Shown: positions 1 through 64,000 of the stretch, piece after piece
How positions within the stretch are numbered: the stretch's first letter is position 1
How the letters are laid out: every line of letters starts with the position of its first letter
NCBI RefSeq assembly: GCF_023703775.1
Contig: NZ_CP098514.1
Span: forward strand, 1,922,001-1,986,000
Direction: 5' to 3'
DNA length: 64,000 nucleotides
Source: Haloplanus sp. GDY1
Lineage (GTDB): Archaea > Halobacteriota > Halobacteria > Halobacteriales > Haloferacaceae
Translations under genes and position numbers: made by a program
Notes under the pieces: generated by a model
What the model saw: the letters and a program-made list of their open reading frames with translations, nothing else
Told to the model about the DNA's origin: nothing
The model's database searches: none

Positions 1-322
1 GGTCCGACCGGAACGTCTCGAACTCGTCCTCGTACTCGTCGATCCGGCCCTGGACCTGGGTGGTGTCGCGAACCGCCGGATCGAGTGGCGCCAGCACCTC
101 GCGGAGCCGTTCCTCGACGTCGTCGACGTCCTCGGCGACGGCGCGACACTTCCGGCGGCACTCCTCGTGCCAGACCGTGATCGCGTCGGTCGCGTCCCGG
201 CCGTCAGCCGCGCGCTCCTCGATACCCGCCAGCACGCCCTCGGTGACGTCGTCGCCGTCGTCCGCCGCGACCCGTTCGCGGACGGCCGAGACGGCGACGC
301 CACCATCTCGCTCGTCACTCAT
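1..322 (-). CDS. Hypothetical haloarchaeal protein, N-terminal part only
   Basis: The reading frame starts at the ATG complementary to 320-322 and runs off the left edge of the window, giving about 107 residues (MSDERDGGVAVSAVRER...). The visible part is very acidic, has no membrane segment, and from about residue 45 has a charged helical stretch with Cys-x3-Cys (EECRRKCRAVAEDVDDVEER) that could form a coiled coil. A TATA-like CACCTAAC at about 345-352 on this strand would place transcription start close to the ATG. I do not recognise the family and infer no function. Confidence 0.6.
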   Translation of the reverse strand, partial: MSDERDGGVAVSAVRERVAADDGDDVTEGVLAGIEERAADGRDATDAITVWHEECRRKCRAVAEDVDDVEERLREVLAPLDPAVRDTTQVQGRIDEYEDEFETFRSD

Positions 323-430
323 CGGTCGGGTTTCGTGAGCCCCACAGTTAGGTGATTCGAGGCGCGCCGACACGGCCCGTGGCGACCCGGCACCGAAGAC
401 GCCATTACCCTCGCTCCCGCAACGTCGGGC

Positions 431-1006
431 ATGAGTGCGAACGAGGGCGGCGACGCCGGGACGGCGGGGCGACACCCCAACGCCGAACAGGAGGTCATCG
501 CCGTCGACGCCGACGATCAGGAGCAGGGGACGGTCAACCGCCTCGACGCCCACACCGGCGACGGCGTCCGCCACCGCGCCTTCACCGCCCTCGTCTTCGA
601 CGGCGAGGGGCGGATCCTGCTGGCCCAGCGCGCGCCGGGCAAGCGCCTCTGGGACACCCACTGGGACGGCACCGTCGCCTCCCACCCCCGACCGGGGGAG
701 AGCCAGAAGGAGGCCACCCGGAAGCGCCTCGTCGACGAACTCGGCGTCACCTCCGACCAGTACAGCGACCTCCGGGTGACGGACAAGTTCGAGTACAAAC
801 GCTACTACGAGAACGCCGGCCTGGAGTGGGAGGTCTGCTCCGTGCTGCAGTGTACCCTCGACGACACGACCCTCGACCCCGACGAGTCGGAGGTCGCCGG
901 CCGACTGTGGGTGGAGTACGACCACCTCCACGACAACCCCGCCTGGTACCGACAGCTCCGCCTCTGTCCGTGGTTCGAGATCGCGATGCGCCGTGACTTC
1001 GACTGA
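431..1006 (+). CDS. idi: Isopentenyl-diphosphate delta-isomerase, type 1 (Nudix), lacking the usual catalytic Cys
   Basis: A 191-residue Nudix protein expected to interconvert isopentenyl and dimethylallyl diphosphate for archaeal lipid and carotenoid synthesis. The fold signature runs from about residue 45 (HRAFTALVF) through WDGTVASHPRPGESQKEA to LEWEVCSV. Metal-binding His equivalents H41, H48 and H85 and the acid pair E132/E134 are present. In E. coli Idi the catalytic cysteine lies in the VCGHP motif; here the motif is VASHP, so Ala83 occupies that place. From memory this motif is shared by other haloarchaeal homologues. The gene overlaps the downstream JAMM gene by 14 bp, suggesting cotranscription. 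A plain Nudix hydrolase role cannot be excluded. Confidence 0.85.
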   Translation: MSANEGGDAGTAGRHPNAEQEVIAVDADDQEQGTVNRLDAHTGDGVRHRAFTALVFDGEGRILLAQRAPGKRLWDTHWDGTVASHPRPGESQKEATRKRLVDELGVTSDQYSDLRVTDKFEYKRYYENAGLEWEVCSVLQCTLDDTTLDPDESEVAGRLWVEYDHLHDNPAWYRQLRLCPWFEIAMRRDFD

Positions 1007-1427
1007 GCCGCTCGCCCTCACCGCGGCCGTCCGGGACGCCCTCCTCGACCACGCCGGGGAGGGCGCCGCCCGCGACCCGCCCGCGGAGGTCTGTGGCGTC
1101 CTCTCGGGGACGCGCGGGCCGCCCGACCGGGTGACCGACGCCCACCGCGTCGACAACGTCGCCGCCCACCCCCGCAGCGAGTACGAACTCGACCCCGAGG
1201 CGACGGTGGCGACGATGGACCGCCTCGAAGCCGCGGGCGAGGAGGCCGTCGGCTTCTATCACTCCCACCCCGAGAGCCCCGCGAGGCCGAGCGCGACCGA
1301 CCGGGCGCGGGCGACCTGGACCGGCTACGTCTACGCCATCGTCTCGCCGCCCGAGACGATCCGCGCCTACCGCTTCACCGGCGAGGGGTTCGACGAACTC
1401 CCGGTTCAGGTCGAGAGCCGGGAGTAG
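993..1427 (+). CDS. JAMM/MPN+ metalloprotease, probable desampylase
   Basis: A 144-residue protein with a complete JAMM zinc site: E32 in AEVCGVL, then H90-S-H92-P followed by seven residues, S100, two residues and D103 (HSHPESPARPSATD). It resembles the stand-alone archaeal JAMM1 enzymes that cleave ubiquitin-like SAMP proteins from lysines and from linear fusions. Start is GTG at 993, inside the end of idi, and its 3' end overlaps the convergent AIR-synthase gene by 22 bp. The active-site pattern is seen directly; the SAMP substrate is inferred from the Haloferax family. Confidence 0.85.
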   Translation: MTSTEPLALTAAVRDALLDHAGEGAARDPPAEVCGVLSGTRGPPDRVTDAHRVDNVAAHPRSEYELDPEATVATMDRLEAAGEEAVGFYHSHPESPARPSATDRARATWTGYVYAIVSPPETIRAYRFTGEGFDELPVQVESRE

Positions 1428-2419
1428 GCGGCCCACGAGGAGTCGACCGCCGGCGCCGCGATCCGCTCGCCGTCGACGTGGGCGCTCCCGCCCTCCTCGC
1501 TCTCGGCGACCCGGCCGACCCGCGCGGCCGGCGTGCCCCGCTCGGCCAGCGCCGCCAGCACGTCGTCGGTGCCGGCGGGATCGACGGTCAACACGAGCGA
1601 CCCCGACGACGTCGCGGTCCAGGGGTCGACGTCGAGGGCGGCACACGTCTCGACCACGCCGGGACGGACCGGGACGCGATCCCGCTCGATTTCGAACCGG
1701 ACGCCGGCGCTCTCGGCCATCTCGACGAACGCGCCGTGGAGGCCGCCCTCGGTGGCGTCGTGCATCGCGGTCACCGGCCCCGCGGCCGCGGCGGTCAGGG
1801 CGTCGCGGACGCAACTGGCCTCGTCGAGTCGCGCCCGTGCCGTCGCCAGCGTCTCCGGCGGGAGGTCGATGCGGTCGGGGAACAGCGTCGTCAACAGCCC
1901 GGTCGTCTCGACGGCCGGCCCCCTCGTGACCAGCAGGTCGTCGCCGGGGCGGGCGCCGTCCGGGCGCACCACGTCGGCGGCGTCGCCGACGGCCAGCGCC
2001 GTCGCGCCGCCGACCCAGGGGAACGAACACCCCTCGTAGCGGGCGGTGTGACCGGTCACGACGCTCACGCCGAGGGCCGACGCCTCCGCGTGGATCCCCT
2101 CCCAGACCGCCGCGAAGTCGTCGTCGCTCATCGTCGGCGGGAGCGAGAAGGAGACGGCGAGGTGGGTGGGCGGCAGGCCGCTGACCGCCACGTCCGCGAG
2201 GACGACGTCGAGCGCGAAGCGCCCGGCGCGTTCGAACCCGAGGTCCGGGAGGATCGAGACGGGGTCGGTGGCGAGGGCGAGGACCCGGTCGCCGACGTCC
2301 AGCAGGCCGAAGTCGACGCCCGGCGTCGGCCCGAGGCGCACGTCGTCGCGGTCGGCGCCCAGTCGCGGGCGGACGTGGGTCTCGAAGAACTCGCGGTCGA
2401 TCTTTCCGGGGTCGGGCAT
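1406..2419 (-). CDS. AIR synthase-related protein (PurM/HypE superfamily)
   Basis: A 337-residue protein with the two-domain AIR-synthase fold: an N-terminal dimerisation and ATP part (VLALATDPVSI, then DVVLADVAVSGLPP with its Asp-rich loop) and a C-terminal glycine-rich part (HDATEGGLHGAFVEMAE). The HDATEGG motif is typical of HypE and SelD relatives. It lacks the C-terminal Pro-Arg-x-Cys tail that carries the substrate in true HypE, and no hydrogenase genes lie nearby, so hydrogenase maturation is unlikely. Substrate is unknown. Its 3' end overlaps the convergent JAMM gene. Confidence 0.75.
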   Translation of the reverse strand: MPDPGKIDREFFETHVRPRLGADRDDVRLGPTPGVDFGLLDVGDRVLALATDPVSILPDLGFERAGRFALDVVLADVAVSGLPPTHLAVSFSLPPTMSDDDFAAVWEGIHAEASALGVSVVTGHTARYEGCSFPWVGGATALAVGDAADVVRPDGARPGDDLLVTRGPAVETTGLLTTLFPDRIDLPPETLATARARLDEASCVRDALTAAAAGPVTAMHDATEGGLHGAFVEMAESAGVRFEIERDRVPVRPGVVETCAALDVDPWTATSSGSLVLTVDPAGTDDVLAALAERGTPAARVGRVAESEEGGSAHVDGERIAAPAVDSSWAAYSRLST

Positions 2420-2455
2420 ACCGGGCCTCGCCGCGCGGGGAGTAAAGGCGTGCCG

Positions 2456-2824
2456 CTACGGCAGTCGTGCCTTGCACAGCCCGGCGAACGACGAGAGGGG
2501 AACGTCGGCGTCGGAGTCGACGCTCACGAACAGCCCGGTGTGCGCCGCGGCGACGAAGTGGAAGGCCGTCACCTCGTCGAAGCGGTGCATCGAGCAGTGG
2601 AGCGACCCGGCGTCGAAGAGCCGTTCCAGATGCTCCCGGCCGATGCCCTGGAGCACCAGGTCGTCGTGGATCTCGTCGGCCCGGTCCGCGAGCCGGGGCG
2701 CCACGTCGTCGCGGACGTAGAACGCGTCGTACCCCTCGCTGTCGTACTCGGCGACGACCCTGAGGCCACCGTCCGCCGTCGCCCGCAGGTCGGCGACGAG
2801 TTCGTCCCGGTTCTCGATCAACAT
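2456..2824 (-). CDS. Conserved haloarchaeal hypothetical protein (DUF7522-like)
   Basis: A 122-residue soluble acidic protein starting MLIENRDELVADLRA. It contains DSEGYDAFYVRDDV and a C-terminal HFVAAAHTGLFVSVDSD stretch. The ATG at 2824 is chosen because the frame upstream is only an arginine-rich read-through of the opposite strand. I believe this is the small haloarchaeal family called DUF7522, but that name is from memory. No catalytic motif is visible. It lies 36 bp upstream of the AIR-synthase-like gene on the same strand and may share its transcript. Confidence 0.7.
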   Translation of the reverse strand: MLIENRDELVADLRATADGGLRVVAEYDSEGYDAFYVRDDVAPRLADRADEIHDDLVLQGIGREHLERLFDAGSLHCSMHRFDEVTAFHFVAAAHTGLFVSVDSDADVPLSSFAGLCKARLP

Positions 2825-2874
2825 GCCCGTTCGAAGCCGAGAAGCGAGCCACCAAAGACCTGTCGACGTCCGAA

Positions 2875-4098
2875 CTATTCGTCGCCGAGCGCCCGATCCG
2901 CGAACAGGACACACGCCGTCCCGAGGACGAGGCTCCCGGCGGCGAGGGACACCAGCGTCCCGCGGACGGCGGCGGCGAAGCCGTACCGGGGCGTGGTCAG
3001 GGCGACGGCGCCGCTCGTGAGGATCGGTGCGACGGTGCTGCCGATCCGGCCGGCGGACTCGCCGAGGCTGACGAGCGACCCGCGGAGGTCGCCGGGGGCG
3101 AGCGTCGAGATGGTGCTCCGGTAGAGCGTCAACACGACGCCGAAGCCCGCGCCGACGACGACGGCCCCGACGCCGGCGACGGGGAGCGAGGGGGCGAGCG
3201 CGACGCCCGCCAGCCCCGCCCCCGCGGCCGCCGTCCCGACGAGCAGGGGCGCCCGCCGAGTGTCGAAGGCGGCGGTCAGCCGCCCGACCTGCGTCCCGCC
3301 GACGGAGCTCGCGACGCTGGCGAGGGCGACCAGCGCCCCCGCGACGCCGGGCGTGCCGTCGAGTAACTGCACCACCACGATGGAGTTGTAGGTCAGGAAG
3401 CCGAACCAGACGACGGAGGGGACGGTCCGGCCGACGAGGACGAGGGCGATCCGCGGCCGGCGGACGAGGGCGGCCAGGCGGCGCGCGTCGAGGGCGCTCC
3501 CGTCCCGGTCGGCCGCGGGGTCCTCGAAGTACAGGTGGACGACGAGCGCCGCCGGCAGGCCGAGCGCGAACAGGGAGAAGGGATACTGCCACGCCACGGT
3601 GACCAGGAGGCCGGCGAGCAGGGGGACGGTGGCGAGCGAGAGGCCGACCGCGGTGAAGCGAAGGCCCTGCGCGGTCGCCTCCCGCTCGCCCGAGAAGAGG
3701 TCGCCCGTGGCGGCGATGAGGACGGGCGCGATGCCGGTGAAGCCGACGCCCTGCACGAGTCGCAGGCCGACGGCGACCCGGAAGTCGTCGGTGAACGCCA
3801 GCCCGAGGCCGGCGGCGCCGAACAGGGCGAGCCCCGCCGTCAGCACGGGCTTTCGCCCCACGCGGTCCGAGGCCATGCCGACGAGGGGGATGGCGACGAC
3901 GGCCGGCGCGGTGAAGGCAGCCATCAGGAGGCCGATCCGCGCCGCGGAGACGCCGTAGACGGGGAGCAGGGAGTCGAGGATCGGGGAGACCAGCGAGGCG
4001 CCCATCGGCGAGACGACGCTGCCGAGGAGGAGCACCCTGAACCGCGGGTCGGCCACCACGTCGGCGTCCTCGCCGACGAGCCGCGTCGCGAGTTCCAC
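2875..4098 (-). CDS. Major facilitator superfamily transporter
   Basis: A 407-residue integral membrane protein with about 12 hydrophobic segments. It carries the MFS signature loop between helices 2 and 3 (GMASDRVGRKPVL) and a long basic central cytoplasmic loop (YFEDPAADRDGSALDARR) that divides the two six-helix halves. Haloarchaeal carriers of this kind are usually annotated as drug or metabolite exporters. Nothing in the sequence or neighbourhood fixes the substrate. Confidence 0.85.
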   Translation of the reverse strand: MELATRLVGEDADVVADPRFRVLLLGSVVSPMGASLVSPILDSLLPVYGVSAARIGLLMAAFTAPAVVAIPLVGMASDRVGRKPVLTAGLALFGAAGLGLAFTDDFRVAVGLRLVQGVGFTGIAPVLIAATGDLFSGEREATAQGLRFTAVGLSLATVPLLAGLLVTVAWQYPFSLFALGLPAALVVHLYFEDPAADRDGSALDARRLAALVRRPRIALVLVGRTVPSVVWFGFLTYNSIVVVQLLDGTPGVAGALVALASVASSVGGTQVGRLTAAFDTRRAPLLVGTAAAGAGLAGVALAPSLPVAGVGAVVVGAGFGVVLTLYRSTISTLAPGDLRGSLVSLGESAGRIGSTVAPILTSGAVALTTPRYGFAAAVRGTLVSLAAGSLVLGTACVLFADRALGDE

Positions 4099-4137
4099 GG
4101 TGGTCGCTGTCGGCGGGCGGTGTTGAGCCTTCCCGTT

Positions 4138-5049
4138 TCAGTCGGCCGCCGCGAACCCCTCCCGCAGGTGGTCGGTCACCCGTCCGGGGAACTCGCGGTG
4201 GAGCCAGTGGGTCGCGTCGGGAAGCAGGACGGTCCGGCCGTCCCGGCAGTAGGCGGCGCTCTCCCTCGCCATCGAGGCGCGGAGGAAGCGGTCGCGGGCG
4301 CCCCAGAGGACGAGCGTCGGGGGGTCGACCGGGTCGGTTCGCTCCGGGGGCGGACGGCGCACGACCGCCCGGTACCAGTTCAGCATCGCCCGCAGCGCGC
4401 CGGGCGTCCGCCACGCCGCCCGGTAGCGCTCGAAGTCGGCGTCGTCGAAGGTGCCGGGCCGACTCGACTCGCGCATCGTCCGCTCGAAGAGGCGGTAGTT
4501 CCCGGCCGCAGCGACCAGTTCGGGCAGGCGCGGCACCTGGACGGCACCGAAGTACCAACTCCGGCGGCGCTGGTCCCACGACCGCCGCAGGGTCCGACGC
4601 ATCACCGTCGGGTGGGGGACGTTCAGCGCCGCGAGCGTCCGGACGCGGTCGGGGCGGTCGAGCGCCAACCACCAGGCCACCGCGGCCCCCCAGTCGTGGC
4701 CGACGACGTGGGCCGACTCGGCGCCGACGGCGTCGAGCAGCCCCGCGGCGTCGGCGGCGAGCGTCGGGAGGCGGTAGGCGCCCACGCCCGCGGGTTTCTC
4801 GCTCCCGTTGTACCCCCGCTGGTCGGGGACGAGGACGCGATAGCCCGCGTCGGCCAGCCGCCCGGCGACCGGCTGCCAGCCGTACCAGCACTCGGGGAAG
4901 CCGTGCAACAGGAGGACCGGCGGCCCGTCGTCCGGACCCGCGCGGACGACGTGGAGGCGGACGCCGTTGGCCTCGACGGCGGTCGACTCGCCTTCGGACG
5001 GCCGGGGACGGGCGGGGTCGGTCACGTCCGGGAGTACGGCCGCAGTCAC
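4138..5049 (-). CDS. Alpha/beta hydrolase, epoxide hydrolase-like
   Basis: A 303-residue alpha/beta hydrolase. The oxyanion-hole motif is HGFPECWYGW, the nucleophile elbow is GHDWGAA (Asp nucleophile, as in epoxide hydrolases and haloalkane dehalogenases rather than Ser esterases), and the catalytic His lies in DATHWLHREFP. DQRGYNGSEKP before the elbow is also typical of soluble epoxide hydrolases, and a tyrosine in the cap (NWYRAVVR) could polarise an epoxide. Start is GTG at 5049. It lies 12 bp downstream of the PsiE-like gene on the same strand. Fold and nucleophile type are seen; substrate is not known. Confidence 0.85.
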   Translation of the reverse strand: MTAAVLPDVTDPARPRPSEGESTAVEANGVRLHVVRAGPDDGPPVLLLHGFPECWYGWQPVAGRLADAGYRVLVPDQRGYNGSEKPAGVGAYRLPTLAADAAGLLDAVGAESAHVVGHDWGAAVAWWLALDRPDRVRTLAALNVPHPTVMRRTLRRSWDQRRRSWYFGAVQVPRLPELVAAAGNYRLFERTMRESSRPGTFDDADFERYRAAWRTPGALRAMLNWYRAVVRRPPPERTDPVDPPTLVLWGARDRFLRASMARESAAYCRDGRTVLLPDATHWLHREFPGRVTDHLREGFAAAD

Positions 5050-5061
5050 AAAAGCGCGCCC

Positions 5062-5610
5062 CTACCCGAGGACCCGCTGTCCCTGCCCCCGTTCGACGAG
5101 GAGCAAGGCGACCAGTCCGAGAATGAGGAGGGCGTAGGCGACGGCGGCGAAGAGCGCGTCCTGGGACGTCGCGTACTCGCCGGTGCGGAAGATGATGGCC
5201 TTGCGCACCATCGCGATGACGCCGGTGTAGATGACCAGGCGGACGATCCGGCGCGTCTCGCTCTCCTGGGTGTAGGCGATGACCGTCTCGTACACCTCGA
5301 CGATGATGAGGAGGAGCAGACCGGTGTCGATGAAGCCGATGACGACGAGCGGATCGGTGATCCGGCCGCGGACGGTCGCCTGCCCGATCTGGATCATGAG
5401 GTCGACGACGCCGATGGCAAAGAGCAGGGCGAAGACGGCGGCGGCGACGAGTTCGACCGCGTGGATGAACCGGTTGGTCGCGGCGGCCACCCGACTCGAC
5501 GCGAGCGGCGTGTCCCGCCCCCTCGGTTCGAGCGGCCCGTCGGCGTCCGCGTCGTCGGTCACGTCCCTCCCCCCGCCGAGTCCCGGTCCATGGGAACCCC
5601 TCGTGGACAC
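5062..5610 (-). CDS. PsiE-like (phosphate-starvation-inducible E) membrane protein
   Basis: A 182-residue protein with an acidic N-terminal tail of about 45 residues and four predicted membrane helices, beginning near FIHAVELVAAAVFALLFAIG, LVVIGFIDTGLLLLIIVEVY, RLVIYTGVIAMVRKAII and ALFAAVAYALLILGLVALLL. The pattern and the RIVRLVIYTGVIAM segment match haloarchaeal PsiE-family proteins, whose molecular role is unclear. GTG at 5610 is taken as the start; a second GTG at the codon for residue 17 (VTDDADADG) is possible. Confidence 0.75.
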   Translation of the reverse strand: MSTRGSHGPGLGGGRDVTDDADADGPLEPRGRDTPLASSRVAAATNRFIHAVELVAAAVFALLFAIGVVDLMIQIGQATVRGRITDPLVVIGFIDTGLLLLIIVEVYETVIAYTQESETRRIVRLVIYTGVIAMVRKAIIFRTGEYATSQDALFAAVAYALLILGLVALLLVERGQGQRVLG

Positions 5611-5721
5611 ACGACAAAAAGTGATGGCCGGGTGACCGGGGGTCTGCGGCGCGCGGCGAATTTAGTCGTCTTCCGAAGGCCAGAAAGCATATCCCCGGGA
5701 CTCGGCAAGGCTCCCGACGGA

Positions 5722-6927
5722 ATGTTCGATGTCCGAACCGTCTTCGTAGCCGTCCTGCTCGTGGCGAGCGTGGTCGTCCCTGTCGGGGGCGCCGCGGCAC
5801 AGCAGGGTGACGCCTACGCCGGAACGCACGTCGAGTTCGAGACGACCAGCGACGCGATCGTCGACTACTCGGTGAACGGCGACACCGTCATCGAGTCGGT
5901 GAAAGTGCAGTCGGAGAGTGCGGCCGAGAGTCAGGGTACCGTCGGCGTCGACGCCGGGCTCTCGGCGGTGACCGAACTCACGGCCGCCGCGGTGGCGCTC
6001 GAATCGAACACCCAGGTCGGGGCGACGGTGTCCGTCGAGAGCGGGGCGACGATGCGGGCCCACGACAACTCGAAGGGCGTCCTCGTCGTCCGATCCGGGG
6101 GCTCGTCGCAGTACGTCACCGCGAACGTCTCGGCCGCCTCGCAGGCCGACGCGAAAAGCGACAGTCGCGTGGTCGTCACGTCCGAGGACGGGACGACGGG
6201 GACGTTCCTCGTCGTCGGCGACGGGTCGGTGACCGTGAACGAGCGCGGGGACGTCGCCGCGAACCTGGGGAGCGACGGCAAACTCGTCTTCCGGTCGTAC
6301 CCCCAGGGTCGCGACGACGCGGACCGGAACCAGGAGCGACTCATCACCGAGGGCCAGGCCGCCGCGGAGGTGTACCTGGTCCCGAAGACCGAGTCGGGCG
6401 GTGACCTCGCCGTCGACGTCGTGCAGTACGGCGAGGAGACGACCGTCGAGGTGACCCAGCGGACCGAGGGCACCGTCGAGATGACCGCCGAGCGGTCGTC
6501 GAACCAGGGGACGGTCGTCATCACCACCGTCTCCGAGCGGGCGATGGGCTCCGTCGAGGACCTGCAGGTGACCGTCGACGGCGAGGCGGCGGCCCGCGCC
6601 TCGTCGTACAGCGAACTCCGGAGCACCGTCGACGGCGGTGACTCCTCGGCGTTCCTCGTCGAGGAGCGGGCGAGCGCGCAGGCCAACGCGGACGTGCTCG
6701 TCGCCGTGAACCACTTCTCCGAGCGACGGATCGCGATGCAGTCGGACGGCGGCGACGGCGGTGACGCCGCCGGCGGGAGCGACGACGGAAGCAGTAGCGA
6801 CGATAGCAGTGGCGACGGCGACGCCGGGGACGCGGAGTCGACCGGCGGGAACGGGCCCGGCTTCGGCGCGGGCGCCGCGCTCGCGGCCCTCCTCGGCGCG
6901 GCGCTGATCGCGTCGCGACGCGTCTGA
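5722..6927 (+). CDS. Exported surface protein with PGF-CTERM sorting signal
   Basis: A 401-residue secreted protein. An N-terminal signal peptide (VFVAVLLVASVVVPVGGAAAQ) is followed by about 310 residues rich in Thr, Ser, Val and Glu with beta-strand-like periodicity, then a Gly/Asp/Ser linker and a C-terminal tripartite signal: PGF, hydrophobic helix (AGAALAALLGAALIA), then SRRV. That is the PGF-CTERM signal processed by archaeosortase A, which attaches proteins to a lipid anchor at the S-layer. ATG at 5722 is chosen because the signal peptide begins there; the open frame upstream is antisense to other genes. Adhesion or envelope roles are guesses. Confidence 0.85.
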   Translation: MFDVRTVFVAVLLVASVVVPVGGAAAQQGDAYAGTHVEFETTSDAIVDYSVNGDTVIESVKVQSESAAESQGTVGVDAGLSAVTELTAAAVALESNTQVGATVSVESGATMRAHDNSKGVLVVRSGGSSQYVTANVSAASQADAKSDSRVVVTSEDGTTGTFLVVGDGSVTVNERGDVAANLGSDGKLVFRSYPQGRDDADRNQERLITEGQAAAEVYLVPKTESGGDLAVDVVQYGEETTVEVTQRTEGTVEMTAERSSNQGTVVITTVSERAMGSVEDLQVTVDGEAAARASSYSELRSTVDGGDSSAFLVEERASAQANADVLVAVNHFSERRIAMQSDGGDGGDAAGGSDDGSSSDDSSGDGDAGDAESTGGNGPGFGAGAALAALLGAALIASRRV

Positions 6928-7002
6928 GACGCTTCGCTCGCGCTCTCTCCGACGGGGTGGTGCCTCGACAGCGGGCGCGCGCCAACCGCGGACACCAGCC
7001 GA

Positions 7003-7012
7003 AGGTATAGGT
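7003..7012 (+). promoter_or_regulatory. Probable promoter of the first moxR operon
   Basis: The 167-bp gap between the PGF-CTERM gene and moxR holds a TATA-like GGTATAGGTG about 85 bp before the ATG at 7095. If used it gives a 5' leader of about 55-60 nt, unusual for this window. A GC-rich inverted stretch (GACGCCCGGGCGAGGTC) lies in the leader. No small reading frame in the gap is convincing. Confidence 0.35.
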
Positions 7013-7094
7013 GTGTCGGGGCGTTACACACGCCCACTCGCCGTCGGTCGGTGGCCCGGACGCCCGGGCGAGGTCGTCGGCTCGCTTCACATCC

Positions 7095-8057
7095 ATGACG
7101 GACGCAGGCATCCCGGAATCGGAGCACGCGGATCACGTACCGCCGCTGTCGGTGTCCGCCGCCGCGACGCTCACCGACCGAATCATCGACAACGTCGAGG
7201 AGGTGATCGTCGGCCAGCACGACGCCATCGAGCACATCCTCGTCGCGGCGCTCGCACGCGGCCACCTCCTCCTGGAGGACGTGCCGGGCGTCGGCAAGAC
7301 GGTCCTCGGGCGCGCGGTCGCCACCTCCGTCGACTGCTCGTTCAAGCGCGTCCAGTTCACGCCCGACCTCCTGCCCTCCGACGTCACCGGCGTCAACGTG
7401 TTCAACCAGAAGACCCGGGAGTTCGAGTTCCGACCCGGGCCGGTGTTCGCGAACGTCGTCCTCGGCGACGAGATCAACCGCGCGCCGCCGAAGACGCAGG
7501 CCGCCCTGCTGGAGGCGATGGCCGAAGAGCAGGTGACCGTCGACGGGGAGACCCGCTCGCTGCCCGATCCCTTCATCGTCATCGCGACGCAGAACGACGT
7601 CGAACCGGGGCGGACCTACGACCTGCCGATGGCCGAAATCGACCGCTTCATGAAGAAACTCCGCCTGGGGTATCCGAGCGAGGACGAGGAGACCGCGCTG
7701 TTGGAACGGGTCGCGGGCGACCACCCCATCGAGTCGCTCGACCCCGTCGCGAGCCTGGACGACCTCCGTGGCGCCCGGCGGACCGTCGCGAACGTCACGC
7801 TGAGCGAGCCCGTCCGGCGCTACGTCTCGCGGCTGGCGACCCACACCCGCGAGAACGCCACCCTCGGCGTGAGTCCGCGGGGGGCCATCGCGCTCGTCCG
7901 CGCCGCCCAGGCCCGGGCAGTGCTGAACGGCCGCGACTACGTCGTCCCGGACGACGTGCAGACCGAGGCACCGAGCGTCTGGAGCCACCGCATCGACGCC
8001 GACGGACCGGGGCGCGACGTCGTCGACGCCGCGCTGACGGCCGTCGCGGTCGAGTGA
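7095..8057 (+). CDS. MoxR-family AAA+ ATPase (cluster 1)
   Basis: A 320-residue AAA+ protein with Walker A GVGKT (DVPGVGKTVLGRA), Walker B LGDEIN (FANVVLGDEINRAPPKTQ), sensor-1 IATQN and an arginine-rich C-terminal lid domain. MoxR ATPases act as chaperones for cofactor or complex maturation and are usually encoded with DUF58 and transglutaminase-like membrane proteins, as here. The ATG at 7095 begins MTDAGIPE; the frame is open further upstream but without family similarity. DUF58 follows after one base and the transglutaminase overlaps that, so the three genes form one operon. Confidence 0.9.
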   Translation: MTDAGIPESEHADHVPPLSVSAAATLTDRIIDNVEEVIVGQHDAIEHILVAALARGHLLLEDVPGVGKTVLGRAVATSVDCSFKRVQFTPDLLPSDVTGVNVFNQKTREFEFRPGPVFANVVLGDEINRAPPKTQAALLEAMAEEQVTVDGETRSLPDPFIVIATQNDVEPGRTYDLPMAEIDRFMKKLRLGYPSEDEETALLERVAGDHPIESLDPVASLDDLRGARRTVANVTLSEPVRRYVSRLATHTRENATLGVSPRGAIALVRAAQARAVLNGRDYVVPDDVQTEAPSVWSHRIDADGPGRDVVDAALTAVAVE

Positions 8058-8058
8058 G

Positions 8059-9102
8059 ATGCCGCGCGTCCTCCCGACCCGGCGCGGCCTCGCCGTCGCC
8101 GCCGTCGCCGCCGCCGCCGTCGCCATGGGCGTCGAGTTCGGCCCGCGGGCGCTCGACGCCGTCGTCCTGCCGGCCGCCGTCGTCCTCGCGGCCGCGGGCG
8201 TCCAGCTCTACCTCCTCGATCCGCCACGCGTCGACCGGACGACGCCCCCGCCCGGCGATCCGGGAACGACGGCCACCGTCCGCCTCGCCTTCGACACCGA
8301 CACCCCGGTCACCGGCGTCGTCCGCGACCGCCTCCCCGACGGCGTCGACGGCGACGCCGAGGCGACGACCCTGATCGGGGGGGAGCCGTTCGCCTACGAG
8401 GTGACCTACCGGGAGCGGGGCGAGCACGCGCTCGGGCCGGCGACCGTCAGCGCCCGGGACGTCCTCGGTCTCGCGCGGCGCACCGTCGTCACCGAGGGGC
8501 GGGACGCGGTGCTCGTGTATCCCCGGGTGTTCCATCCCTCGCCGGCCGTGGGCGAGCGACTGCGGGGGCTGGCCGCGCCGGATCAAGGCGCCGAGCGCGG
8601 CGCGTTCGACCACCTCCGGGAGTACGCCCGCGGCGACTCGCTCCGGGACGTCCACTGGAAGTCGAGCGCCAAGCGCGAGGAACTCGTCGTCCAGGAGTTC
8701 GCCGACGACGGCGACCGCCAGCGGGTGACGATGGCGGCGAGCGCGGCGCCCGGGCGCGCCGACGCGATGGCCGAGGCGGCCGCCACCGTCGGCTACGCCC
8801 TCCTCGACGAGGGGATGGCCGTGTCGCTCACCACCCCGGACGGGGGGCTCCTCCTGACGCCGGGCGACGCCGGGCGGCTGCTCGACCACCTCGCCCGCGT
8901 CGGCGACGGCGACGTGGGCGAGAGCGCCGACGTGGTCGTCCGCGCGGACGCCGACGGGGTGACGGTCCGCGTCGACGGCGCGTCGCGGCCGTTCGACCCC
9001 GGTGACCGGCGCCGAATCGGCGTCGAGGGAGCGAGCGGGGGCGACGAGGGCGCCGGCACGGACGACGCGCCGCCGGCCGACCGCCGGGAGGTGCGGGCGT
9101 GA
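8059..9102 (+). CDS. DUF58 domain protein (cluster 1)
   Basis: A 347-residue protein with two N-terminal membrane helices (residues about 10-55), a beta-rich middle and the DUF58 signature FDHLREYARGDSLRDVHWKS near residues 190-210. The rest resembles a von Willebrand A-type fold with a degenerate metal site. DUF58 proteins are the usual partners of MoxR ATPases. It begins one base after moxR and overlaps the transglutaminase start by 4 bp (GTGA), indicating translational coupling. The last about 40 residues are a charged disordered tail. Confidence 0.85.
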   Translation: MPRVLPTRRGLAVAAVAAAAVAMGVEFGPRALDAVVLPAAVVLAAAGVQLYLLDPPRVDRTTPPPGDPGTTATVRLAFDTDTPVTGVVRDRLPDGVDGDAEATTLIGGEPFAYEVTYRERGEHALGPATVSARDVLGLARRTVVTEGRDAVLVYPRVFHPSPAVGERLRGLAAPDQGAERGAFDHLREYARGDSLRDVHWKSSAKREELVVQEFADDGDRQRVTMAASAAPGRADAMAEAAATVGYALLDEGMAVSLTTPDGGLLLTPGDAGRLLDHLARVGDGDVGESADVVVRADADGVTVRVDGASRPFDPGDRRRIGVEGASGGDEGAGTDDAPPADRREVRA

Positions 9103-11282
9103 GTACCGACGCCCGTTCGCCCGGCCTCCTGCCGGGCAGCCTCGACCCGAACTTCCGGGTCGCCGCCCTCTGCTCGCTCGCCGTCCTGACCGCCTCGTAC
9201 GGGAGCGTCCTCTATCACGTGACGGACGTGGTCGGGGGCTCGCGGCTCATGCTCGCGACGCTCGTGGGGACGGCCACGCTGGCCGTCGCCACGGGGCGGG
9301 TCCTCCGGGTGCGGACCGCGCTCCTGTTGACGGCGCTCTTTCTCGTCGGCGGGTTCGCGGTGTACTTCCTCTCCGTGCCGGAGAGCCAGCGGGCGCTCAT
9401 CTCGGTCGACCGGTTGGTCTCGGACACCGTCGCCCTGCTCACCGGGCTGTCGGTCCTGCGGCTGACGCAGGCGAACGTCTGGGCGCTGTCCGTCGCGCCG
9501 ACGCCGGTCTTCCTCTCGTGGTATCTCGCCGCCCGGCGCCAGTACGTCTCGAGCGTCGTCGTCGGCGGGGCGGCGCTCGCCCTGGTCGTCCTGACCGGCG
9601 ACGCGGGGGCGCTCACGACGCTCGCCGGGGTGGTCGGCGCGGCGGCCGTCGTCGGCTTCGGGACGCTGGATCGCTACGGCGGCACGGCCACGCAGGTCGA
9701 CACGCTGGTGATCCTGCTCGCCGTCGCGGTGGTCGCGGCGGCGACGCTGTCCGCGGTGCCGGCGACGGAGGCGAGTCCCGTCCTCCCCGACCGCGACTCG
9801 CCCTCGGGCGTGACCAGCCTCGTCGACGCCCAGGACCGGGTGGAGGTGGTCGGCTCCATCCGACTCTCGCCACAGATCCAGTTCCGCGTCGAGAGCCGCG
9901 CCGACGCCTACTGGACGACGGGCACGTACGACCGGTACACCGGCTCGGGGTGGGTGCGGTCCGGCGACACCGAACCGTACACGGGCCGGCTTCGGGGGCC
10001 GCCCGACGACGGGACCGAGATCCGACAGACGGTGACCGCCAAGACGGAACTGGGGGCGATGCCGGCGGCGTGGCGGCCGACGGAAGTCGAGGGCATCCCT
10101 TCGGACCGCGTCCGGGTGACGCCACAGGGATCCCTCCGGCCGGCGACGACGATCGAGCCCGACGAGACGTACACGGTCACCAGCCGGCTGGTCAGGCCGG
10201 ACCCCTCCGACGTTCGGGCCACCGTCGACGACTACCCCGACGAGGTGGTCGAGCGCTACACGCAGCTCCCGGCCTCGACGCCGGACCGCGTCCGCGAGCG
10301 CGCCCGGGCGGTGGCCGCCGGCGCCGACTCGCCCTACGAGAAGGCGGTCGCCATCGAGTCGCATCTGGAGTCGACCAAGCGCTACTCGCTGACCGTCGAC
10401 CGCCCCGAGGGCAGCATCGCCGACGCCTTCCTGTTCGAGATGGACGCCGGCTACTGCACCTACTACGCGACGGCGATGGTGGCGATGCTGCGGGCGGAGG
10501 GCGTGCCCGCGCGGTTCGTCACCGGGTACACGACGGGCGAGCGCGTCGGGCGGGGGGAGTGGGTGGTGCGCGGCCTCGACTCCCACGCGTGGGTGCAGGT
10601 GTACGTCCCCGACGCGGGGTGGGTCCGGTTCGATCCGACGCCGGTCGCGCCCCGGGAGTCGGCGGAGTTCGAGCGCCTGATGGACGCCCGCGAGAGCGGC
10701 GAGACGGGGGTGGACACCAACGAGACGCTCGAATCGACGCCCGTGGCGCCCGCTACCGCCCCCGACGGCGGCACGGACGCCACGCCGACGCCGACGCCCA
10801 CCGGCGGCCAGGACGCCGTGGGGACGCAGTCCGGCCCCGTCGACGACACGGGCACGGACGCGGGGACGACCACCGACGGCGGGCCGGAACTCCCGTCGAC
10901 CGAGACGCTCGCGCTGTGGGGGGTGATCCTCGTCGGCGTCGGGGCGGCGGTCAGGCGGACCGGCGCGGGCGCCCGGGCGGTTCGGGCGGTGTGGCTCCGG
11001 CGGCGCGGCCCGCGTCGCGACCCCGACGCCGACGCGACCCGGGCGTTCGAGCGACTGGTCTACCTGCTCGAACGCCAGGAGGGACCCCGGCGCCCGGGCG
11101 AGACGCCGCGGGCGTACGTCGAGCGCGTGACGACCGACGACCGCGCCCGTCGGGTCCTGCGGGCGTACGAACGCGCGCGATACGGGAACGGGGTGGATCG
11201 CCGGGAGGCGGACGCGGCGGTCGACGCCGTCGGTGAACTGGTCCGGGAGCGGACGCTCCCGACCCGACCGTTCGTCCGCTGA
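9099..11282 (+). CDS. TgpA-like membrane transglutaminase/protease (cluster 1)
   Basis: A 727-residue protein. About six membrane helices occupy residues 20-215 (DUF3488-like), then comes an outer-face region with a transglutaminase-like core: the Cys in GYCTYYATAMVAMLRAEG, the His in DSHAWVQVYVP and the Asp in WVRFDPTPV complete the triad. A Thr/Pro-rich linker and another helix (LALWGVILVGVGAAV) lead to a C-terminal DUF4129-like helical domain. Such proteins may act as cysteine peptidases or cross-linkers on the cell surface. GTG at 9099 overlaps the DUF58 stop. Confidence 0.85.
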   Translation: MSTDARSPGLLPGSLDPNFRVAALCSLAVLTASYGSVLYHVTDVVGGSRLMLATLVGTATLAVATGRVLRVRTALLLTALFLVGGFAVYFLSVPESQRALISVDRLVSDTVALLTGLSVLRLTQANVWALSVAPTPVFLSWYLAARRQYVSSVVVGGAALALVVLTGDAGALTTLAGVVGAAAVVGFGTLDRYGGTATQVDTLVILLAVAVVAAATLSAVPATEASPVLPDRDSPSGVTSLVDAQDRVEVVGSIRLSPQIQFRVESRADAYWTTGTYDRYTGSGWVRSGDTEPYTGRLRGPPDDGTEIRQTVTAKTELGAMPAAWRPTEVEGIPSDRVRVTPQGSLRPATTIEPDETYTVTSRLVRPDPSDVRATVDDYPDEVVERYTQLPASTPDRVRERARAVAAGADSPYEKAVAIESHLESTKRYSLTVDRPEGSIADAFLFEMDAGYCTYYATAMVAMLRAEGVPARFVTGYTTGERVGRGEWVVRGLDSHAWVQVYVPDAGWVRFDPTPVAPRESAEFERLMDARESGETGVDTNETLESTPVAPATAPDGGTDATPTPTPTGGQDAVGTQSGPVDDTGTDAGTTTDGGPELPSTETLALWGVILVGVGAAVRRTGAGARAVRAVWLRRRGPRRDPDADATRAFERLVYLLERQEGPRRPGETPRAYVERVTTDDRARRVLRAYERARYGNGVDRREADAAVDAVGELVRERTLPTRPFVR

Positions 11283-11321
11283 TCGACCGTCGGGAGCGCC
11301 GTCGCCGCTCGTCCCGACACT

Positions 11322-11330
11322 GTTTAATAG
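11322..11330 (+). promoter_or_regulatory. TATA box of the eIF1 gene
   Basis: GTTTAATAG lies 26-34 bp before the ATG at 11356, the spacing expected for a leaderless haloarchaeal transcript. The preceding gene ends at 11282, so a separate promoter is needed. Confidence 0.55.
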
Positions 11331-11343
11331 CCCCATCCAGTAG

Positions 11344-11649
<306 letters not shown>

Positions 11650-11752
11650 TCGTCACCTAGGTATCCGTTCGAACGGCGCTGCCGCCCCGCGGGCGTGCAG
11701 GGAGGGGAGCGCGTTGCCCGCCCGTCGAGCCAGTTTCTCCGGGACCCGCGTG

Positions 11753-12103
11753 CTAGAACGGCGAGTCGGGGGTCTCGGTCTCGCCGTCGCCCGTTTCGAG
11801 CGGTCCGTCCCACGCCTCCAGCCCGCCGGCCATGCTCTCGACGCGGGCGTCCGTCGTCCCCTCGTAGGAACCGATGAGCCGTGCGGCCTGCACGCTGGCC
11901 TTGCCGTGCGGACAGACGGTGACGATGTGGTCGGCGCCGGCGAAATCCTCGACACGGTCCGGCAGTTCCCCGAAGGGGACGTTCTCGCTGCCCGGGATGT
12001 GCCCCCGGTCGAACTCGCCCGGCGAGCGGATGTCGACGATCCGCGGCCGGTCGTCGCTCTCCAGCAACGTCTCGACGTCTTCGGGCGTGATCTCCGCGTC
12101 CAT
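11753..12103 (-). CDS. Rhodanese-like sulfurtransferase
   Basis: A 116-residue single-domain rhodanese. It shows the first signature (RIVDIRSPGEFDRGHIPGS) and an active-site loop CPHGKAS (Cys in VTVCPHGKAS), which would carry a persulfide. Haloarchaeal single-domain rhodaneses may feed sulfur to thiolation or cyanide detoxification; the acceptor is unknown. ATG at 12103 (MDAEITPEDVE) is preferred because the residues read further upstream are unrelated. A TATA-like GGCTTATTC sits about 25 bp upstream on this strand. Confidence 0.85.
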   Translation of the reverse strand: MDAEITPEDVETLLESDDRPRIVDIRSPGEFDRGHIPGSENVPFGELPDRVEDFAGADHIVTVCPHGKASVQAARLIGSYEGTTDARVESMAGGLEAWDGPLETGDGETETPDSPF

Positions 12104-12401
12104 ACCCGGCCAAGGGGCGTGGAGCCGAATAAGCCTCCGGGTCGATAGAAGCACACGACGTGGTCGACCGACGACGGTAGCCGCTTTCAGGCCCGAAGGC
12201 CTCCTCGGTGAAGCGAGTCCTCGAGACGGCCGCGACCCGCCGGGCTCTGATCCGGAGGCCCGTGCCGGTGACCCGGACGACACCCGGAACCCACCCAGCG
12301 ACGCTCTGCGTCCCCGATTCGGTTCCCCTGCCCCCCTCTCGAACCCGGCCGTCCATCACGGCGAGTTCCGCACCCCGAACGATGACAGAAAAATGAAGAA
12401 A

Positions 12402-12411
12402 TATTTTTATA
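12402..12411 (+). promoter_or_regulatory. TATA box and Shine-Dalgarno site of hsp20
   Basis: An AT-rich run (TATTTTTATA) about 45 bp before the hsp20 ATG stands out in very G+C-rich surroundings. It is followed at 12441-12448 by GAGGTGAC, a good match to the anti-Shine-Dalgarno sequence, six bases before the ATG at 12454. The site therefore supports the upstream start rather than the second Met at 12496. The rest of the 350-bp gap between the divergent rhodanese and hsp20 shows nothing I can support. Confidence 0.6.
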
Positions 12412-12453
12412 GAACCGCGAACAACCATCTTGGTGGATTCGAGGTGACCAGCC

Positions 12454-12825
12454 ATGGCGCTGCGACCGAGTCCACCCAGTTCCTGGACGAGCGGTATGGA
12501 CTTCCCCAGTCAGTTCTTCGAAACCGGTCGTGACGACTACGAACTGTACGAGGAAGACGACGAGTTCGTCCTGAGCGTCGAGATGCCAGGGTTCGACCCC
12601 GAGGACATCGACGTGACGTGGAACGACGGCGTCCTCAACGTCGCCGCGGAGCGGACCGACGAGTCGCGGAACCGACGCCGGACGTACCACCGCCGGTTCC
12701 GGTTCCCGAAGACCGTCGCCGACGAGGACATCTCGGCGCAGTACCGGAACGGCATCCTCGAGATTCGGCTCCCGGTACTCGAGGGCGCCACGACTCGGGG
12801 GACGCGGATCGAAATCGAGCACTGA
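12454..12825 (+). CDS. Hsp20/alpha-crystallin small heat-shock protein
   Basis: A 123-residue small heat-shock protein with a short N-terminal arm (about 25 residues) and one alpha-crystallin domain: DEFVLSVEMPGFDPEDIDV at the start, YHRRFRFPKTVADEDISAQY in the middle, and NGILEIRLPVLEG carrying the conserved A-x-x-x-n-G-v-L-type strand. A C-terminal I-x-I (IEI) motif for oligomerisation is present. It holds unfolding proteins in an ATP-independent manner. A strong TATA box suggests stress-inducible expression. Confidence 0.9.
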   Translation: MALRPSPPSSWTSGMDFPSQFFETGRDDYELYEEDDEFVLSVEMPGFDPEDIDVTWNDGVLNVAAERTDESRNRRRTYHRRFRFPKTVADEDISAQYRNGILEIRLPVLEGATTRGTRIEIEH

Positions 12826-12829
12826 CGGC

Positions 12830-13031
12830 CCCCGAACGGTCGCGACGGTCCGTCTACTCGCCACCCCGGCACCCGATGCCCGGCCCCGTGAGCGTGTACG
12901 GGCTGCCGCTCCGGAGCGTCGCGAAGACGGCGCCGTGGGGGAACGGCGCCGAGCACCGAGGTGCCAGTGGGGTGTGCCGGGCGCGCGGGGTGGGGAGGAT
13001 GGGAACTGAAGCCGGTAGTGCGCGCCCGGTC
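12830..13031 (-). ncRNA. Candidate structured non-coding RNA
   Basis: This 310-bp gap between hsp20 and the 34-residue gene has no convincing reading frame but is dense in hairpins. Read on the minus strand, a TATA box (complement of ACTTAAATATA, 13051-13061) predicts transcription start near 13030. There an exact 10-bp stem begins: CCGGGCGCGC pairs with GCGCGCCCGG about 33 nt later. Further hairpins follow: GGCACC/GGTGC, the 9-bp CGGCGCCGT/ACGGCGCCG, CGCTC/GAGCG and GACGG/CCGTC. It lacks the SRP helix 8 signature and is not RNase P. The inference rests on structure and promoter position only. Confidence 0.4.
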
Positions 13032-13138
13032 CAACAGTTACCGTCCCCCGACTTAAATATACGTCAGACATCCGTCGCCCCGTCGTGCGATGAGCGGTCG
13101 GGAGGAAGGCTTTTGCTCGCCGCGGCGGAGGGTTCGGC

Positions 13139-13243
13139 GTGACCGTGACCTGGGCGGACATCTTCGCGCGCGCCGAGCGCTACGACCGGACCGAGGCGGA
13201 CGTGATCGACGCGCTCCGTCGCCGCCGCGACGGCGATGACTGA
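13139..13243 (+). CDS. 34-residue conserved-looking small protein
   Basis: A GTG-started frame of 34 residues (start VTVTWADIFARAERYD, end RRRRDGDD) overlaps the next gene's ATG by 8 bp. A TATA-like GGCTTTTGCTC at 13107-13117 lies the right distance upstream for leaderless initiation at this GTG. The protein is amphipathic, helix-forming and ends in a basic then acidic tail. I believe similar short proteins precede this PIN-like gene in other haloarchaea, but that is from memory. Function unknown. Confidence 0.6.
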   Translation: MTVTWADIFARAERYDRTEADVIDALRRRRDGDD

Positions 13244-13706
13244 GCCCGCGCCGACGCGGATCGTCGCCGACGCGGACGTGCTCGCGGCGGACGTCCTCGT
13301 CGGCGGCCACTCGCGGGCGGCACTGGATCGCGTCCGCGAACACTCGTGGCTGACCCTCGTCGCCAGCGACCCGCTCCTCGACGACGCCGAGGCCGTGCTC
13401 ACCGACCTCGGCGACGCGTCGCTGGCGCAGGACTGGCGCGACCGGATCGAGGGGGCGAGCGAGCGCGTCGACCACCCGGCCGGTGACCACCCGGCGCTCG
13501 CGAGCGCCTACCGCGGCGGCGCCATGCACCTGCTGACCCTCGACGAGTCGCTGCTGTCGGCGTCGGCGGGGGCGGCCATCGGCGGGCGGATCGAGACGAG
13601 CGTCAGACACCCTCGGGCCTTCGCGACGCTGTTCGACGCCGAGAGCCTCTATCGGGCGGCCGTCGGCGGCGACTATCCGGGGCCTGATCGGGATCCGCGT
13701 GAGTGA
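13236..13706 (+). CDS. PIN-like haloarchaeal protein (DUF7384-like)
   Basis: A 156-residue protein that looks like a PIN-fold nuclease: an N-terminal strand with paired acidic residues ([15 protein letters not shown]), a helix and strand with [18 protein letters not shown], and a later [16 protein letters not shown] segment where PIN proteins have their second acidic cluster. I associate it with the haloarchaeal family DUF7384. It overlaps the 34-residue gene, so both are likely translated together. Nuclease activity is inference; no toxin or antitoxin partner is recognisable unless the 34-residue protein is one. Confidence 0.65.
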
Positions 13707-13732
13707 CCGCCGCCGACGGCCCCCCGTGGTCG

Positions 13733-14359
13733 TCACCGCGTCGCGTACCACTCCGCGAACTTCGACAGGGCGCGGCCGCGGTGCGAGACGGCGTTTTTCT
13801 TCGCCGGCCCCATCTCCGCGAAGGTCGTCCCCTCGTGTTCGAACACGGGGTCGTAGCCGAAGCCCTCGTCGCCCCGGGGTTCGACGAGGCGGCCGCGGAC
13901 GGCGCCCTCGAAGAGTTTGACCGGAGGGCCGGCGTCGGCGTCGTCCTCGCCGTCGGCCGCGGCGGCCGCGGCGCGGTCCCCGCGGTCGATGGGGTCGGGG
14001 CTCGCGTCGAAGGGTTCGCCGTCGCAGTACGCGAGGACGCAACGGAAGGCGGCGCGGGCCGGGTCCGCGGCGTCGCGCGCGAGGGCGCTCACCCGCTCGA
14101 TGCCGAGTTTCTCCTCGACGTACGCGGTGTAGGGGCCGGGGAAGCCGTCGAGGGCGTCGACGAACAGGCCGGCGTCGTCGACGAGGACGGGATCACCGGC
14201 GTGTCGGTAGGCCTCGCGGGCGCCGCGGGCCGCGATGGGCTCCAGCGTCGGCGCCTGAATCTCGGGGTAGTCGAAGTCGAGCTGGGAGACCGAGCCGTCG
14301 TCGAGATACTCGCGGACCTCCCGGACCTTCCCGGGGTTGGTCGTGACGTACCGAAGCAT
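13733..14359 (-). CDS. XTP/dITP diphosphatase (RdgB/HAM1 family)
   Basis: A 208-residue nucleotide pyrophosphatase that removes non-canonical purine triphosphates (ITP, dITP, XTP). Family motifs are in order: [50 protein letters not shown] and [11 protein letters not shown]. Between the middle motifs, at about residues 118-146, there is an Asp/Ala-rich insert of about 29 residues not found in shorter archaeal relatives; it looks like a flexible acidic loop. Start ATG at 14359. Confidence 0.9.
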
Positions 14360-14500
14360 ACCGGCCGTGGGACCGGTCGGGGGAAAGAGGCGTCGGTCCC
14401 GAATCGGCCGTCCGGCCCCGTGTTGCGGGGCGGCGGTGCCACCGAGGCGGTGCCGCTCGGCCGTCTCGCCCGCTCGGCCGCTACCCGTCGGAGAACAGCA

Positions 14501-14508
14501 ACTTTATC
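14501..14508 (+). promoter_or_regulatory. TATA box of the eIF2-gamma operon
   Basis: ACTTTATC, about 38-45 bp before the ATG at 14546, is the only AT-rich element in the gap. It predicts a leader of about 15 nt. A purine-rich site is lacking just before the ATG. Confidence 0.45.
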
Positions 14509-14545
14509 ACCGGCAGGGAGCGAAATTCCTCCAAGATTACTCTCA

Positions 14546-15778
14546 ATGGCGACGGAAACACACCAGCAACCGGAGGTGAACATCGGTCTCGTGGGCCACG
14601 TCGATCACGGCAAGACGACGTTGGTCCAGGCCCTCAGCGGCTCGTGGACGGACCAGCACTCCGAGGAGATGAAACGCGGTATCTCCATCCGGCTCGGGTA
14701 CGCGGACGCGACGTTCCGCCGCTGTCCGGGCGTCGACGAACCGGAGTGTTACACCGTCGACGAGACCTGTCCGGACGGCTCGGAGAGCGAGGTGCTGCGG
14801 ACGGTGTCGTTCGTCGACGCGCCGGGGCACGAGACGCTGATGGCGACCATGCTCTCGGGGGCCGCGCTCATGGACGGCGCGGTGCTGGTCGTGAGCGCGA
14901 CCGATCCCGTCCCGCAGGCCCAGACCGAGGAGCACCTGATGGCGCTGGACATCATCGGCGTCGAGAACATCGTCATCGCACAGAACAAGATCGACCTGGT
15001 CGACCGCGAGCAGGCGGTCCGGAACCACCAGGAGATCGAGGAGTTCGTCGAGGGGACCGTCGCCGAGGACGCCCCCATCGTCCCGATCAGCGCCCAGCAG
15101 GAGGTCAACATGGACCTCCTCATCGACGCGATCGAGCGGGAGATCCCCACGCCGGAGCGCGACGAGAGCGACGCCGCCCGCATGTTCGTCGCCCGGAGCT
15201 TCGACATCAACCGGCCGGGGACGACCTGGGCGGACCTCAAGGGCGGCGTCGTCGGCGGCAGCCTCGTCGACGGCACCCTGGAGGCGGGCGAGGAGATCGA
15301 ACTCCGTCCGGGTCGCGAGGTCGACGAGGGGGGACAGACCGAGTGGCGCCCCATCACGACCGAGGTGCGCTCGCTCCAGGCGGGGAGCCAGTCGGTCGAG
15401 GTGGCTCGCCCCGGCGGCCTCCTCGGCGTCGGAACCGGCCTCGACCCGTCGCTGACGAAAGGCGACGCGCTGGCGGGGCAGGTCGCGGGCGACCCCGGGA
15501 CGCTCCCGCCGACCCACGAGGCCTTCGAGATGGACGTGGAACTGCTGGATCGCGTCGTCGGCGAGGAGGGCGACGAGATCGAGGAGATCTCCACGGGCGA
15601 ACCGCTGATGCTCACCGTCGGCACCGCGACGACCGTCGGTGCGGTGACCAGCGCGCGGTCCGGCGAGTGTGAGGTATCGCTGAAACGCCCCGTCTGTGCG
15701 GAGTCGGGGTCGAAAATCGCCATCAACCGCCGGGTCGGGGCCCGCTGGCGGCTCATCGGCATCGGCACGCTCAAGTGA
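14546..15778 (+). CDS. eif2g: Translation initiation factor aIF2 subunit gamma
   Basis: A 410-residue GTPase that binds initiator Met-tRNA as part of aIF2. G motifs: [10 protein letters not shown], switch region [21 protein letters not shown], and the ISAQ/G5 loop. A zinc knuckle with three cysteines is visible ([16 protein letters not shown]). Domains II and III follow with SFDINRPG and the C-terminal [21 protein letters not shown] at 14546 follows the TATA box at about 14501; the frame is open upstream but only as antisense read-through. It heads a tight cluster with the PIN protein, rpo7, spt4 and the CoA gene. Confidence 0.95.
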
Positions 15779-16161
15779 CAGGGCCACCCGTCGCCATGGA
15801 CACCAGCGCGCTCATGATGCCGGTCGAATGCGACGTGCGTGTCTTCGACGAACTCGACCGCCTGCTGGGCGACGTCGAGTTCGTGACGCCGGCCGCGGTG
15901 ATCGCGGAACTGGAGACCCTGGCCACGGGTGCGGGCGAGGAGGCCACCGCCGCCAGTGTCGGCCGGGACCTGGCCGACCGCTGTCGCGTGGTGGAGACGG
16001 ACGCATCGTACGCAGACGACGCCCTCGTCGAACTCGCCGAACGCGGCGAGTGCGAGTACGTCGTGACGAACGACGGCCCACTGAAAGACCGCCTGCTCGA
16101 ACGCGGCGTTCGGGTGATCGGTTTAAGGGGTCGGAACACACTGAACATAACACAACCTTAG
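15775..16161 (+). CDS. PIN domain nuclease, Fcf1/VapC9-like
   Basis: A 128-residue PIN domain. The conserved acidic residues are visible: Asp in [11 protein letters not shown], Glu in AVIAELE, Asp in DDALVELAE and Asp in [14 protein letters not shown]. This gene commonly lies between aIF2-gamma and RNA polymerase subunit Rpo7 in archaea, and its best-known relatives are Fcf1/Utp24-type rRNA endonucleases and VapC9. GTG start at 15775 overlaps the aIF2-gamma stop (GTGA). A ribosomal-RNA processing role fits the neighbourhood, but a toxin role cannot be excluded; no antitoxin is adjacent. Confidence 0.85.
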
Positions 16162-16162
16162 C

Positions 16163-16735
16163 ATGTACAAACGGGTACGACTCAAGGACACGGTCGAGGT
16201 GCCGCCGCGGCACCTCGCCGACGTGACGCCCGAGCGGGTCAAGCGCCTGCTCCAAGACAAACTCGAAGGCCGGATGGACGAGGAGGTGGGGAGCGTCGTG
16301 AGCGTCGTCGAGGTTCACGACATCGGCGACGGTGCGGTGTTGCCCAACCGCCCCGGCGTCTACTACGAGGCCGACTTCGACGCCATCACCTTCGATCCAC
16401 AGATGCAGGAGGTCGTCGACGGCACCGTCGTCGAGGTGGTGGAGTTCGGCGCCTTCGTCGGGATCGGCCCCGTCGACGGCCTGCTCCACGTCTCACAGAT
16501 CTCCGACGAATACCTCGCCTACGACGGCGAGAACCAGCAACTCGCCTCGACGGAGACGAACCGAACGCTCGGCGTCGACGACGAGGTCCGGGTGCGGATC
16601 GTCACCAAGAGCGTCGACGAGCGCAATCCCCGGGACAGCAAGATCGGACTGACGGCGAAACAGCCGGGACTGGGCAAGCACGGCTGGCTCGAAGAGGAAC
16701 GACAGAAACGCGAGGCGCAGATGGAGGGTAACTGA
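16163..16735 (+). CDS. rpo7: DNA-directed RNA polymerase subunit Rpo7 (E')
   Basis: A 190-residue homologue of eukaryotic Rpb7. The N-terminal RNP-like domain starts MYKRVRLKDTVEVPP and the C-terminal S1 RNA-binding domain contains GTVVEVVEFGAFVGIGPVDGLLHVSQI. It forms the stalk of the archaeal polymerase with Rpo4 and contacts emerging RNA. It starts one base after the PIN gene and overlaps spt4 by one base (TGATG), so the genes are translationally coupled. Confidence 0.95.
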   Translation: MYKRVRLKDTVEVPPRHLADVTPERVKRLLQDKLEGRMDEEVGSVVSVVEVHDIGDGAVLPNRPGVYYEADFDAITFDPQMQEVVDGTVVEVVEFGAFVGIGPVDGLLHVSQISDEYLAYDGENQQLASTETNRTLGVDDEVRVRIVTKSVDERNPRDSKIGLTAKQPGLGKHGWLEEERQKREAQMEGN

Positions 16736-16932
16736 TGGCCGAGGACCGCCTCGCCTGCCGTGAGTGTCACTTCATCAACGACCCCGACACGCAGACCTGC
16801 GCGAACTGCGGGTCGTCGAGCCTCACGGAGGACTGGGCGGGCTACGTCATCATCACCCACCCCGAGCGTTCCGAAGTGGCCGAGGAGATGAACGTCTCCG
16901 AACCCGGCGGCTACGCGCTGAAGGTCCGCTGA
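16735..16932 (+). CDS. spt4: Transcription elongation factor Spt4 (formerly RNA polymerase E'')
   Basis: A 65-residue zinc-ribbon protein with two CxxC pairs (CRECHF and CANCGSS) followed by TEDWAGYVIITHPERSEVAEEM, the conserved Spt4 core. It heterodimerises with Spt5 and keeps elongating polymerase processive. The ATG overlaps the rpo7 stop codon. Length and motifs match archaeal Spt4. Confidence 0.95.
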   Translation: MAEDRLACRECHFINDPDTQTCANCGSSSLTEDWAGYVIITHPERSEVAEEMNVSEPGGYALKVR

Positions 16933-16934
16933 CC

Positions 16935-17480
16935 GTGCTCGAACTCCCCGACGACCTCCGGGGAGCCTTCAAGGAGCCACTGGGCCCGGTCTTCACCGAT
17001 CCCGCGGCCCTCCTCGCTGCCGACGGCGCCGGCCGGCCGCTGATCGCCGTCGGCGACGTGGTCACCGCCCACCTCGTGGAGGCCGGCCGCCCGCCCGACG
17101 TCGCGGTGATCGACGGCAAGACCGAACGCCACGCCGTCGCCGACGAGGTGGCTCGCTCCCTGCCGGCCCCGGACGTCGAGGTGACGAACCCGCCAGCGAC
17201 GCTCTCCGAAGAACTGCTGGAGGCGCTCGTGGCTGCCCTCGACGACGGCCCCACCGTCGTCGGCGTCGACGGCGAGGAGGACCTGGCGACGCTCCCGGCC
17301 CTCCTCGCGGCGCCGCTCGGGGGCGCGGTCGTCTACGGCCAACCGGGGGAGGGGATGGTGCTCGTACCCGTCACCGAGGAGTCGCGGGCGACCGCCCGCG
17401 ACCTGCTCTCCCGGATGGCCGGCGAGGTGGACGCCGCGCTCGCGATACTCGGCGATTCGGCCGATTCGGGCGCTTCGTAA
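16935..17480 (+). CDS. GTP-dependent dephospho-CoA kinase (DUF359 family)
   Basis: A 181-residue protein of the archaeal DUF359 family, shown in Thermococcus to phosphorylate dephospho-CoA using GTP in the last step of CoA synthesis. Conserved features: LIAVGDVVT, then VIDGKTER, the CoA-binding-like VTNPPATLSEEL and VGVDGEEDLATLPALLAAPLG, and the YGQPGEGMVLV loop. GTG at 16935 follows the spt4 stop by two bases, consistent with one transcript. Confidence 0.9.
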   Translation: MLELPDDLRGAFKEPLGPVFTDPAALLAADGAGRPLIAVGDVVTAHLVEAGRPPDVAVIDGKTERHAVADEVARSLPAPDVEVTNPPATLSEELLEALVAALDDGPTVVGVDGEEDLATLPALLAAPLGGAVVYGQPGEGMVLVPVTEESRATARDLLSRMAGEVDAALAILGDSADSGAS

Positions 17481-17521
17481 TCCTTTTGTCCGGTTCGAGA
17501 CCACGTATGGGTAACTGAACG

Positions 17522-17842
17522 ATGGATATCGATATCATCGAGGAAGACGAGAACCCCATGTTGCACCGCACCGACGTGCGTTTCCGGATCACTCACGAGG
17601 ACGCCACCCCCTCGCGACTCTCCGTTCGAGACAGTCTCGCGGCCAAACTCAACAAGGACTCCGACGAGGTCGTCGTCCACGAACTCGACACGAAGTTCGG
17701 GATGCGCAAGACCATCGGCTACGCCAAGGTGTACGAGAGCCCGGACCACGCCCGCGACGTCGAGCAGGACCACATGCTCGACCGGAACAAGATCAGCGCC
17801 GACGCCGAGGACGCCGAGGACGCCGACGCCGAAGAGGCATAG
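17522..17842 (+). CDS. rps24e: Ribosomal protein eS24
   Basis: A 106-residue small-subunit protein, matching archaeal eS24: MDIDIIEEDENPMLHRTDV, then VRDSLAAKLNKDSDEVVV, then KFGMRKTIGYAKVYES. The last 20 residues are an acidic extension (DAEDAEDADAEEA) typical of halophiles. Many archaeal genomes place rps27ae directly after this gene; here only 9 bp separate it from kae1-bud32 and no eS27 frame fits. Confidence 0.95.
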   Translation: MDIDIIEEDENPMLHRTDVRFRITHEDATPSRLSVRDSLAAKLNKDSDEVVVHELDTKFGMRKTIGYAKVYESPDHARDVEQDHMLDRNKISADAEDAEDADAEEA

Positions 17843-17851
17843 CGGACACCG

Positions 17852-19447
17852 ATGCGGATCCTCGGCATCGAGGGGACGGCGTGGGCGGCCAGCGCCGCCG
17901 TCTACCGGTTCGACCCGGACGCTCCCCTCGACGCCGACCCGCCGTTCATCGAAACCGACGCCTACCAGCCCGACAGCGGCGGCATTCACCCGCGCGAGGC
18001 CGCCGAACACATGGGCGAGGCCATCCCCGCCGTCGTCGAGGCGGCCCTCGACGCCGCCGACGGTCCGATCGACGCCGTGGCCTTCTCACGGGGGCCGGGT
18101 CTGGGTCCCTGTCTCCGCGTCGTCGGCACCGCCGCCCGCGCCCTCGCCGGCACCCTCGACGTGCCCCTCGTCGGCGTCAACCACATGGTCGCCCACCTCG
18201 AAATCGGGCGCCACGGCTCCGGCTTCGACTCGCCCGTCTGCCTGAACGCCAGCGGCGCCAACGCCCACCTGCTGGGCTACCACGACGGTCGGTATCGCGT
18301 CCTCGGCGAAACCATGGACACCGGCGTCGGGAACGCCCTCGATAAGTTCACGCGACACGTCGGCTGGTCACACCCCGGCGGCCCGAAGGTTGAGGACGCG
18401 GCCAGGGACGGCGAGTACGTCGACCTGCCCTACGTCGTCAAGGGGATGGACTTCTCGTTCTCGGGGCTGATGAGCGCCGCCAAGGACGCCTACGACGAGG
18501 GGACGCCCGTCGAGGACGTCTGCTTCTCGTTGCAGGAGACGATCTTCGCCATGCTGACCGAGGTGGCCGAACGCGCCCTGTCGCTGACGGGATCGGACGA
18601 ACTCGTCCTCGGCGGCGGCGTCGGGCAGAACGACCGCTTACGGGAGATGCTGTCGACGATGTGTGCCGACCGCGGCGCCGAGTTCTACGCGCCCGACCCC
18701 CGCTACCTACGGGACAACGCCGGCATGATCGCCGTTCTCGGCGCGAAGATGTACGCCGCCGACGAGACGCTGGCCGTCGAGGAGTCGGCGGTCGATCCGA
18801 ACTTCCGGCCCGACGAGGTGCCGGTCACCTGGCGGCGCGACGAGTCGGTCGCCGTCGCTCCCGAGGAGTCCGCCGAGCGGCAGGGTGCCGAGGCCGTCGT
18901 CACGGTGGCGGCGGACCGCGTCACCAAGCGCCGCCTGTCGAAGTCGTACCGCCATCCGACCCTCGACGAGCGCCTCCGCCGGGAGCGGACGGTCGCGGAG
19001 GCGCGCCTGACGAGCGAGGCCCGGCGGCGGGGCGTCCCGACGCCCGTCGTCCGCGACGTGGACGTGGCCGAGGCGACGCTGACGTTCGACCGGGTCGGCG
19101 AGTCCGACCTCGCGGCCGCCCTCACGCCAGCCCGCGCCCGCGTCGTCGGCGAGCATCTCGCGACGCTCCACGGCGCCGGCGTCGTCCACGGCGACCCGAC
19201 GGTCCGGAACGTCCGCGTCGACGGGGAACGGTGCTACCTGATCGACTTCGGTCTCGGCTACCACAGCGGCCACGTCGAGGATCACGCGATGGACTGTCAC
19301 GTCTTCGAGGGGAGCGTCCGGGGGACGGCGACGGCGGACGCCGCGGAGGCGGCGCTGTCGGCGTTCGAGGCGGGGTACGCGGAGACGGGCGAGGCGGCCG
19401 TCATCTCGCGCCTTCGGGACGTCGAGGGGCGCGGCCGGTACCAGTGA
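17852..19447 (+). CDS. Kae1-Bud32 fusion protein of the KEOPS complex
   Basis: A 531-residue fusion. Residues 1 to about 325 are Kae1/TsaD: metal-binding H111 and H115 in VNHMVAHLEIGRH, GGVGQND and the conserved DNAGMIA. Residues about 345-531 are Bud32, a small atypical kinase with KSYRHPTLDERLRRER, the catalytic HGDPTVRN and metal-binding IDFGLG. KEOPS makes t6A37 in tRNAs reading ANN codons. The fusion is typical of several euryarchaea. It lies 9 bp after rps24e and probably shares its transcript. Confidence 0.95.
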   Translation: MRILGIEGTAWAASAAVYRFDPDAPLDADPPFIETDAYQPDSGGIHPREAAEHMGEAIPAVVEAALDAADGPIDAVAFSRGPGLGPCLRVVGTAARALAGTLDVPLVGVNHMVAHLEIGRHGSGFDSPVCLNASGANAHLLGYHDGRYRVLGETMDTGVGNALDKFTRHVGWSHPGGPKVEDAARDGEYVDLPYVVKGMDFSFSGLMSAAKDAYDEGTPVEDVCFSLQETIFAMLTEVAERALSLTGSDELVLGGGVGQNDRLREMLSTMCADRGAEFYAPDPRYLRDNAGMIAVLGAKMYAADETLAVEESAVDPNFRPDEVPVTWRRDESVAVAPEESAERQGAEAVVTVAADRVTKRRLSKSYRHPTLDERLRRERTVAEARLTSEARRRGVPTPVVRDVDVAEATLTFDRVGESDLAAALTPARARVVGEHLATLHGAGVVHGDPTVRNVRVDGERCYLIDFGLGYHSGHVEDHAMDCHVFEGSVRGTATADAAEAALSAFEAGYAETGEAAVISRLRDVEGRGRYQ

Positions 19448-19454
19448 CCGGCGA

Positions 19455-19748
19455 TCAGCAGTCGGATTCGGCCGCCCCGCCGGTGAACAGCGCCGTCCAC
19501 GCCGACCAGTAGCGCTCCCAGGCGTCGACACAGCGGTCGAGGGCGCCCGCCCGGACCGGCCGCCGATCCGTGCCACGGCGCTCGTCGACGACGGTTCGAC
19601 ACTCGGGGCAGCGGACGCGCCGGTGGCCGCCGACCGTCCGGACGTCCCAGTCGCCGTCGAGCGGACTCGCGTGTCCGCACTCGGGACAGAAGAGCGTCGC
19701 CTTGCGGTCCTCGCCGGTGGAGGGCGACCGCGCGGGGGTGTGTTCCAT
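19455..19748 (-). CDS. Zinc-ribbon haloarchaeal hypothetical protein
   Basis: A 97-residue protein with a two-knuckle zinc ribbon: CPECGH at residues about 21-26 and CPECRT at about 47-52, separated by a basic-rich strand region (GDWDVRTVGGHRRVR). The C-terminal half is a Trp-rich helix (RCVDAWERYWSAWTALFTGG) that could associate with the membrane or a partner. A TATA-like GAATTATGCC lies upstream on this strand near 19775-19785. No function can be assigned. Confidence 0.7.
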   Translation of the reverse strand: MEHTPARSPSTGEDRKATLFCPECGHASPLDGDWDVRTVGGHRRVRCPECRTVVDERRGTDRRPVRAGALDRCVDAWERYWSAWTALFTGGAAESDC

Positions 19749-19874
19749 CGGTTCAACCTTGGCGTCCGAGAGGCATAATTCTGGCGCCTCAGCGTCCAGA
19801 ACGGACGATAGTGAACGATTCGGTCGATCGGAACGGCGTCAGAGCTTTGTGGAACGATCCCGTCCTCGACACCT

Positions 19875-20840
19875 GTGACCGGGATGGACGTCGGCGCGGC
19901 GGCCGCGGTCTGTGAGGACATCGTCGACCGGGTCGGCGAGGCCGTCGTCGCCGACCGCGGGTTCCTGGAGACGGTACTGACCGGGATGCTCGCCCGCGGG
20001 CACGTCCTCGTCGAGGACGTCCCGGGGACGGGCAAGACGCTCACGGCCATCGCTCTGGCCGACGCCCTGGGGCTCGGATTCAAGCGCATCCAGTTCACGC
20101 CCGACCTCCTGCCCGGCGACATCACGGGCACGAACGTCTACGACGAACACGAGGGCGCGTTTCGGTTCCAGCGCGGCCCCGTGTTCGCGAACGTCGTCCT
20201 CGCTGACGAGATCAACCGCGCCCCGCCGAAGACCCAGTCGGCGCTCCTGGAGGCGATGGACGAGGGACAGGTGTCCGTCGACGGGGACACCCACTCGCTC
20301 CCCGACCCCTTCTTCGTCGTCGCCACCCAGAACCCCGTCGAACAGGAGGGGACCTTCTCCCTGCCGGAGGCACAGCGCGACCGCTTCGTCGTCAAGGCGT
20401 CGATGGGGTATCCCGACCGCGCGGGCGAACTCGAACTCCTCGACCGCCGGAGCAACCGCACGACGACGAAGCCGAGCGTCTCGGCCGCCGTCGACGCCGA
20501 TCGGGTGACCGCCCTCCGGGAGGTCCCCGAGCGCGTGACGGTGAGCGCCGCGGTCAGGGGGTACCTCGTCGACGTGGCTCGGGCGACGCGCGAGGACTCC
20601 CGGGTCGAGGTGGGCGTCTCGCCGCGCGGCATCCAGCGGTTCTTCGAGGCCGCCCGCGCCCGGGCGGTGGTCGCCGGCCGGTCGTACGTCGCCCCGGACG
20701 ACGTGAAGGCGATCGCGCCCGCGGTGTTGACCCACCGGCTGGTGTTGACCTCGGAGGCGACCGTCCGCGGGACCGACCCCCGGGCGGTCGTCGAGAGCGT
20801 CCTCGACGCCGTCGAGGTGCCGGCGGCGACGGCCGACTAA
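19875..20840 (+). CDS. MoxR-family AAA+ ATPase (cluster 2)
   Basis: A 321-residue AAA+ protein, paralogous to the one at 7095: Walker A GTGKT (DVPGTGKTLTAIA), Walker B LADEIN, sensor-1 VVATQNPVEQEGTF and SPRGIQRFFEAARA in the lid. It keeps the QNPVEQEGTF loop of typical MoxR proteins, whereas the cluster 1 copy reads QNDVEPGRTY. GTG at 19875 is used. Its stop shares a CTAA with the stop of the convergent DUF7519 gene, so its DUF58 and transglutaminase partners are on the opposite strand. Confidence 0.9.
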   Translation: MTGMDVGAAAAVCEDIVDRVGEAVVADRGFLETVLTGMLARGHVLVEDVPGTGKTLTAIALADALGLGFKRIQFTPDLLPGDITGTNVYDEHEGAFRFQRGPVFANVVLADEINRAPPKTQSALLEAMDEGQVSVDGDTHSLPDPFFVVATQNPVEQEGTFSLPEAQRDRFVVKASMGYPDRAGELELLDRRSNRTTTKPSVSAAVDADRVTALREVPERVTVSAAVRGYLVDVARATREDSRVEVGVSPRGIQRFFEAARARAVVAGRSYVAPDDVKAIAPAVLTHRLVLTSEATVRGTDPRAVVESVLDAVEVPAATAD

Positions 20841-22342
20841 CCCCGGAGGAGGCCGATCAGGACCACCGCTCCCGCCACGGCGACCACGGCGCCGACGAGC
20901 GCGCCGTCGGGGGGCGGCACCGCGCCGACGAGCCCCGTCACCGCCCACGCGGCGGCGACGCCGACGGTGGCGACGCCGACGCTCGCGACGGCGTGGACCG
21001 CCTCGATCCGGGCGGCCGACCGGGGACCCAGATCCGCCCGCGCGCTCACGCCCCGGTCGCTCGCGTCCCACGCGACGACGGCGAGGCCGACGAGCGCGAA
21101 GGTGACGAGCGGGTCGGCGCCGCCGACGCCCAGGACCGTCGCGACGGCGCCGAGGCCCACCCCCGCGAGCGCCCCGCCGCTCCCCCGCGTCGGCAGCAGT
21201 CCGGCGCCGCCGGCGGCGACGAGCGCCGTCAGGAGCGCCGTCAGCGCGACGAGCGCGACCAGCGCGACGCCGAGCACCAGCCCCGCCGGCGACAGCGCCG
21301 CCAGCAGGGACGCGGCGACCGGCCGGACGCCGGCCGGCAGGCCACCGACCAGCGGGCGGACGACGCCGCCGCCGGCCGCGGCGAGGAGGACGACGCCGAC
21401 GCCACCGGCCGTCGCGGGCAGGAGGCGGCCGAGCGTCGCCGCCGTCTCGCCCGCGGCGGCCCGCAGGAGGCGGCTGGCGAGGGCGACGCCGCCGGCGGCG
21501 ACGGCCAGCGCGAGGAGCCCACTCCGGAGCGCGGACGACGCGACGAGTGCGGCGAGGGCCGCCACCGGGATCGCCGCCCGGACGGGCGGGAGGACCGTCA
21601 GGACGCTCGCGAGCGCCGCCAGAGCGCCGTACTTCGCGGCCGTCAGGAGTGCGGCGGCGACCCGTTCGACAGCCGCGCGCACGTCATCGCGGCGCCGCCG
21701 GGGCGTCAGTTCCACGACGGGGAGCGCCGACACCGCCGCCCGCCCGGCGAGGGCGGCGGCGCCGACCAGCGTCGCGAACGTCGCCAGCCCGAGCGTCGGC
21801 CCCACCGGCGCCAGCAGGGGGGCGAGGAGCCCCCCGACGTCGACGGCCGGGGCCGGGAGCGCGCCGGGGCCGGACGCGAGGCGGGCGAGGAGGGCCACGC
21901 CGACGACCGACGCCGACGCCGTCGCCGAGCGCCAGGTCCGCGCGACGGCACCGTCGCCGATGCCGTCGCCGAGCGTCCCCGCGGCGCCGAAGGCCGCCAG
22001 CCCCGTCCCGAGGGCGAGGGCGAGGGCGGGGAGGAGCGCGAGCGGCCGCCCGAGCGCCGCGGGGTCGACCCTGGCGGCCACGAGGAGGCCGGTTCCCCCG
22101 AGGCCGGCGAGGGCGACGACGGGGACGAGCGCCGACGCCGCGGCCGCCGCCGCCGGCCCCTCGCGGGCGCGACACAGGACGGCGACGCCCAGCAACCCCC
22201 CCGACGCCGCGGTCAGTCCCACGGCGGCGCCGCCGCCGGTGGCCGCCACCAGCGTCAGCCCTCCCGCGACGGCACCGCCGACCACGAGGCTCGCGGGCCG
22301 GGAGGCGCCCGCCCCGAGGGTCGCCCCGTCGGCGGCCGCCAT
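20837..22342 (-). CDS. Multi-spanning membrane protein (DUF7519-like) of the MoxR cluster
   Basis: A 501-residue, extremely Ala/Gly/Val/Leu-rich protein with roughly 12-14 predicted membrane helices and few charged residues outside loops such as TPRRRRDDVRAAVERV. I associate it with haloarchaeal DUF7519, a family that accompanies DUF58 and transglutaminase genes. ATG at 22342 overlaps the DUF58 stop (ATGA), placing it last in a four-gene minus-strand operon. No enzymatic motif is visible. Confidence 0.7.
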   Translation of the reverse strand: MAAADGATLGAGASRPASLVVGGAVAGGLTLVAATGGGAAVGLTAASGGLLGVAVLCRAREGPAAAAAASALVPVVALAGLGGTGLLVAARVDPAALGRPLALLPALALALGTGLAAFGAAGTLGDGIGDGAVARTWRSATASASVVGVALLARLASGPGALPAPAVDVGGLLAPLLAPVGPTLGLATFATLVGAAALAGRAAVSALPVVELTPRRRRDDVRAAVERVAAALLTAAKYGALAALASVLTVLPPVRAAIPVAALAALVASSALRSGLLALAVAAGGVALASRLLRAAAGETAATLGRLLPATAGGVGVVLLAAAGGGVVRPLVGGLPAGVRPVAASLLAALSPAGLVLGVALVALVALTALLTALVAAGGAGLLPTRGSGGALAGVGLGAVATVLGVGGADPLVTFALVGLAVVAWDASDRGVSARADLGPRSAARIEAVHAVASVGVATVGVAAAWAVTGLVGAVPPPDGALVGAVVAVAGAVVLIGLLRG

Positions 22343-23637
22343 CACCGCACCTCCGCCCGGAGCGTCCGGGCCAGCGCGGCCGGCAACCGCTCGTCGCGGT
22401 CCCAGTCGACGACCGTCGCGCCCAGGCGGCGAAGTCGGTCCAGCCGCAGGCCCCGTTCGAGCGCGACGACCCGCCCCCCGACCGACTCCCCCGTCACGTC
22501 CGGCGAGAGGACCGTCGTCTCGTGGCCGCGAACCCGGATCGACTCCACCGCCGCCGCGACGCCGTCGTCGACGGCCGGGGTACAGAGGAGCACCTGCGCC
22601 GTCGCGGGGAGGCGACCGAGGAGTCGCTCCAGACCCCCGCCACCGCCGTCGGCCAGCGCCGCCGTCGCCGGCACCGCGTCGTCCGTCCCCGTCGCGGCCG
22701 CGTTGCAGACGGCGGCGGCGTGGGTCGGGAAGCCGTCGGCGTCCGCCGGCACCCACGCCGGCCGATCCCCGGTGATCGGATGCGCGGTGCCGAGCGCACC
22801 GACGCCGACGTGGTGGCCGGCGTCGCGGAGGACGCTCACCGCGAGCGTGGCCGCGTAGGCCGACAGCGTCGCGCCCGTAGGGCGAGCGTCGCCGGCGGCG
22901 ACGTGTGCGGGCTCGCGGCCGTCGATCAGCACCGCCACCCGTGCGGCGCGCTGTTCGCGGTACTCCACCGTCGAGAGCTCCCCCGTCTTCGCGTAGCGTC
23001 GCCAGTCGATTCGGCTGGCCGGGTCGCCGGCGCGGTAGTCGCGGGTCGCGTAGAACTCGACGCCCACACCGCCGGTGTCGGACGACCGCGCCCCCGCGAA
23101 CGCCGACGTCCGCCGCCGGAGCGGCACGTCCTCGACCGCCACCCGGCAGTCGAACGCCTCGACCCCCTCGGCCTCGACGGTCGTCTCGGTCACGGCCGTC
23201 CCGCTCACGGAGGCCGCGCGGAGCGTCACGGGGTCGAACGCGTAGCTCCCCCGGTTCGCGGTCAGCGTGTACGCGGCGGTCAGCGTCTCGCCGCTCCGGA
23301 GGGCACCCCCCGCCCGGGCGTCGCCCTCGCTCACCGCGAGTTCCTCGGGCACGCCGTCCGCCACCCGGAGGTCGGGCATCGCCGACTCGCCGACGTTCGT
23401 CACCCGGAGCCGAACCTCGACCGGCTGTCCCGGCAGCGGCGTCTCCGGGCGTACCTCGCGCTCCACCCGCACTCGACCGTCGAGGGGGGACAGCGTCGAG
23501 AGCGCACCCTGGGCGACGAACGCGAGGGGGATCAGTCCCGCGAGCAGGAGCGTCCCCGTCCCCGTGGCGACGCCAGCCGCCACGAGCCCCACCGTCGCCG
23601 CCACGAGCCCCCGGTATCGGTGGACGCGTCGGGTCAC
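22342..23637 (-). CDS. DUF58 domain protein (cluster 2)
   Basis: A 431-residue protein with two N-terminal membrane helices, a BatA-like beta-sandwich segment (VEVRLRVTNVGESAMPDLRV) and the DUF58 signature VEFYATRDYRAGDPASRIDW followed by RYAKTGELSTVEYREQ. A vWA-like segment (RVAVLIDGREPAHVAAG) keeps a D-x-R start instead of the classical D-x-S-x-S metal site. GTG at 23637 overlaps the stop of the upstream gene, and its own stop overlaps the DUF7519 start. Confidence 0.85.
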   Translation of the reverse strand: MTRRVHRYRGLVAATVGLVAAGVATGTGTLLLAGLIPLAFVAQGALSTLSPLDGRVRVEREVRPETPLPGQPVEVRLRVTNVGESAMPDLRVADGVPEELAVSEGDARAGGALRSGETLTAAYTLTANRGSYAFDPVTLRAASVSGTAVTETTVEAEGVEAFDCRVAVEDVPLRRRTSAFAGARSSDTGGVGVEFYATRDYRAGDPASRIDWRRYAKTGELSTVEYREQRAARVAVLIDGREPAHVAAGDARPTGATLSAYAATLAVSVLRDAGHHVGVGALGTAHPITGDRPAWVPADADGFPTHAAAVCNAAATGTDDAVPATAALADGGGGGLERLLGRLPATAQVLLCTPAVDDGVAAAVESIRVRGHETTVLSPDVTGESVGGRVVALERGLRLDRLRRLGATVVDWDRDERLPAALARTLRAEVR

Positions 23638-24308
23638 GACGACCCCTCCAGCGCCGCCCGGAGTCGACGCCGCCACCCGCCCGCCGCCCGCGTCGGCGCG
23701 TCGTAGCCCGTCACCCGCCGCTCGCACGTCCGCTCGACGGCGCGGAGCGTGCGGTTCACCCGACGCTCGTACGCCCGCGCCGGGTAGAGCCAGGCGTAGA
23801 GGCGGTGATACCAGGGGTAGTCGACCGCGGCGGTCGTCGAGAGGAAGGCCGCCGCGTACCGGTCGTCGGTCCACGCCCCCTCGTCGACGACCGCCGACGC
23901 GCCCTCGACCCCTCGCTCGCGTCGGTACGCCTCGACGACGGCGTCGCGCAGTCGTTCGCGGAGCGGGTCGGCGTCGGCGGCGCCGTCGCCCGTCGCCATC
24001 CGGTCGTAGTGGGCCGTCAGGTCCCCTCCCGCGACGGCCGTCCGACGCTTCGGGGCGGCGTCCGCGGGCGTCGACAGCGACCCCGCGTCGTCGCGCTGGC
24101 CGATCCACGCGTAGAGCAGGCCGAGTACGCCCGTCGTCGCGCCGACGATCAGGAGCGCCAGCCCGGGGTCGAGTCGCCCGCCGAGCGTCGCCGCGCCCCG
24201 CCGGATCGACGCGGGGACGAGGCCGGGCGCGTAGCCGTAACTCGCGGCGAAGCCGACCCCCGCGAGGGCGAGGCCGACGGCGACCCGCCGGCGCGTCCGG
24301 CGGGTCAC
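23634..24308 (-). CDS. Small membrane protein (DUF7269-like) of the MoxR cluster
   Basis: A 224-residue protein with two N-terminal membrane helices (VAVGLALAGVGFAASYGYA and LALLIVGATTGVLGLLYAWIG) and a cytoplasmic helical domain of about 140 residues containing ERLRDAVVEAYRRERG and a basic C-terminus. I associate it with haloarchaeal DUF7269. It sits between the transglutaminase and DUF58 genes with 4-bp overlaps on both sides, so it is an obligate-looking member of the operon. Function unknown. Confidence 0.7.
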   Translation of the reverse strand: MTRRTRRRVAVGLALAGVGFAASYGYAPGLVPASIRRGAATLGGRLDPGLALLIVGATTGVLGLLYAWIGQRDDAGSLSTPADAAPKRRTAVAGGDLTAHYDRMATGDGAADADPLRERLRDAVVEAYRRERGVEGASAVVDEGAWTDDRYAAAFLSTTAAVDYPWYHRLYAWLYPARAYERRVNRTLRAVERTCERRVTGYDAPTRAAGGWRRRLRAALEGSS

Positions 24309-27034
24309 GGCTCCTCACCCCGCGCCGCGGCGCGGAGCGCCGCGACCGCCTCGCGGACGCGAGCCAGTCGCTCCTCGTCGGGGGCGAGGCGACCGTACTC
24401 GGCGTCGCGGTACGCCTCGGTCAAGATCCGAACCGGCCTCTCGGGCAACCCCCGATCGACCGCGTAGCGCGCGATCTCGCCGGGCGTCCGGGTGCGCGCC
24501 CCCGGCGGCGCGACGAGCGCGACGAACTCCCGCCAGGACGACCGGAGCGTCGACGGGGCGCCGTCGCCGGCCGCGGTCGCCGACGGCTCCCCGCCACCCC
24601 TCGCCCCGTCGCTCCCGCCGGTCGCGCCGGAGCCGCGGCGCGCCAGCAGGCCGGCGAGCCACCGCCACAGTCGCCGCGGGTCGAGCGCCGCGAGGGCGGC
24701 GAGCCCCCGGGTCGCCACCCGCGCCGGCAGCCCCGCGAGCCACCGCAGGCCGCGGCGGAGCGCCCGACCGGCCGCCCCGAGGAGTTCGGCGGCGCGGATG
24801 CACGCCGCCACCGCCCGCGCCGAGAGCGTCGACAGCGCCGTCGCGAGCGTCCGGGCGCCCCCCCGTGGGGTGACGCCCCGCCGCCGGAGCCACCACCCGA
24901 CCGCGCCGAGGGCGGCGAGGACGCCGCCGAGGAGCGCCGCGTTGCGGTAGAGCCCCGCCACGGTCGCCCGGTCCGTCGTCCCCGCCGGCCCCCGCGCGAC
25001 GACGGCCGCCGATCCCGCGACCGGCAGGGTCACGCTCAGGCTTCCGTTCGCGTCGGTCCGCCCCGCCGTGCGCCCGTCGACGCGCACCGTCGACCGCACC
25101 GGTGACCCGTTCCGCGTCGTCGTCACCGTCGCCGGCCCACCCGGGAGCGGCAGGCCGAGCGGCGCGTCCACCGCGACGGCGATCGGGTCGGGACCCGCCC
25201 GCTCCGCCGAATCCCCCTCGCCCGGTTCCAGGACCCGAAGCGTCGTCCTCGCGCTCACCGCGTCGCGGCGCACGCGGAGGGTGTGGGTCCCCGGCGCCAC
25301 GCCCGACAGCGAGACGCCCGCCGTGCCGTTCGCCCCCGTCTCCCCGACGCGCTCGCCGTCCACCGTCACCGTCGCGCCCCTGAAGGGCACGTCCCGGATC
25401 GCCGCGACGACGGTGACGCCGCCGCCCGCGACGGGGCGGCCCCGCACCGACAGCGTCACGTTCGTGTCGCTCCGGTAGGTCCGCGAGGAGGCGTTCGCGG
25501 GCGTCTCCCGCTGTCCGAGGCCGGCCGGCGGTCGCGCGGCGGCGAGGCGTCCGGTCGATCCGGGGCGTCGCGCCGCGTCGACGGGCGCGGTCCCCCCCGT
25601 CGTCCGCGACGCGGCCGTCGTCCCGTCGTCGTACTTCGTCACGCCGTCGGGCGGTCGCGCCGTGACGGTGACCGTCGCGTCGTACGGCAGGGTCGTCGTC
25701 ACCCGCCCCCGCGCGTCGGTCCAGCCGACCCGTTCGTCGTCGACGAACACCGGCGCGCCGACCACCGGGGTGCCGTTCTTCTCGACGCTCACGGCGACGC
25801 GGGCGCCGGCGACGGCCGAGCGGTTCAGCGAGATGTCGTAGGGAGGCTGGGGGTTCCGTACCGGGAGTCGGCCGGTGCCGGTCGGATCGAAGCGCACCCA
25901 CCCCACCTCCGGGAAGTACACCTCCACCCACGCGTGGCCCCGGTCGGCGGTGACGAGGTAGCGGTTCTCGCCCACCCGCTCGCCGGGTGCGTAGCCGACG
26001 ACGTACCGCGCCGGGACGCCCTGCGTCCGCAGCATGACGACCATCGAGGTGGCGTAGTACTGGCAGTAGCCGCGCTCCATCTCGAAGACGAACTGGTCGG
26101 CGATGGGTTCGCCCGGTTCGTGGCTGGCGTTCAGCGAGTACGGCTTCGTCCGGAGCCAGTCCCTGACGATCACCGCCGTGTCGTACGGCGTCTCGGCGCC
26201 GGCGGTCAGGTCGGCCGTGAACGCCCCGACCCGCCGGGGCGTCGCCGCGGGCACCTGCGTGTAGCGCCGTTCGAGTTCGGGCGGGTAGTCGGTGCCCGCC
26301 GCCCGCAACGCCGCCGGCGACCGTGGTGGGGTCGCGCTCCGCGCCCGGTAGGTGGTCCCCGCCGGCAGCGATCCGTCGGTGCGGACGCCGCCGAGCGTCG
26401 ACGCCTCGACGCCGACGCTCCGGTTCGGCACCGTCACCCGCTCCGGTCGCCACGCCGTCGGCAGCGACGACGAGGGGACGAGCAGCGTGACCTCGTAATC
26501 CATCCGTCCACCCGTGGCGGTTCGCCCGTCGTCGGGCACCCCCTCGCTCATCGGCTGCCACCGGGGCGACCGCTCCCACGCCGACCCCGTGTACCGGCTG
26601 TAGGCGGTCTGTCGCCAGTAGGCGTTCCGGGGCGCCTCGACGACGAACTGCGGCGTCTGTGCCAGCGGGGCGCCCGAGGGCCGGGGTGATCCGATCGCCG
26701 TCCGCTCCGGCGGGTTCGAGAGGGAGACGCCGCTCGGCGACCCGCCACCGAGGGGGGCGGCGGTCGTGGAGTCACCGCTCGATCCGCCCTCCGGCGTCCC
26801 CGTCGCCGCGTCTCCCGGCGTCCCGCCGGGCGTCGTGGTCGCCGTTCCGGCCGTTCCGGCCGCTCCGTCCCCGCCGCCACCGCCGCTCCCGAGGCCGGCC
26901 GCGGGGAGGAGCGCGGCGGCGACGACCAGCGCGAGGACGGCCGCGAGCGTGACCGCCACCTCGCCGTACTCGACGCCCCCGGCGTCGGTCCCCCCCGACG
27001 CCCCGTCCGCCGGATCCCCCCCGGAATCGCTCAT
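24305..27034 (-). CDS. Transglutaminase-like membrane protein with carrier-type repeats (cluster 2)
   Basis: A 909-residue protein: one N-terminal helix (VAVTLAAVLALVVAAALLPAA), a Gly/Thr-rich linker, then an exposed transglutaminase core with Cys in GYCQYYATSMVVML, His in DRGHAWVEVYFP and Asp in WVRFDPTGTG. Two or three beta-sandwich modules follow (PVVGAPVFVDDERVGWTD, FRGATVTVDGERVGETG, VRVDGRTAGRTDANGSL), then a second helix and a DUF4129-like C-terminus. Unlike the cluster 1 protein it has one helix rather than six before the catalytic core. ATG at 27034 with a TATA-like GGTTATTGC about 36 bp upstream. Confidence 0.85.
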   Translation of the reverse strand: MSDSGGDPADGASGGTDAGGVEYGEVAVTLAAVLALVVAAALLPAAGLGSGGGGGDGAAGTAGTATTTPGGTPGDAATGTPEGGSSGDSTTAAPLGGGSPSGVSLSNPPERTAIGSPRPSGAPLAQTPQFVVEAPRNAYWRQTAYSRYTGSAWERSPRWQPMSEGVPDDGRTATGGRMDYEVTLLVPSSSLPTAWRPERVTVPNRSVGVEASTLGGVRTDGSLPAGTTYRARSATPPRSPAALRAAGTDYPPELERRYTQVPAATPRRVGAFTADLTAGAETPYDTAVIVRDWLRTKPYSLNASHEPGEPIADQFVFEMERGYCQYYATSMVVMLRTQGVPARYVVGYAPGERVGENRYLVTADRGHAWVEVYFPEVGWVRFDPTGTGRLPVRNPQPPYDISLNRSAVAGARVAVSVEKNGTPVVGAPVFVDDERVGWTDARGRVTTTLPYDATVTVTARPPDGVTKYDDGTTAASRTTGGTAPVDAARRPGSTGRLAAARPPAGLGQRETPANASSRTYRSDTNVTLSVRGRPVAGGGVTVVAAIRDVPFRGATVTVDGERVGETGANGTAGVSLSGVAPGTHTLRVRRDAVSARTTLRVLEPGEGDSAERAGPDPIAVAVDAPLGLPLPGGPATVTTTRNGSPVRSTVRVDGRTAGRTDANGSLSVTLPVAGSAAVVARGPAGTTDRATVAGLYRNAALLGGVLAALGAVGWWLRRRGVTPRGGARTLATALSTLSARAVAACIRAAELLGAAGRALRRGLRWLAGLPARVATRGLAALAALDPRRLWRWLAGLLARRGSGATGGSDGARGGGEPSATAAGDGAPSTLRSSWREFVALVAPPGARTRTPGEIARYAVDRGLPERPVRILTEAYRDAEYGRLAPDEERLARVREAVAALRAAARGEEP

Positions 27035-27103
27035 GACAGAGTCGGTAGACGATGCGCGGCGACGGGCAATAACCCTGTTCCCGGTCGCATCCGGAGCCGA
27101 AAC

Positions 27104-27110
27104 GATTTAT
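27104..27110 (+). promoter_or_regulatory. TATA box of the DUF5808 gene
   Basis: GATTTAT lies 25-31 bp before the ATG at 27135, ideal for leaderless transcription. The same 100-bp gap carries the promoter of the divergent transglutaminase operon at about 27069-27077. Confidence 0.5.
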
Positions 27111-27134
27111 CCCGGGGAGCCGTACGACTCTCCC

Positions 27135-27410
27135 ATGGTCGACAAACCGCAGTCCGGCTCGATCCTCGGCATTCCGTACAACTTCGAGCGCCCGAGCCTC
27201 GGGCGCCTGCTCTCCGCTCACTGGAAGCCCGGCGAGGGGATGGTCGTCGAGAAGCCCTTCGGCATCGGCTACACCCTGAACCTGGCGAACTGGCGGTCCT
27301 GGATCGTCGTCCTCGTCGCCGCCGTCCTCCTCTGGCAGGAGAACGACAGCGACCTGGCGGCCGACGACGACGGCGACGACGACCCCGTGGAAGTCGTCGT
27401 CGACGACTAG
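27135..27410 (+). CDS. DUF5808 domain membrane protein
   Basis: A 91-residue protein whose core IPYNFERPSLGRLLSAHWKPG followed by KPFGIGYTLNLAN matches the DUF5808 pattern (a short motif also found at the ends of bacterial membrane proteins). One helix (WIVVLVAAVLLW) and a strongly acidic tail (DDDGDDDPVEVVVDD) complete it. ATG at 27135 fits the TATA spacing. The next gene begins three bases after its stop. Confidence 0.75.
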   Translation: MVDKPQSGSILGIPYNFERPSLGRLLSAHWKPGEGMVVEKPFGIGYTLNLANWRSWIVVLVAAVLLWQENDSDLAADDDGDDDPVEVVVDD

Positions 27411-27413
27411 GGC

Positions 27414-28370
27414 GTGGACTCGGAGTACGCGTTCGAACTGGCGCTGTGCGCGCATCTCGAAGATACCCGTGAGTGGGTACTCGGCCGCCAGCTCGGCGCC
27501 TCGGTCGCCGACCCCGGCGCCCGCGTCGTCGATATTTGTGCCCTCGTCCCCGGTCCCGAGTTCGACCGCCGGGCGGCGGTCACGAGCGAGACCATCCCGC
27601 CCCGCGCCGTCGAGAGCGACGTGGGTCCCGGTCGGGCGGTCGACCCCGCCGCGGCCTTCGACTGCGCGCCCGACGTCGCCCGCCGGGCGGCCGACCGCGC
27701 GGTCGAGGTGGGGTACTTCGAGGCGGAGCGGCGTGGAAGCCGCCGGCACGTCCGGGCGACGACCCGCTACCCCGACTGGGTCGGCCGGTTGGTCGGCGTC
27801 GAGAACAAACCCGACCTCGGGCGCCCCGGCGACCTGGAACGGCAGTTGCGCCGGGACGTCGCCCTGGGCCTCTTCGATGCCGTCGTCCTCGCCACCGAGA
27901 GCTACGTCACCGGCGCGCACCTGAACCGGGTGCCAGAGGCGGTCGGGGTCTGGCGGTTCTCCGGCGGCGACCTGACCGTGATACGCGAGCCGACGCCGCT
28001 CGATCCCGACTCGCCGGGCGTCGAACCCCTCGCGGACCACCCGCTCCGGACGGACGTGGCAATCGTCCCCGCAGCGGCGAAGGCCCGCAAGCGCCGCGCC
28101 GTCGCCGAACGCGCCTACGGCAAGGGGTGGCGACCCCGCGAGTATCCGGGGTGTGCGTCGATGCGGCCGACCGACGACGGCCGCCCCCACTGCACCGCCT
28201 TCGACCGCGTCGTCGACCCCGGGCACGACTGCGGCGAGTCGTGTCCGGCCTTCGAGGCGGCCGACCCGCCCGCGGTGGACCGCGAGCGCCTGCGAGACGC
28301 CCGGACGCCGTGGGTCGCGGACCCGGAGGGCGTCGCCCGGCGGCAGGCGGGCCTCGACCGGTTCGGCTGA
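27414..28370 (+). CDS. DUF5787 family protein, possible PD-(D/E)XK nuclease with Cys cluster
   Basis: A 318-residue protein of a family I recognise from many haloarchaea as DUF5787. The sequence suggests a restriction-like fold: D40 in ARVVDICALV, then E130-x-K132 in GRLVGVENKPDLG and a following amphipathic helix with Q144 (LERQLRRDVALGLFDAVVLAT). A C-terminal segment holds four cysteines (C247, C260, C273, C277) in a pattern able to bind zinc or an iron-sulfur cluster, recalling RecB/Cas4-type nucleases. Nuclease activity is inference. GTG start three bases after the DUF5808 gene implies cotranscription. Confidence 0.75.
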   Translation: MDSEYAFELALCAHLEDTREWVLGRQLGASVADPGARVVDICALVPGPEFDRRAAVTSETIPPRAVESDVGPGRAVDPAAAFDCAPDVARRAADRAVEVGYFEAERRGSRRHVRATTRYPDWVGRLVGVENKPDLGRPGDLERQLRRDVALGLFDAVVLATESYVTGAHLNRVPEAVGVWRFSGGDLTVIREPTPLDPDSPGVEPLADHPLRTDVAIVPAAAKARKRRAVAERAYGKGWRPREYPGCASMRPTDDGRPHCTAFDRVVDPGHDCGESCPAFEAADPPAVDRERLRDARTPWVADPEGVARRQAGLDRFG

Positions 28371-28395
28371 GGCGGGCGCGCCCGAGGGCGAGGCC

Positions 28396-28572
28396 TCAGA
28401 GCCGCCTCGCGATCCCGGTGGCGAGGGCGACGGCGACGCCGAGGGCGAGGCCGGCCGCCGCCGCGCGCCGCGGGTCCGGGGTGCCGAGAAAGAGCAGCGA
28501 GACGCCGATCCAGACGAGCGCGCCCGCGAGGCCGCTCGCGGCGCCGCGGCCGAGCGTCGAGACGACGGTCAT
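28396..28572 (-). CDS. 58-residue two-helix membrane protein
   Basis: A short frame (start MTVVSTLGRGAASGLAG, end LATGIARRL) with two hydrophobic stretches, GLAGALVWIGVSLLFLG and AAAAGLALGVAVALATGI, joined by a TPDPRR turn. It starts at the ATG complementary to 28570-28572 and lies 25 bp after the MBL-fold gene on the same strand. Its composition follows haloarchaeal coding bias, with helices at both ends and basic residues at the loop. Function unknown. Confidence 0.55.
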   Translation of the reverse strand: MTVVSTLGRGAASGLAGALVWIGVSLLFLGTPDPRRAAAAGLALGVAVALATGIARRL

Positions 28573-28597
28573 GGGCGCGACTGCGTTGGCTCGTCCC

Positions 28598-29422
28598 TTA
28601 AAGATCGTAGGTCTCCCCGTCGACCGCCAGCGGATCCGCGAACGCCTCGTCGGCGGGGTAGAAGTGCGCGAGGTGGACCAGTCGCGTCCGGTCGGCGTCG
28701 AGTTCCACCGCCAGATCCAGCGCCCCCTCGCGGGTCATGTGTTTCGTCCCGAAGGTCCGGGGAACGCCCTCGTCGGTCCGGTGTTTCCCGCCGAGCGGGT
28801 GGGCTTCGGCGGCCGACGCGGGGACGATGGCGTCCGCGAGCAGGAGGTCGGGATCCGCCAGCGCCGCCCGGGAGTCCACGGGAATCCCGAAGCTCGTGTC
28901 CCCGGTGAGCGAGCACTTGGCGCCCGTTTCGGGGTCCTCGACGACGACGCCGTAACAGAGCAGCGGGGGGTGATCGACGGGGACGAACCGGACGTCGAGC
29001 CCACAGACCCGGACCCGCTCGTGGGGGTCGTGGCCGTGGACGGTCACCCGGTCGAGGTAGTCGTACTTCCGGCGGATCGTCTCCGCGACGCTCTCGTCGG
29101 TGGCCGGATCGACGACGTCCGTCGCGTGGACGGGCAGGTCGTCGAACAGGCGGTAGGCGTTGCCGAGGCCGTCGAGGTGGTCGAAGTGGATGTGCGTCAC
29201 CAGCGCGGCGTCCGGCAGGGGGACGTCCTGCGTGAGGAACTGGTGGCGGAAGTCGGGGCTGCAGTCGATCAGCAGCGACTCGCCGGTTCGCTCGTTCTCG
29301 ACGTGGACCGAGAAGCGCGAGCGCTCGACGCCCAGTTCCCGCGCCCGCTCGCAGGTGGCACAGTCACAGCCGACGGTCGGGGTGCCGGTCGTGTCGCCGG
29401 TTCCGAGTAGCGTCACCCGCAT
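28598..29422 (-). CDS. MBL-fold metallohydrolase, PhnP/RNase Z-like
   Basis: A 274-residue metallo-beta-lactamase-fold protein. Zinc ligands are visible in THIHFDHLDG, in VDHPPLLCYGV and in TGDTSFG. An N-terminal TLLGTGDTTGTPTVGCDCATC with three cysteines is characteristic of the PhnP subgroup, whose bacterial member hydrolyses cyclic ribose phosphates; archaeal relatives have unknown phosphodiester substrates. Start ATG at 29422. Confidence 0.85.
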   Translation of the reverse strand: MRVTLLGTGDTTGTPTVGCDCATCERARELGVERSRFSVHVENERTGESLLIDCSPDFRHQFLTQDVPLPDAALVTHIHFDHLDGLGNAYRLFDDLPVHATDVVDPATDESVAETIRRKYDYLDRVTVHGHDPHERVRVCGLDVRFVPVDHPPLLCYGVVVEDPETGAKCSLTGDTSFGIPVDSRAALADPDLLLADAIVPASAAEAHPLGGKHRTDEGVPRTFGTKHMTREGALDLAVELDADRTRLVHLAHFYPADEAFADPLAVDGETYDL

Positions 29423-29461
29423 TCGCTCGACGGTTGCCGGGGGACGGCCTTATGCTGCCGG

Positions 29462-29677
29462 TTAGCGATCCGACCGGTCCCGGTAGCCGTGGCCGAGGTA
29501 CAGCGCCGCGGCGTTGACCGCGAGGACGACGGCGACGAGCGACAGGTCCCACCCGAGTGCGAGGAGGGCGATGGCGGAGAAGGGGAGCGCGACGGCGGCC
29601 CAGAACGCGGCGGCGCGGACGGCGACCCCGGCGCGTTCGGCGGCACCCCGGGCGCGGACGGAACGGACGGAGGGCAT
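29462..29677 (-). CDS. 71-residue membrane protein
   Basis: A 71-residue protein with two close hydrophobic segments (FWAAVALPFSAIALLALGW and LSLVAVVLAVNAAALYLGHGY) after a basic amphipathic N-terminus. The ATG at 29677 is preferred; the frame is open for another 25 residues upstream but with no coding look. It lies between the copper ATPase and MBL-fold genes on the same strand. I do not recognise the family. Confidence 0.6.
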   Translation of the reverse strand: MPSVRSVRARGAAERAGVAVRAAAFWAAVALPFSAIALLALGWDLSLVAVVLAVNAAALYLGHGYRDRSDR

Positions 29678-29744
29678 GGTCGGTCCCTCGTCCCCGGGAG
29701 CCAAAAGGCTGTGTAAAGCACAAGCGCGCGTTTGAGCGATCCGG

Positions 29745-32186
29745 TCACGCACCGCCGTCGGTCGCCGCCGGCGTCGCCGCGGGGTGGTCGCCGCCGGCGT
29801 CGTGGCGTCCGCTCGGGTCGGCCGCGTCGACGTCGAATCCCCGCGCGGAGTTGGCGACGACGAGCAGGCTGCTCGCCCCCATCGCCACGGCGGCGACGAG
29901 CGGGTTCAACGCGCCGAGGGCGGCCGCGGGCACCGCGACGGCGTTGTAGAGAAAGGCCCAGGCCAGGTTCCCCCGGATGCGCCGCTTCGTCGCCGCGGTC
30001 AGGTCGAACACCGCGGGCACCGTCGTCAGGTCGTCGGTGGTGACGACGGCGTCGGCGGCGTCGGCCGCCAGGCGCGTGCCGCTCTCGAGCGAGACGCCGA
30101 GGTCCGCCGCCGCCAGCGCCGGCGCGTCGTTGCTGCCGTCGCCGACCATCACCGTCGTGCCCTCCGCCCGCAGGCGCTCGATCACCGCCGCCTTCCCCTC
30201 CGGCGGCACGTCCGCGAGGACGTCGTCGACGGCGGGGTGGTCGCGGAAGCGCGCGGCCGCCGCCTCGCCGTCGCCCGTGAGGACGACCACCCGGTCGACC
30301 GTCTCGGCGAGGTCGGCGACGACCGCCGCCCACTCCGGTCGCGGTTCGTCGCCGGCGACCAGCACCGCCCGCACCTCGCCGTCCCAGCCCACGTACGCGG
30401 GGATTCGCCCGGCCTCGACGGCCCGGTCGTAGCGCTCGCGGTAGGGGTCGGGCACCGTCGCGTCAGCGAACAGGTCGGCGCGGCCGACGGTCACCCGCGT
30501 GCCGTCGACGACGCCGCTCACCCCCCGGCCAGGGTGGCGCTCGAACCCCTCGACGGCCGCGTCGACCGGGTCGACCGCCTCGCCGATCGCCCGTCCCATG
30601 GGGTGCTCCGCGAACGTCTCGACGGCGGCCGCGCGGGCGACGGCCGCCTCGCTCCCGACGGCGTCGTGCAGGCGCATCTCGCCCGTCGTCAGCGTCCCCG
30701 TCTTGTCGACGGCGACGATCTCCGCCTCGCTCGCCCGCTCGAAGGTGTCGCCCTCCACGATGACGACGCCCCGGTCGAGCGCCTCGCGGACGCCCGTGGC
30801 GACGGCCAGCGGCGTCGCCAGCCCCAGCGCGCAGGGACACGACACCACCAGCACCGTCAGCCCGGTCAGGAAGGCGTCGGTCGGCGCCGCGCCGAGGGCG
30901 ATGTGGCCCACGAACGCCGCGGCCGCCAGCAGGACGACCACGGGGACGAACACCGCGGCGATCCGGTCGGCGAGACGCTGGACGCCCGAGCGCGAACTCC
31001 GGACGCGCCAGAGGTGGGTCACCAGGCGGTCGAGCGTGCTCGTCGCCCCGTCGGCCGCCTCGATCACGACGCCGCCCTCGGTCACGAGGCCGCCGCCGAT
31101 CACTTCCTCGCCCACCGTCCGGCGGACGGGCACGGACTCGCCGGTGACGAGCGACTCGTCGACGGCGGCGGTCCCCTCGATCACCTCGCCGTCGACCGGG
31201 ACGCGGTCGCCCGTCCCGACGATCACCTCGTCGCCCGGGCGCAGGTCGTCGACGGAGACCGTCTCCGCGCCCCCGTCCGTGCGCCGGCGCGCCTCGTCGA
31301 CCCGGCTCTCCGTGAGTTCCGTCAGCTGGCCGGCCGCCCGCTCCTTCAGCCGCGTCTCGTAGTAGCCCCCCAGGGTGACCACGAGGACGACCACGGTCGT
31401 GATGTCGAAGTACACCTCCGTGCCACCCCGGAGGAGCGTCGCGGTGCTGTAGACGTAGGCGGTGCCGGCCGCGAGCGCCACCAGCAGGTCCATGTTCGGC
31501 CGGCCGGCCCGGAGGCTGACGTAGGCGCCCCGAAGGATGGGGTAGCCGGTGTAACCGAGGACGACGCTCGTCATCACCCAGACGTTCCAGAGCAGGTAGT
31601 CGCCGGCCGTGCCCGTCACGTCGAGCAACAGGAGGTCGGCGCCGAGGCCGAGGTACGTGGGGTAGAGAAAGAGGACGTACCACGCCATCGTCATCATGCC
31701 GAAGAAGCCGCCGATGACGAGGCGACCGACCGTCTCGGTGGTGTCGTCCTCGCCGTCCTCGTCGACCCCGCGGGCGCGGTAGCCCGCACCGTCCAAGAGG
31801 GCGGGCAGGTCGTCCTCGGCGAGTCGCTCCCCGTCGTAGACGAGCCGCACCAGATCCGAGGGGTAGGACGCCTCCGCGGCGACGACGCCCTCGTGGTCGG
31901 TCGCCCGCGACTCCAGGAACGCCTCGCAGGTCGCACAGTGCATGCCGTCGACGGCGACGAAGGCGACGTCCGCGTCGGCTTCGGCGGCCGGGTCGCCGCT
32001 CCCGTCGTCGTCCCCGAGCGTCTCGCGGACGCCGTCCGCCCCGTCCACGTCCGCGGCCGACGCGCCCTCGGCCTCGTCGAGCGACCGCGCCACTTCGAGA
32101 CAGCCCCGACAGCAGAACGTCCCCTCGACGCCCTCCTCGGTGACGGGCGGGTCGGGCGTCGGCAGGTCACAGAGCGTGCAGGTCAT
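29745..32186 (-). CDS. Copper-transporting P-type ATPase, FixI/CcoI-like
   Basis: An 813-residue P1B ATPase. The N-terminal zinc-ribbon-like part (CTLCDLP and FCCRGCLEV) and one heavy-metal domain (GMHCATCEAF) precede eight predicted helices, the CPC ion site (VVSCPCALGLATPLA), phosphorylation motif DKTGT, SEHP-type loop AEHPMGRAI and hinge GDGSNDAPAL. An N-terminal Cys-rich ribbon plus CPC is the FixI/CcoI/CopA2 pattern, in which copper is supplied to cytochrome oxidase assembly. It overlaps the SafE-type gene by 4 bp and is divergent from the ba3 oxidase operon. Confidence 0.9.
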   Translation of the reverse strand: MTCTLCDLPTPDPPVTEEGVEGTFCCRGCLEVARSLDEAEGASAADVDGADGVRETLGDDDGSGDPAAEADADVAFVAVDGMHCATCEAFLESRATDHEGVVAAEASYPSDLVRLVYDGERLAEDDLPALLDGAGYRARGVDEDGEDDTTETVGRLVIGGFFGMMTMAWYVLFLYPTYLGLGADLLLLDVTGTAGDYLLWNVWVMTSVVLGYTGYPILRGAYVSLRAGRPNMDLLVALAAGTAYVYSTATLLRGGTEVYFDITTVVVLVVTLGGYYETRLKERAAGQLTELTESRVDEARRRTDGGAETVSVDDLRPGDEVIVGTGDRVPVDGEVIEGTAAVDESLVTGESVPVRRTVGEEVIGGGLVTEGGVVIEAADGATSTLDRLVTHLWRVRSSRSGVQRLADRIAAVFVPVVVLLAAAAFVGHIALGAAPTDAFLTGLTVLVVSCPCALGLATPLAVATGVREALDRGVVIVEGDTFERASEAEIVAVDKTGTLTTGEMRLHDAVGSEAAVARAAAVETFAEHPMGRAIGEAVDPVDAAVEGFERHPGRGVSGVVDGTRVTVGRADLFADATVPDPYRERYDRAVEAGRIPAYVGWDGEVRAVLVAGDEPRPEWAAVVADLAETVDRVVVLTGDGEAAAARFRDHPAVDDVLADVPPEGKAAVIERLRAEGTTVMVGDGSNDAPALAAADLGVSLESGTRLAADAADAVVTTDDLTTVPAVFDLTAATKRRIRGNLAWAFLYNAVAVPAAALGALNPLVAAVAMGASSLLVVANSARGFDVDAADPSGRHDAGGDHPAATPAATDGGA

Positions 32187-32977
32187 CCGAGGGGTTGGTA
32201 GACGGGGATCGACGGGTGGGGGAGGTGGACCCCGAGGAGGCCCAGCCCGTGTGCCAGCGGCAGGTAGCCGAGGGCGACGAAGGCGACGCCGAGGGCGCGG
32301 TGGAGTCCCACCCGGGTGTCCGTCCCGAGCGACTGGAAGACGGTGCCGTAGGCCAGCAGCGTCGGCACGGTGCCCGCACCGAGGACCGCGAGCGAGAGCG
32401 CCCCGCGGGTCGGCGAGCCGACGGCGAAGGCATAGAGGAAGGCGGGGTAGAGCAGGGGACAGGGCAGGAGTCCGTGGATCGCGCCGAGCGCGACGATCCG
32501 GGGGCCGCGGACCCACTCGTCGACGCGGGCGGTGACGGCGCCGTACACGCGCGAGAAGGCGCCGCCGACGAGCGGGAGGGAGTGCCCGCGGGCCGTGCCA
32601 CGGAGGAGGTAGCCGGCGCCGGTGGCGACGATGACGCCGCCGGCGAGGACGCCCGTGACCGCGCGGACGTCGGTCGCGAGCGCGGCGACGGCCGCGACGT
32701 CGAAGAGGAGCGCCCCGAGCGCCCCCATCAGGGCGCCGATGGTCGCGTAACTGAGCGTGCGGCCGGCGTTGAACAGGAGGTGCTGTCGGACGTCGACCGG
32801 GCGGACCCGGGTGGTACCGCCGTCCCCACGCGACGACTCCGCGGCACCGAGCCGGTCGGCGTACAGCGTGACGAGGGGGCCACACATCCCGAGGCAGTGG
32901 GCGCCGCCGAGGACGCCGATGGCGAGGAAGACGAGGAGGGAGACGTCGCCCCCGACGGCGCCGGCGAGTTCGATCAT
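32183..32977 (-). CDS. SafE/TauE-type membrane protein, probable oxidase copper-maturation factor
   Basis: A 264-residue protein with six to seven helices starting with the signature GGAHCLGMCGPLVTLYADRL, the HCxGMCGP motif of the SafE/DsbD-2 family that accompanies FixI-type ATPases in oxidase gene clusters. A second conserved segment, ALGAIHGLLPCPLLYPAFL, has a Cys-Pro pair typical of the family. It starts 3 bp from the small membrane protein upstream and overlaps the ATPase. Copper handling is inferred from the partner gene. Confidence 0.8.
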   Translation of the reverse strand: MIELAGAVGGDVSLLVFLAIGVLGGAHCLGMCGPLVTLYADRLGAAESSRGDGGTTRVRPVDVRQHLLFNAGRTLSYATIGALMGALGALLFDVAAVAALATDVRAVTGVLAGGVIVATGAGYLLRGTARGHSLPLVGGAFSRVYGAVTARVDEWVRGPRIVALGAIHGLLPCPLLYPAFLYAFAVGSPTRGALSLAVLGAGTVPTLLAYGTVFQSLGTDTRVGLHRALGVAFVALGYLPLAHGLGLLGVHLPHPSIPVYQPLG

Positions 32978-32980
32978 CGC

Positions 32981-33160
32981 CTACGCCGAGGCGGTCTTGA
33001 GCGTCGACTCGCTCGGCAGGAACATCGCGTACACGCTCGCGGCGATGAGGACGACGTTGACGAGCGCCACGACCACGACGGCGTCGACCGACAGCGCGTA
33101 CAGCGCGACCGGAAGCAGCGCGAGCAGCGCCACGAACGGTATTCGGCGAATGGAAACCAT
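32981..33160 (-). CDS. 59-residue membrane protein heading the copper/oxidase-assembly operon
   Basis: A 59-residue protein with two helices (FVALLALLPVALYALSV and VVVVALVNVVLIAASVYAMF) and a short polar tail. ATG at 33160 (MVSIRRIPF). It is first of the leftward operon with the SafE-type protein and the ATPase. Its size and place suggest an oxidase-associated subunit or assembly peptide, but I see no specific motif. Confidence 0.6.
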   Translation of the reverse strand: MVSIRRIPFVALLALLPVALYALSVDAVVVVALVNVVLIAASVYAMFLPSESTLKTASA

Positions 33161-33227
33161 ACCGGATATCTCGGCGTGTCCGCCTAATAACTGCCGCCGC
33201 GATTCCAACGAGGCGAAAATCGGGAAT

Positions 33228-33240
33228 CCGTATTATGTGA
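33228..33240 (+). promoter_or_regulatory. Promoter of the halocyanin-ba3 oxidase operon
   Basis: The AT-rich CCGTATTATGTGA is the only TATA-like element between the divergent operons on this strand. A start of transcription 25-27 bp downstream would fall at the ATG at 33263, giving a leader or leader ORF of about 190 nt before the halocyanin gene at 33454. Confidence 0.45.
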
Positions 33241-33262
33241 TACAGGTGCCGTGGTCGCACGT

Positions 33263-33457
33263 ATGGTGGCATCCGACGGTAGCGAACGGCTCACCGACGG
33301 GCGGCACGGGGGTGAGACCGGACGACGGCGGGGGTACGGTCCCCGTCGTCGCGGGACGGAGACACGGGGACGGCCTCCGACCGGTCGCTCGCGGCCGACG
33401 AGTGAGACGTTCACCGACGAGACGGGTACCGACGACCACGGGGGGCGACGGGCATGA
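33263..33457 (+). CDS. Possible 64-residue Arg-rich leader protein (doubtful)
   Basis: An ATG-started frame sits where a leaderless transcript from the TATA box at 33228 would begin, and its stop overlaps the halocyanin ATG (ATGA). The peptide is Arg/Gly/Thr-rich (RRRGYGPRRRGTETRG), quite unlike the acidic proteins around it, and has no membrane segment. The overlap argues for translation; the composition argues against. It may simply be an untranslated leader. Confidence 0.25.
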   Translation: MVASDGSERLTDGRHGGETGRRRGYGPRRRGTETRGRPPTGRSRPTSETFTDETGTDDHGGRRA

Positions 33458-34344
33458 CGGAGCGCATGACCCGGCGGACGGCGCTCCGGACGGCCGTCGG
33501 GGCGGCCGCGGCGGGCCTCGGCGCCCGCACCGTCGCCGCGCAGAACGGCGTCGACTACGGCGGCTGGTTCGGCTCCGGCCGCGGTGCCGAGACCCAGAAC
33601 TTCGACGGCACCGTCGACCGCACCGGGCAGGACTCCGTGACGGTCGAGGTGGGGTCCGAGGGCAACGGCGGCCCCTACGCCTTCGGCCCGGCCGCCGTCC
33701 GGGTCGACCCCGGCACGACGGTCACCTTCGAGTGGGTGTCGGACACGCACAACATCCTGATCGAGGACCAGCCCTCCGGCGCCGGCTGGGAGGGCGTCAG
33801 CGCCATCGAGAACACCGGCTACTCCCACGAACACACCTTCGAGACCGAGGGGATCTACACGTACTACTGCCAGCCACACCTCGCGCTCGGGATGAAGGGG
33901 GCCGTCGTCGTCGGCGGGGGCGGGGGCACGGGTGGCGGTGGCGGTGGCGGCGAGGGCGGCGAGGGCGGTGAGGCCGGCGAGGCCGGCGAGACCGGCGGGG
34001 CCGGCGGCACCGCAACCTCGCCCACGCTCATCTTCGCCTTCCGACTGATCGGCGGCGCCGTCGCGGCGACGCTCGCGCTCGTCCTCGGGGTCACCGCCTG
34101 GGTGTTCCTCAACTACGACGAGGTCACGACGACCGGCGGGACGGACGCCGCGCCCACGGCGGCCGAGCGGACGCCCGCGGAGTCGGTCTTCGAGTCGGGG
34201 GTCGTCCGCGAACTCGGCCACGACGAGTTCGACCCGTACGGGACGGCGACGCTGATCGTCGTCTACCTCGGCATCATCAGCCTGCTGTGGGTGTTCATGT
34301 ACTTCGTCGAGTTCCTCGGCGGCGGACCGACGGTGATCGGGTAA
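33454..34344 (+). CDS. Halocyanin-domain copper protein fused to two membrane helices
   Basis: A 296-residue protein. A Tat signal (TRRTALRTAVGAAAAG) leads to one cupredoxin domain with a type I copper site: His in SDTHNI and Cys, His, Met in YYCQPHLALGMKG. A Gly/Glu repeat linker of about 40 residues follows, then two helices (LIFAFRLIGGAVAATLALVLG and ATLIVVYLGIISLLWVFMYF). Halocyanins donate electrons to terminal oxidases; the C-terminal helices would tether this one beside the oxidase. It is 15 bp upstream of oxidase subunit II. Confidence 0.9.
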   Translation: MTERMTRRTALRTAVGAAAAGLGARTVAAQNGVDYGGWFGSGRGAETQNFDGTVDRTGQDSVTVEVGSEGNGGPYAFGPAAVRVDPGTTVTFEWVSDTHNILIEDQPSGAGWEGVSAIENTGYSHEHTFETEGIYTYYCQPHLALGMKGAVVVGGGGGTGGGGGGGEGGEGGEAGEAGETGGAGGTATSPTLIFAFRLIGGAVAATLALVLGVTAWVFLNYDEVTTTGGTDAAPTAAERTPAESVFESGVVRELGHDEFDPYGTATLIVVYLGIISLLWVFMYFVEFLGGGPTVIG

Positions 34345-34359
34345 CTGGAGGGCACACGC

Positions 34360-34866
34360 ATGGAAATTCATCGATACGAGAAGATCTGGACCGCTGGCGC
34401 GCTGCTGTTGATCGTCGGGCTCATCGCGACGGTGACCTACGGTGCGGTCGGCCCGGGCGTGAAGATGATCGACGACTCGGGCGGGACGGTCGATCCCGGG
34501 TCGCTCGGCGACACCGAGTTCGGCGACCCCGGCGTGACCCGGGTCGCCGAGGACGAGTACGAGGTTCACGTGGTGGCCCGGCAGTTCCTCTTCCAGCCGG
34601 GCACCACCGAGCCGATCCGGGTGCCGGCCGACTCCACGGTGACCTTCTACATCACCACTCCGGACGTGACCCACGGCTTCGAACTCGCGGGCACCAACGT
34701 CAACCTCATGGTGATCCCCGGACAGGTCTCGGAGGTCACCGTCCGGTTCGACGAACCGGCGGAGTACGGCATCGTCTGTCACGAGTACTGCGGTGCCGGC
34801 CACCACACGATGGCCGGACAACTCGTCGTCGTTCCGGAGGACGAGTACCGATCGGAGGAGAGCTAA
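34360..34866 (+). CDS. cbaB: Cytochrome ba3 oxidase subunit II
   Basis: A 168-residue subunit with a single N-terminal helix (AGALLLIVGLIATVTYGAVG), as in ba3 enzymes rather than the two helices of aa3 subunit II. The CuA site is intact: His in DVTHGFEL and the CHEYCGAGHHTMAG loop giving two Cys, a Glu-carbonyl, His and Met. It accepts electrons from the neighbouring halocyanin. The subunit I gene begins one base after its stop. Confidence 0.92.
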   Translation: MEIHRYEKIWTAGALLLIVGLIATVTYGAVGPGVKMIDDSGGTVDPGSLGDTEFGDPGVTRVAEDEYEVHVVARQFLFQPGTTEPIRVPADSTVTFYITTPDVTHGFELAGTNVNLMVIPGQVSEVTVRFDEPAEYGIVCHEYCGAGHHTMAGQLVVVPEDEYRSEES

Positions 34867-34867
34867 C

Positions 34868-36547
34868 ATGGCATACGTCGACGACTTCCCGACCGACGCG
34901 CGCATCGTTCGCTGGAACATGGCCGTGGCCTTCCTGGCGCTCGGCGTCGGCGGCCTGTTCGGCATGGTGCAGGCGCTCCACCGGACGGGCTACTTCCGCG
35001 GCTTCGTGAGTTCCGCCGACTACTACACGGTGCTCACGGGCCACGGCGTCCTCCTCGCGCTGGTGTTCACCACCTTCGCCCTCTGTGGGCTGTTCACGTG
35101 GGGCGTCACCCGCAGTCTCGACCGCTCGCTGCCGAGCGCGCGGTTCGCGATGACCTGGTTCGGGCTGATGCTCGTTGGCTCCCTCATGGCGGCGGTCACC
35201 ATCCTCGGTGGCCTCGTCCCCTCGATGCCCCTGAGCGCGGACGTGCTCTACACGTTCTACGCGCCGATGGAGGCACACCCGCTCTTCTACCTCGGGCTGA
35301 CGCTCTTCATCGTCGGCTCGTGGCTGGCGGGCGTCGACTGGTTCCGCACCTACTGGCGCTGGCGGGGCGACAACCCCGACGCGCGCATTCCCCTGCAGAC
35401 GTTCATGGTGTTGACGACCATGCTGATGTGGTACATCTCGTCGGCCGGCGTCGCCGTCGAGGTCCTCTTTTTCCTCCTGCCGTGGTCGCTCGGCCTGATC
35501 CAGGAGGTCGACCCGCTCCTCACCCGGACGCTGTTCTGGTACTTCGGCCACCCGGTCGTCTACTTCTGGCTCATGCCGGCCTACTTCATCTGGTACACCG
35601 TGTTGCCGAAACTGTCGGGGGGACGCCTGTTCAGCGACCCGCTCGCGCGGGTGGTGTTCGTCCTCTTTCTCCTGCTGTCGACGCCGGTCGGCTTCCACCA
35701 CCAGTACGTCGACCCCGGGATTCCGGAGGGGTTCAAGTTCATCGCGATGACGAACACCATGTTCCTCCTGCTGCCGAGCCTGCTCACCGCCTTCACCGTC
35801 GTCGCCAGCATGGAACACGGTGCGAGACAGCGTGGCGGTGAGGGGCGGCTGTCCTGGCTGCGGAAACTCCCCTGGGACGAACCCGCCTTCGCCGGCTGTG
35901 CGCTCGCCGGCCTCATGTTCGCCGCCGGCGGCTTCTCCGGCATGATCAACGCGGGCATGAACATCAACTACCTCATCCACAACACGCTGTGGGTGCCGGG
36001 CCACTTCCACCTCACCGTCGGCACCGCCTCCGCGCTCACGTTCATGGCGGCGGGCTACTGGCTGTTCCCGCAGATCACCGGCAACCGCCTGCGGTTCCGC
36101 ACGCTGGCGACGGTCCAGCCGTACCTCTGGTTCGTCGGCATGACCCTGATGTCGAACGCGATGCACCGCGCCGGCCTCGCGGGGATCCCGCGGCGCACCG
36201 CCGAACCGCAGTACGGAAGCGTCGCCTTCGAGGGCGTCGTCGGCGGCGTGAGCGAGATGCGCCTCCAGATCGCCATCGGCGGCACCCTCCTGTTCGTCGC
36301 GCTCGTCCTGTTCCTGCTCGTCGTCTTCGCGACCTGGCTCGGTGGCGACGGCACCGACACCCTCCGGGTCAACAGTTCGATCCCGACGCCGCTCTCGGGG
36401 CCGGAACACAGCCCGCGGATCCTCGACAACCTGAAGCTCTGGACGGCGGTCGCCATCGTGCTGATCGCGCTGGCCTACGGCCTGCCGCTGTGGGCGCTGG
36501 TCGGCGACGGCCTGTTCGCGCCGGGCAGCCCGCCGATTCCGGTCTAA
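34868..36547 (+). CDS. cbaA: Cytochrome ba3 oxidase subunit I
   Basis: A 559-residue heme-copper oxidase subunit I of the B type, with about 13 helices. Heme and CuB ligands: His in LTGHGVLLAL, the His-Tyr pair in FGHPVVYFW, HHQYVDPG and PGHFHLTVG. The B family lacks the Glu of the aa3 HPEVY motif; here the motif reads HPVVY. It reduces O2 and pumps protons in the cytoplasmic membrane. ATG at 34868 directly follows cbaB. Confidence 0.95.
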   Translation: MAYVDDFPTDARIVRWNMAVAFLALGVGGLFGMVQALHRTGYFRGFVSSADYYTVLTGHGVLLALVFTTFALCGLFTWGVTRSLDRSLPSARFAMTWFGLMLVGSLMAAVTILGGLVPSMPLSADVLYTFYAPMEAHPLFYLGLTLFIVGSWLAGVDWFRTYWRWRGDNPDARIPLQTFMVLTTMLMWYISSAGVAVEVLFFLLPWSLGLIQEVDPLLTRTLFWYFGHPVVYFWLMPAYFIWYTVLPKLSGGRLFSDPLARVVFVLFLLLSTPVGFHHQYVDPGIPEGFKFIAMTNTMFLLLPSLLTAFTVVASMEHGARQRGGEGRLSWLRKLPWDEPAFAGCALAGLMFAAGGFSGMINAGMNINYLIHNTLWVPGHFHLTVGTASALTFMAAGYWLFPQITGNRLRFRTLATVQPYLWFVGMTLMSNAMHRAGLAGIPRRTAEPQYGSVAFEGVVGGVSEMRLQIAIGGTLLFVALVLFLLVVFATWLGGDGTDTLRVNSSIPTPLSGPEHSPRILDNLKLWTAVAIVLIALAYGLPLWALVGDGLFAPGSPPIPV

Positions 36548-36569
36548 TCTCCGCTGCCCCTCTCCACCC

Positions 36570-37199
36570 GTGACCGACGACTCCACCACACCAGGCGACG
36601 AGACCGACGGGACGAACAGTCGGCCGACCGGTTCGGACGACGGAACGCCCGGCGGCATCTCGAAGCGGACGCTGATCCGCCTGCTCGTCGGGTTCGGCAT
36701 CGGCATCCCGATACTCGTCGAGGGGCTCACCTTTCTCGGCCTCCTCCGGAACCAGTTCGGGGGCGCGGACGGTGACGGCGGCTCGACCGACGGCGGCACC
36801 GCGACGGACACCCCCGGGGCGGTCGATCCGGTGGGCGTCGGCGACGACGTACTCCCCGAGACCGACCGGACGGAACGGCTCGCGTCGGCGGTCCTCCGGG
36901 AGGTCGACGGCGACCGCTGGCCGCTCTCGCTCACCGTCGACGTGCGCAACACCGGCGAGACCGACTACGAGTTCCAGTTGCTCGCGGTCCACCTCGACGA
37001 CGGGCGGACCGTCGCCGGGCGGGCGAGCACCGACCGCCTGGCGCCCGGCGAGCACCGGACCGTCACCGCCGAGTGGTCGATTCCGGCGGGGTCGACCCCT
37101 CGGGCCGTCGAGGCCGTCGCCCTCGTCTACGGCGGGGGGTCCGTCGAGACGGTCGAACGGCGCGTCGAACTGGCGAAGGTGCCGGTTCGGGGCGGCTGA
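36570..37199 (+). CDS. Membrane-anchored protein of the ba3 oxidase operon
   Basis: A 209-residue protein with an acidic Thr/Gly-rich N-terminal tail, one helix (LIRLLVGFGIGIPILVEGLTFLGLL) and an exported beta-sandwich-like domain (LSLTVDVRNTGETDYEFQLLAVHLDDG...) similar to CARDB-type domains. GTG at 36570 lies 22 bp after cbaA. It has no metal-ligand pattern, so an accessory or assembly role is only inferred from position. Its stop overlaps the stop of the convergent pseudogene. Confidence 0.65.
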   Translation: MTDDSTTPGDETDGTNSRPTGSDDGTPGGISKRTLIRLLVGFGIGIPILVEGLTFLGLLRNQFGGADGDGGSTDGGTATDTPGAVDPVGVGDDVLPETDRTERLASAVLREVDGDRWPLSLTVDVRNTGETDYEFQLLAVHLDDGRTVAGRASTDRLAPGEHRTVTAEWSIPAGSTPRAVEAVALVYGGGSVETVERRVELAKVPVRGG

Positions 37200-37932
37200 T
37201 CACGCCTCGGACTCGGCGTCCCCGAAGGCCGTCGGCTTCCAGCGGAGCGTTCCCCTGATCGCCTCCCACTCGTCGCGCTCCTGCAGGCGGTAGCGGGCGA
37301 ACGCCCGGTTCCTGACGAGTTCGAGTTCGGCCAGTCGCAACCGGATCGCCCACCGGAGCTCCGCCCACTCACACCGGCACCGGCCCTCATCGATGCCCCC
37401 GTCGGTGGGCTCGAAGTCGATGTACTCGTTGCCCTCCTCGAAAGTTCACGGCCACTCGACTGTTCGAGCGTTCGGTGGGCGCTTCGCGTCCCGGTCCGTT
37501 GGAGTCCGGCACGCACCTTCTCGAACTCATGGAGGTCGTGTGTTAACTCTCGCCCGCTGAAGAGGTAGGCGGTGCTGGTGACAGCGAGGTTTTCGATACC
37601 GAGGTCAACCCCCAGGACCGTTCCGTCCTCGGCGGTGTTCCGCTCGGTGTCGGTCTTGTGGCGGCGGAATCCAATATGCAAGAAGTAGTCGCCGTCACGG
37701 GCGGTGAGGGTGCTTTCCGTGACGGTCCATTCGTCGGCGTCGAGGTACTGCTGTTGGTAACCGTCGTCGGCGTCAGGAAGGCGCCGTCGGCGTACTGGAT
37801 CGGATACCGGGTCCGCACCGCCCGCTCCGGGACGGATCTGACCGGCGCCGGCGCGGCGTCCGGCGGTCCGTCCGCGGCCGCGCCGCCCCACGCGCCGGCC
37901 GCCGTCTCCTTCGGGTCGACCCAGACCTTCAT
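37200..37932 (-). pseudogene. Gene disrupted by a truncated TnpB (IS200/IS605, IS1341-type) fragment
   Basis: Three pieces in different frames. Piece 1, from the ATG at 37932, reads MKVWVDPKETAAGAWGG... and breaks near 37786. Piece 2, about 37787-37447, is the middle of TnpB: EWTVTESTLTARDGDYFLHI, VLGVDLGIENLAVTSTA (RuvC Asp) and LQRTGTRSAHRTLEQ. Piece 3, after a stop near 37447, gives about 80 residues without a start codon (EEGNEYIDFEPTDGG, then RLRLAELELVRNRAFARYRL) and ends at 37200. TnpB lacks its N-terminal part, zinc ribbon and later RuvC residues, so it is dead. Pieces 1 and 3 may be the ends of one interrupted gene. Confidence 0.75.
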
Positions 37933-37980
37933 CGTCGACGGTACAGGGGCGCGAGAGAAAACGATTCCGGCGGTCCGCCG

Positions 37981-38841
37981 TCAGTACCGCGAGGGCATGT
38001 AGGCCATGCCGAGCAGCATGATCGCCGTGGCGAAACTCACGATGGAGACGCCCCAGAGACCGCTGACGTGGTCGTGATAGCGGTCGATTTCGGCGGTCTG
38101 TCGCTCGTACACGCCGTAGTCGCTCTCCAGGACGAGCGTGCTGTTGTCGGGGAAGTACGCGAAGTACTGCTGGCCGTTCAGCGTGACGTTACCCTCGTTG
38201 CCCACGTCGACGGTGTTGGTCCGGGGGGCCGTCCACGCCAGCGTCGCGCTGTCGTTCGAGACGCTGGCGACCGTCGTCGTGTTGCCCTGGTACGCGAGGG
38301 AGTCGCCCTCGCTGTACTGGGTCGAGGCGGGCGTCGGGAAGTACTCGCTGGCCGGGACCAGCGTGCGGTTGTCGCCCTGCTCGCGAACCACGTACTCGGT
38401 GCCGTTCACCGTGACGAGTTCGTTGCGGACCGACGAGTCGTTCTGCAGGATTGCGGTCCGGTTGAGCTCCTCCTCCAGGTTGAACGTGGTGGGGCTTTCC
38501 CCCTGCACGACGAGGACGCGGTACTGCTCGCCCTGGTACGTGACCGTGGAGTTGTGTTCCCACGTCTGCGTGTAGCGCGCGGAGTCGTTGGTCCAGGAGA
38601 GCTGTCCGGAGCGCGTGACGCTCGCCGCGCCGCCGTGTCCGCCACCACCCGACGTCTCGGCCGAGATGGTCGTGACGGCGTACTGTCGGTTCTCGACCGA
38701 GAACTGGTCGCCTTGCGAGAGCCTGTGATCGGGGTTGTCGAACTCCACCGTCGGCGCAGTGGCCGTTGCGATCACCGAGTACGACGCCGCGCCGAGGACG
38801 ATAAAGAACGCGACGTAGATGGCGGCAGCGCGTCGTTGCAT
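37981..38841 (-). CDS. Membrane-anchored exported protein, unknown
   Basis: A 286-residue protein with one N-terminal helix (AAAIYVAFFIVLGAASYSVIA), a large outside region of beta-strands rich in Asn-Ser/Thr glycosylation sequons (NST, NRT, NDS, NGT, NTT), and a C-terminal helix (GVSIVSFATAIMLLGMAYM). The outer part contains repeated short motifs of the kind Gly-x-Gln-Tyr (YQGEQYRVLV, LNGQQYFAYF). Proteins of this layout accompany oxidase loci in haloarchaea in my recollection. Function unknown. Its own TATA-like region lies at 38863-38873 on this strand. Confidence 0.65.
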   Translation of the reverse strand: MQRRAAAIYVAFFIVLGAASYSVIATATAPTVEFDNPDHRLSQGDQFSVENRQYAVTTISAETSGGGGHGGAASVTRSGQLSWTNDSARYTQTWEHNSTVTYQGEQYRVLVVQGESPTTFNLEEELNRTAILQNDSSVRNELVTVNGTEYVVREQGDNRTLVPASEYFPTPASTQYSEGDSLAYQGNTTTVASVSNDSATLAWTAPRTNTVDVGNEGNVTLNGQQYFAYFPDNSTLVLESDYGVYERQTAEIDRYHDHVSGLWGVSIVSFATAIMLLGMAYMPSRY

Positions 38842-38893
38842 ACGTGGGGGCTAGTCCACCCCGCGTATAACGATTACTAACTGACGACGCCCG

Positions 38894-39073
38894 CTACCGG
38901 AGTTCGCCGAGCGCCTCGACCAGTTGCAGCGCCTGCCGGAGGTGGAACCGCGTCTCCTCCCCCTCCGCGGCGTCGAGGGCCGCCCGCAACTGACGCTCGA
39001 GCGCCTCGTCCGTCGACTGCATGGTTTCGGTCGTTCCCTCTCCCCCCCGCTCGGTCGTTGATCCGGAACTCAT
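38894..39073 (-). CDS. 59-residue helical haloarchaeal protein
   Basis: A short acidic protein: polar N-terminus (MSSGSTTERGGEG) and an amphipathic helical part (STDEALERQLRAALDAAEG, then RFHLRQALQLVEALGEL). ATG at 39073 is chosen because a TATA-like ACCTATGG about 28 bp upstream suits leaderless initiation; ATG at 39022 would give 42 residues. Small Leu/Ala-helical proteins like this are common in haloarchaea and often unexplained. Confidence 0.55.
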   Translation of the reverse strand: MSSGSTTERGGEGTTETMQSTDEALERQLRAALDAAEGEETRFHLRQALQLVEALGELR

Positions 39074-39341
39074 AGGCTGCCATTCGCTCCCATCCGCCAT
39101 AGGTATCCGTACCATACCGGTGTTCTAAGATTCGATGACCCGGGTCGCAGGCTCCTCCGAAACTCCGAACGAATCGTGGTTCACCCGGTTCAAACCGGCA
39201 AAACCCCTCGTTATCCGGGTTCGGGACCCCGCTCGGGGAAACGCTCACCTTGCGCCCGGCCGTACCGGCGGTCATGAACCTGTTGTCCGCGCCCGGTCAG
39301 TCACGTTCCGACGACCCCTACCCGTCGGCGCACGGGTGAGT

Positions 39342-40679
39342 ATGGCCGCCGACCGCCGTCGGTTCCTGCGCCGCGCCGGCCTCGCCCTCCTCGGCGGCCT
39401 CGCCGGGTGTGGCGGCCGTGGGGCGTCGGACGGGGCGTCCCCCTCGTCGACGGCCGTGACGACCGGGCGGGCACCGACCGCCGACCCGGACCGACCGGGC
39501 GTCGGCACCGAACTCGTGGCCGAGGGCTTCACCGCGCCGACGGACGTCGTCGCTCCGGCCGGCACCGATCGCCTCCTCGTCGCCGACCAACCCGGGCAGG
39601 TGTATCCGGGCGACGCGACCACCCCCCTGCTGGACCTCTCGGATCGGCTGGTCGCCCTCCGGAGCGGTCCGGACGAGCGGGGACTGCTCGGCCTGGCGCT
39701 TCACCCCGACTTCCCGGCCGACCGTCGGCTGTTCGTCCGCTACAGCGCCCCGCCTCGCGAGTCGGCGCCGCCGGGCTACTCCCACACGTTCGTCCTCTCG
39801 GCGTTTCCGGTGGACCTCGACCGCGGGTCGGTCGGGAGCGAACGGGTCGTCCTCGAGATCGACCAGCCCCAGCCGAACCACAACGCCGGCGCCGTCGGCT
39901 TCGGTCCCGACGGCTACCTCTACGTCGGCGTCGGCGACGGGGGTGGGGGCGGCGACGTGGGGCGCGGCCACGCGGCGGACTGGTACGAGCGGACCCGCGG
40001 CGGCAACGGGCAGGACGTCACGTCGAACCTGCTCGGGAGCGTCCTCCGCATCGACGTCGACGGCGACGCGCCCTACGCCGTCCCCGAGGGCAACCCGCTC
40101 GTCGGCCGCGACGGCCTCGACGAGCAGTGGGCGTGGGGCTTTCGCAACCCGTGGCGGTTCTCCGTCGACGGGGACGCCCTCCTCGTGGCGGACGTCGGCG
40201 AGGGTCGCTACGAGGAGGTGAACCGCGTCGAACGCGGCGGCAACTACGGCTGGAACGTCCGCGAGGGGACTGGCTGTTTCGATCCGTCGGCGCCGAGCGA
40301 GCCCCCCGCCGGCTGCCCGGGCCACACGCTCTCGGGGGCGCAACTCCACGACCCGGTCGTCGAGTACCCCCACCCCGGCGTCGGGGACGGCGACGGACCG
40401 ACCGGCGTCGCCGTCGTCGGCGGGTATCGGTACCGCGGCGGCGTCGACGCCCTCGACGGCCGGTACGTCTTCGCCGACTGGCGGGCCGAGGGCCGCCTGT
40501 TCCTCGCCGACCCGCGCGGGGCGGATCGCTGGCCGCTCTCGACGGTCGCCCTCCGGGACGCCTCGGCCCCGTTCGTCCGCGCCTTCGGCCGGGGGCCGGC
40601 GGGGGACCTCTACGTCCTGACGAGCGAGCGCGCCGGCGTCTCGGGGTCGACCGGGGCGTGCTATCGGCTGGTCGACTAG
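39342..40679 (+). CDS. PQQ-dependent sugar dehydrogenase-like lipoprotein (glucose/sorbosone dehydrogenase family)
   Basis: A 445-residue exported protein. The N-terminus is a Tat signal with lipobox (DRRRFLRRAGLALLGGLAGCGG), so it is a lipoprotein outside the membrane. The six-bladed propeller motifs follow: RGLLGLALHPDF, NHNAGAVGFGPDGYLYVGVGDG, LLGSVLRIDVDGD, WAWGFRNPWRFSVDG, NYGWNVREGTGCF and GRYVFADW. The His and Asp residues that bind PQQ and substrate in the family are in place. ATG at 39342 begins the signal peptide; the 268 bp before it contain no clear gene. Its stop shares a CTAG with the convergent gene. Confidence 0.85.
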   Translation: MAADRRRFLRRAGLALLGGLAGCGGRGASDGASPSSTAVTTGRAPTADPDRPGVGTELVAEGFTAPTDVVAPAGTDRLLVADQPGQVYPGDATTPLLDLSDRLVALRSGPDERGLLGLALHPDFPADRRLFVRYSAPPRESAPPGYSHTFVLSAFPVDLDRGSVGSERVVLEIDQPQPNHNAGAVGFGPDGYLYVGVGDGGGGGDVGRGHAADWYERTRGGNGQDVTSNLLGSVLRIDVDGDAPYAVPEGNPLVGRDGLDEQWAWGFRNPWRFSVDGDALLVADVGEGRYEEVNRVERGGNYGWNVREGTGCFDPSAPSEPPAGCPGHTLSGAQLHDPVVEYPHPGVGDGDGPTGVAVVGGYRYRGGVDALDGRYVFADWRAEGRLFLADPRGADRWPLSTVALRDASAPFVRAFGRGPAGDLYVLTSERAGVSGSTGACYRLVD

Positions 40680-41026
40680 CGGCGGGGCCACGCCACCCCG
40701 CGTCGGCGGCGCCGGGCGAGGTCCGAGGGGGTGGCCAGTTCCAGCAGGTGGTCGAAACAGAGGCGTGGCGCGCCGCCGTTTCGCCACCCCATCTCGACCG
40801 ACTCCTCGTCGGCCGTGAGGTCGATGTCGACTTCGTGGACGGGGAGCAGGTAGTGGCCCGGGCGGTCACAGGAGACACAGCTGTCGTCGACGGCGGGCGC
40901 GTCGAGGCCGTCGTCGAAGCGCCGCCGCTCGCAGGTCACGCAGTAACTCCCGAGGACGGTTCCGGTGACGAGTTCGACCACGGCCCGGTGGTACTTCGAC
41001 TCCGCTCCACACTCGACGCATCTCAT
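40676..41026 (-). CDS. Zinc-binding haloarchaeal hypothetical protein
   Basis: A 116-residue protein with three Cys pairs: CVECGAESKY, CVTCERRR and CVSCDRPGH, plus a later single Cys in RLCFDHLLEL, consistent with one or two zinc knuckles. ATG at 41026 (MRCVECG) is preferred; a TATA-like ATTTAAGTG lies at about 41058-41066 on this strand. It converges on the sugar dehydrogenase gene with stop codons sharing CTAG. No function known. Confidence 0.65.
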   Translation of the reverse strand: MRCVECGAESKYHRAVVELVTGTVLGSYCVTCERRRFDDGLDAPAVDDSCVSCDRPGHYLLPVHEVDIDLTADEESVEMGWRNGGAPRLCFDHLLELATPSDLARRRRRGVAWPRR

Positions 41027-41135
41027 GGGCCAGCGTCCGAACCGAGACCGGACCGTCACTTAAATCGTCGGGCCGCCCCTCGCCACCTCGTGACGACCGA
41101 CAGGTTTTGTATCGACCTATCCCTAGACCGGTCGT

Positions 41136-42182
41136 ATGACCTCCGGGATCGTGTTACTCAACTTCGGTGAGCCGTCAGAGGGGCGTAGGGACGAGGTGCT
41201 CGACTATCTGGAGCGCATCTTCCTGGCGAACATGTCCATCGAGGGGGAGACGACCGAGGCGGCGGCCCGGGAGCGCGCCCGGGAACTCGCCGAGCGGCGC
41301 GCGCCCGGCCTCATGGCCGAGTACGACGACATCGGCGGCTCCCCGCTGATCGATCACGCCACCACGCAGGCGACGCTGCTCGACGAGGAACTGGCCCGCC
41401 GGGGGTACGACGTCGAGACCTATCACGGGATGCAGTACACGGCTCCCTTCATCACCGACGCGGTGGAGGCGGCCCGCGAGGACGGCGTTGATCACCTGAT
41501 CGGGCTCCCGATCTACCCGCTCTGTGGCCCCTCGACGACCGTCCAGTCGCTCGACGAACTCGACGAGGCGCTCGCCGAGGTGGGGTGGGACGTCCCCGTC
41601 GACGCCCTGACCGGCTGGCACAGACACCCCGGCTACACCCGGGCCCGCGTCGACAACCTCCGTCGCTACCTCGACGGCAACGACCTCTCGCTCGGGGACG
41701 GCACCCGCCTCGTCTTCTCCGCACACGGCACGCCCCAGTACTACCTCGACGAGGGGAGCCGGTACGAGGAGTACGTCGAGGAGTTCTGTTCGGTGGTGGC
41801 GACCGCGCTCGACGCGCCCGACTACGAACTCGGCTACCAGAACCACGAGAACCGCGACGTCGAGTGGACCGCCCCCGACGTGGAGGAAGTCGTCGAGACG
41901 GTGGACGCCGACCGGATCGTCGTCGAACCGGTGAGCTTCATGCACGAACAGAGCGAGACGCTGTCGGAACTCGACATCGAACTCCGCGAGGAGGCCGAGG
42001 AGCGCGGCCTGGAGTTCCACCGCGTCCCCATCCCCTACGACGACGAGCGGTTCGTCGGCGCGCTCGCGGACCTGGTCGAGCCGTTCGTCGCCGGCTACGA
42101 TCCGGAGTACGCCGGCCTCCACCCGTGTGAGTGCCGTGACGAACCGGGGACGATGTGTCTCAACGCCCCCCACGAGGCATGA
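41136..42182 (+). CDS. hemH: Ferrochelatase (probably coproporphyrin ferrochelatase)
   Basis: A 348-residue chelatase with the two-domain fold: MTSGIVLLNFGEPS at the N-terminus, catalytic His in LVFSAHGTPQYYL and the second site EPVSFMHEQSETLSEL. The C-terminus holds a Cys-rich tail (HPCECRDEPGTMCLNAP) that could bind an iron-sulfur cluster as in some ferrochelatases. With hemG and hemE next door and no radical-SAM heme genes visible, a coproporphyrin-dependent route is likely, which would make it CpfC. TATA-like TTTTGTATC at 41104-41112. Overlaps hemG by 4 bp. Confidence 0.9.
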   Translation: MTSGIVLLNFGEPSEGRRDEVLDYLERIFLANMSIEGETTEAAARERARELAERRAPGLMAEYDDIGGSPLIDHATTQATLLDEELARRGYDVETYHGMQYTAPFITDAVEAAREDGVDHLIGLPIYPLCGPSTTVQSLDELDEALAEVGWDVPVDALTGWHRHPGYTRARVDNLRRYLDGNDLSLGDGTRLVFSAHGTPQYYLDEGSRYEEYVEEFCSVVATALDAPDYELGYQNHENRDVEWTAPDVEEVVETVDADRIVVEPVSFMHEQSETLSELDIELREEAEERGLEFHRVPIPYDDERFVGALADLVEPFVAGYDPEYAGLHPCECRDEPGTMCLNAPHEA

Positions 42183-43477
42183 CCGTCGGCATCGTCGGCG
42201 CCGGCATCACGGGGCTCGCCCTCGCACACTACTGTCGCGAGCGCGGCGTCGACGCGGTGGCCTTCGAGGCGTCGGCGGAACCGGGCGGCGTGATCCGGTC
42301 GACGCGGGTCGACGGGCGCGTCCTCGAACACGGTCCCCAGCGCACCCGCCTGACGCCCGAGATCGAGGGACTGGTCGCGGACTGTGACCTCGACGACGCC
42401 CTCCTGACCGCCGACACCGACCTCCCGCTGTACGTCTACGCCGACGGCCGCCTCCGGCGGGTGCCGTTCTCGCCGCGGGCGTTCCTGTCGACCGACCTGC
42501 TCTCGGCGCGGGGGAAACTCCGGATGCTCGCGGAGCCGTTGACCGACGGCGCCCGCGACGACGAGACGGCCGCCGACTACTTCGTCCGGAAGTTCGGCCG
42601 CGAGGCGTACCACAACCTCGTCGAACCCCTGTTCGGCGGCATCTACGGCTCCGACCCCGCCGAGATGCCCGGGAAGTACGCCCTGCGGACGATCCGCAAG
42701 ATGGAGCGCTCGGGCAGCCTCGTCCGGGCCGCCGTCAACCGACGGCTGGAGGGCAAGGAGCGCCAACCCCCCGTCTCCTTCGTCGAGGGCATGGCCCAGT
42801 TGCCGCGCGCGCTCTACGAACGCAACGCGGATCGGGTGGAACTGGAGACGCCGGTCGAGCGGGTGTCGGCCGACGGATCGGGCTACCGCCTCGACACCGC
42901 GGACGGGAGTCGGCGCGTCGAGCGCGTGGTCCTCACGACGCGGTCCGACGTCGCCGCGGGACTCCTGGCGGACGTCGACCCGGGGAGCGCCCGGGCGCTC
43001 CGCCGCCTCTACTACAACCCGCTCGCGTACGTCCACCTCGTCTCCGACGCCGAGCCCGACGGCTACGGCTACCAGGTGCGCCACGACGAACCGCTCCACA
43101 CGCTGGGGGTGACCTGGAACGCGAGCCTCTTCGACCGCGACGGCGTCTACACCTGCTTCCTCGGCGGCATGGAGAACCCCGGGCTGGTCGACCGCCCGGC
43201 GGACGAACTCGGGCGGATCGCTCGCGAGGAGTTCGAGGCGGTGCTTGGCGCGTCCGCCGAGGTGGTGAACGTCACGCGCCACCCGCGCGGCATCCCCGCC
43301 TACGACGGATCGTGGACGGCGATGGAAGACGTCGACACGCCCGAGGGCATCACGCTGGCGACGAACTACACGGGGCGGATGGGCGTCCCGGCGCGGATCC
43401 GGGAGGCGAAGCGACTGGCGGAGTCGTTCGCGGCCGACCGCGACGCCGCCGAACCCGTCGCCCATCGTAGCGATTGA
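42179..43477 (+). CDS. hemG: FAD-dependent coproporphyrinogen/protoporphyrinogen oxidase
   Basis: A 432-residue HemY-type flavoprotein: dinucleotide motif GIVGAGITGLALAHYCRERG, the second FAD contact ASAEPGGVIRST and the conserved C-terminal site ITLATNYTGRMGVPARIREAK. Mid-protein LVEPLFGGIYGSDPAEM is typical of the family. In Gram-positive bacteria this type oxidises coproporphyrinogen III (CgoX). ATG at 42179 overlaps the hemH stop. The last four residues (HRSD) and stop lie inside palindromic element A. Confidence 0.9.
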   Translation: MTVGIVGAGITGLALAHYCRERGVDAVAFEASAEPGGVIRSTRVDGRVLEHGPQRTRLTPEIEGLVADCDLDDALLTADTDLPLYVYADGRLRRVPFSPRAFLSTDLLSARGKLRMLAEPLTDGARDDETAADYFVRKFGREAYHNLVEPLFGGIYGSDPAEMPGKYALRTIRKMERSGSLVRAAVNRRLEGKERQPPVSFVEGMAQLPRALYERNADRVELETPVERVSADGSGYRLDTADGSRRVERVVLTTRSDVAAGLLADVDPGSARALRRLYYNPLAYVHLVSDAEPDGYGYQVRHDEPLHTLGVTWNASLFDRDGVYTCFLGGMENPGLVDRPADELGRIAREEFEAVLGASAEVVNVTRHPRGIPAYDGSWTAMEDVDTPEGITLATNYTGRMGVPARIREAKRLAESFAADRDAAEPVAHRSD

Positions 43478-43542
43478 AAGTCATTGCACAGCAAATCGGA
43501 CGCTGTACTGCGATTGGATGTGTAATCCGTTTCAATCGCTAC
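43467..43542. repeat. Palindromic element, copy A, between convergent hemG and hemE
   Basis: A 76-bp palindrome: outer arms GTAGCGATTGAAA and TTTCAATCGCTAC pair over 13 bp. An inner stem (AATCG with CGATT, flanked by CACA with TGTG) and a small loop lie between. It closely matches copy B at 44984. The arms encode the last Ser and Asp plus the stop codon of hemG on the plus strand and of hemE on the minus strand. Its position in convergent gaps suggests a two-way transcription terminator; a mobile miniature element is another possibility. Confidence 0.8.
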
Positions 43543-44551
43543 TATCGCGCTCCACCGACTTCGCCGTCTCGACGAACGCCCGCACGGACTCGACGGGGGT
43601 GTCGCGGTCGACGCCGTGGCCGAGGTTGAGGATGTGCCCCCGCGGCCCCGCGGCGTCGATGACCGCCTCGGTTCGCTCGCGGACGAACTCGGGCGAGCCG
43701 AAGAGATGCTGCGGGTCGAGGTTGCCCTGCACCGGCCGGTCACCGAGTGCCGCCCGGGCTTCGGCCATGTCGACGGTCCAGTCGAGGCCGACCACGTCGG
43801 CCCCCGTCGCGTCGAGGCTGTCGAGGCGGCCGGCCATGTTGCGGACGAAGACGATGGAGGGCACCGAGAGGTCCGAGAGGATCTCGCGGTGGAGCGGCAG
43901 GACGAACTCCCGGTAATCGGCGGGGGAGAGCACGCCGGCGTAGGTGTCGAACAGTTGCACCACGTCGGCGCCGTGGGCGGCCTGATACTCCAGATACTCC
44001 CGCACCACGTCCGCGAAGGCCGAGAGGAGGGTTCGGAAGGCCTCGGGGTGGCGGGCGCGGAACCGGCGCACGGGGCCGTGGTTGCGCGAGGTGCCGCCGG
44101 CGACGGCGTAGGAGGCGAGCGTGAAGGGGCCGCCGGCGAAGCCGATGATCGCGGTTTCGTCGCCGACCCGCTCGACCAGGTTGTCGAGGAGCGACCCGAC
44201 GAAATCGAGGTCCTCGGCCACCGACCCGCGGGGTCGCTCGGCGTCGGCGGGCCCCTCGACCGGGTTCTCGACGACCGGCCCGACGCCGCTCTCGAGGTGG
44301 TAGTCGAACCCCAGCGGTTCGAGCACCGTCAAAATGTCCGAGAACATCACCACCCCGTCGGGCTCGTAGAGGTCCCACGGCAGGAGGGTGATGCGCGTGG
44401 CGACCTCTGGGGTCTCGATGGCCTCGCGAAACCCGTAGTCCGCGCGGATCTCGCGATATTCGGGGATGTGCCGCCCGGCCTGCCGCATCAGCCAGACCGG
44501 CGGCCGCTCGGTCCGTTCGCCGCGTGCCGCGCGGACGAGGAGGTGGCTCAT
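43532..44551 (-). CDS. hemE: Uroporphyrinogen decarboxylase
   Basis: A 339-residue enzyme that converts uroporphyrinogen III to coproporphyrinogen III. Signatures: PPVWLMRQAGRHIPEYRE, VMFSDILTVLEPLG with its catalytic Asp, GFAGGPFTLASY, QLFDTYAGVLSP and the final HILNLGHGVDRDTPVESVRAF. Length matches the family. It converges on hemG, with stop codon and last residues (Ser-Ser-Asp) lying in palindromic element A. Confidence 0.95.
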   Translation of the reverse strand: MSHLLVRAARGERTERPPVWLMRQAGRHIPEYREIRADYGFREAIETPEVATRITLLPWDLYEPDGVVMFSDILTVLEPLGFDYHLESGVGPVVENPVEGPADAERPRGSVAEDLDFVGSLLDNLVERVGDETAIIGFAGGPFTLASYAVAGGTSRNHGPVRRFRARHPEAFRTLLSAFADVVREYLEYQAAHGADVVQLFDTYAGVLSPADYREFVLPLHREILSDLSVPSIVFVRNMAGRLDSLDATGADVVGLDWTVDMAEARAALGDRPVQGNLDPQHLFGSPEFVRERTEAVIDAAGPRGHILNLGHGVDRDTPVESVRAFVETAKSVERDSSD

Positions 44552-44603
44552 GTCCGACGGTTGGACCGGAGTGGGCTAAGGATGTCGCATCGGCCCGGCC
44601 GAC

Positions 44604-44610
44604 AGTATAT
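44604..44610 (+). promoter_or_regulatory. TATA box of the 119-residue membrane protein gene
   Basis: AGTATAT at 44604-44610 lies 25-31 bp before the ATG at 44635, the spacing for leaderless transcription. It supports the long start for the next gene. The divergent hemE promoter must lie in the same 83-bp gap. Confidence 0.5.
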
Positions 44611-44634
44611 GTGTCTGCGCCCCGTACCGCGCCC

Positions 44635-44994
44635 ATGACATCTACCGCAATTAATCGTGAACGTTCCTCCGGGCTCGACGTCACCCTGCTCGGCCTCATC
44701 GCCACCATCGTCGGTGGATACGGTCGCAACATCTCGGTCCCGCCCGACACGTCACCCCACCTCATTCGATTCTTTTCGGTGTCGCCGGATCGGACGTACC
44801 CAGGGGTGATGCCACAGGACAAGGCGCTGCTCCTGTTGAACGACCCCGCGGCCGGCGAGGCGACACGGCAGGCGACCGCCGGCGGCGGCTCGCTCTACGG
44901 CCTCTGGACGCTCGTCGCCGCCGTCGGCTTGCTACTCCTGGTCGCCGGCCCGGCCATCGCCTGGAAGAACCGCGGCGACGGTCGTAGCGATTGA
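44635..44994 (+). CDS. 119-residue membrane protein, unknown
   Basis: The frame from ATG 44635 has a first hydrophobic part (LDVTLLGLIATIVGGYG), a middle segment of non-acidic composition (SPHLIRFFSVSPDRTYPG) and a C-terminal part PQDKALLLLNDPAAGEATRQ followed by a helix (LYGLWTLVAAVGLLLLVAG). The last 61 residues alone, from ATG 44809 with an AGGGGTG just upstream, look like a complete small protein, so two starts are possible. The end (GRSD-stop) lies inside palindromic element B. Family not recognised. Confidence 0.6.
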   Translation: MTSTAINRERSSGLDVTLLGLIATIVGGYGRNISVPPDTSPHLIRFFSVSPDRTYPGVMPQDKALLLLNDPAAGEATRQATAGGGSLYGLWTLVAAVGLLLLVAGPAIAWKNRGDGRSD

Positions 44995-45058
44995 AGGCCA
45001 TGCACCTCCGATCGCAGGACGGCGTCCGATCGGACGTGTGACCCGTTTCAATCGCTGC
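44984..45058. repeat. Palindromic element, copy B
   Basis: A 75-bp palindrome matching copy A: arms GTAGCGATTGAA and TTTCAATCGCTGC, inner stem CCGATC with GATCGG flanked by CAC with GTG. Relative to copy A the inner stem has changed on both sides so that pairing is kept, which indicates selection for the folded form. It again provides Ser-Asp-stop to both flanking convergent genes (ends at 44994 and 45048). Confidence 0.8.
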
Positions 45059-45404
45059 GATTACCCTCCGGCCCCTCCTCCGCGACCCACTCCTTCGCCC
45101 AGTCGCCGATGGCGTCGAACACCGGACAGAGCGACTCCCCTTTCTCGGTCAGCGAGTAGTACGTCGCCACCGGCGCGTCCTCCTCCAGCCGCCGGTCGAC
45201 GAACCCCATCTCCTGCAGGTCGTCGACGACCCGCGAGAGCGTCCGGGAACTCGCGCCGGTCGAGCGCTTGAGTTCGTTGAACCGCTTCTCGCCGCCCTGC
45301 AGGTCGTGCAGGACCGCGAGTCGCCACTGCGACCCGATCTGTTCGAGCGAGTCGATGACGTAACAGGTCTCCTCGTCGTTGCCCTCGCCCGCTTGTATCG
45401 CCAT
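45048..45404 (-). CDS. HxlR-family winged-helix transcriptional regulator
   Basis: A 118-residue HxlR/DUF24 protein: conserved Cys near the N-terminus (ETCYVIDSLEQIG), then a winged helix with SQWRLAVLHDLQGGEKRFNELKR and SSRTLSRVVDDLQEMGFV, and the wing TYYSLTEKGESL. HxlR regulators sense redox or electrophile stress through that Cys and bind as dimers to palindromes. It is divergent from doxX, whose upstream region has repeated GGTGACACC motifs. Its end lies in palindromic element B. Confidence 0.9.
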   Translation of the reverse strand: MAIQAGEGNDEETCYVIDSLEQIGSQWRLAVLHDLQGGEKRFNELKRSTGASSRTLSRVVDDLQEMGFVDRRLEEDAPVATYYSLTEKGESLCPVFDAIGDWAKEWVAEEGPEGNRSD

Positions 45405-45481
45405 ACCTCCCCATCGCCGCTCGGACGGTTAGGGGTTCCGATCCGAATCAGGTGTCGGAATGTTATCGTGGTAGCCCCCGC

Positions 45482-45512
45482 CCCGGTGACACCGGCGTCA
45501 CCCGGTGACACC
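45482..45512. promoter_or_regulatory. Direct and inverted repeats, likely operator in the hxlR-doxX gap
   Basis: CCCGGTGACACC occurs twice, starting at 45482 and 45501, 19 bp apart. The first copy with the following CGTCACC also forms the palindrome GGTGAC-N6-GTCACC. The pair sits about 10 bp upstream of a TATA box (GTATATATT, 45527-45535), where a regulator could block or aid TFB. The divergent HxlR protein is the natural candidate ligand. Confidence 0.55.
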
Positions 45513-45526
45513 AATGTCAGATAACG

Positions 45527-45535
45527 TATATATTC
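45527..45535 (+). promoter_or_regulatory. TATA box before the leader ORF and doxX
   Basis: GTATATATT lies 25-33 bp before the ATG at 45560, so transcription probably begins at that ATG. The doxX ATG lies about 60 nt further on. Confidence 0.6.
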
Positions 45536-45559
45536 GCGGAGGCCCTGGTGGTGAACACG

Positions 45560-45622
45560 ATGATCGACGCATCCACCACCGACGTATCGCTTCCGACGAC
45601 CGCTCCGGAGGTGTCGGCCTGA
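45560..45622 (+). CDS. Possible 20-residue leader peptide upstream of doxX
   Basis: ATG at 45560 starts MIDASTTDVSLPTTAPEVSA, ending at a TGA that overlaps the doxX ATG (TGATG). The promoter places the RNA start at this ATG, and GGAGGTG inside the last codons could act as the Shine-Dalgarno site of doxX. The peptide is rich in Thr/Ser/Val without strong signature. The arrangement suggests translational coupling; whether the peptide itself matters is unknown. Confidence 0.35.
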   Translation: MIDASTTDVSLPTTAPEVSA

Positions 45623-46038
45623 TGGCCTTCGACACCGCCGGTGCGGGCGTCGCCTTCCTGCTCGCGCGCGTTCTCTTCGGCGCCGTCCTCGCGTTCACCG
45701 GTCTGAACCACTTCCTGAACGCGGAGGGGATGGTCGGCTACGCGCAGGCGAAGGGCATTCCGATGGCCTCCCTCGCCGTGCCCGCCTCGGGCGGCCTCCT
45801 CCTGGCCGGCGGTCTGGGCATCGTCCTCGGCGTCTTCCCGACGCTCGCGGCCGGCGCCCTCGCCGTCTTCTTCCTCGTCGCGACGCCGACGATGCACGAC
45901 TTCTGGAACGCCCCCGAGGAGGAGTACCAGAACGAGTTCAACGACTTCCTGAAGAACGTCGGCCTCCTGGGCGCGTCGCTCGCCTTCCTCGCGCTCGCCG
46001 GCGCCACGTGGCCGCTCGCGGTCAACGTCGGCCTCTGA
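45622..46038 (+). CDS. DoxX-family membrane protein
   Basis: A 138-residue protein with four helices: VAFLLARVLFGAVLAFTGLNHF (family motif), ASLAVPASGGLLLAGGLGIVLG, LAAGALAVFFLVATPTMHDFW and LLGASLAFLALAGATWPLA. DoxX relatives include thiosulfate:quinone oxidoreductase subunits and many redox-stress proteins. ATG at 45622 is preferred over upstream starts in the frame because homology begins there. Regulation by the divergent HxlR protein is likely. Confidence 0.85.
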   Translation: MAFDTAGAGVAFLLARVLFGAVLAFTGLNHFLNAEGMVGYAQAKGIPMASLAVPASGGLLLAGGLGIVLGVFPTLAAGALAVFFLVATPTMHDFWNAPEEEYQNEFNDFLKNVGLLGASLAFLALAGATWPLAVNVGL

Positions 46039-46135
46039 TCGGCGACCCCGCGAACGGACGCGACCCGACTGTGATCGGGTGAGGCCGCGCCTGGTCGCCG
46101 TAGCGACCGTCTTCGGGCGTCTCCAGGCACGATAG

Positions 46136-46151
46136 TGTTATTGTAGTAACA
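46136..46151. promoter_or_regulatory. Palindrome TGTTA-N6-TAACA before the next membrane-protein gene
   Basis: TGTTATTGTAGTAACA is a perfect 5-bp-arm palindrome directly abutting a TATA element (ACAATTATA). It is a plausible regulator-binding site. The nearby hxlR-doxX gap has similar AATGTTATC and GATAAC half-sites. Confidence 0.4.
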
Positions 46152-46181
46152 ATTATACCCGTGAAAAACCATGATGAATGC

Positions 46182-46685
46182 ATGGGGGACGAACCACGGG
46201 TGGAGACGGCCATCGAGGAACCGGCACTCGGGGAGAGCGAGGAACCACTCACCGCCCGGAGCATCGCGAGCGCCTTCGCCGGCGGGCTCGCCGGCCTCGT
46301 CGTGATGTCGCCCCTGATCGCCGGGGTGCCGATCCTGCTCGGGGTCTTTCGGCTGGAGTCGCTCGCCCGCTTCGCCGACCTCGTCATCTCGCAGGCGGAC
46401 GCCGTCCTCGGGCTCGTCTTCTTCGTCGCCGGCGGCGTCGTGGTGCTGCCGCTCTTTTTCGTCGTCACGGCGACCTTCCTGCCGCCCCACGAGCCCCGGT
46501 ACCTGCGCGGCGCCACCATCAGCTCTTTCTTCTGGATCGGGTTCGTCTACATCTTCTGGCCCGGATCGACCGCCTTCGTCAACGCGACGTTCCTCCTCGT
46601 CACCCTCGTCTCGCACTGGATCTACGGCGCCGTCCTCGGCCTCGTGATGCAGCGACTCACCGGAATCCCGGAGCACAGCGTCTGA
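46182..46685 (+). CDS. Four-helix membrane protein of the oxidase region (DUF6789-like)
   Basis: A 167-residue protein with an acidic N-terminal tail and four helices (IASAFAGGLAGLVVMSPLI, AVLGLVFFVAGGVVVLPLFF, SSFFWIGFVYIFW, FLLVTLVSHWIYGAVLGLV). The His/Trp-rich third and fourth helices resemble proteins found beside haloarchaeal cox genes; DUF6789 is my best family guess. ATG at 46182 is chosen because ACAATTATA centred at about 46154 is 27 bp upstream; GTG at 46161 would add seven residues. Confidence 0.65.
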   Translation: MGDEPRVETAIEEPALGESEEPLTARSIASAFAGGLAGLVVMSPLIAGVPILLGVFRLESLARFADLVISQADAVLGLVFFVAGGVVVLPLFFVVTATFLPPHEPRYLRGATISSFFWIGFVYIFWPGSTAFVNATFLLVTLVSHWIYGAVLGLVMQRLTGIPEHSV

Positions 46686-46732
46686 CCCGACCCGAACCTT
46701 CTTGTCAATAGCTAACAAATTTTGCGGCCACT

Positions 46733-47140
46733 ATGGCGTCCCGAGGATTCCTGGTCGTCTCCGTCGTGATGGGGCTGCTCTCGGTCGGCGCCGCCGTCGT
46801 CGTCGCCCGCTCCCGGCGGCGCGAGACGCCGGCCCGTCCGTCGCTCCCGGGTCGCCGCGCGCCGGCGCTCGCCGCGGGGTCGGCTGGGCGGCGCTCGGAC
46901 GCCGCCGCCCTCGGCGCCGTCGCGGCCCTCGCCGCCTTCCTCGGCGTCGCGGCCGTCGTCGACGCCGTCCTGGCGGTGATCGTCGCCCTGTCGGCGACCG
47001 TCGTCGGCTACTTCGCGTGGGGGATGTACAGCCTGGCGCGCGCCCGCGGCCTCCCGCGGGCCCACGCCGTCGGATTGAGCGCGTGGCTGTTCGCTCTCGT
47101 TCTGATCGGCGTCCTCGCGGTGAAACTCCTGTTCGGGTGA
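46733..47140 (+). CDS. Small membrane protein of the cox region
   Basis: A 135-residue protein with four hydrophobic segments (GFLVVSVVMGLLSVGAAVVV, AALGAVAALAAFLGVAAVVD, AVLAVIVALSATVVGYFAWG and LSAWLFALVLIGVLAVKLLF) and a basic loop between the first two. The upstream AT-rich AATAGCTAACAAATTTT supplies a promoter. Only 12 bp separate it from the next gene. Not recognised. Confidence 0.65.
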   Translation: MASRGFLVVSVVMGLLSVGAAVVVARSRRRETPARPSLPGRRAPALAAGSAGRRSDAAALGAVAALAAFLGVAAVVDAVLAVIVALSATVVGYFAWGMYSLARARGLPRAHAVGLSAWLFALVLIGVLAVKLLFG

Positions 47141-47152
47141 GGCGTCGGTCAC

Positions 47153-48547
47153 ATGCCGACCGCGACCCCCGTTCCGGCCGGGACGCTCCGTCACATCGGC
47201 GGGCTGAGCGACGCCGTCGTCGCGACCCCCGTTCCGTCGTGGCTCACAGTCCTGACGGGCGGGGCGCTCGTCGCCGCCTCCTTCCTGTTCACGAGCCTGC
47301 TGACCGATCACGCGGCCATCCGCGCCGTCAACGGGTGGAGCGTGCGGCTCCCCGTCCCGCTCCCGCTCCGTCGCGGCGCCGCCGCCTCGCTCTCGGCGGC
47401 CGGCGTCGTCGCCCTCACCGCCGTCCTCGTGGCCGGAACCGTCGGCCCCGCGACGCCGACGGCGAACCTCGCCGTCCTCCTGGTCTGGGTCGGCTGGTGG
47501 GCGGGCTACGCGATGTCGACGTACCTGCTCGGGAACACGTGGCCGGCGGTGAACCCGTGGCGGACGCTCGCCCACGTCCTCCCCGCGACTGGGGGTCGTC
47601 GCCTGCCGCGGCGGTACGGGGCGTGGCCGAGCGTGGCCGGCCTGCTCGCCCTGGTGTGGATCGAGGTCGTCAGCCCGCTGGCGGCGGCCCCGCGGGCGCT
47701 CGTCGCCCTCCTGGTCGCCTACACCGCCGTCACGCTGGCGGGCGCGCGCCGATACGGCGCCGACACGTGGTTCCGACGCGTCGATCCGGTGTCGCGCGCG
47801 TTCCGACTCTACGGCCGGGTCGCCCCCGTCCAGCGCGCCCGCCGCCGCACGCCCGAGCGAGCCGGATCCCCGGACGACGGTCCCCGGCTTCGGCTCCCCG
47901 GCGCCGCCCTCACCGACCGCACCGCGCCGGAGCCCGGGTCGGCGGCCTTCGTCGTCGCCCTCCTCTGGGCCACGACCTTCGACGGCCTCGTGGCGACGCC
48001 CGCGTGGAACGCGTTCGCCCGGGGCGCGCTCGCCCCCGTCGTGCCCGCGGGCCCCGCGGGTCGGGTTCTCGCGTGGCTGTTCTACCTGCTGGCCCTCGTC
48101 GTCGGTTTCGGCGTCTTCCTCGGGACCTACCGCCTCGCCGCCGCCCGCTCCCGGTCGGTCGTCGGGAGTCTGCTGGCGCCCGCGGCCGTCGAACGCCGGT
48201 TCGCGCCCTCGCTGCTCCCCATCGCCGCCGGCTATCACCTCGCGCACTCCCTCGGCTACCTCCTCACGCTGTCGCCCGCGCTGCTCGCGGTCGTCGTCGA
48301 CCCGTTCGGCGGCGGGACGGCTCGGGTCGTCGTGTTGCCCGGGTGGTTCGGCCCGCTCCAGCTCGGCTTCGTCGTCCTCGGTCACCTGCTCGCGGTCTGG
48401 GTGGCCCACGCGCTCGCGCTGGACCTGTTTCCGGGCGTCCTCCGTCCCATCCGGAGCCAGTACCCCTTCGTCGTCGTGATGGTCGCCTACACGATGGTGG
48501 CGGCGTGGGTCGTCGGCCAGCCGACCGTCACCCCCGCATTCTTGTGA
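47153..48547 (+). CDS. Large polytopic membrane protein of the cox region
   Basis: A 464-residue protein with about 11-12 helices. Conserved-looking features are WVGWWAGYAMSTYLLGNTWPAVNPWRT, a long basic cytoplasmic loop (VQRARRRTPERAGSPDD) and His-rich later helices (GYHLAHSLGYLLTLSP, VLGHLLAVWVAHALAL) that could ligate heme or metal. Related proteins occur near haloarchaeal oxidase genes by my recollection. Function not established. Confidence 0.7.
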   Translation: MPTATPVPAGTLRHIGGLSDAVVATPVPSWLTVLTGGALVAASFLFTSLLTDHAAIRAVNGWSVRLPVPLPLRRGAAASLSAAGVVALTAVLVAGTVGPATPTANLAVLLVWVGWWAGYAMSTYLLGNTWPAVNPWRTLAHVLPATGGRRLPRRYGAWPSVAGLLALVWIEVVSPLAAAPRALVALLVAYTAVTLAGARRYGADTWFRRVDPVSRAFRLYGRVAPVQRARRRTPERAGSPDDGPRLRLPGAALTDRTAPEPGSAAFVVALLWATTFDGLVATPAWNAFARGALAPVVPAGPAGRVLAWLFYLLALVVGFGVFLGTYRLAAARSRSVVGSLLAPAAVERRFAPSLLPIAAGYHLAHSLGYLLTLSPALLAVVVDPFGGGTARVVVLPGWFGPLQLGFVVLGHLLAVWVAHALALDLFPGVLRPIRSQYPFVVVMVAYTMVAAWVVGQPTVTPAFL

Positions 48548-48568
48548 CGGCCGCCCCTACGTCCCCCC

Positions 48569-48880
48569 GTGTTTCCGGACGCCGACCGACGGGACGCCCA
48601 CGCGGCCCCCGAGACGGCGGTCCGCGACGACGAGACGGTGGCCGCCGTCTGTCCATACTGTCGGCGCCCCTTCGCCGAGCGCGAGGCCCACGACCTGCAC
48701 CTCGGGGAACGCCACGCCGACGCGTGTTCGGCCGCCGAGCGCGACGCCTACGACGCCGCTCGCGAGGCCGAGCGCGACGCCCTCTTCTACTACCACCTGC
48801 GCGTGGTTGCTGCGCTCGGCGTCCTCTATGCGGTCACCGTGCTGCTCTACATGGTCGCGCTGGGCGGCGGGTTCCTGTGA
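48569..48880 (+). CDS. C2H2-type zinc finger with C-terminal membrane helix (DUF7410-like)
   Basis: A 103-residue protein: acidic N-terminus, one zinc finger CPYCRRPFAEREAHDLHLGERH (two Cys and two or three His), a charged helix and a C-terminal transmembrane segment (VVAALGVLYAVTVLLYMVAL). The tail-anchored finger would sit on the cytoplasmic face. I recall this family, DUF7410, as a companion of cox genes. GTG start at 48569. Confidence 0.65.
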   Translation: MFPDADRRDAHAAPETAVRDDETVAAVCPYCRRPFAEREAHDLHLGERHADACSAAERDAYDAAREAERDALFYYHLRVVAALGVLYAVTVLLYMVALGGGFL

Positions 48881-48883
48881 CGC

Positions 48884-49081
48884 TCACCCTTCCTCCGCCG
48901 TCGCCGGCGGGTCCGCCCGCGCGATGGCGGCCGTGAGGCCCCCCACCGCGAGGAGCGCGAGGACGCCACCGACGGGCACCAGATACGCGACGCCGTGGAA
49001 GAACTCGCCAGCGAGCAACGCCGCGACGCCGGCGGTCAACGCGAGGAGCACGCCCCCGTACACGAGCCCCGATCGTGCCAT
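48884..49081 (-). CDS. 65-residue two-helix membrane protein
   Basis: A 65-residue protein with helices at GLVYGGVLLALTAGVAALLAG and VAYLVPVGGVLALLAVGGLTAA and a short acidic end. It is the last gene of the leftward cox group. A TATA-like TTTATTCCG is complementary to 49105-49113. No motif beyond hydrophobicity. Confidence 0.6.
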   Translation of the reverse strand: MARSGLVYGGVLLALTAGVAALLAGEFFHGVAYLVPVGGVLALLAVGGLTAAIARADPPATAEEG

Positions 49082-49127
49082 GATATCACGATACGCGGTC
49101 GGACGGAATAAAGGTGCGTGCGCGGCG

Positions 49128-49334
49128 TTACCCCCTCGGCCGGGACCGTTCCCCCTCCCGGGTCGCCCCGAACACGAAGGCGGTCACGAGGGCCGCGGCC
49201 GTCCCGCCGGCCGCGACGACGAGCGGATCGGCCACGCCGGTTCCCGCGGTCCGTGCGGTCGCCAGCGCGATGCCAGCCCCCATCGGCAGGCCGAACAGCA
49301 GCGCCCACCCGACCCGCGCTCGCGTGGCCGTCAT
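49128..49334 (-). CDS. 68-residue membrane protein of the cox operon
   Basis: Two helices (VGWALLFGLPMGAGIALATA and PLVVAAGGTAAALVTAFVFG) followed by a basic tail (REGERSRPRG). Its start overlaps the stop of the zinc-ribbon gene upstream (4 bp), so it belongs to the cox transcript. Function unknown. Confidence 0.65.
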   Translation of the reverse strand: MTATRARVGWALLFGLPMGAGIALATARTAGTGVADPLVVAAGGTAAALVTAFVFGATREGERSRPRG

Positions 49335-49603
49335 CGGCGGGCGCGCCGCGGCGGGAGTCGGCCGACGCAGGCGCCGCAGTAGTCGTACCCGTCGGCCACG
49401 AGGGTCCCGCAGTGCGGACAGGACAGTGCGGGCTCCCGGCTCCCGGGGCGCGCGGACTCGGTGCCGTAGGTCACGTACCCCCGGCCCGGCGGCGGCCGGG
49501 GCTCGTCGCCGTCGAGTTCGACGTACCGCGAGAGAAACACCACCAGCGGCAACTGGACGAGCGGGATGCCGACGAGCGCGGCGACGGCGAGCGGAGCGGT
49601 CAT
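49331..49603 (-). CDS. Membrane-anchored zinc-ribbon protein of the cox operon
   Basis: A 90-residue protein: one N-terminal helix (APLAVAALVGIPLVQLPLVVFL), a linker, then a zinc ribbon CPHCGTLVADGYDYCGAC. ATG at 49603 overlaps the cox subunit IV stop. Such anchored ribbons occur in haloarchaeal oxidase operons and may help metal insertion or assembly; that role is inferred. Confidence 0.7.
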   Translation of the reverse strand: MTAPLAVAALVGIPLVQLPLVVFLSRYVELDGDEPRPPPGRGYVTYGTESARPGSREPALSCPHCGTLVADGYDYCGACVGRLPPRRARR

Positions 49604-49860
49604 GTGATCGAGTACGTCGCCGCGACGGTCAACGCGAGCGCCGCGAGCAGGCCCATCCCGACGAGATACGTGATCGACCGCGGCTCCCACCGGAGATGCT
49701 GGTAGTAGGCGGCGACGATGGCGGCCTTCAGGAACGACAGCGCCAGGATGATCGCCAGCGCCCGCCCGTAGGCCAGCCCCGCCCCCTCGACGAGCACCTG
49801 GACCGTCGCCGAGACGAACAGGACGCCGTATATCGCGGTGTAGAGTTTGAGCCTGGTCAT
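49600..49860 (-). CDS. Cytochrome c oxidase subunit IV-type protein
   Basis: An 86-residue protein with three helices: LYTAIYGVLFVSATVQVLVE, ALAIILALSFLKAAIVAAYYQHL (conserved Lys and Tyr-Tyr-x-His-Leu of prokaryotic COX4) and YLVGMGLLAALALTVAATY. It matches the small fourth subunit of bacterial aa3 oxidases. ATG at 49860 overlaps the end of the subunit I-III gene by 4 bp. Confidence 0.85.
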   Translation of the reverse strand: MTRLKLYTAIYGVLFVSATVQVLVEGAGLAYGRALAIILALSFLKAAIVAAYYQHLRWEPRSITYLVGMGLLAALALTVAATYSIT

Positions 49861-52391
49861 AGGATGTAAAACAGGGGGAACAGGAACAGCCACACGATGT
49901 CCACGAAGTGCCAGTACAGCCCGAACAGCTCTATCGACTCCCCGCCGTCGTCGTCGAGGTACGCCCCCCGCCACGCCCGCGGGACCATGTACGCCACGAT
50001 CACCAGTCCGGTGATGACGTGGGCGGCGTGCAACCCCGTGGTCAGGAAGAACGTCGACGCCCGGAGGTTCGTGGAGAGGCCGATCCCTTCCCCGAAGAGG
50101 TGACTCCACTCGATGGCCTTGTTGCCGAGGAAGCCGACCCCGAGGATCAGCGTCGTCACCAGGCTGGCGACGACTCCGAGACGACTCCGCCGCTCCGCGG
50201 CCTCCAGGGCGAGCACCACCGCGAAACTGCTCGTCAGGAGGAGGTACGTGTTGATCAGCCCCGGCGTGACGTTGTCCGGGATCGGTTCCCACCCCGTCCA
50301 GCCCATGGAGTACCGGAGGAAGACGTACGCGCCGACGAACGCGCCGAACAGCACCACGTCCGACGCGAGGAAGATCCACACGCCCGTCTTGAGGTTGTCG
50401 ACGCCCGCGAACGGCCAGCTCTCCCCGAACGGGCCGCTCGGCCCGCGGAACCGCTCGCGGGCCATCCCGACCAGCGCGGCGAGCGTCCCGACGAGACCGA
50501 GTCCCGTCGCGACGGCGTAGACGGTGCCCACGGTGCCGGCCGCGAACGCCCCACCCTGGAGCCCCGAGAGCCCGAAGAAGAGGAGGAAGGCGGCGACGCC
50601 CACGCCGAGGGGCCAGACGCTCGCGTGGCTCGGATGGTCGTCGGCCGCGTGGGCGTCGGCCGCGTGGGCGTCGGCTGCGACGCCGCCGTCGGTCACCTCC
50701 CCCGTCCCGCCGTCGGCGCTCGTCGCCGACGCGCCCCGGAACCGCAGGGAGCCGTCGCCGTAGCTCGGGATCCCGGGGAAGTTCTCCAGCGGCGGCGGCG
50801 ACGCCACCGCCCACTCCGCCGTCGAGGAGTACTCCCAGGGGTTGTCCCCCGCCCGCTCGCCGGCGTACGCCGAGACGATCATGTTGTAGAACATGATCAG
50901 GAAGGAGGCGCCGAAGACGACGGCACCGACCGTCGCGAGCTGGTGCCACGGCGTCATCGCGGCCTCGTACTCGAAGACCCGCCGGGGCGTCTCCCAGGCG
51001 ACGAACATCGGGAAGTACAGCAGGTTGAACCCCACGAAGTACGTCGCGAAGTGGAGCTTGCCGAGGAACTCGTCGTACATCCGCCCGGTGATCTTCGGAT
51101 ACCAGTAGTAGAGCCCGCCGACGAGCGCCGTCACGCCGCCGACCATCACGTAGTGGAAATGTGCGACCACCCAGTAGGTGCCCCGGAACTCGTAATCGAG
51201 GACGACGGCGCCGAGGAAGACGCCGGTGATGCCCCCGACGATGAACAGGAGCAGGCCGCCAAAGGAGAAGAGGAAGGGCGTCTTGAACCGGATCCGGCCC
51301 TTGACCATCGTGTAGATGAGCGCGAACACCATGAGGTCGAAGGGCAGCGAGATGCCGATGGTGGTCGCCATGAACAGCGTCTTGATCTGGAGGTTGATGC
51401 TCGTCAGGAACATGTGATGCATCCAGACGATGAAGCTCTGGAGCGCGACCAGCACCATCGCGGCGATGAACCACTTGCGGCCGACGATCCGCCGCCCGGT
51501 GAACGTCTGGAACGTCTCGGCCATCACTCCCACCGCCGGGAAGAAGACGATGTAGACCTCCGGATGGCCGAAAAACCAGAACAGGTGCGTCCACAGCAGG
51601 GAGCCGTTCGCGGCCTCCGTCGCGAAGTAGGTCGTCCCGAGCAGGCGGTCGGCCGAGAGGATCATGAGGGCCGCGAGCAACGCGGCGAAGGCAAAGAGCA
51701 TCATCCAGACCGTCAGCAGGATGGTCCACGTGAAAAGCGGGAGGCGCCGGAGCGTCAGCCCCTCCGCGCGCATGCGATGGATGGTGGTCAGGAAGTTCAC
51801 GGAGCCGACGGTCACGGAGACGACGAACAGCGCGAGCGCGAGGATGGCCGAACTCCCCCCGACGCTCGGGGTGTAGGTCGGCAGGTTCAGCGGCGCGTAC
51901 ATCGTCCACCCGCCGGCGAACGACGCGCCCTGGAAGAACGAGACGCCGAGGAGGAGCCCGGAGGCCAGGTAGAGCCAGTAACTCAGCGCGTTCAGCCGGG
52001 GGAAGGCGAGGTCCTTCGCGCCGATCTGGAGCGGCACGACGTAGTTCGCGAACCCGAAGGCAAAGGGCGAGAGGAACCAGAACACCATCACCAGCCCGTG
52101 GACGGAGACGGCCTGGTTGTACGCGAGCGCCGAGAGTGGACCGGTGCCGGGCGCACGCGGCACCCAGAGCTGTGCCCGCATCAGGAGGGCGAGCACCCCG
52201 CCCATCACCAGAAAGAGCAGCGAGGTGACGAGATAGAGGATCCCGATGTCCTTGTGGTTGGTCGTGACGAACCAGCGCTTGAGCGACGACGTCGGCGGGA
52301 AGGCGTGGCCCTCGCTCGTGTCCTCGTGGGCGACGCCGCCGTCCGCTCGCGCGCCGGTCGGATCGTCGGTGGGCGAGTCGGCTCCCGTCAT
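49857..52391 (-). CDS. coxAC: Fused cytochrome c oxidase subunit I + III (aa3 type)
   Basis: An 844-residue fusion. Residues about 35-565 are subunit I with A-type signatures: VHGLVMVFWF (heme a His), FFGHPEVYIVFFP (CuB His, cross-linked Tyr and proton-channel Glu), WMHHMFLT (CuB His pair) and AHFHYVMVGG (heme a3 and heme a His). A charged His-rich linker (AADAHAADAHAADDHPSH) joins subunit III, about residues 590-844, with NTYLLLTSSFAVVLALEAAE and GLHAAHVITGL. The fusion is common in haloarchaea. It overlaps the subunit IV gene and starts 4 bp from the end of coxB. Confidence 0.95.
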   Translation of the reverse strand: MTGADSPTDDPTGARADGGVAHEDTSEGHAFPPTSSLKRWFVTTNHKDIGILYLVTSLLFLVMGGVLALLMRAQLWVPRAPGTGPLSALAYNQAVSVHGLVMVFWFLSPFAFGFANYVVPLQIGAKDLAFPRLNALSYWLYLASGLLLGVSFFQGASFAGGWTMYAPLNLPTYTPSVGGSSAILALALFVVSVTVGSVNFLTTIHRMRAEGLTLRRLPLFTWTILLTVWMMLFAFAALLAALMILSADRLLGTTYFATEAANGSLLWTHLFWFFGHPEVYIVFFPAVGVMAETFQTFTGRRIVGRKWFIAAMVLVALQSFIVWMHHMFLTSINLQIKTLFMATTIGISLPFDLMVFALIYTMVKGRIRFKTPFLFSFGGLLLFIVGGITGVFLGAVVLDYEFRGTYWVVAHFHYVMVGGVTALVGGLYYWYPKITGRMYDEFLGKLHFATYFVGFNLLYFPMFVAWETPRRVFEYEAAMTPWHQLATVGAVVFGASFLIMFYNMIVSAYAGERAGDNPWEYSSTAEWAVASPPPLENFPGIPSYGDGSLRFRGASATSADGGTGEVTDGGVAADAHAADAHAADDHPSHASVWPLGVGVAAFLLFFGLSGLQGGAFAAGTVGTVYAVATGLGLVGTLAALVGMARERFRGPSGPFGESWPFAGVDNLKTGVWIFLASDVVLFGAFVGAYVFLRYSMGWTGWEPIPDNVTPGLINTYLLLTSSFAVVLALEAAERRSRLGVVASLVTTLILGVGFLGNKAIEWSHLFGEGIGLSTNLRASTFFLTTGLHAAHVITGLVIVAYMVPRAWRGAYLDDDGGESIELFGLYWHFVDIVWLFLFPLFYIL

Positions 52392-52395
52392 CGGT

Positions 52396-53263
52396 TCATC
52401 CCTCGCCCCCGACCGGCGCCGTCGCGCTCGTGTTCCCGCCGGTGCTCCCGTTCACGGCCGCCGTCGCGCTCGCGTTCCCGCCGGTGCTCCCGTTCACGGC
52501 CGCCGTCGCGCTCGCGTTCCCGCCGGTGCTCCCGTTCACGGCCGCCGTCGCGCTCGCGTTCCCGCCGGTGCTCCCGTTCGCGTACCACGCCCGGTAGGCC
52601 GCCGGCTCCATCACCTCGACTCTGGCGTCCATGTAGGAGTGTGCGGCGCCACAGAGTTCGTAGCAGTGGGCCTGATACGTGCCCGTCTCCTCCGCTACGA
52701 ACCACGTGCTGGTCCGCTGGCCGGGGATGGCGTCCGCCTTCGCGCGAAGTTCCGGGATCCCGAAGTTGTGGAACACGTCCCCGGAGGTGACCGTCAACCG
52801 CACCCGCCGGTCCTCGGGGACGCGGAGCGTGTTCGTCACCGATCGACCGTCGGGGTAGACGAACTCCCAGTAGAACTGGTGGCCGACGACCCTGATCTCC
52901 AGTGGCTCCTCGCCCTCGACCGTCGTCGGCTCCTCGACGTAGAGCAGCGTGAAGTACGTCCACGTGATCAGCGAGACGACGATGACGGCGCTGAGGGCGA
53001 ACGACACGAACAGCTTCCGGCCGCCGCCGCCGCCCGTCGGTAGCTCACCGACCTGCGGCCGGTCCAGATCGTCCGCGCCGTGACCCGCCGACGCCCGGTA
53101 CTTGTACGCCTTGAACAGCATGTACGCGATGACGACGACCCCGACGGCCGTCCCGAGCACGAGGAAGACGACGTAGATCTCCCGGAAGATCTCCGAGCGC
53201 GCTCCTCTCGGGATCAGCGACGACTGCAAGGGCCCCTGCAGGAGATGGGTGGGGGGGGAGCAT
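52396..53263 (-). CDS. coxB: Cytochrome c oxidase subunit II (aa3 type), start codon out of frame
   Basis: Subunit II with two helices (VVFLVLGTAVGVVVIAYML and LFVSFALSAVIVVSLITWTYF), FYWEFVYPDG and a complete CuA site: His in VFHNFGIPELRA and CYELCGAAHSYM. A C-terminal tail carries repeats of NGSTGGNASATAAV. The ATG complementary to 53261-53263 lies 25-27 bp from a TATA box (53282-53294), exactly as for leaderless mRNA, but a run of eight C just after it puts it one base out of frame; seven C would give MLPPTHLLQGPLQSS and continue correctly. No other ATG or GTG fits nearby. A sequencing slip, real frameshift or variable tract are the options. Confidence 0.85.
52419..52578 (-). repeat. 42-bp tandem repeats in the coxB C-terminus
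   Basis: Nearly four copies of a 42-bp unit encode NGSTGGNASATAAV-type repeats; the last copy has T for A (NTSATAPV). Each unit contains two N-glycosylation sequons (NGS and NAS/NTS). The near identity at DNA level points to recent expansion. Confidence 0.85.
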
Positions 53264-53281
53264 GCGCTGTAATGTTGCTCT

Positions 53282-53294
53282 ATTATAATTATAG
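53282..53294 (-). promoter_or_regulatory. Promoter of coxB (divergent from doxX2)
   Basis: CTATAATTATAAT on the minus strand is one of the strongest TATA boxes in the window, about 26 bp from the ATG at 53263. On the plus strand the gap also carries the TATA GTTTTTATC (53342-53350) of the next gene, with the ATG at 53376. Confidence 0.6.
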
Positions 53295-53375
53295 ATACGT
53301 AAACATTTCGTGCTCCCGTCGCCGATTTCGCACCGAGCCGAGTTTTTATCCTCGACGGTTCCGTCAGTCGACGCA

Positions 53376-54473
53376 ATGAAGCGACACCGGTTACGCCGCG
53401 TCGCGACGGCGGGGATCGCGGCGGCGTTCGTCGCCGCGCGACCCGTCGCGGCACACGTCGACTACGTCACCGAGGGTGGCGACGGCGGACCGGGCGTCGT
53501 CGAGTTCCTGACCGCCGTGTTCACGACTCCGCTCAACCTCGCGCTCCTCGGCGCCGGCGGGGTGGCCGTGGCCGTCGCGACGGCGGGATGGCTCCGGTAC
53601 GGCGACCACCTGCGGGACGTGACCGTGACGCGGCAGACGCTGCGGTCGTACAGCCCGTATCTCGGCTGGCTGTTGCGCCTCGCGACGGGGCTCCCGCTCA
53701 TGGGCGCCGGCTTCGGCGGCTACCTCTTCTCCCCCGCCGTTCCCGTCGAGGCGCGGCTCGTCCAGGTCACGCTCGCCTTCCTCCTCCTGTTCGGCCTGGC
53801 GACCCGACTGGCGGCGGCCGCGGGACTCGTGGTCTACGCCGTCAGCCTGGCGACGCAGTTCCCCACGCTCCTCCTGAGTTCCGAGTACGTCGCCGGCTTC
53901 CTCGGCATCCTCGTCGTCGGCCCCGGGCAGCCCAGCGCGGACCTGCTCTTCCGGCGACTCGTCCTCACCGACGGGACGATGGCCAGCCGGTTTCGCGACG
54001 TGACGACGCCGAGCGACCTCCTCGCCGGTGTCGGCGTCGAGAAGCCCGTCGCGCCCCTGCTGATCCGCCTCTTTCTCGGGTTCAACTTCGCGTATCTCGG
54101 CGTGACCGAGAAGTGGCTGAACCCGGGCCGGGCGCTCCAGGTCGTCGAGAAGTACGGGCTCACCCGGGTCGTCCCCGTCGCGCCCGAGATGTGGGTGTTC
54201 GGTGCGGGCCTCGGCGAACTCGTCGTCGGGCTCTGCATCCTGACCGGCACCTTCACCCGGAGCGCCGCCGGCGCGGGCTTTCTCATCCTCACGACCACGC
54301 TCTTCGGCCTCCCCGACGACCCGGTGCTCGCCCACGTCACCCTCTTCGGCCTCACCTCGGCGCTCCTGATAACCGGGAGCGGACCGGTCGCGCTGGATCG
54401 CTCGGTCGTCCCCGCGCTCCGTGCGCGCTTCGGACGCCCCCGGTCACGGGACGACGGGACGACGGCGGGCTGA
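53376..54473 (+). CDS. DoxX-like large membrane protein
   Basis: A 365-residue protein with a signal-like first helix (VATAGIAAAFVAARPVAAHVD) and about eight further helices. The C-terminal half contains the DoxX-type pattern APLLIRLFLGFNFAYLGVTEKW and PEMWVFGAGLGELVVGLCILTG. The N-terminal half has RTLRSYSPYLGWLLR-like segments of a duplicated unit. ATG at 53376 fits its TATA box for leaderless mRNA. Quinone or oxidase association is inferred from the locus only. Confidence 0.75.
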   Translation: MKRHRLRRVATAGIAAAFVAARPVAAHVDYVTEGGDGGPGVVEFLTAVFTTPLNLALLGAGGVAVAVATAGWLRYGDHLRDVTVTRQTLRSYSPYLGWLLRLATGLPLMGAGFGGYLFSPAVPVEARLVQVTLAFLLLFGLATRLAAAAGLVVYAVSLATQFPTLLLSSEYVAGFLGILVVGPGQPSADLLFRRLVLTDGTMASRFRDVTTPSDLLAGVGVEKPVAPLLIRLFLGFNFAYLGVTEKWLNPGRALQVVEKYGLTRVVPVAPEMWVFGAGLGELVVGLCILTGTFTRSAAGAGFLILTTTLFGLPDDPVLAHVTLFGLTSALLITGSGPVALDRSVVPALRARFGRPRSRDDGTTAG

Positions 54474-54554
54474 TCCGCAACCGGCGACCGATTATCAGAT
54501 GTTGTACTTTGAGGGGTGCGGTTATTATAAGCGATCCGTTACGACGCGACAGGC

Positions 54555-56873
54555 ATGGCCATTCCGCTTCTGGATCGCGTGCGAGAGCGCTACGGGTTGA
54601 AGTTGGCGGCCGCGCTCGTGGCCGCGTTGCTGTTGACGGTCGCGGTCGGCGGTGTGGTGAGCGCCGACGCGTCCGCGCAGTTGCGGGCGGACGTCGAACG
54701 GACCATGATCGACACGTCCGAACAGCGGGCGGACCGGCTCGACGCCTGGCTCGCCGGGATCCGGACGCAGGCCCGGGTCGCCTCCGACCACCCGGCCCTC
54801 CGGAGCGACGACCGGGCGACGGTCCGGTCGTATCTCGACGAACTCGCGAGCGAGGAGCGGTCGCCCGCCGGCGTCGTCGCCGTCCACTACGTGGACGCCA
54901 CCAGCGGCGAACTCGTGACGAGTTCGAACGACGAACTCGTCGGCGTGGATGCGCGCGCTCAGGGGGCGCCGTTCGCCCGGGAGGACGTCTCCTTCTCCGG
55001 TTCGGAGGACGTCCTCGTCACCGACCCCTTCCGCCCCGACGTGGTGGACTTCACGACCGTCGCCGTCGCGACGCCGGTCGAGGGTCGGTCGGACCGGCTG
55101 CTGGTCTACATGGTCAACTTCGAGCGGCAGGTGAGCGAGTTCGCCCCCCGAACCGAACACGGCGAGACGGTCGTCGTGAGCGAGGACGGGACGATCATCG
55201 CTCACCCGAACGCGGACCTGATCGGCTCCGCGGCGACGACGCTCTCGACGCCCGTCCCCGCCGCGGCGTTCGAGGGGGCGACGTTCACACGCGAGGGGAG
55301 CGATGCCCTCGCGGCCGCGCCGATGGAGACGACCGACTGGGCGGTCGTCGTCTCCCAGCCCGCGGCCGAGGCCTTCGCGCTCCAGCGACAGATCATCTCC
55401 GGCATCCTCGGTCTCATCCTCGTGGCCGTCATCTCCCTCTCGTTGATCGGCGTCACCGTCGGCAGCCGGACCTCCCTCTCCCTGCGCCGTCTCTCCGGGA
55501 AAGCCGAGGCGATGGCGACCGGCGACCTCGACGTCGACCTGACGACCGGTCGCACCGACGAGATCGGACAGCTCTACTGGTCGTTCGACCGGATGCGCGC
55601 CTCGCTCCGTGAACGGATCGCCGAGGTCGAGGAGGCCCTCGACGAGGCGGAGGCGGCCCGCGCCGAAGCGGAGGCGGCCCGCGCCGAGGCGACCCGGACC
55701 AACGAGCGCCTCGAACGCACCGCCGAGGCCTACGGCGAGGTGATGCGGGACGTCGCGGACGGCGACCTCACCCGCCGGATCGACGTGAACGACGAGAACG
55801 AGGCGATGGCCACCATCGGGACCGCGTTCAACGACATGGTCTCCGCCATCGAGTCGACGATCCGCGAGGTCAAGACCTTCGGCACCGAGGTGGCCAACGC
55901 CGCGGAGGCGGTCGACCGGAACGCGGCGGAGGCCACGGCCGCGAGCGAGGCGGTCAACGAGTCGGTCGCGGAGATCGCCGACGGGGCGCGCACCCAGACC
56001 GAGAACCTCCAGGAGATGACCGGCGAGGTGAACGACCTCTCGGCCAGTGCCGAGGAGATCGCCGCCACCGTCGACACGGTCGCGGACACCTCGGAACGCG
56101 CCGCGGAGGCGGGGGCTGACGGCCGCGCCGCCGCCGAGGCGGCCGTCGAGGAACTCGACGGGATCCAGCAGACGACCGAGCACACCCAGACGGAGGTCGA
56201 GGCGCTCAGAGAGGAGATGGCGGAGATCGGCGAGATCGTCGACGTCATCTCCGACATCGCGGAGCAGACGAACCTGCTCGCCCTGAACGCCTCCATCGAG
56301 GCCGCCCACGCCAGCGGCGACGCCGGCGACGCCGACGGCTTCGCCGTCGTCGCCGACGAGGTGAAGGACCTCGCCGAGGAGACCAAGGAGTCCGCGGGCG
56401 AGATCGAATCCCGCATCGAGTCGGTGCGCGAGCGGACCGAGCAGGTCGTCGAGGGCACCCAGGAGACGGGCCAGCGCGTCGCGGAGGGGGTCGAGACCGT
56501 CGAGGGCGCCATCGAGGCGCTGGAGCGGATCGCCGACTACGTCGAGGAGATCGACACCAGCATCCAGGACATCGCCGACGCCACCGACGGCCAGGCCGAC
56601 TCCACCGAGCGGGTGGTCGAGAGCCTCGACGAGGTGGCCGCGATCAGCGAGCAGACCGCCGAGGAGGCCACCGGCGTGACCGACACCGCCAGCCGCCAGG
56701 AGCGGACCCTCGCCGAGGTGGACGACGCGGCGGACGAACTGACCCGCCGGGCCGCTCGCCTGCGCGAGCAACTCGCCGACTTCGACGTGGACGCGTCGGG
56801 GCCGGGCACGACGTCCGGCGCCACCCCGGCCGGTGCGCTCGGTGACGGCGGCTACGAGGAGGGCGGACGATGA
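54555..56873 (+). CDS. htrII: Phototaxis transducer with large sensing ectodomain (HtrII-like)
   Basis: A 772-residue transducer: first helix at residues about 15-36, an outer domain of about 240 residues with dCache-type features (LLVYMVNFERQVSEF, DGTIIAHPNADLIGS), second helix about 281-303, HAMP with AMATGDLDVDL, a Glu/Ala coiled coil (EAARAEAEAARAEA), a second HAMP-like unit (VADGDLTRRIDV) and the methyl-accepting tip DIAEQTNLLALNASIEAAHA. The large ectodomain suggests it also binds a chemical ligand, as the serine-sensing HtrII of Halobacterium does. It overlaps the rhodopsin gene by 4 bp. Confidence 0.88.
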   Translation: MAIPLLDRVRERYGLKLAAALVAALLLTVAVGGVVSADASAQLRADVERTMIDTSEQRADRLDAWLAGIRTQARVASDHPALRSDDRATVRSYLDELASEERSPAGVVAVHYVDATSGELVTSSNDELVGVDARAQGAPFAREDVSFSGSEDVLVTDPFRPDVVDFTTVAVATPVEGRSDRLLVYMVNFERQVSEFAPRTEHGETVVVSEDGTIIAHPNADLIGSAATTLSTPVPAAAFEGATFTREGSDALAAAPMETTDWAVVVSQPAAEAFALQRQIISGILGLILVAVISLSLIGVTVGSRTSLSLRRLSGKAEAMATGDLDVDLTTGRTDEIGQLYWSFDRMRASLRERIAEVEEALDEAEAARAEAEAARAEATRTNERLERTAEAYGEVMRDVADGDLTRRIDVNDENEAMATIGTAFNDMVSAIESTIREVKTFGTEVANAAEAVDRNAAEATAASEAVNESVAEIADGARTQTENLQEMTGEVNDLSASAEEIAATVDTVADTSERAAEAGADGRAAAEAAVEELDGIQQTTEHTQTEVEALREEMAEIGEIVDVISDIAEQTNLLALNASIEAAHASGDAGDADGFAVVADEVKDLAEETKESAGEIESRIESVRERTEQVVEGTQETGQRVAEGVETVEGAIEALERIADYVEEIDTSIQDIADATDGQADSTERVVESLDEVAAISEQTAEEATGVTDTASRQERTLAEVDDAADELTRRAARLREQLADFDVDASGPGTTSGATPAGALGDGGYEEGGR

Positions 56874-57604
56874 TCGGCACGTCGACGACGTGGGCGGCCA
56901 TCGGCGCCGTCGGGATGACGCTCGGCACGCTGCCGCCGCTCTGGGGGTTGCGGCGGGACCCCGAGCGGCGCACCCACTACCTCGTGCTCGCGGGCGTCAC
57001 GGGCGTCGCAGCCGTCGCCTACGCGCTGATGGCCCTCGACGTCGGGACGGTCTCCGTCTCCGGGCGGGTCGTCGCCGTCCCGCGCTACGTGGACTGGTTG
57101 ATCACGACGCCGCTCATCCTCCTCTTTCTCTCCCTGCTCGGGAACACCGGCCGCGGCTCGCTCGTCCGCCTCGTCGTCGCCGACGTGACGCTGCTCGTCC
57201 TCGGCGGCGTGGCCGTCGCCGTCCCCGGCACCGTCCGCTGGCTGGCCTTCGCCGGCGGCCTCGCCGCCTTCGGCGTGCTGGTGTACGACCTGTACGGCCG
57301 CATCCCCCGGCTGGCCTCCTTCGAGACCGAGCGGGCGCGCATCCTCTTTATCACGCTCCGGAACCTGACGATCGCGCTCTGGACGCTCTACCCCGTCGTC
57401 TGGGTGCTGGCCCCCTCCGGACTCGGCCTGCTCACCCGCGACATGACGATGCTGGTGATCGCCTACCTCGACCTGATCAGCAAGGCGGCGTTCGTCGCCA
57501 TCGCGGTCGACGGCATGGACGCGCTGGCCGACGCCGACCGGCGGGACGCGGGCGCCGCCACGGCCGATCGTGGCTCCGACGCGGAGCCGGGGACCGCCGA
57601 CTGA
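56870..57604 (+). CDS. sopII: Sensory rhodopsin II
   Basis: A 244-residue seven-helix retinal protein. Numbering matches Natronomonas SRII: R72 and D75 (RYVDWLITTP), F86 at the pump's proton-donor position, Y174 (WTLYP) and Schiff-base K205 (DLISKAAF). The residue before the lysine is Ser204 instead of Thr204, the partner of Y174 in SRII signalling. The absence of a carboxylate at position 86 excludes a proton pump. It overlaps the HtrII-like gene (ATGA), the usual transducer-receptor operon. The C-terminal 30 residues are an acidic tail. Confidence 0.9.
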   Translation: MIGTSTTWAAIGAVGMTLGTLPPLWGLRRDPERRTHYLVLAGVTGVAAVAYALMALDVGTVSVSGRVVAVPRYVDWLITTPLILLFLSLLGNTGRGSLVRLVVADVTLLVLGGVAVAVPGTVRWLAFAGGLAAFGVLVYDLYGRIPRLASFETERARILFITLRNLTIALWTLYPVVWVLAPSGLGLLTRDMTMLVIAYLDLISKAAFVAIAVDGMDALADADRRDAGAATADRGSDAEPGTAD

Positions 57605-57644
57605 TCCCCTCGACCGGCAGCGTTACACTCCCCCACCCCACAGC

Positions 57645-59516
57645 ATGACCGACGTGACCGCCGAGCCGCCGATTCCGCTCCTCTACGTCGACGACGGGAC
57701 GGCTGCGGAGACGGTAGCCGCCGGTCTGGAACGCGCCGACGACCGACTGTCGGTTCGCACGGTCCCCGACGCCGACGCGGCGCTCGACGCCCTCGAGGCC
57801 GCGTCCCCCCCGCCGGTCGACGGCGTGGTGAGCGAGTACGACCCGCCCGGCACGGACGGCCTCGGCCTGCTCGAAGCCATCCGGGATGCGCATCCCGATC
57901 TGCCCGTCGTCATCTACACCGACGGAGGGAGCGAATCCGTCGCCAGCGACGCCGTCGCCGCCGGCGTCACCGACTACGTCCCGAAGACGGTCCCCCCCGA
58001 CCGCCTCGCCGAGCGGGTTCTCGACGCCGTCGACGGCTACCGGACTCGACGCCGCCGGCGCTCCCAGTACCGACAGCTCTTCGAGGACGCCCCGGTGATG
58101 TACGTCGTCTTCCGCGACGTCGGCGACGAACCGATCGTCGAGGACTGCAACGAGCGGTTTCTCGACCGCCTCGGCTACGACCCCGACGAGGTGTTCGGCC
58201 GCTCGGTCTGGGAGCTGTACGCCGAGGAGTCGATGCCCGAGGCCATCGAGGGGTTCGACCGCGGACGCGAGGGCACCTTCGGCCACCAGGAGCGCACGCT
58301 GATCGCGGCGGACGGCACCCACGTCGAGACCCTGTTCCGCGCTAGCCCCCGGCTGAACGACCGCGGCGAGGTGATCGGAACGCTCGGGCTCTACGTCGAC
58401 ATCACGGAGGCGAAGCGACGGGAACGGACCCTCGAACGCCTGCACGACGTGACCCGCGCCCTGATCCGCGCGGAGGACCGGGAGGCGGTGGCCGGGCTGA
58501 TCACCGACGCCGTGAGCGACGTCCTCGGCTACCCTCGGAACCTCGTCCGCCTCGTCGACGACGACGGGACCGAACTCCGCCCCGTCGCCGTCACCGACGA
58601 GGCCGAGGCGGCGCTCGGCGAGCGCCCCGTCTACCGGGTCGGCGAGGGGACGGCGGGCCGCGCCTACGACGCCGGCGAGACGCTGGTGTACGACGACGTC
58701 CGCACCGTCGACGACGGCTACGACCGGTCCGGGGTCCGGGCGTCGATGTTCGTCCCCGTCGGCGACCACGGCGTGTTGAGCGTCGGCGCCGCCGAGGCTG
58801 GCGCGTTCGACGACGCCGACGTCCACCTCGCGGAGGTGTTCGCGGCCAACGCGGCCACGGCGCTGACGCTTCTGGACCGGACCCGGACGCTCGAACGGCA
58901 GAACGACCGGCTCTCCGACTTCGCGAGCGTCGTCTCCCACGACCTCCGGACCCCGCTGTCGGTCGTCGAGGGCTCGCTCGAACTCGCCAGGGAGCGGTAC
59001 GACGACGAGGACCTCGACCGCGCCGCGCGGTCGCTCGACCGGGCGTTCGGCCTGATCGAGGAACTGCTGGCGCTCGCTCGTGGCGTGGACTCGCTCTCAC
59101 CCGAACCCCTCTCCCTGCGGTCGACGGTCGAGGCGTGCTGGCGGACCGTCGCCACCGACGACGCGACGCTCGTCGTCGACGGCGACGAGACGATCAGGGC
59201 CGACGAGGCCGCGCTCCGCCGACTGTTCGAGAACCTGCTCGGCAACTGCGTGGAGCACGGCGCCACGCCCGACGGGGACGGCGTGACCGTCACCGTCGGT
59301 CCCCTCGACGACGGGGCGGGCTTCTACGTCGCCGACGACGGTCCCGGCGTCCCCGCCGACGCCCACGAGGCGGTGTTCGACGTGGGGTACACCGACGACG
59401 GGGGGACGGGGCTGGGGCTCGCCATCGTCGAACGCATCGCGGACGCACACGGGTGGACCGTCGACGCCGTCGACGGGGAGAACGGAGCGCGGTTCGAAGT
59501 TCGGGGCGTCGGCTAG
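57645..59516 (+). CDS. Hybrid sensor histidine kinase (receiver-PAS-GAF-kinase)
   Basis: A 623-residue cytoplasmic kinase without membrane helix. Residues 10-125 are a receiver-like domain with the acidic pair DD16-17 and a K in YVPKT, but Glu64 (VVSEYDPPG) replaces the phosphoacceptor Asp. Then PAS (about 140-262; FEDAPVMYVVFRD), GAF (about 270-410), HisKA with SHDLRTPLSVVEGS, and HATPase with LFENLLGNCVEHG, ADDGPGVP and GTGLGLAIV. It starts 40 bp after the rhodopsin gene, so it may be part of the photosensory operon. Output partner is unknown. Confidence 0.88.
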   Translation: MTDVTAEPPIPLLYVDDGTAAETVAAGLERADDRLSVRTVPDADAALDALEAASPPPVDGVVSEYDPPGTDGLGLLEAIRDAHPDLPVVIYTDGGSESVASDAVAAGVTDYVPKTVPPDRLAERVLDAVDGYRTRRRRRSQYRQLFEDAPVMYVVFRDVGDEPIVEDCNERFLDRLGYDPDEVFGRSVWELYAEESMPEAIEGFDRGREGTFGHQERTLIAADGTHVETLFRASPRLNDRGEVIGTLGLYVDITEAKRRERTLERLHDVTRALIRAEDREAVAGLITDAVSDVLGYPRNLVRLVDDDGTELRPVAVTDEAEAALGERPVYRVGEGTAGRAYDAGETLVYDDVRTVDDGYDRSGVRASMFVPVGDHGVLSVGAAEAGAFDDADVHLAEVFAANAATALTLLDRTRTLERQNDRLSDFASVVSHDLRTPLSVVEGSLELARERYDDEDLDRAARSLDRAFGLIEELLALARGVDSLSPEPLSLRSTVEACWRTVATDDATLVVDGDETIRADEAALRRLFENLLGNCVEHGATPDGDGVTVTVGPLDDGAGFYVADDGPGVPADAHEAVFDVGYTDDGGTGLGLAIVERIADAHGWTVDAVDGENGARFEVRGVG

Positions 59517-60112
59517 GGCGCCTCGCCGGTTTCGATGGTGAAGTCGGCCTTCGGGTAGGCCACGCAGGTCAGGGTGTAGCCGTCGTCGAGTTCGTTGTCG
59601 TCGAGCATCTGCTGGTCGTCGTGGACGACGTACTCCTCGGAGTTCCCGCCGGAGGTGATCTGCCCGGCACACGAGACACACTGGCCCTGCCGGCAGGCGT
59701 AGGGCAGGTCCCAGCCCTCGTCCTCGCCGGCCTCCAGGACCGTCTCGTTCTCGGCCACCTCGATGGTGTCGCCCTCCTTGACGAACTCGATCTCGAAGCT
59801 CTCGGCCTCGTCGTCCGGCACGTCCCAGGGGCCGGACTCCTCGCTCGCCTCGGCACCGCCTTCGAGTTCGGCTCCCTCCTCGTCGCCGGCCACGGCGCCC
59901 GCGGCGACGGCCCCGCCGCCGCCGGCGCCGATGGCCCGGTTCATCGGTTCCGGGAAGTCCGTCTCGGGAACCGTCTCCGCCCGGCGTTCGAGTACCTCCT
60001 GACTGATGTCGGTGGTGGCCGTCCACCCCGTGCCCTTCGAGAGGTGGAGGACGACGGCCGTGAGCGTGAGGGCTGCGCCGATACTCAGCCCCACCAGATT
60101 TACCTCGACCAT
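59513..60112 (-). CDS. Membrane-anchored [2Fe-2S] ferredoxin
   Basis: A 199-residue protein: N-terminal helix (LVGLSIGAALTLTAVVLHLS), an acidic Gly/Ala/Glu-rich linker and a plant-type ferredoxin domain with the cluster ligands in YACRQGQCVSCAG and TLTCVAYP. The first 60 residues and the linker contrast with soluble halophilic ferredoxins, indicating tethering to the inner membrane face. TATA-like CTTAACCCC at 60131-60140 on this strand suits leaderless ATG 60112. Stop shares CTAG with the kinase stop. Confidence 0.88.
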   Translation of the reverse strand: MVEVNLVGLSIGAALTLTAVVLHLSKGTGWTATTDISQEVLERRAETVPETDFPEPMNRAIGAGGGGAVAAGAVAGDEEGAELEGGAEASEESGPWDVPDDEAESFEIEFVKEGDTIEVAENETVLEAGEDEGWDLPYACRQGQCVSCAGQITSGGNSEEYVVHDDQQMLDDNELDDGYTLTCVAYPKADFTIETGEAP

Positions 60113-60172
60113 GACTGGCGGTATGGATGCGGGGGTTAAGGGAATTGTGATTGCCGCGCCGGATCGGGGTTT

Positions 60173-61066
60173 CTACTCCCGTCGTGCGACCTCGTGCCGT
60201 CCGAATCCGTAGCGCAGGCGGTTGGCGAGGCGTCGCGAGAACCGATCCCGGCGCGAGGCGAACCGCTCCGCGAGCGCCTGATGGATCAGCGGCACCGGCA
60301 CCTCCCGTTCCAGCGCCTCCTGGACCGTCCACGTCCCCGTCGACCCGCCGGCGACGTGATCGGCCACGTCGCCCAGGTCGCTCCCCTCCTCGCGGAACGC
60401 CTCCTCGCAGAGTTCGAGCAGCCACGAGCGGATCACCGCGCCGTTGTTCCAGGTCCGCGCGACGGCCTCCAGATCCAGGTCGTACCGCCCCTCGTGGAGC
60501 AGTTCGAACCCCTCGCCGTAGGCCTGCATCAGCGCGTACTCGACGCCGTTGTGGATCATCTTCACGTAGTGGCCCGCCCCGGACGGCCCCATCCGGTCGT
60601 GGCCCTCGGGCCCCGTCGCCACCGCGTCGAAGACGGGCACGAGTTCCTCGTAGGCCCACGCCGGCCCGCCGACCATCAGCGAGAAGCCGAGTTCCGCCCC
60701 CGCGGGGCCGCCGCTGGTCCCGCAGTCGAGGTAGGCGGCTTCGGTCCCGTCGGCCCGCCGGACCGAGTCCTCGAAGTGGGAGTTGCCCCCGTCGACGACC
60801 ACGTCCCCGCCGTCGAGGTGCGGTTCGAGGTCCGCCAGCGCGGCGTCCACCGCCTCGCCCGCCGGCACCATCAGCCAGATCCGCTTCCCGTCGCCGAGGC
60901 GGTCCGCGAGGTCGGACAGCGAGTCCGCCGGCGCCGCGCCGGCGTCCGCCGCCGCCGCGGTCGCCTCCTCGTCGACGTCGAACGCCACGACGTCGTGTCC
61001 GGCCGCGAGCGTTCGCTCGACCACGATCCGTCCCATCCGCCCCAGGCCGACGACGCCCAGTTGCAT
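60173..61066 (-). CDS. gnd: 6-phosphogluconate dehydrogenase, decarboxylating (short archaeal type)
   Basis: A 297-residue enzyme of the short, GndA type. NAD(P) motif GVVGLGRMGRIVVERTLAAG, substrate loop DGGNSHFEDSVRR, DCGTSGGPAGAELGFSLMVGG and catalytic KMIHNGVEYALMQAYGEG. The C-terminal helices (GTWTVQEALEREVPVPLI) follow. It makes ribulose 5-phosphate in the oxidative pentose phosphate route that haloarchaea use. ATG at 61066. Confidence 0.92.
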   Translation of the reverse strand: MQLGVVGLGRMGRIVVERTLAAGHDVVAFDVDEEATAAAADAGAAPADSLSDLADRLGDGKRIWLMVPAGEAVDAALADLEPHLDGGDVVVDGGNSHFEDSVRRADGTEAAYLDCGTSGGPAGAELGFSLMVGGPAWAYEELVPVFDAVATGPEGHDRMGPSGAGHYVKMIHNGVEYALMQAYGEGFELLHEGRYDLDLEAVARTWNNGAVIRSWLLELCEEAFREEGSDLGDVADHVAGGSTGTWTVQEALEREVPVPLIHQALAERFASRRDRFSRRLANRLRYGFGRHEVARRE

Positions 61067-61153
61067 GTCTCCGACTCCCGCGCGCCGGGAGGTAGTGGTT
61101 GCGGTTGCGGTCGGGCCCCCCGTCCTTTTGCGCCCCCGGGGTCATCCTCCCGC

Positions 61154-62248
61154 ATGGACGACCGCATCCGCGCCCACGCCGAGACGCTCGTCGACTGGAG
61201 CGCCCGGGTCGATCCCGGCGACGACGTGGTGGTGCGCGTCGCCGAGGGCGCCCACGACCTCGCCGTCGCCGTCGCCGCGGCGCTCGGCGACCGGGGGGCG
61301 AACCTGCTCGCCACCTACGGCTCCGACGAGGTGACCCGCGCGTACCTCCGCGCCCACGACGGCGACTTCGCACCCCCCGACGCCGAACGCGCCCTCTACG
61401 ACCGCGCCGACGTCTTCCTCTCGCTCCGCGGCGGTCGGAACACCGCGGCGACGGCCGACGTGCCCGGCGACGTCCGCGGCGCTCACGCCCGCGCCCGAGA
61501 GGGCGTCCGCGAGGCCCGCATGGCGACGGACTGGGTGTCGACGGTTCACCCCACCCGCTCGCTCGCGCAGGCCGCCGGCATGTCCTACGAGGCGTACCGC
61601 GACTTCGTCTACGACGCCGTCCTCCGGGACTGGGAGTCGCTGGCCGCGGAGATGGCCCGGCTCACGGACCTGCTCGACGCCGGGAGCGAGGTCCGGATCG
61701 TCGCGGACGGCACCGACGTGACCCTCCCCATCGCGGGCCGGACCGCCGTGAACAGCGCCGCCTCCGTCGCCTACGACTCCCACAACCTCCCCAGCGGCGA
61801 GGTGTTCACCGCGCCGGCCGGCGCCGACGGCGAGGTGACCTTCGACGTGCCCATCACGGTCCGGGGGACCGACCTCCGCGACGCCCGCCTCGTCTTCGAG
61901 GACGGCGAGGTGGTCGACTTCTCGGCGGCGGTCGGCGAGGCCGCCCTCGCGGACGTCCTCGACACCGACGACGGCGCGAGGCGCCTCGGCGAACTCGGCG
62001 TCGGCATGAACCGCGGCATCACCCGCCCCACCGACAACGTGCTGTTCGACGAGAAGATGGCCGGCACCGTCCACCTCGCGCTCGGTCGCGCGTACGACGC
62101 CTGCCTGCCCGCGGGCGAGGCGGGCAACTCCAGCGCCGTCCACGTCGACCTCATCACCCGCATGGACGAGGGGTCGAAACTGCTCGTCGACGGCGAGGTG
62201 ATCCAGCGCGACGGGCACTTCCGCTGGGAGGCGGGATTCGAGGGATGA
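61154..62248 (+). CDS. Aminopeptidase, M29 family
   Basis: A 364-residue metallopeptidase. Metal and catalytic residues lie in LPSGEVFTAP (Glu), ELGVGMNRGITRP, EKMAGTVHLALGRAY (His) and SAVHVDLITRM (His, Asp). It releases N-terminal residues from peptides in the cytoplasm using two metal ions. The ATG at 61154 (MDDRIRAHAETLVDWS) begins the family similarity; the longer open frame is antisense to gnd. The gene overlaps the phosphodiesterase gene by 4 bp. Confidence 0.9.
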   Translation: MDDRIRAHAETLVDWSARVDPGDDVVVRVAEGAHDLAVAVAAALGDRGANLLATYGSDEVTRAYLRAHDGDFAPPDAERALYDRADVFLSLRGGRNTAATADVPGDVRGAHARAREGVREARMATDWVSTVHPTRSLAQAAGMSYEAYRDFVYDAVLRDWESLAAEMARLTDLLDAGSEVRIVADGTDVTLPIAGRTAVNSAASVAYDSHNLPSGEVFTAPAGADGEVTFDVPITVRGTDLRDARLVFEDGEVVDFSAAVGEAALADVLDTDDGARRLGELGVGMNRGITRPTDNVLFDEKMAGTVHLALGRAYDACLPAGEAGNSSAVHVDLITRMDEGSKLLVDGEVIQRDGHFRWEAGFEG

Positions 62249-63015
62249 CCGAGCCGACCGTGTTCGCCCACCGGGGGTTCGCGGGCGTCAACCCCGAGAA
62301 CACCGTCGGCGCCGTCCGCGCGGCCGCCCACCGGGCCGACGCCGTCGAAGTCGACGTCGTCGCCTGCGCGGACGGCACGCCCGTCGTCTTCCACGACGCT
62401 CGCCTCGACGCGGCGGCGGGGTCCCGGGGCGTCACCGACGCCGCCGGCGCGGTTCGCGACCTGTCCCCGGAGACGGTGACGGCCGCCGAGGTGCTGGACA
62501 GCGGCGAGACGGTCCCGACGCTCGCCCGACTGGTCGACGGGACCGACGCCCCGCTGAACGTCGAACTGAAGCGCCACGGCGCGGCGACCGTCCGACGGGG
62601 GGCGCTCCCGCCCGCCGACCGCGAGGCGTCGCGGGAGCGCTGGCAACCCCTCGTCGACCGGGTGCTCGACGCCCTCGACGGCCGCGAGATCCGCTACTCC
62701 TCGTTCCGTGAGGGGGCCCTCGCCGCGCTGCGGGCGCGCGACCCGGACGCCTCGCTCGCGCCGCTCTGCCGTGACCTCGCGACCGGCCGCGAACTCGCGG
62801 CCCGGTACGACGCCAACGCCGTCCACCCGTCGCTCGCGGCGATCCGGGACGCCGACGCCGGGACGGTCGCCGCCGTCCACGACGCCGGACGAGCGGTGAA
62901 CGTCTGGACGATCCGAACGTGGGGCGAGGCGCGGGCGGCGGTCCGGGCGGGCGCCGACGGCCTGATCGCCGACTACCCCGAGCTAACGCGGTGGCTCGGC
63001 GGGGTGAGCGGCTGA
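62245..63015 (+). CDS. Glycerophosphodiester phosphodiesterase
   Basis: A 256-residue GDPD-family TIM barrel. Active-site residues: HRGFAGVNPENT, VEVDVVACADGTPVVFHDARLD and LNVELKR for metal and acid-base roles, then NVWTIRTWGEARAAV and GADGLIADYPE at the end. Typical substrates are glycerophosphodiesters from lipid breakdown. ATG at 62245 overlaps the aminopeptidase stop. The gene's last codons overlap the 3' end of RNase P RNA on the other strand. Confidence 0.9.
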   Translation: MTEPTVFAHRGFAGVNPENTVGAVRAAAHRADAVEVDVVACADGTPVVFHDARLDAAAGSRGVTDAAGAVRDLSPETVTAAEVLDSGETVPTLARLVDGTDAPLNVELKRHGAATVRRGALPPADREASRERWQPLVDRVLDALDGREIRYSSFREGALAALRARDPDASLAPLCRDLATGRELAARYDANAVHPSLAAIRDADAGTVAAVHDAGRAVNVWTIRTWGEARAAVRAGADGLIADYPELTRWLGGVSG

Positions 63016-63490
63016 GAGGAGTAAGCCCCCTTCTGTTCTCCCGGCATTCGGCTGAGCGTCCACCTCCGCGTCCGGACTACCTTGACGAGGCGGACTTGCA
63101 CCGGTGAGGATTCGCCGTTCCATCCGTTCTCGACCGTCGGCGAGCGGCGAACGCCGCTCGCGTTCCCGGAGATGCGTGGCATCCCGCAGTTCACGGCTCG
63201 CGCCGTTCACCGTTCGGAGATGCGTGGCATCCCGCAGTTCACGGCTCGCGCCGTTCACCGTTCGGAGATGCGTAGCATCTCCTGCCCTCGGTGGGTCAAC
63301 TCCCCTCGCTCGCGCTCGGGTTCGCACACCTCATCGGTCGGGCCGAGTGGTCTCGTTTCTGTTCCAGAGCCAGCCGTCTCCGACTCCGGGCTTGCGCCCG
63401 GTCACCCGTCCGGACGGTGGGGGGACTTTCCTCATGCCCGGGGGACCGTCGGTCCCGACGGGCACGGGGGCCGGGCTCTCTCTGCCACCT
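63010..63490 (-). ncRNA. rnpB: RNase P RNA (archaeal type A) with expanded repeat region
   Basis: On the minus strand the 590-bp gap holds RNase P RNA. Conserved region I GAGGAAAGTCC is complementary to 63423-63433, and conserved region V ACAGAAGGGGGCTTA to 63022-63036. P1 forms from GGCAGAGAG near the 5' end and CTCTCAGCC at 63010-63018. GAAGGTGGCAG and GTGCAAGTCCGCC are also recognisable. A TATA-like CTTATTC at 63510-63516 predicts a 5' end near 63488. It processes tRNA 5' ends with its protein subunits. At roughly 480 nt it looks long for a haloarchaeal RNase P RNA, and the repeat region adds at least 48 nt of this. Confidence 0.92.
63168..63282 (-). repeat. 48-bp tandem repeat inside rnpB
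   Basis: Units start at 63168, 63216 and 63264: two full 48-bp copies identical to each other and a third partial copy of 19 bp. Each full unit, read on the RNA strand, has a hairpin ACGGC-GCGA-GCCGT with a GNRA loop and a GATGC/GCATC stem. The location between conserved regions I and V fits the variable P12 arm. Confidence 0.85.
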
Positions 63491-63605
63491 TCCGATAACT
63501 GGGGCGGCCGAATAAGCCGTTCGGTCGACCCGTCGGCCGAAATTCATCACGGTCTTCCCCGGTGGAAAGGAAGGGTTCAAGTCGATTCGGGGCAACGTAT
63601 CCCCT

Positions 63606-64000
63606 ATGTCAGAGGCGCAGACGGTCAGCCTTTCTTACGAAGACGGCGCCCGGGCGGTCGAACTGGCTCGCGAGGCCGTCGAAGCGTACGTACTCCAGGG
63701 GCAACGCGAACAGCCGGGCAGCATGCGCGACGCGTTCTACGCACGCACCGGCGCGTTCGTCCGCATCACCTCCACCCGCGGCAGGGGCCGACTCCGGGGC
63801 TGTGCCGGCGCCTATCGCGGGAACGACCAGCTCGGTCACGCCATCGTCGACGCGGCCATCACCGCCGCCTCGGACGACTCCTGTGGCTCCGAAATCGAAC
63901 CCCCGGAACTGGAGAGCCTCAACATCTCCATCTGTGTCGTCTGCAATCACGTCCTCACCAACGACCCGCTCTCGGACCTCGAACTCGGCACCCACGGCAT
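63606..64000 (+). CDS. AMMECR1-family protein (TIGR00296), N-terminal part
   Basis: The frame starts at ATG 63606 and runs past the window edge; 131 residues are visible. FVRITSTRGRGRLRGCAGAYRG carries the family's hallmark (usually LRGCIG; here LRGCAG), with the Cys thought to be functional. SLNISICVVCNHV follows. Archaeal AMMECR1 proteins often accompany radical-SAM AmmeMemoRadiSam systems, but the partner genes would be outside the window. RNase P RNA is divergent immediately upstream. Confidence 0.85.
   Translation, partial: MSEAQTVSLSYEDGARAVELAREAVEAYVLQGQREQPGSMRDAFYARTGAFVRITSTRGRGRLRGCAGAYRGNDQLGHAIVDAAITAASDDSCGSEIEPPELESLNISICVVCNHVLTNDPLSDLELGTHG

Follow-up and report, generated by a model that had tools for sequence, protein, structure and literature searches.

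Among the closest described systems is RUP of Streptococcus pneumoniae, a MITE (miniature inverted-repeat transposable element) linked to IS630-Spn1 (PMC2229807). Like the element analyzed here, RUP is about 100 bp long and non-coding, carries IS630-like repeats and has a TA target; however, its host belongs to another domain, it has not been described at shared stops of convergent genes, and the two are likened by description, not by sequence. A preference of IS630 for TA in CTAG is stated in the title of Tenzen and Ohtsubo 1991, as it appears in PMC2170065. In haloarchaea, the MITEs, SMRs, and PATEs of Haloquadratum are likewise small mobile repeats without a transposase, and the MITEs are reported to outlive theirs (PMC3119063, the main text of which does not mention IS630). 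SMRs and PATEs differ from our element in having no target duplication, and PATEs are IS605-related. GTAG-tagged REPs resemble it in being palindromic, often lying near gene ends and providing TAG stops with their termini (PMC3733652), but they carry GTAG at a single end, are 20–40 bp long, are linked to RAYT and are listed from bacteria. Finally, the haloarchaeal IS630 elements ISNpe3 and ISNma7 share with the element the tip TATAGTA, a C beside TATA at many ends and about 50% identity in the inner repeat (positions 9–32), whereas they are about 1.06 kb long with a transposase and have the outer repeat CCGTTAGAA/GACATTAGAA in place of GCGATTGAAA.

In the 64-kb window, by which we mean the whole stretch of Haloplanus sp. 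GDY1 DNA that was analyzed, a preliminary description had reported two palindromic copies, at 43467–43542 and 44984–45058. Both are present there, and the features of the two loci are as follows.

42155–43477, plus strand: protoporphyrinogen oxidase gene (hemG of the preliminary description), matching NCBIfam TIGR00562 above cut-off; the protein ends in AHRSD, its last residues derived from the element
43463–43546: copy A, the 80-bp probable MITE with both remnants of the TA duplication (CA on the left, TC on the right); model match E 1.9e-21
43465–43481, plus strand: left terminal inverted repeat of copy A, encoding the final residues of hemG and its TGA stop
43528–43544, minus strand: right terminal inverted repeat of copy A, encoding the final residues of hemE and its TGA stop
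43532–44551, minus strand: hemE, uroporphyrinogen decarboxylase (NCBIfam), ending in KSVER+DSSD; the last four residues are derived from the element
44638–44994, plus strand: gene of a 118-aa protein ending in NRGD+GRSD
44980–45062: copy B, a probable MITE of the family of copy A with the decayed ends GGTC...GATT, between the 118-aa and HxlR genes; model match E 2.1e-19
45048–45404, minus strand: HxlR-family regulator (Pfam), ending in EEGPEG+NRSD

The small protein, first given as 119 residues, has 118 aa counted from its ATG and matches no family in NCBIfam or Pfam. Within the 64-kb window the arms AGCGATTGAA occur at four positions only, all of them in copies A and B. These copies were also the sole window matches of a covariance model built from seven copies, A and B themselves included (next best E = 0.13), and the window outside them scores at chance level. 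The intact form of the element is TATAGTAGC...GCTACTATA, 84 bases with TA at both ends; the element proper is 80 bp, non-coding and a near-complete inverted repeat (TAGTAGC...GCTACTA), imperfect because columns 18, 20, and 21 are mostly conserved mismatches. It had no match in Rfam up to E = 1 and none in a phage search. A loose scan of the whole genome collection for the arm pattern returned unrelated taxa among the matches listed, and these were taken as chance.

We consider it very probable that copies A and B are old copies of a haloarchaeal MITE that targets CTAG, duplicates TA and depends on an IS630-type transposase acting in trans. One reading offered before was a domesticated miniature transposon. 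Dispersed copies, the TA duplication, the CTAG target, IS630-like ends and near-identical recent copies support the transposon; domestication found no such support. The statement that no such haloarchaeal element had been described holds, in the papers searched, for the exact family, but the kind is known from RUP and other IS630-type MITEs: the family itself is new, the class is not.

The preliminary description had proposed searching the genome and its relatives with a covariance model, and would have been refuted by a lack of further copies; this search found them. The genome itself has 17 places with E <= 1, of which the weakest scores E = 1.3e-4. Of 60 related genomes, 18 give matches, some of them from other genera and families of the order; matching congeners have 2–74 strand-hits each. 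The congener G004 holds more than 20 nearly identical copies spread over unrelated sites, a sign of recent mobility. Plasmids carry related copies as well: they are present in 17 haloarchaeal plasmid records, and a single Haloferax mediterranei plasmid accounts for ten places. The arms fall into the subfamilies GCGATTGAAA, GCAACTGAAA, GCGTTTGTAA, and GCGTCTGCAA.

Some individual copies are unusual. Between two in the GDY1 genome (L003 and L008), the orientation of the central loop relative to the asymmetric GTCA/CTGT arms is reversed, as would result from a flip of the core between the arms. Two copies of G004 (L176 and L182) have near-identical flanks at different places and may reflect duplication of a larger unit. 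A 111-bp element in G012 (L160, 1501–1611) has the same ends around an unrelated core and may derive from an autonomous element by internal deletion.

Target-site duplications had been named as a test of mobility, and a duplication of TA was indeed found from empty sites. In the 80 copies whose ends are intact, 82% of flanks have C adjoining TATA, and in 55 of these copies C and G are both in place, as for a CTAG target. Three pairs of filled and empty sites (L275/L174, L192/L229, and L301/L190) align without gaps over one TA or a substituted form of it. Taken together, the flanking C and G and the gap-free empty sites indicate that the target is CTAG and that TA is duplicated. We rejected TATA as the duplicated target, since fusions over a single TA already align to the empty sites without gaps. 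The TA ends of the window copies have decayed, and their own duplication is visible only via the family and the empty sites.

The ends of the element resemble those of IS630. Several IS630 types with PF13358 are present in G004, where type 1 has the ends TATAGTA...TACTATA, flanked by C and G; similar tips are found in ISNpe3, ISNma7, and their relatives on plasmids. At arm positions 9–32, mean identity to the IS right ends was 50%, which none of 1000 shuffles equalled. Against the best-matching IS ends, the same positions, which lie beyond the 8-base tip, gave means of 46–50%, with at most 1 in 1000 shuffles as good, and when right and left IS630 ends were both compared with the MITE arms, 0–9 of 1000 shuffles reached the observed value. 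A search of the IS630 loci of relatives and plasmids yielded no intact IS630 that has the exact GCGATTGAAA arm. Five MITE-bearing genomes (G007, G008, G035, G041, and G057) gave no PF13358 match at E <= 0.01, so these genomes either have no partner transposase, have lost it or carry a divergent one. The partner acting in trans is therefore a putative one.

Two IS630 loci lie close to copies of the element. In the GDY1 genome, a decayed IS630 remnant (L215, G000:C2, about 147066–147479), with PF13358 interrupted by an internal TAG, lies about 3 kb from the copy at C2:150054. On plasmid pNMAG02 of Natrialba magadii (L358, about 740–1900), ISNma7 apparently sits inside a MITE copy, with a MITE-like end outside each IS end.

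To understand the position of the copies at gene ends, the abundance of the target has to be considered. In 464 kb of this genome (L337–L356 and the window) there are 76 CTAGs, a 16-fold depletion relative to the 1257 that base composition predicts; a Markov estimate predicts 363. Of 68 CTAGs tested, 19 (28%) are overlapping TAG stops common to a convergent pair, compared with 0–2 of 300 for six other tetramers. With coding direction and frame read from codon-position GC, not from annotation, the target TAG lies in the frame of a stop in 73 of 89 flanks that read as coding toward a copy, and 22 of 27 convergent pairs have the expected stop frame on both sides.

These numbers indicate how the gene ends very probably arose. 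An IS630-type transposase (Tc1/mariner superfamily, DDE), supplied in trans, would move the MITE by cut and paste. Strong avoidance of CTAG would leave many of the remaining CTAGs as overlapping TAG stops of convergent pairs, and insertion at such a shared site would destroy both stops. Each arm would then read TAT-AGT-AGC-GAT-TGA in frame, so that each protein would be extended by four residues, ancestrally YSSD, before a new stop. On this mechanism, the Ser-Asp-stop at the four neighbours would follow from where the element inserts and what its arms encode.

The genes at the two loci fit this series of steps. All four flanking ORFs finish with AGC-GAT-TGA, which bears out the earlier statement that the arm supplies Ser, Asp, and the stop, and all four C-termini can be derived from TAT-AGT-AGC-GAT-TGA with decayed first codons. 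The element was also correctly said to terminate both reading frames, and insertion into overlapping TAG stops accounts for this. HemE ends in KSVERDSSD here and in KSVER in the congener G008. The small protein ends in NRGD-GRSD here, compared with NRGD in G002 and NRAD in G006, both with a TAG stop. In eight congeners hemG and hemE are convergent without the element. Their junction in G008 reads GCC-TAG / CGC-TAG, with one CTAG holding both stops; the junctions of other congeners are different and short, and those of the closer congeners are without CTAG. Judged from the sequences, the G008 junction would best represent the ancestral state of the site. The site of copy B is empty in four congeners, and the empty site of G001 has no TA. 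At the window sites, several empty sites of congeners have the stops of both genes on or beside CTAG.

A MITE origin also leaves room for later use by the host. We regard as tentative the idea that the subfamily with an early TGA (GATTGA) was selected for shared stops, its hairpin perhaps separating convergent transcripts. Across all genomes, 21 of 60 copies with an arm stop within five codons lie at shared stops, against 1 of 81 without (Fisher 2e-8), a comparison between subfamilies that differ in local GC and perhaps in age and within which copies are not independent. In G001, 5 of 10 early-stop copies lie at shared stops, against 0 of 13 late-stop copies (p = 0.007) and a CTAG background of 7 of 121 (p = 0.0005). 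On the other hand, the early-stop copies of the GDY1 genome lie at shared stops in 6 of 13 cases, which is indistinguishable from the 19 of 68 of its CTAG background (p = 0.21); no special role is therefore needed for their placement in this genome. Early-stop copies of the AACTGA type also argue against such selection, with 0 of 15 at shared stops in G041 and G057. The excess may reflect adaptation or targeting, purging of harmful late-stop insertions, or age. At least some insertions at shared stops look recent, since an intact copy at such a site in G007 (L239) is identical to others in that genome. It is equally tentative that the GATTGA subfamily is a stop-restoring MITE, with repeats shaped to give an in-frame TGA after four codons and a hairpin that is maybe a two-way insulator. 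If this is true, shared CTAG stops would be safe havens for its insertion.

A dispersed bidirectional terminator, whose hairpin on either strand ends both convergent transcripts and is kept by selection, appears improbable. Both window copies are in convergent position, and each folds strongly on both strands (z about −4 to −4.6 vs shuffled sequence). Hairpins are able to end transcription in Haloferax volcanii, where one ended 59% of transcripts in a reporter (PMC7237163). The inner stems, as reported earlier, differ in sequence yet pair. In a set of 35 sequences, 23 stem pairs had changed on both sides, whereas shuffles averaged 8.5 and reached at most 15; this count is confounded by common ancestry within subfamilies. 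However, such covariation is expected anyway if one transposase binds both ends or if palindromes correct themselves, and its cause could lie in selection on the DNA ends, in palindrome correction or in hairpin function. The element has no T-tract, congeners keep the same gene pairs without it, and its placement in the GDY1 genome does not differ from that of the available CTAG sites. Moreover, none of the 23 recent G004 copies examined was classed in a convergent gene pair. The element may affect the transcripts of its neighbours; of a purpose-built terminator we found no sign, and the pattern does not need one.

An element related to IS200/IS605 (PATE) or a GTAG-tagged REP, moved by a Y1/RAYT transposase, is very unlikely: the palindrome, the GTAG start, the stop codons supplied as by GTAG REPs, and the presence of PATEs in haloarchaea would fit, but PATEs have neither terminal inverted repeats nor a target duplication while our element has both, and in place of an unpaired GTAG at one end of a short hairpin it has GTAG...CTAC at both ends, paired, over 84 bp with TA, so that we rejected membership of either group.

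Read as a CTAG-targeting MITE, the element would reduce a puzzling pattern to a simple rule, in which few CTAGs are left and many of these are overlapping stops. It represents a mobile family, common in haloarchaea, that alters the C-terminal ends of proteins encoded by hemE and other genes, and would offer a testable case of transposon ends repairing the very stop codon broken by their insertion.

Follow-up and report, generated by a model that had tools for sequence, protein, structure and literature searches.

The window, the whole stretch of 64,000 nucleotides that was analysed, comes from the 3.4-Mb genome of Haloplanus sp. GDY1 (G000) and contains a sensory rhodopsin II (SRII) gene and its transducer gene, followed closely by the gene of a soluble histidine kinase. 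The features of the locus were assigned as follows.

54491..54527, forward strand: conserved block that precedes htrII and includes a TATA-like TTATTA, present in 9/9 SRII-bearing Haloplanus genomes
54555..56873, forward strand: htrII, transducer gene with HAMP and MCPsignal domains and a dCache-like sensor domain below cut-off (Pfam)
56870..57604, forward strand: sopII, sensory rhodopsin II gene (PF01036, 173 bits)
57605..57644, forward strand: sopII-kinase gap of 40 bp, without a conserved promoter-like block (comparison of gaps)
57645..59516, forward strand: gene of a soluble REC-PAS-GAF-HisKA-HATPase histidine kinase of 623 aa (open reading frame and Pfam)
57675..58034, forward strand: N-terminal pseudo-receiver domain, residues 11-130 (Pfam Response_reg 15-125 and model secondary structure)
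57834..57836, forward strand: GAG codon of Glu64, at the position of the phosphoacceptor Asp (sequence and alignment)
58938..58940, forward strand: His432 of the HisKA motif SHDLRTPL (sequence; invariant in 7/7 orthologues)
59513..60112, reverse strand: 2Fe-2S ferredoxin gene, a convergent neighbour constant in 10/10 loci

The sopII product was taken to be an SRII from its residues, and the 10 ferredoxin-bearing loci were nine fetched loci and the window itself. The kinase frame runs from an ATG at 57645 to a stop ending at 59516. Pfam matches were obtained for Response_reg (residues 15 to 125), PAS, GAF, HisKA (423 to 479), and HATPase_c (520 to 619), in that order, with the main matches exceeding the curated cut-offs. 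His432 within SHDLRTPL is presumably the phosphoacceptor His. The receiver (REC) matched PF00072 at 50.4 bits, above the cut-off of 30.2, and Asp fills the column of Glu64 in L102, the closest outgroup kinase in the tree; judged from these sequence comparisons, the match is not a chance one. Solved receivers were also matched by the receiver sequence, with a best E value of 9.6e-11. The AlphaFold model of the kinase, built on a thin 8-row alignment with a mean pLDDT of 57.7, was usable for the receiver only, where it predicted a complete fold in (beta-alpha)5 order (E10-15 through E110-113 and H118-148; block pLDDT of 67 to 90 within a model of low overall confidence), the last helix continuing into the PAS linker.

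Glu64 sits within VVSEYD, and the other catalytic residues of a receiver were present in the window's kinase, namely the acidic pair D16-D17, Thr92, and Lys114. The earlier note's description of a receiver with Glu for the phosphoacceptor Asp and with the acidic pair and Lys retained was therefore borne out. By domain order, the protein belongs to the archaeal REC-HisK class (N-terminal REC, PAS and/or GAF, HisKA, HATPase), and by the residue in the acceptor column to the aspartate-less receivers (PF00072 without the phosphoacceptor Asp). It is not a Bat regulator, since Pfam found HisKA-HATPase in place of BAT and HTH_10.

Full-length orthologues of the kinase were found in 7 of 12 Haloplanus genomes, its own included, at 67 to 100% identity, and the hits ranked after them showed at most 48% identity over the aligned part. 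A related-locus search returned 18 loci with one orthologue, that of H. ruber R35 (L124), and the clade at an identity of at least 63% was found in Haloplanus only. The acceptor position was occupied by Glu in four orthologues (G000, G075, G072, G073), Asp in two (G070, G076), and Ala in one (G068). Written as the two acidic positions, the acceptor, Thr, and Lys (DD1-DD2-D-T-K), the orthologues that keep Thr and Lys read DDETK (G000), DTETK (G075), DDETK (G072), and DDATK (G068), and those that have lost them read GDDFY (G070), GTEVV (G073), and GTDVV (G076), the first acidic residue also being absent from these three. The full D-D-D-T-K set was found in none of the seven. The two Asp-bearing orthologues fall outside the aspartate-less class, but they have neither the first acidic residue nor Thr nor Lys. 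The kinase core looks intact by sequence, with SHDLRTPL and GTGLGL invariant across the seven orthologues and the H, N, and G boxes retained.

These residues bear on the proposal that Glu64, as a mimic of phospho-Asp, keeps the receiver active and the kinase thereby constitutively tuned. In three orthologues, the window's included, Glu is accompanied by Thr92 and Lys114 or their equivalents (G000, G075, G072), and E-type kinases elsewhere that retain DD, T, and K were also seen (L100, L239, L240, L260). Against this, Glu is absent from three of the seven orthologues, and G073 has Glu but neither Thr nor Lys, so that the combination of acidic residue, Thr, and Lys is not conserved across the clade. 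According to the available part of PMC4395418, an Asp-to-Glu change is often insufficient alone for activation, and ChxR stayed active after its Glu was changed. The phosphomimic raised in the earlier note is not supported as a conserved feature, and a locked-on receiver lacks support for the orthologue group as a whole but is possible for the three with Glu, Thr, and Lys. Overall, we regard the mimic as unlikely.

To place Glu64 in a wider context, 170 genomes of the family were searched at the DNA level with the motif DC-hydrophobic-hydrophobic-S-X-Y-x-x-P. Residue X was Asp in 750 matches, Glu in 32, Gly in 17, Ala in 15, Asn in 8, Ser in 6, Thr in 4, Arg in 3, and Met in 1, all of these counts being lower bounds in which related genomes were counted separately and from which the window's own kinase was missing (DG for DC). 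Asp-less receivers thus made up 86 of 836 matches, with Glu the commonest replacement (32/86), in agreement with the share of up to 10% of archaeal receivers and the leading place of Glu (26%) given in the available part of PMC4395418. The kinase tree required at least nine changes between Glu and other residues, its 37 rows being partly selected for Glu and several of its branches long and weakly placed. Both the preference for Glu and its repeated origin speak for a mimic. Among 124 receiver stretches (L035-L333), Met at D+3 was found in 50/51 Asp receivers and 7/73 Asp-less receivers, and Asp at T+1 in 0/51 Asp, 15/32 Glu, and 9/41 other Asp-less receivers; the stretches include related sequences, so p values for both positions come out too small. 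The idea that SEYxLP marks a single receiver lineage was rejected, as residues other than Met at D+3 occurred in 66/73 Asp-less receivers of all types against 1/51 of the Asp type, and the scattering of Glu over the kinase tree also contradicted it.

Among the five domains, conservation was lowest in the receiver: its mean pairwise identity among the seven orthologues was 0.51, compared with 0.74 for PAS, 0.77 for GAF, 0.87 for HisKA, and 0.71 for HATPase, and 18 of its 120 columns were invariant. As a control, an Asp-bearing REC-PAS-GAF paralogue was compared in five genomes, giving 0.76 for REC, 0.82 for PAS, and 0.83 for GAF; in the same five genomes, the kinase gave 0.52, 0.72, and 0.77. 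The drop in the kinase is therefore not merely the general behavior of receivers. In one genome (G077, L088), this paralogue, which bears Asp elsewhere, has Met in the acceptor column and has lost other catalytic residues, another instance of receiver decay within Haloplanus. The dN/dS of the kinase's receiver was 0.36 to 0.85 and exceeded that of each other domain in 5 of 7 pairs, but it lay below 1 in all seven (values from simple Nei-Gojobori counting, applied to GC-rich genes and covering 7 of 21 pairs with branches shared between them). For the Glu, Thr, and Lys trio, it did not exceed that of PAS in two of three pairs (G000/G072 and G075/G072; 0.36 to 0.37 against 0.37 to 0.40 for PAS), which argues that some constraint persists in the Glu subclade, where the receiver may still do something specific.

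Plain decay, in which the receiver is vestigial and being lost, would account for dN/dS values as high as 0.85 and for the piecemeal loss of catalytic residues in G068, G070, G073, and G076. Its difficulties are that all seven orthologues have retained the domain, that none of the 7 pairs compared reaches a dN/dS of 1, and that the modelled fold appears complete. We consider decay quite unlikely as a full account, although it overlaps with the explanation favored below, which allows the receiver a structural role.

The earlier note had placed the kinase 40 bp behind the HtrII-SRII pair and raised a shared transcript. The distance was confirmed (sopII stop at 57604, kinase ATG at 57645), and gaps of 19 to 48 bp were found in all six genomes with both genes. 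The gap sequences were unlike one another, save for a short stretch common to G000 and G075, and no conserved promoter-like block was found in the six gaps compared. A sigma-70-type scan gave no match, this promoter type being the wrong one for archaea. The block at 54491 to 54527 is likely the promoter of an htrII-sopII-kinase unit. Because the gaps are short and lack a conserved block whereas one precedes htrII, the kinase is very probably cotranscribed with htrII-sopII. The block before htrII (TTATCAG...TTATTA) is longer than a bare TATA element and may hold a regulator site.

The gene order shared in the genus was doxX-htrII-sopII-kinase-fer-gnd, with coxAB preceding doxX where the fetched stretch extended that far. 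Of 12 Haloplanus genomes, six carried both SRII and the kinase (G000, G068, G070, G072, G073, G075), three SRII without the kinase (G071, G074, G078), one the kinase without SRII (G076), and two neither (G069 and G077, the latter 79% complete). In G071, a gap of ∼440 bp between sopII and the ferredoxin gene (L060, about 8420 to 8860) holds remnants of the kinase REC and HATPase. In G076, the end of doxX is in frame with a sopII tail, STPTAD, as found in G073, and the kinase adjoins (L098, about 8400 to 8480), a junction that marks the scar of an htrII-sopII deletion; the kinase frame is intact although SRII was lost, the loss being undated. Together, the remnants and the scar indicate that the three-gene unit predates the losses and that either side can be lost. 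Hence, the synteny is ancestral in Haloplanus but breakable.

Outside the genus, 60 of 65 SRII-like hits were fetched (E below 1e-53; 7.5 to 13 kb each). All 60 loci had htrII-sopII, with 52 passing the strict sopII cut-off, and none had a kinase adjoining sopII. Six contained a kinase- or receiver-like stretch, the nearest downstream of sopII lying about 1.4 to 1.5 kb away. The conserved synteny expected from the earlier note thus held within Haloplanus, in six of nine SRII-bearing genomes, and at none of the 60 loci from other genera.

A more direct tie to light would exist if the receiver were a docking platform joining the kinase to HtrII-SRII or the Che array and so feeding light signals into a second pathway. 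The likely common transcript and the synteny within the genus are in keeping with this, as is a related Asp-type kinase in G090 that follows an htrII-like transducer at a distance of about 130 bp (L099, 1501 to 4728). The partners, however, persist singly in four genomes, and SRII presence and kinase presence were not associated over the 12 genomes (Fisher p 0.52, a test of little power). The high variability of the receiver and the absence of the adjacency from the other-genus loci also weigh against docking, which we consider highly unlikely. An obligate light-to-gene pathway is not supported, given the three genomes that kept SRII and lost the kinase and the one in which the reverse occurred.

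The explanation we consider probable is that the protein is a PAS/GAF sensor kinase, cotranscribed with SRII yet separable from it, that carries an unphosphorylatable pseudo-receiver. The PAS and GAF domains would take in a signal, which the helical linker would relay to HisKA/HATPase, and phosphate would move from His432 onto a separate, unlinked response regulator. The receiver, lacking the usual site of phosphorylation, would accept no phosphate there, and its role would not go beyond that of a cap for structure or docking. Encoded at the end of the htrII-sopII transcript, the kinase would be made along with the blue-light sensor, neither requiring the other. Counted against this explanation were the presence of Asp at the acceptor position in G070 and G076, the synteny in six genomes, which may reflect a functional tie, and the finding that receivers with Glu, Thr, and Lys seem to evolve no faster than PAS in two of three pairs. 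A narrower proposal, that the receiver of the Glu subclade is a light-coupled, unphosphorylated docking module tying a soluble gene-regulating kinase to HtrII-SRII, strikes us as highly improbable and is put forward as speculation; if true, it would provide a second SRII output besides taxis.

N-terminal REC kinases and Asp-less receivers in haloarchaea are already known. In the available part of PMC5847659, archaeal REC-HisK proteins (N-terminal REC, PAS/GAF, HisKA-HATPase) share the domain order of the kinase, the Asp is likewise missing in part of the class, as many as 40% might escape phosphorylation, and none is described as characterized. The present kinase differs in being encoded behind htrII-sopII and in belonging to a clade, at an identity of at least 63%, that was found in Haloplanus only. 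Aspartate-less receivers, or pseudo-receivers, have the acceptor Asp replaced likewise, most commonly by Glu (PMC4395418 and PMC12632262, available parts); here, such a domain is joined to an archaeal histidine kinase. Plant PRRs, in which Glu is also typical, and CikA similarly carry a pseudo-receiver in light-linked signaling proteins, according to the available part of PMC12632262, but those are clock proteins, and the likeness is drawn at the REC fold only. In the same part of that 2025 review, the authors state that they are aware of no published study of archaeal pseudo-receiver function. A literature search on Haloplanus SRII, haloarchaeal pseudo-receivers, and sopII/htrII clusters, with most subscription journals outside its scope, returned no description of the locus. 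The genus offers a natural series with both genes, either alone, or neither, and with an acceptor position that varies among E, D, and A, which suits tests of what the pseudo-receiver does and of whether light acts on a soluble kinase.

Bat-type regulators (REC-PAS-GAF-BAT-HTH_10) also have a diverged REC, often with Glu, followed by PAS and GAF, but their output is BAT and HTH_10 rather than HisKA-HATPase. Diverged receivers in Bat are already on record (PMC5847659, available part). By their C-termini, about half of the E-type proteins resembled Bat-type regulators, the domains being established for L248 and L250; in both, a Glu receiver lies within a few kilobases of a rhodopsin-like gene, a proximity shared with the kinase. 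A rhodopsin-like hit occurred in 8 of 31 E-type regions (the 32 Glu places minus the G075 orthologue), mostly beside Bat-like proteins; Glu receivers were considered as markers of rhodopsin neighborhoods, and this is not claimed, the count having no matched control. Elsewhere in the genome holding the window (L293, about 7100 to 9790), a second rhodopsin gene, which we take from its residues to be bacteriorhodopsin-like, adjoins an open reading frame with a Bat-like HTH end.
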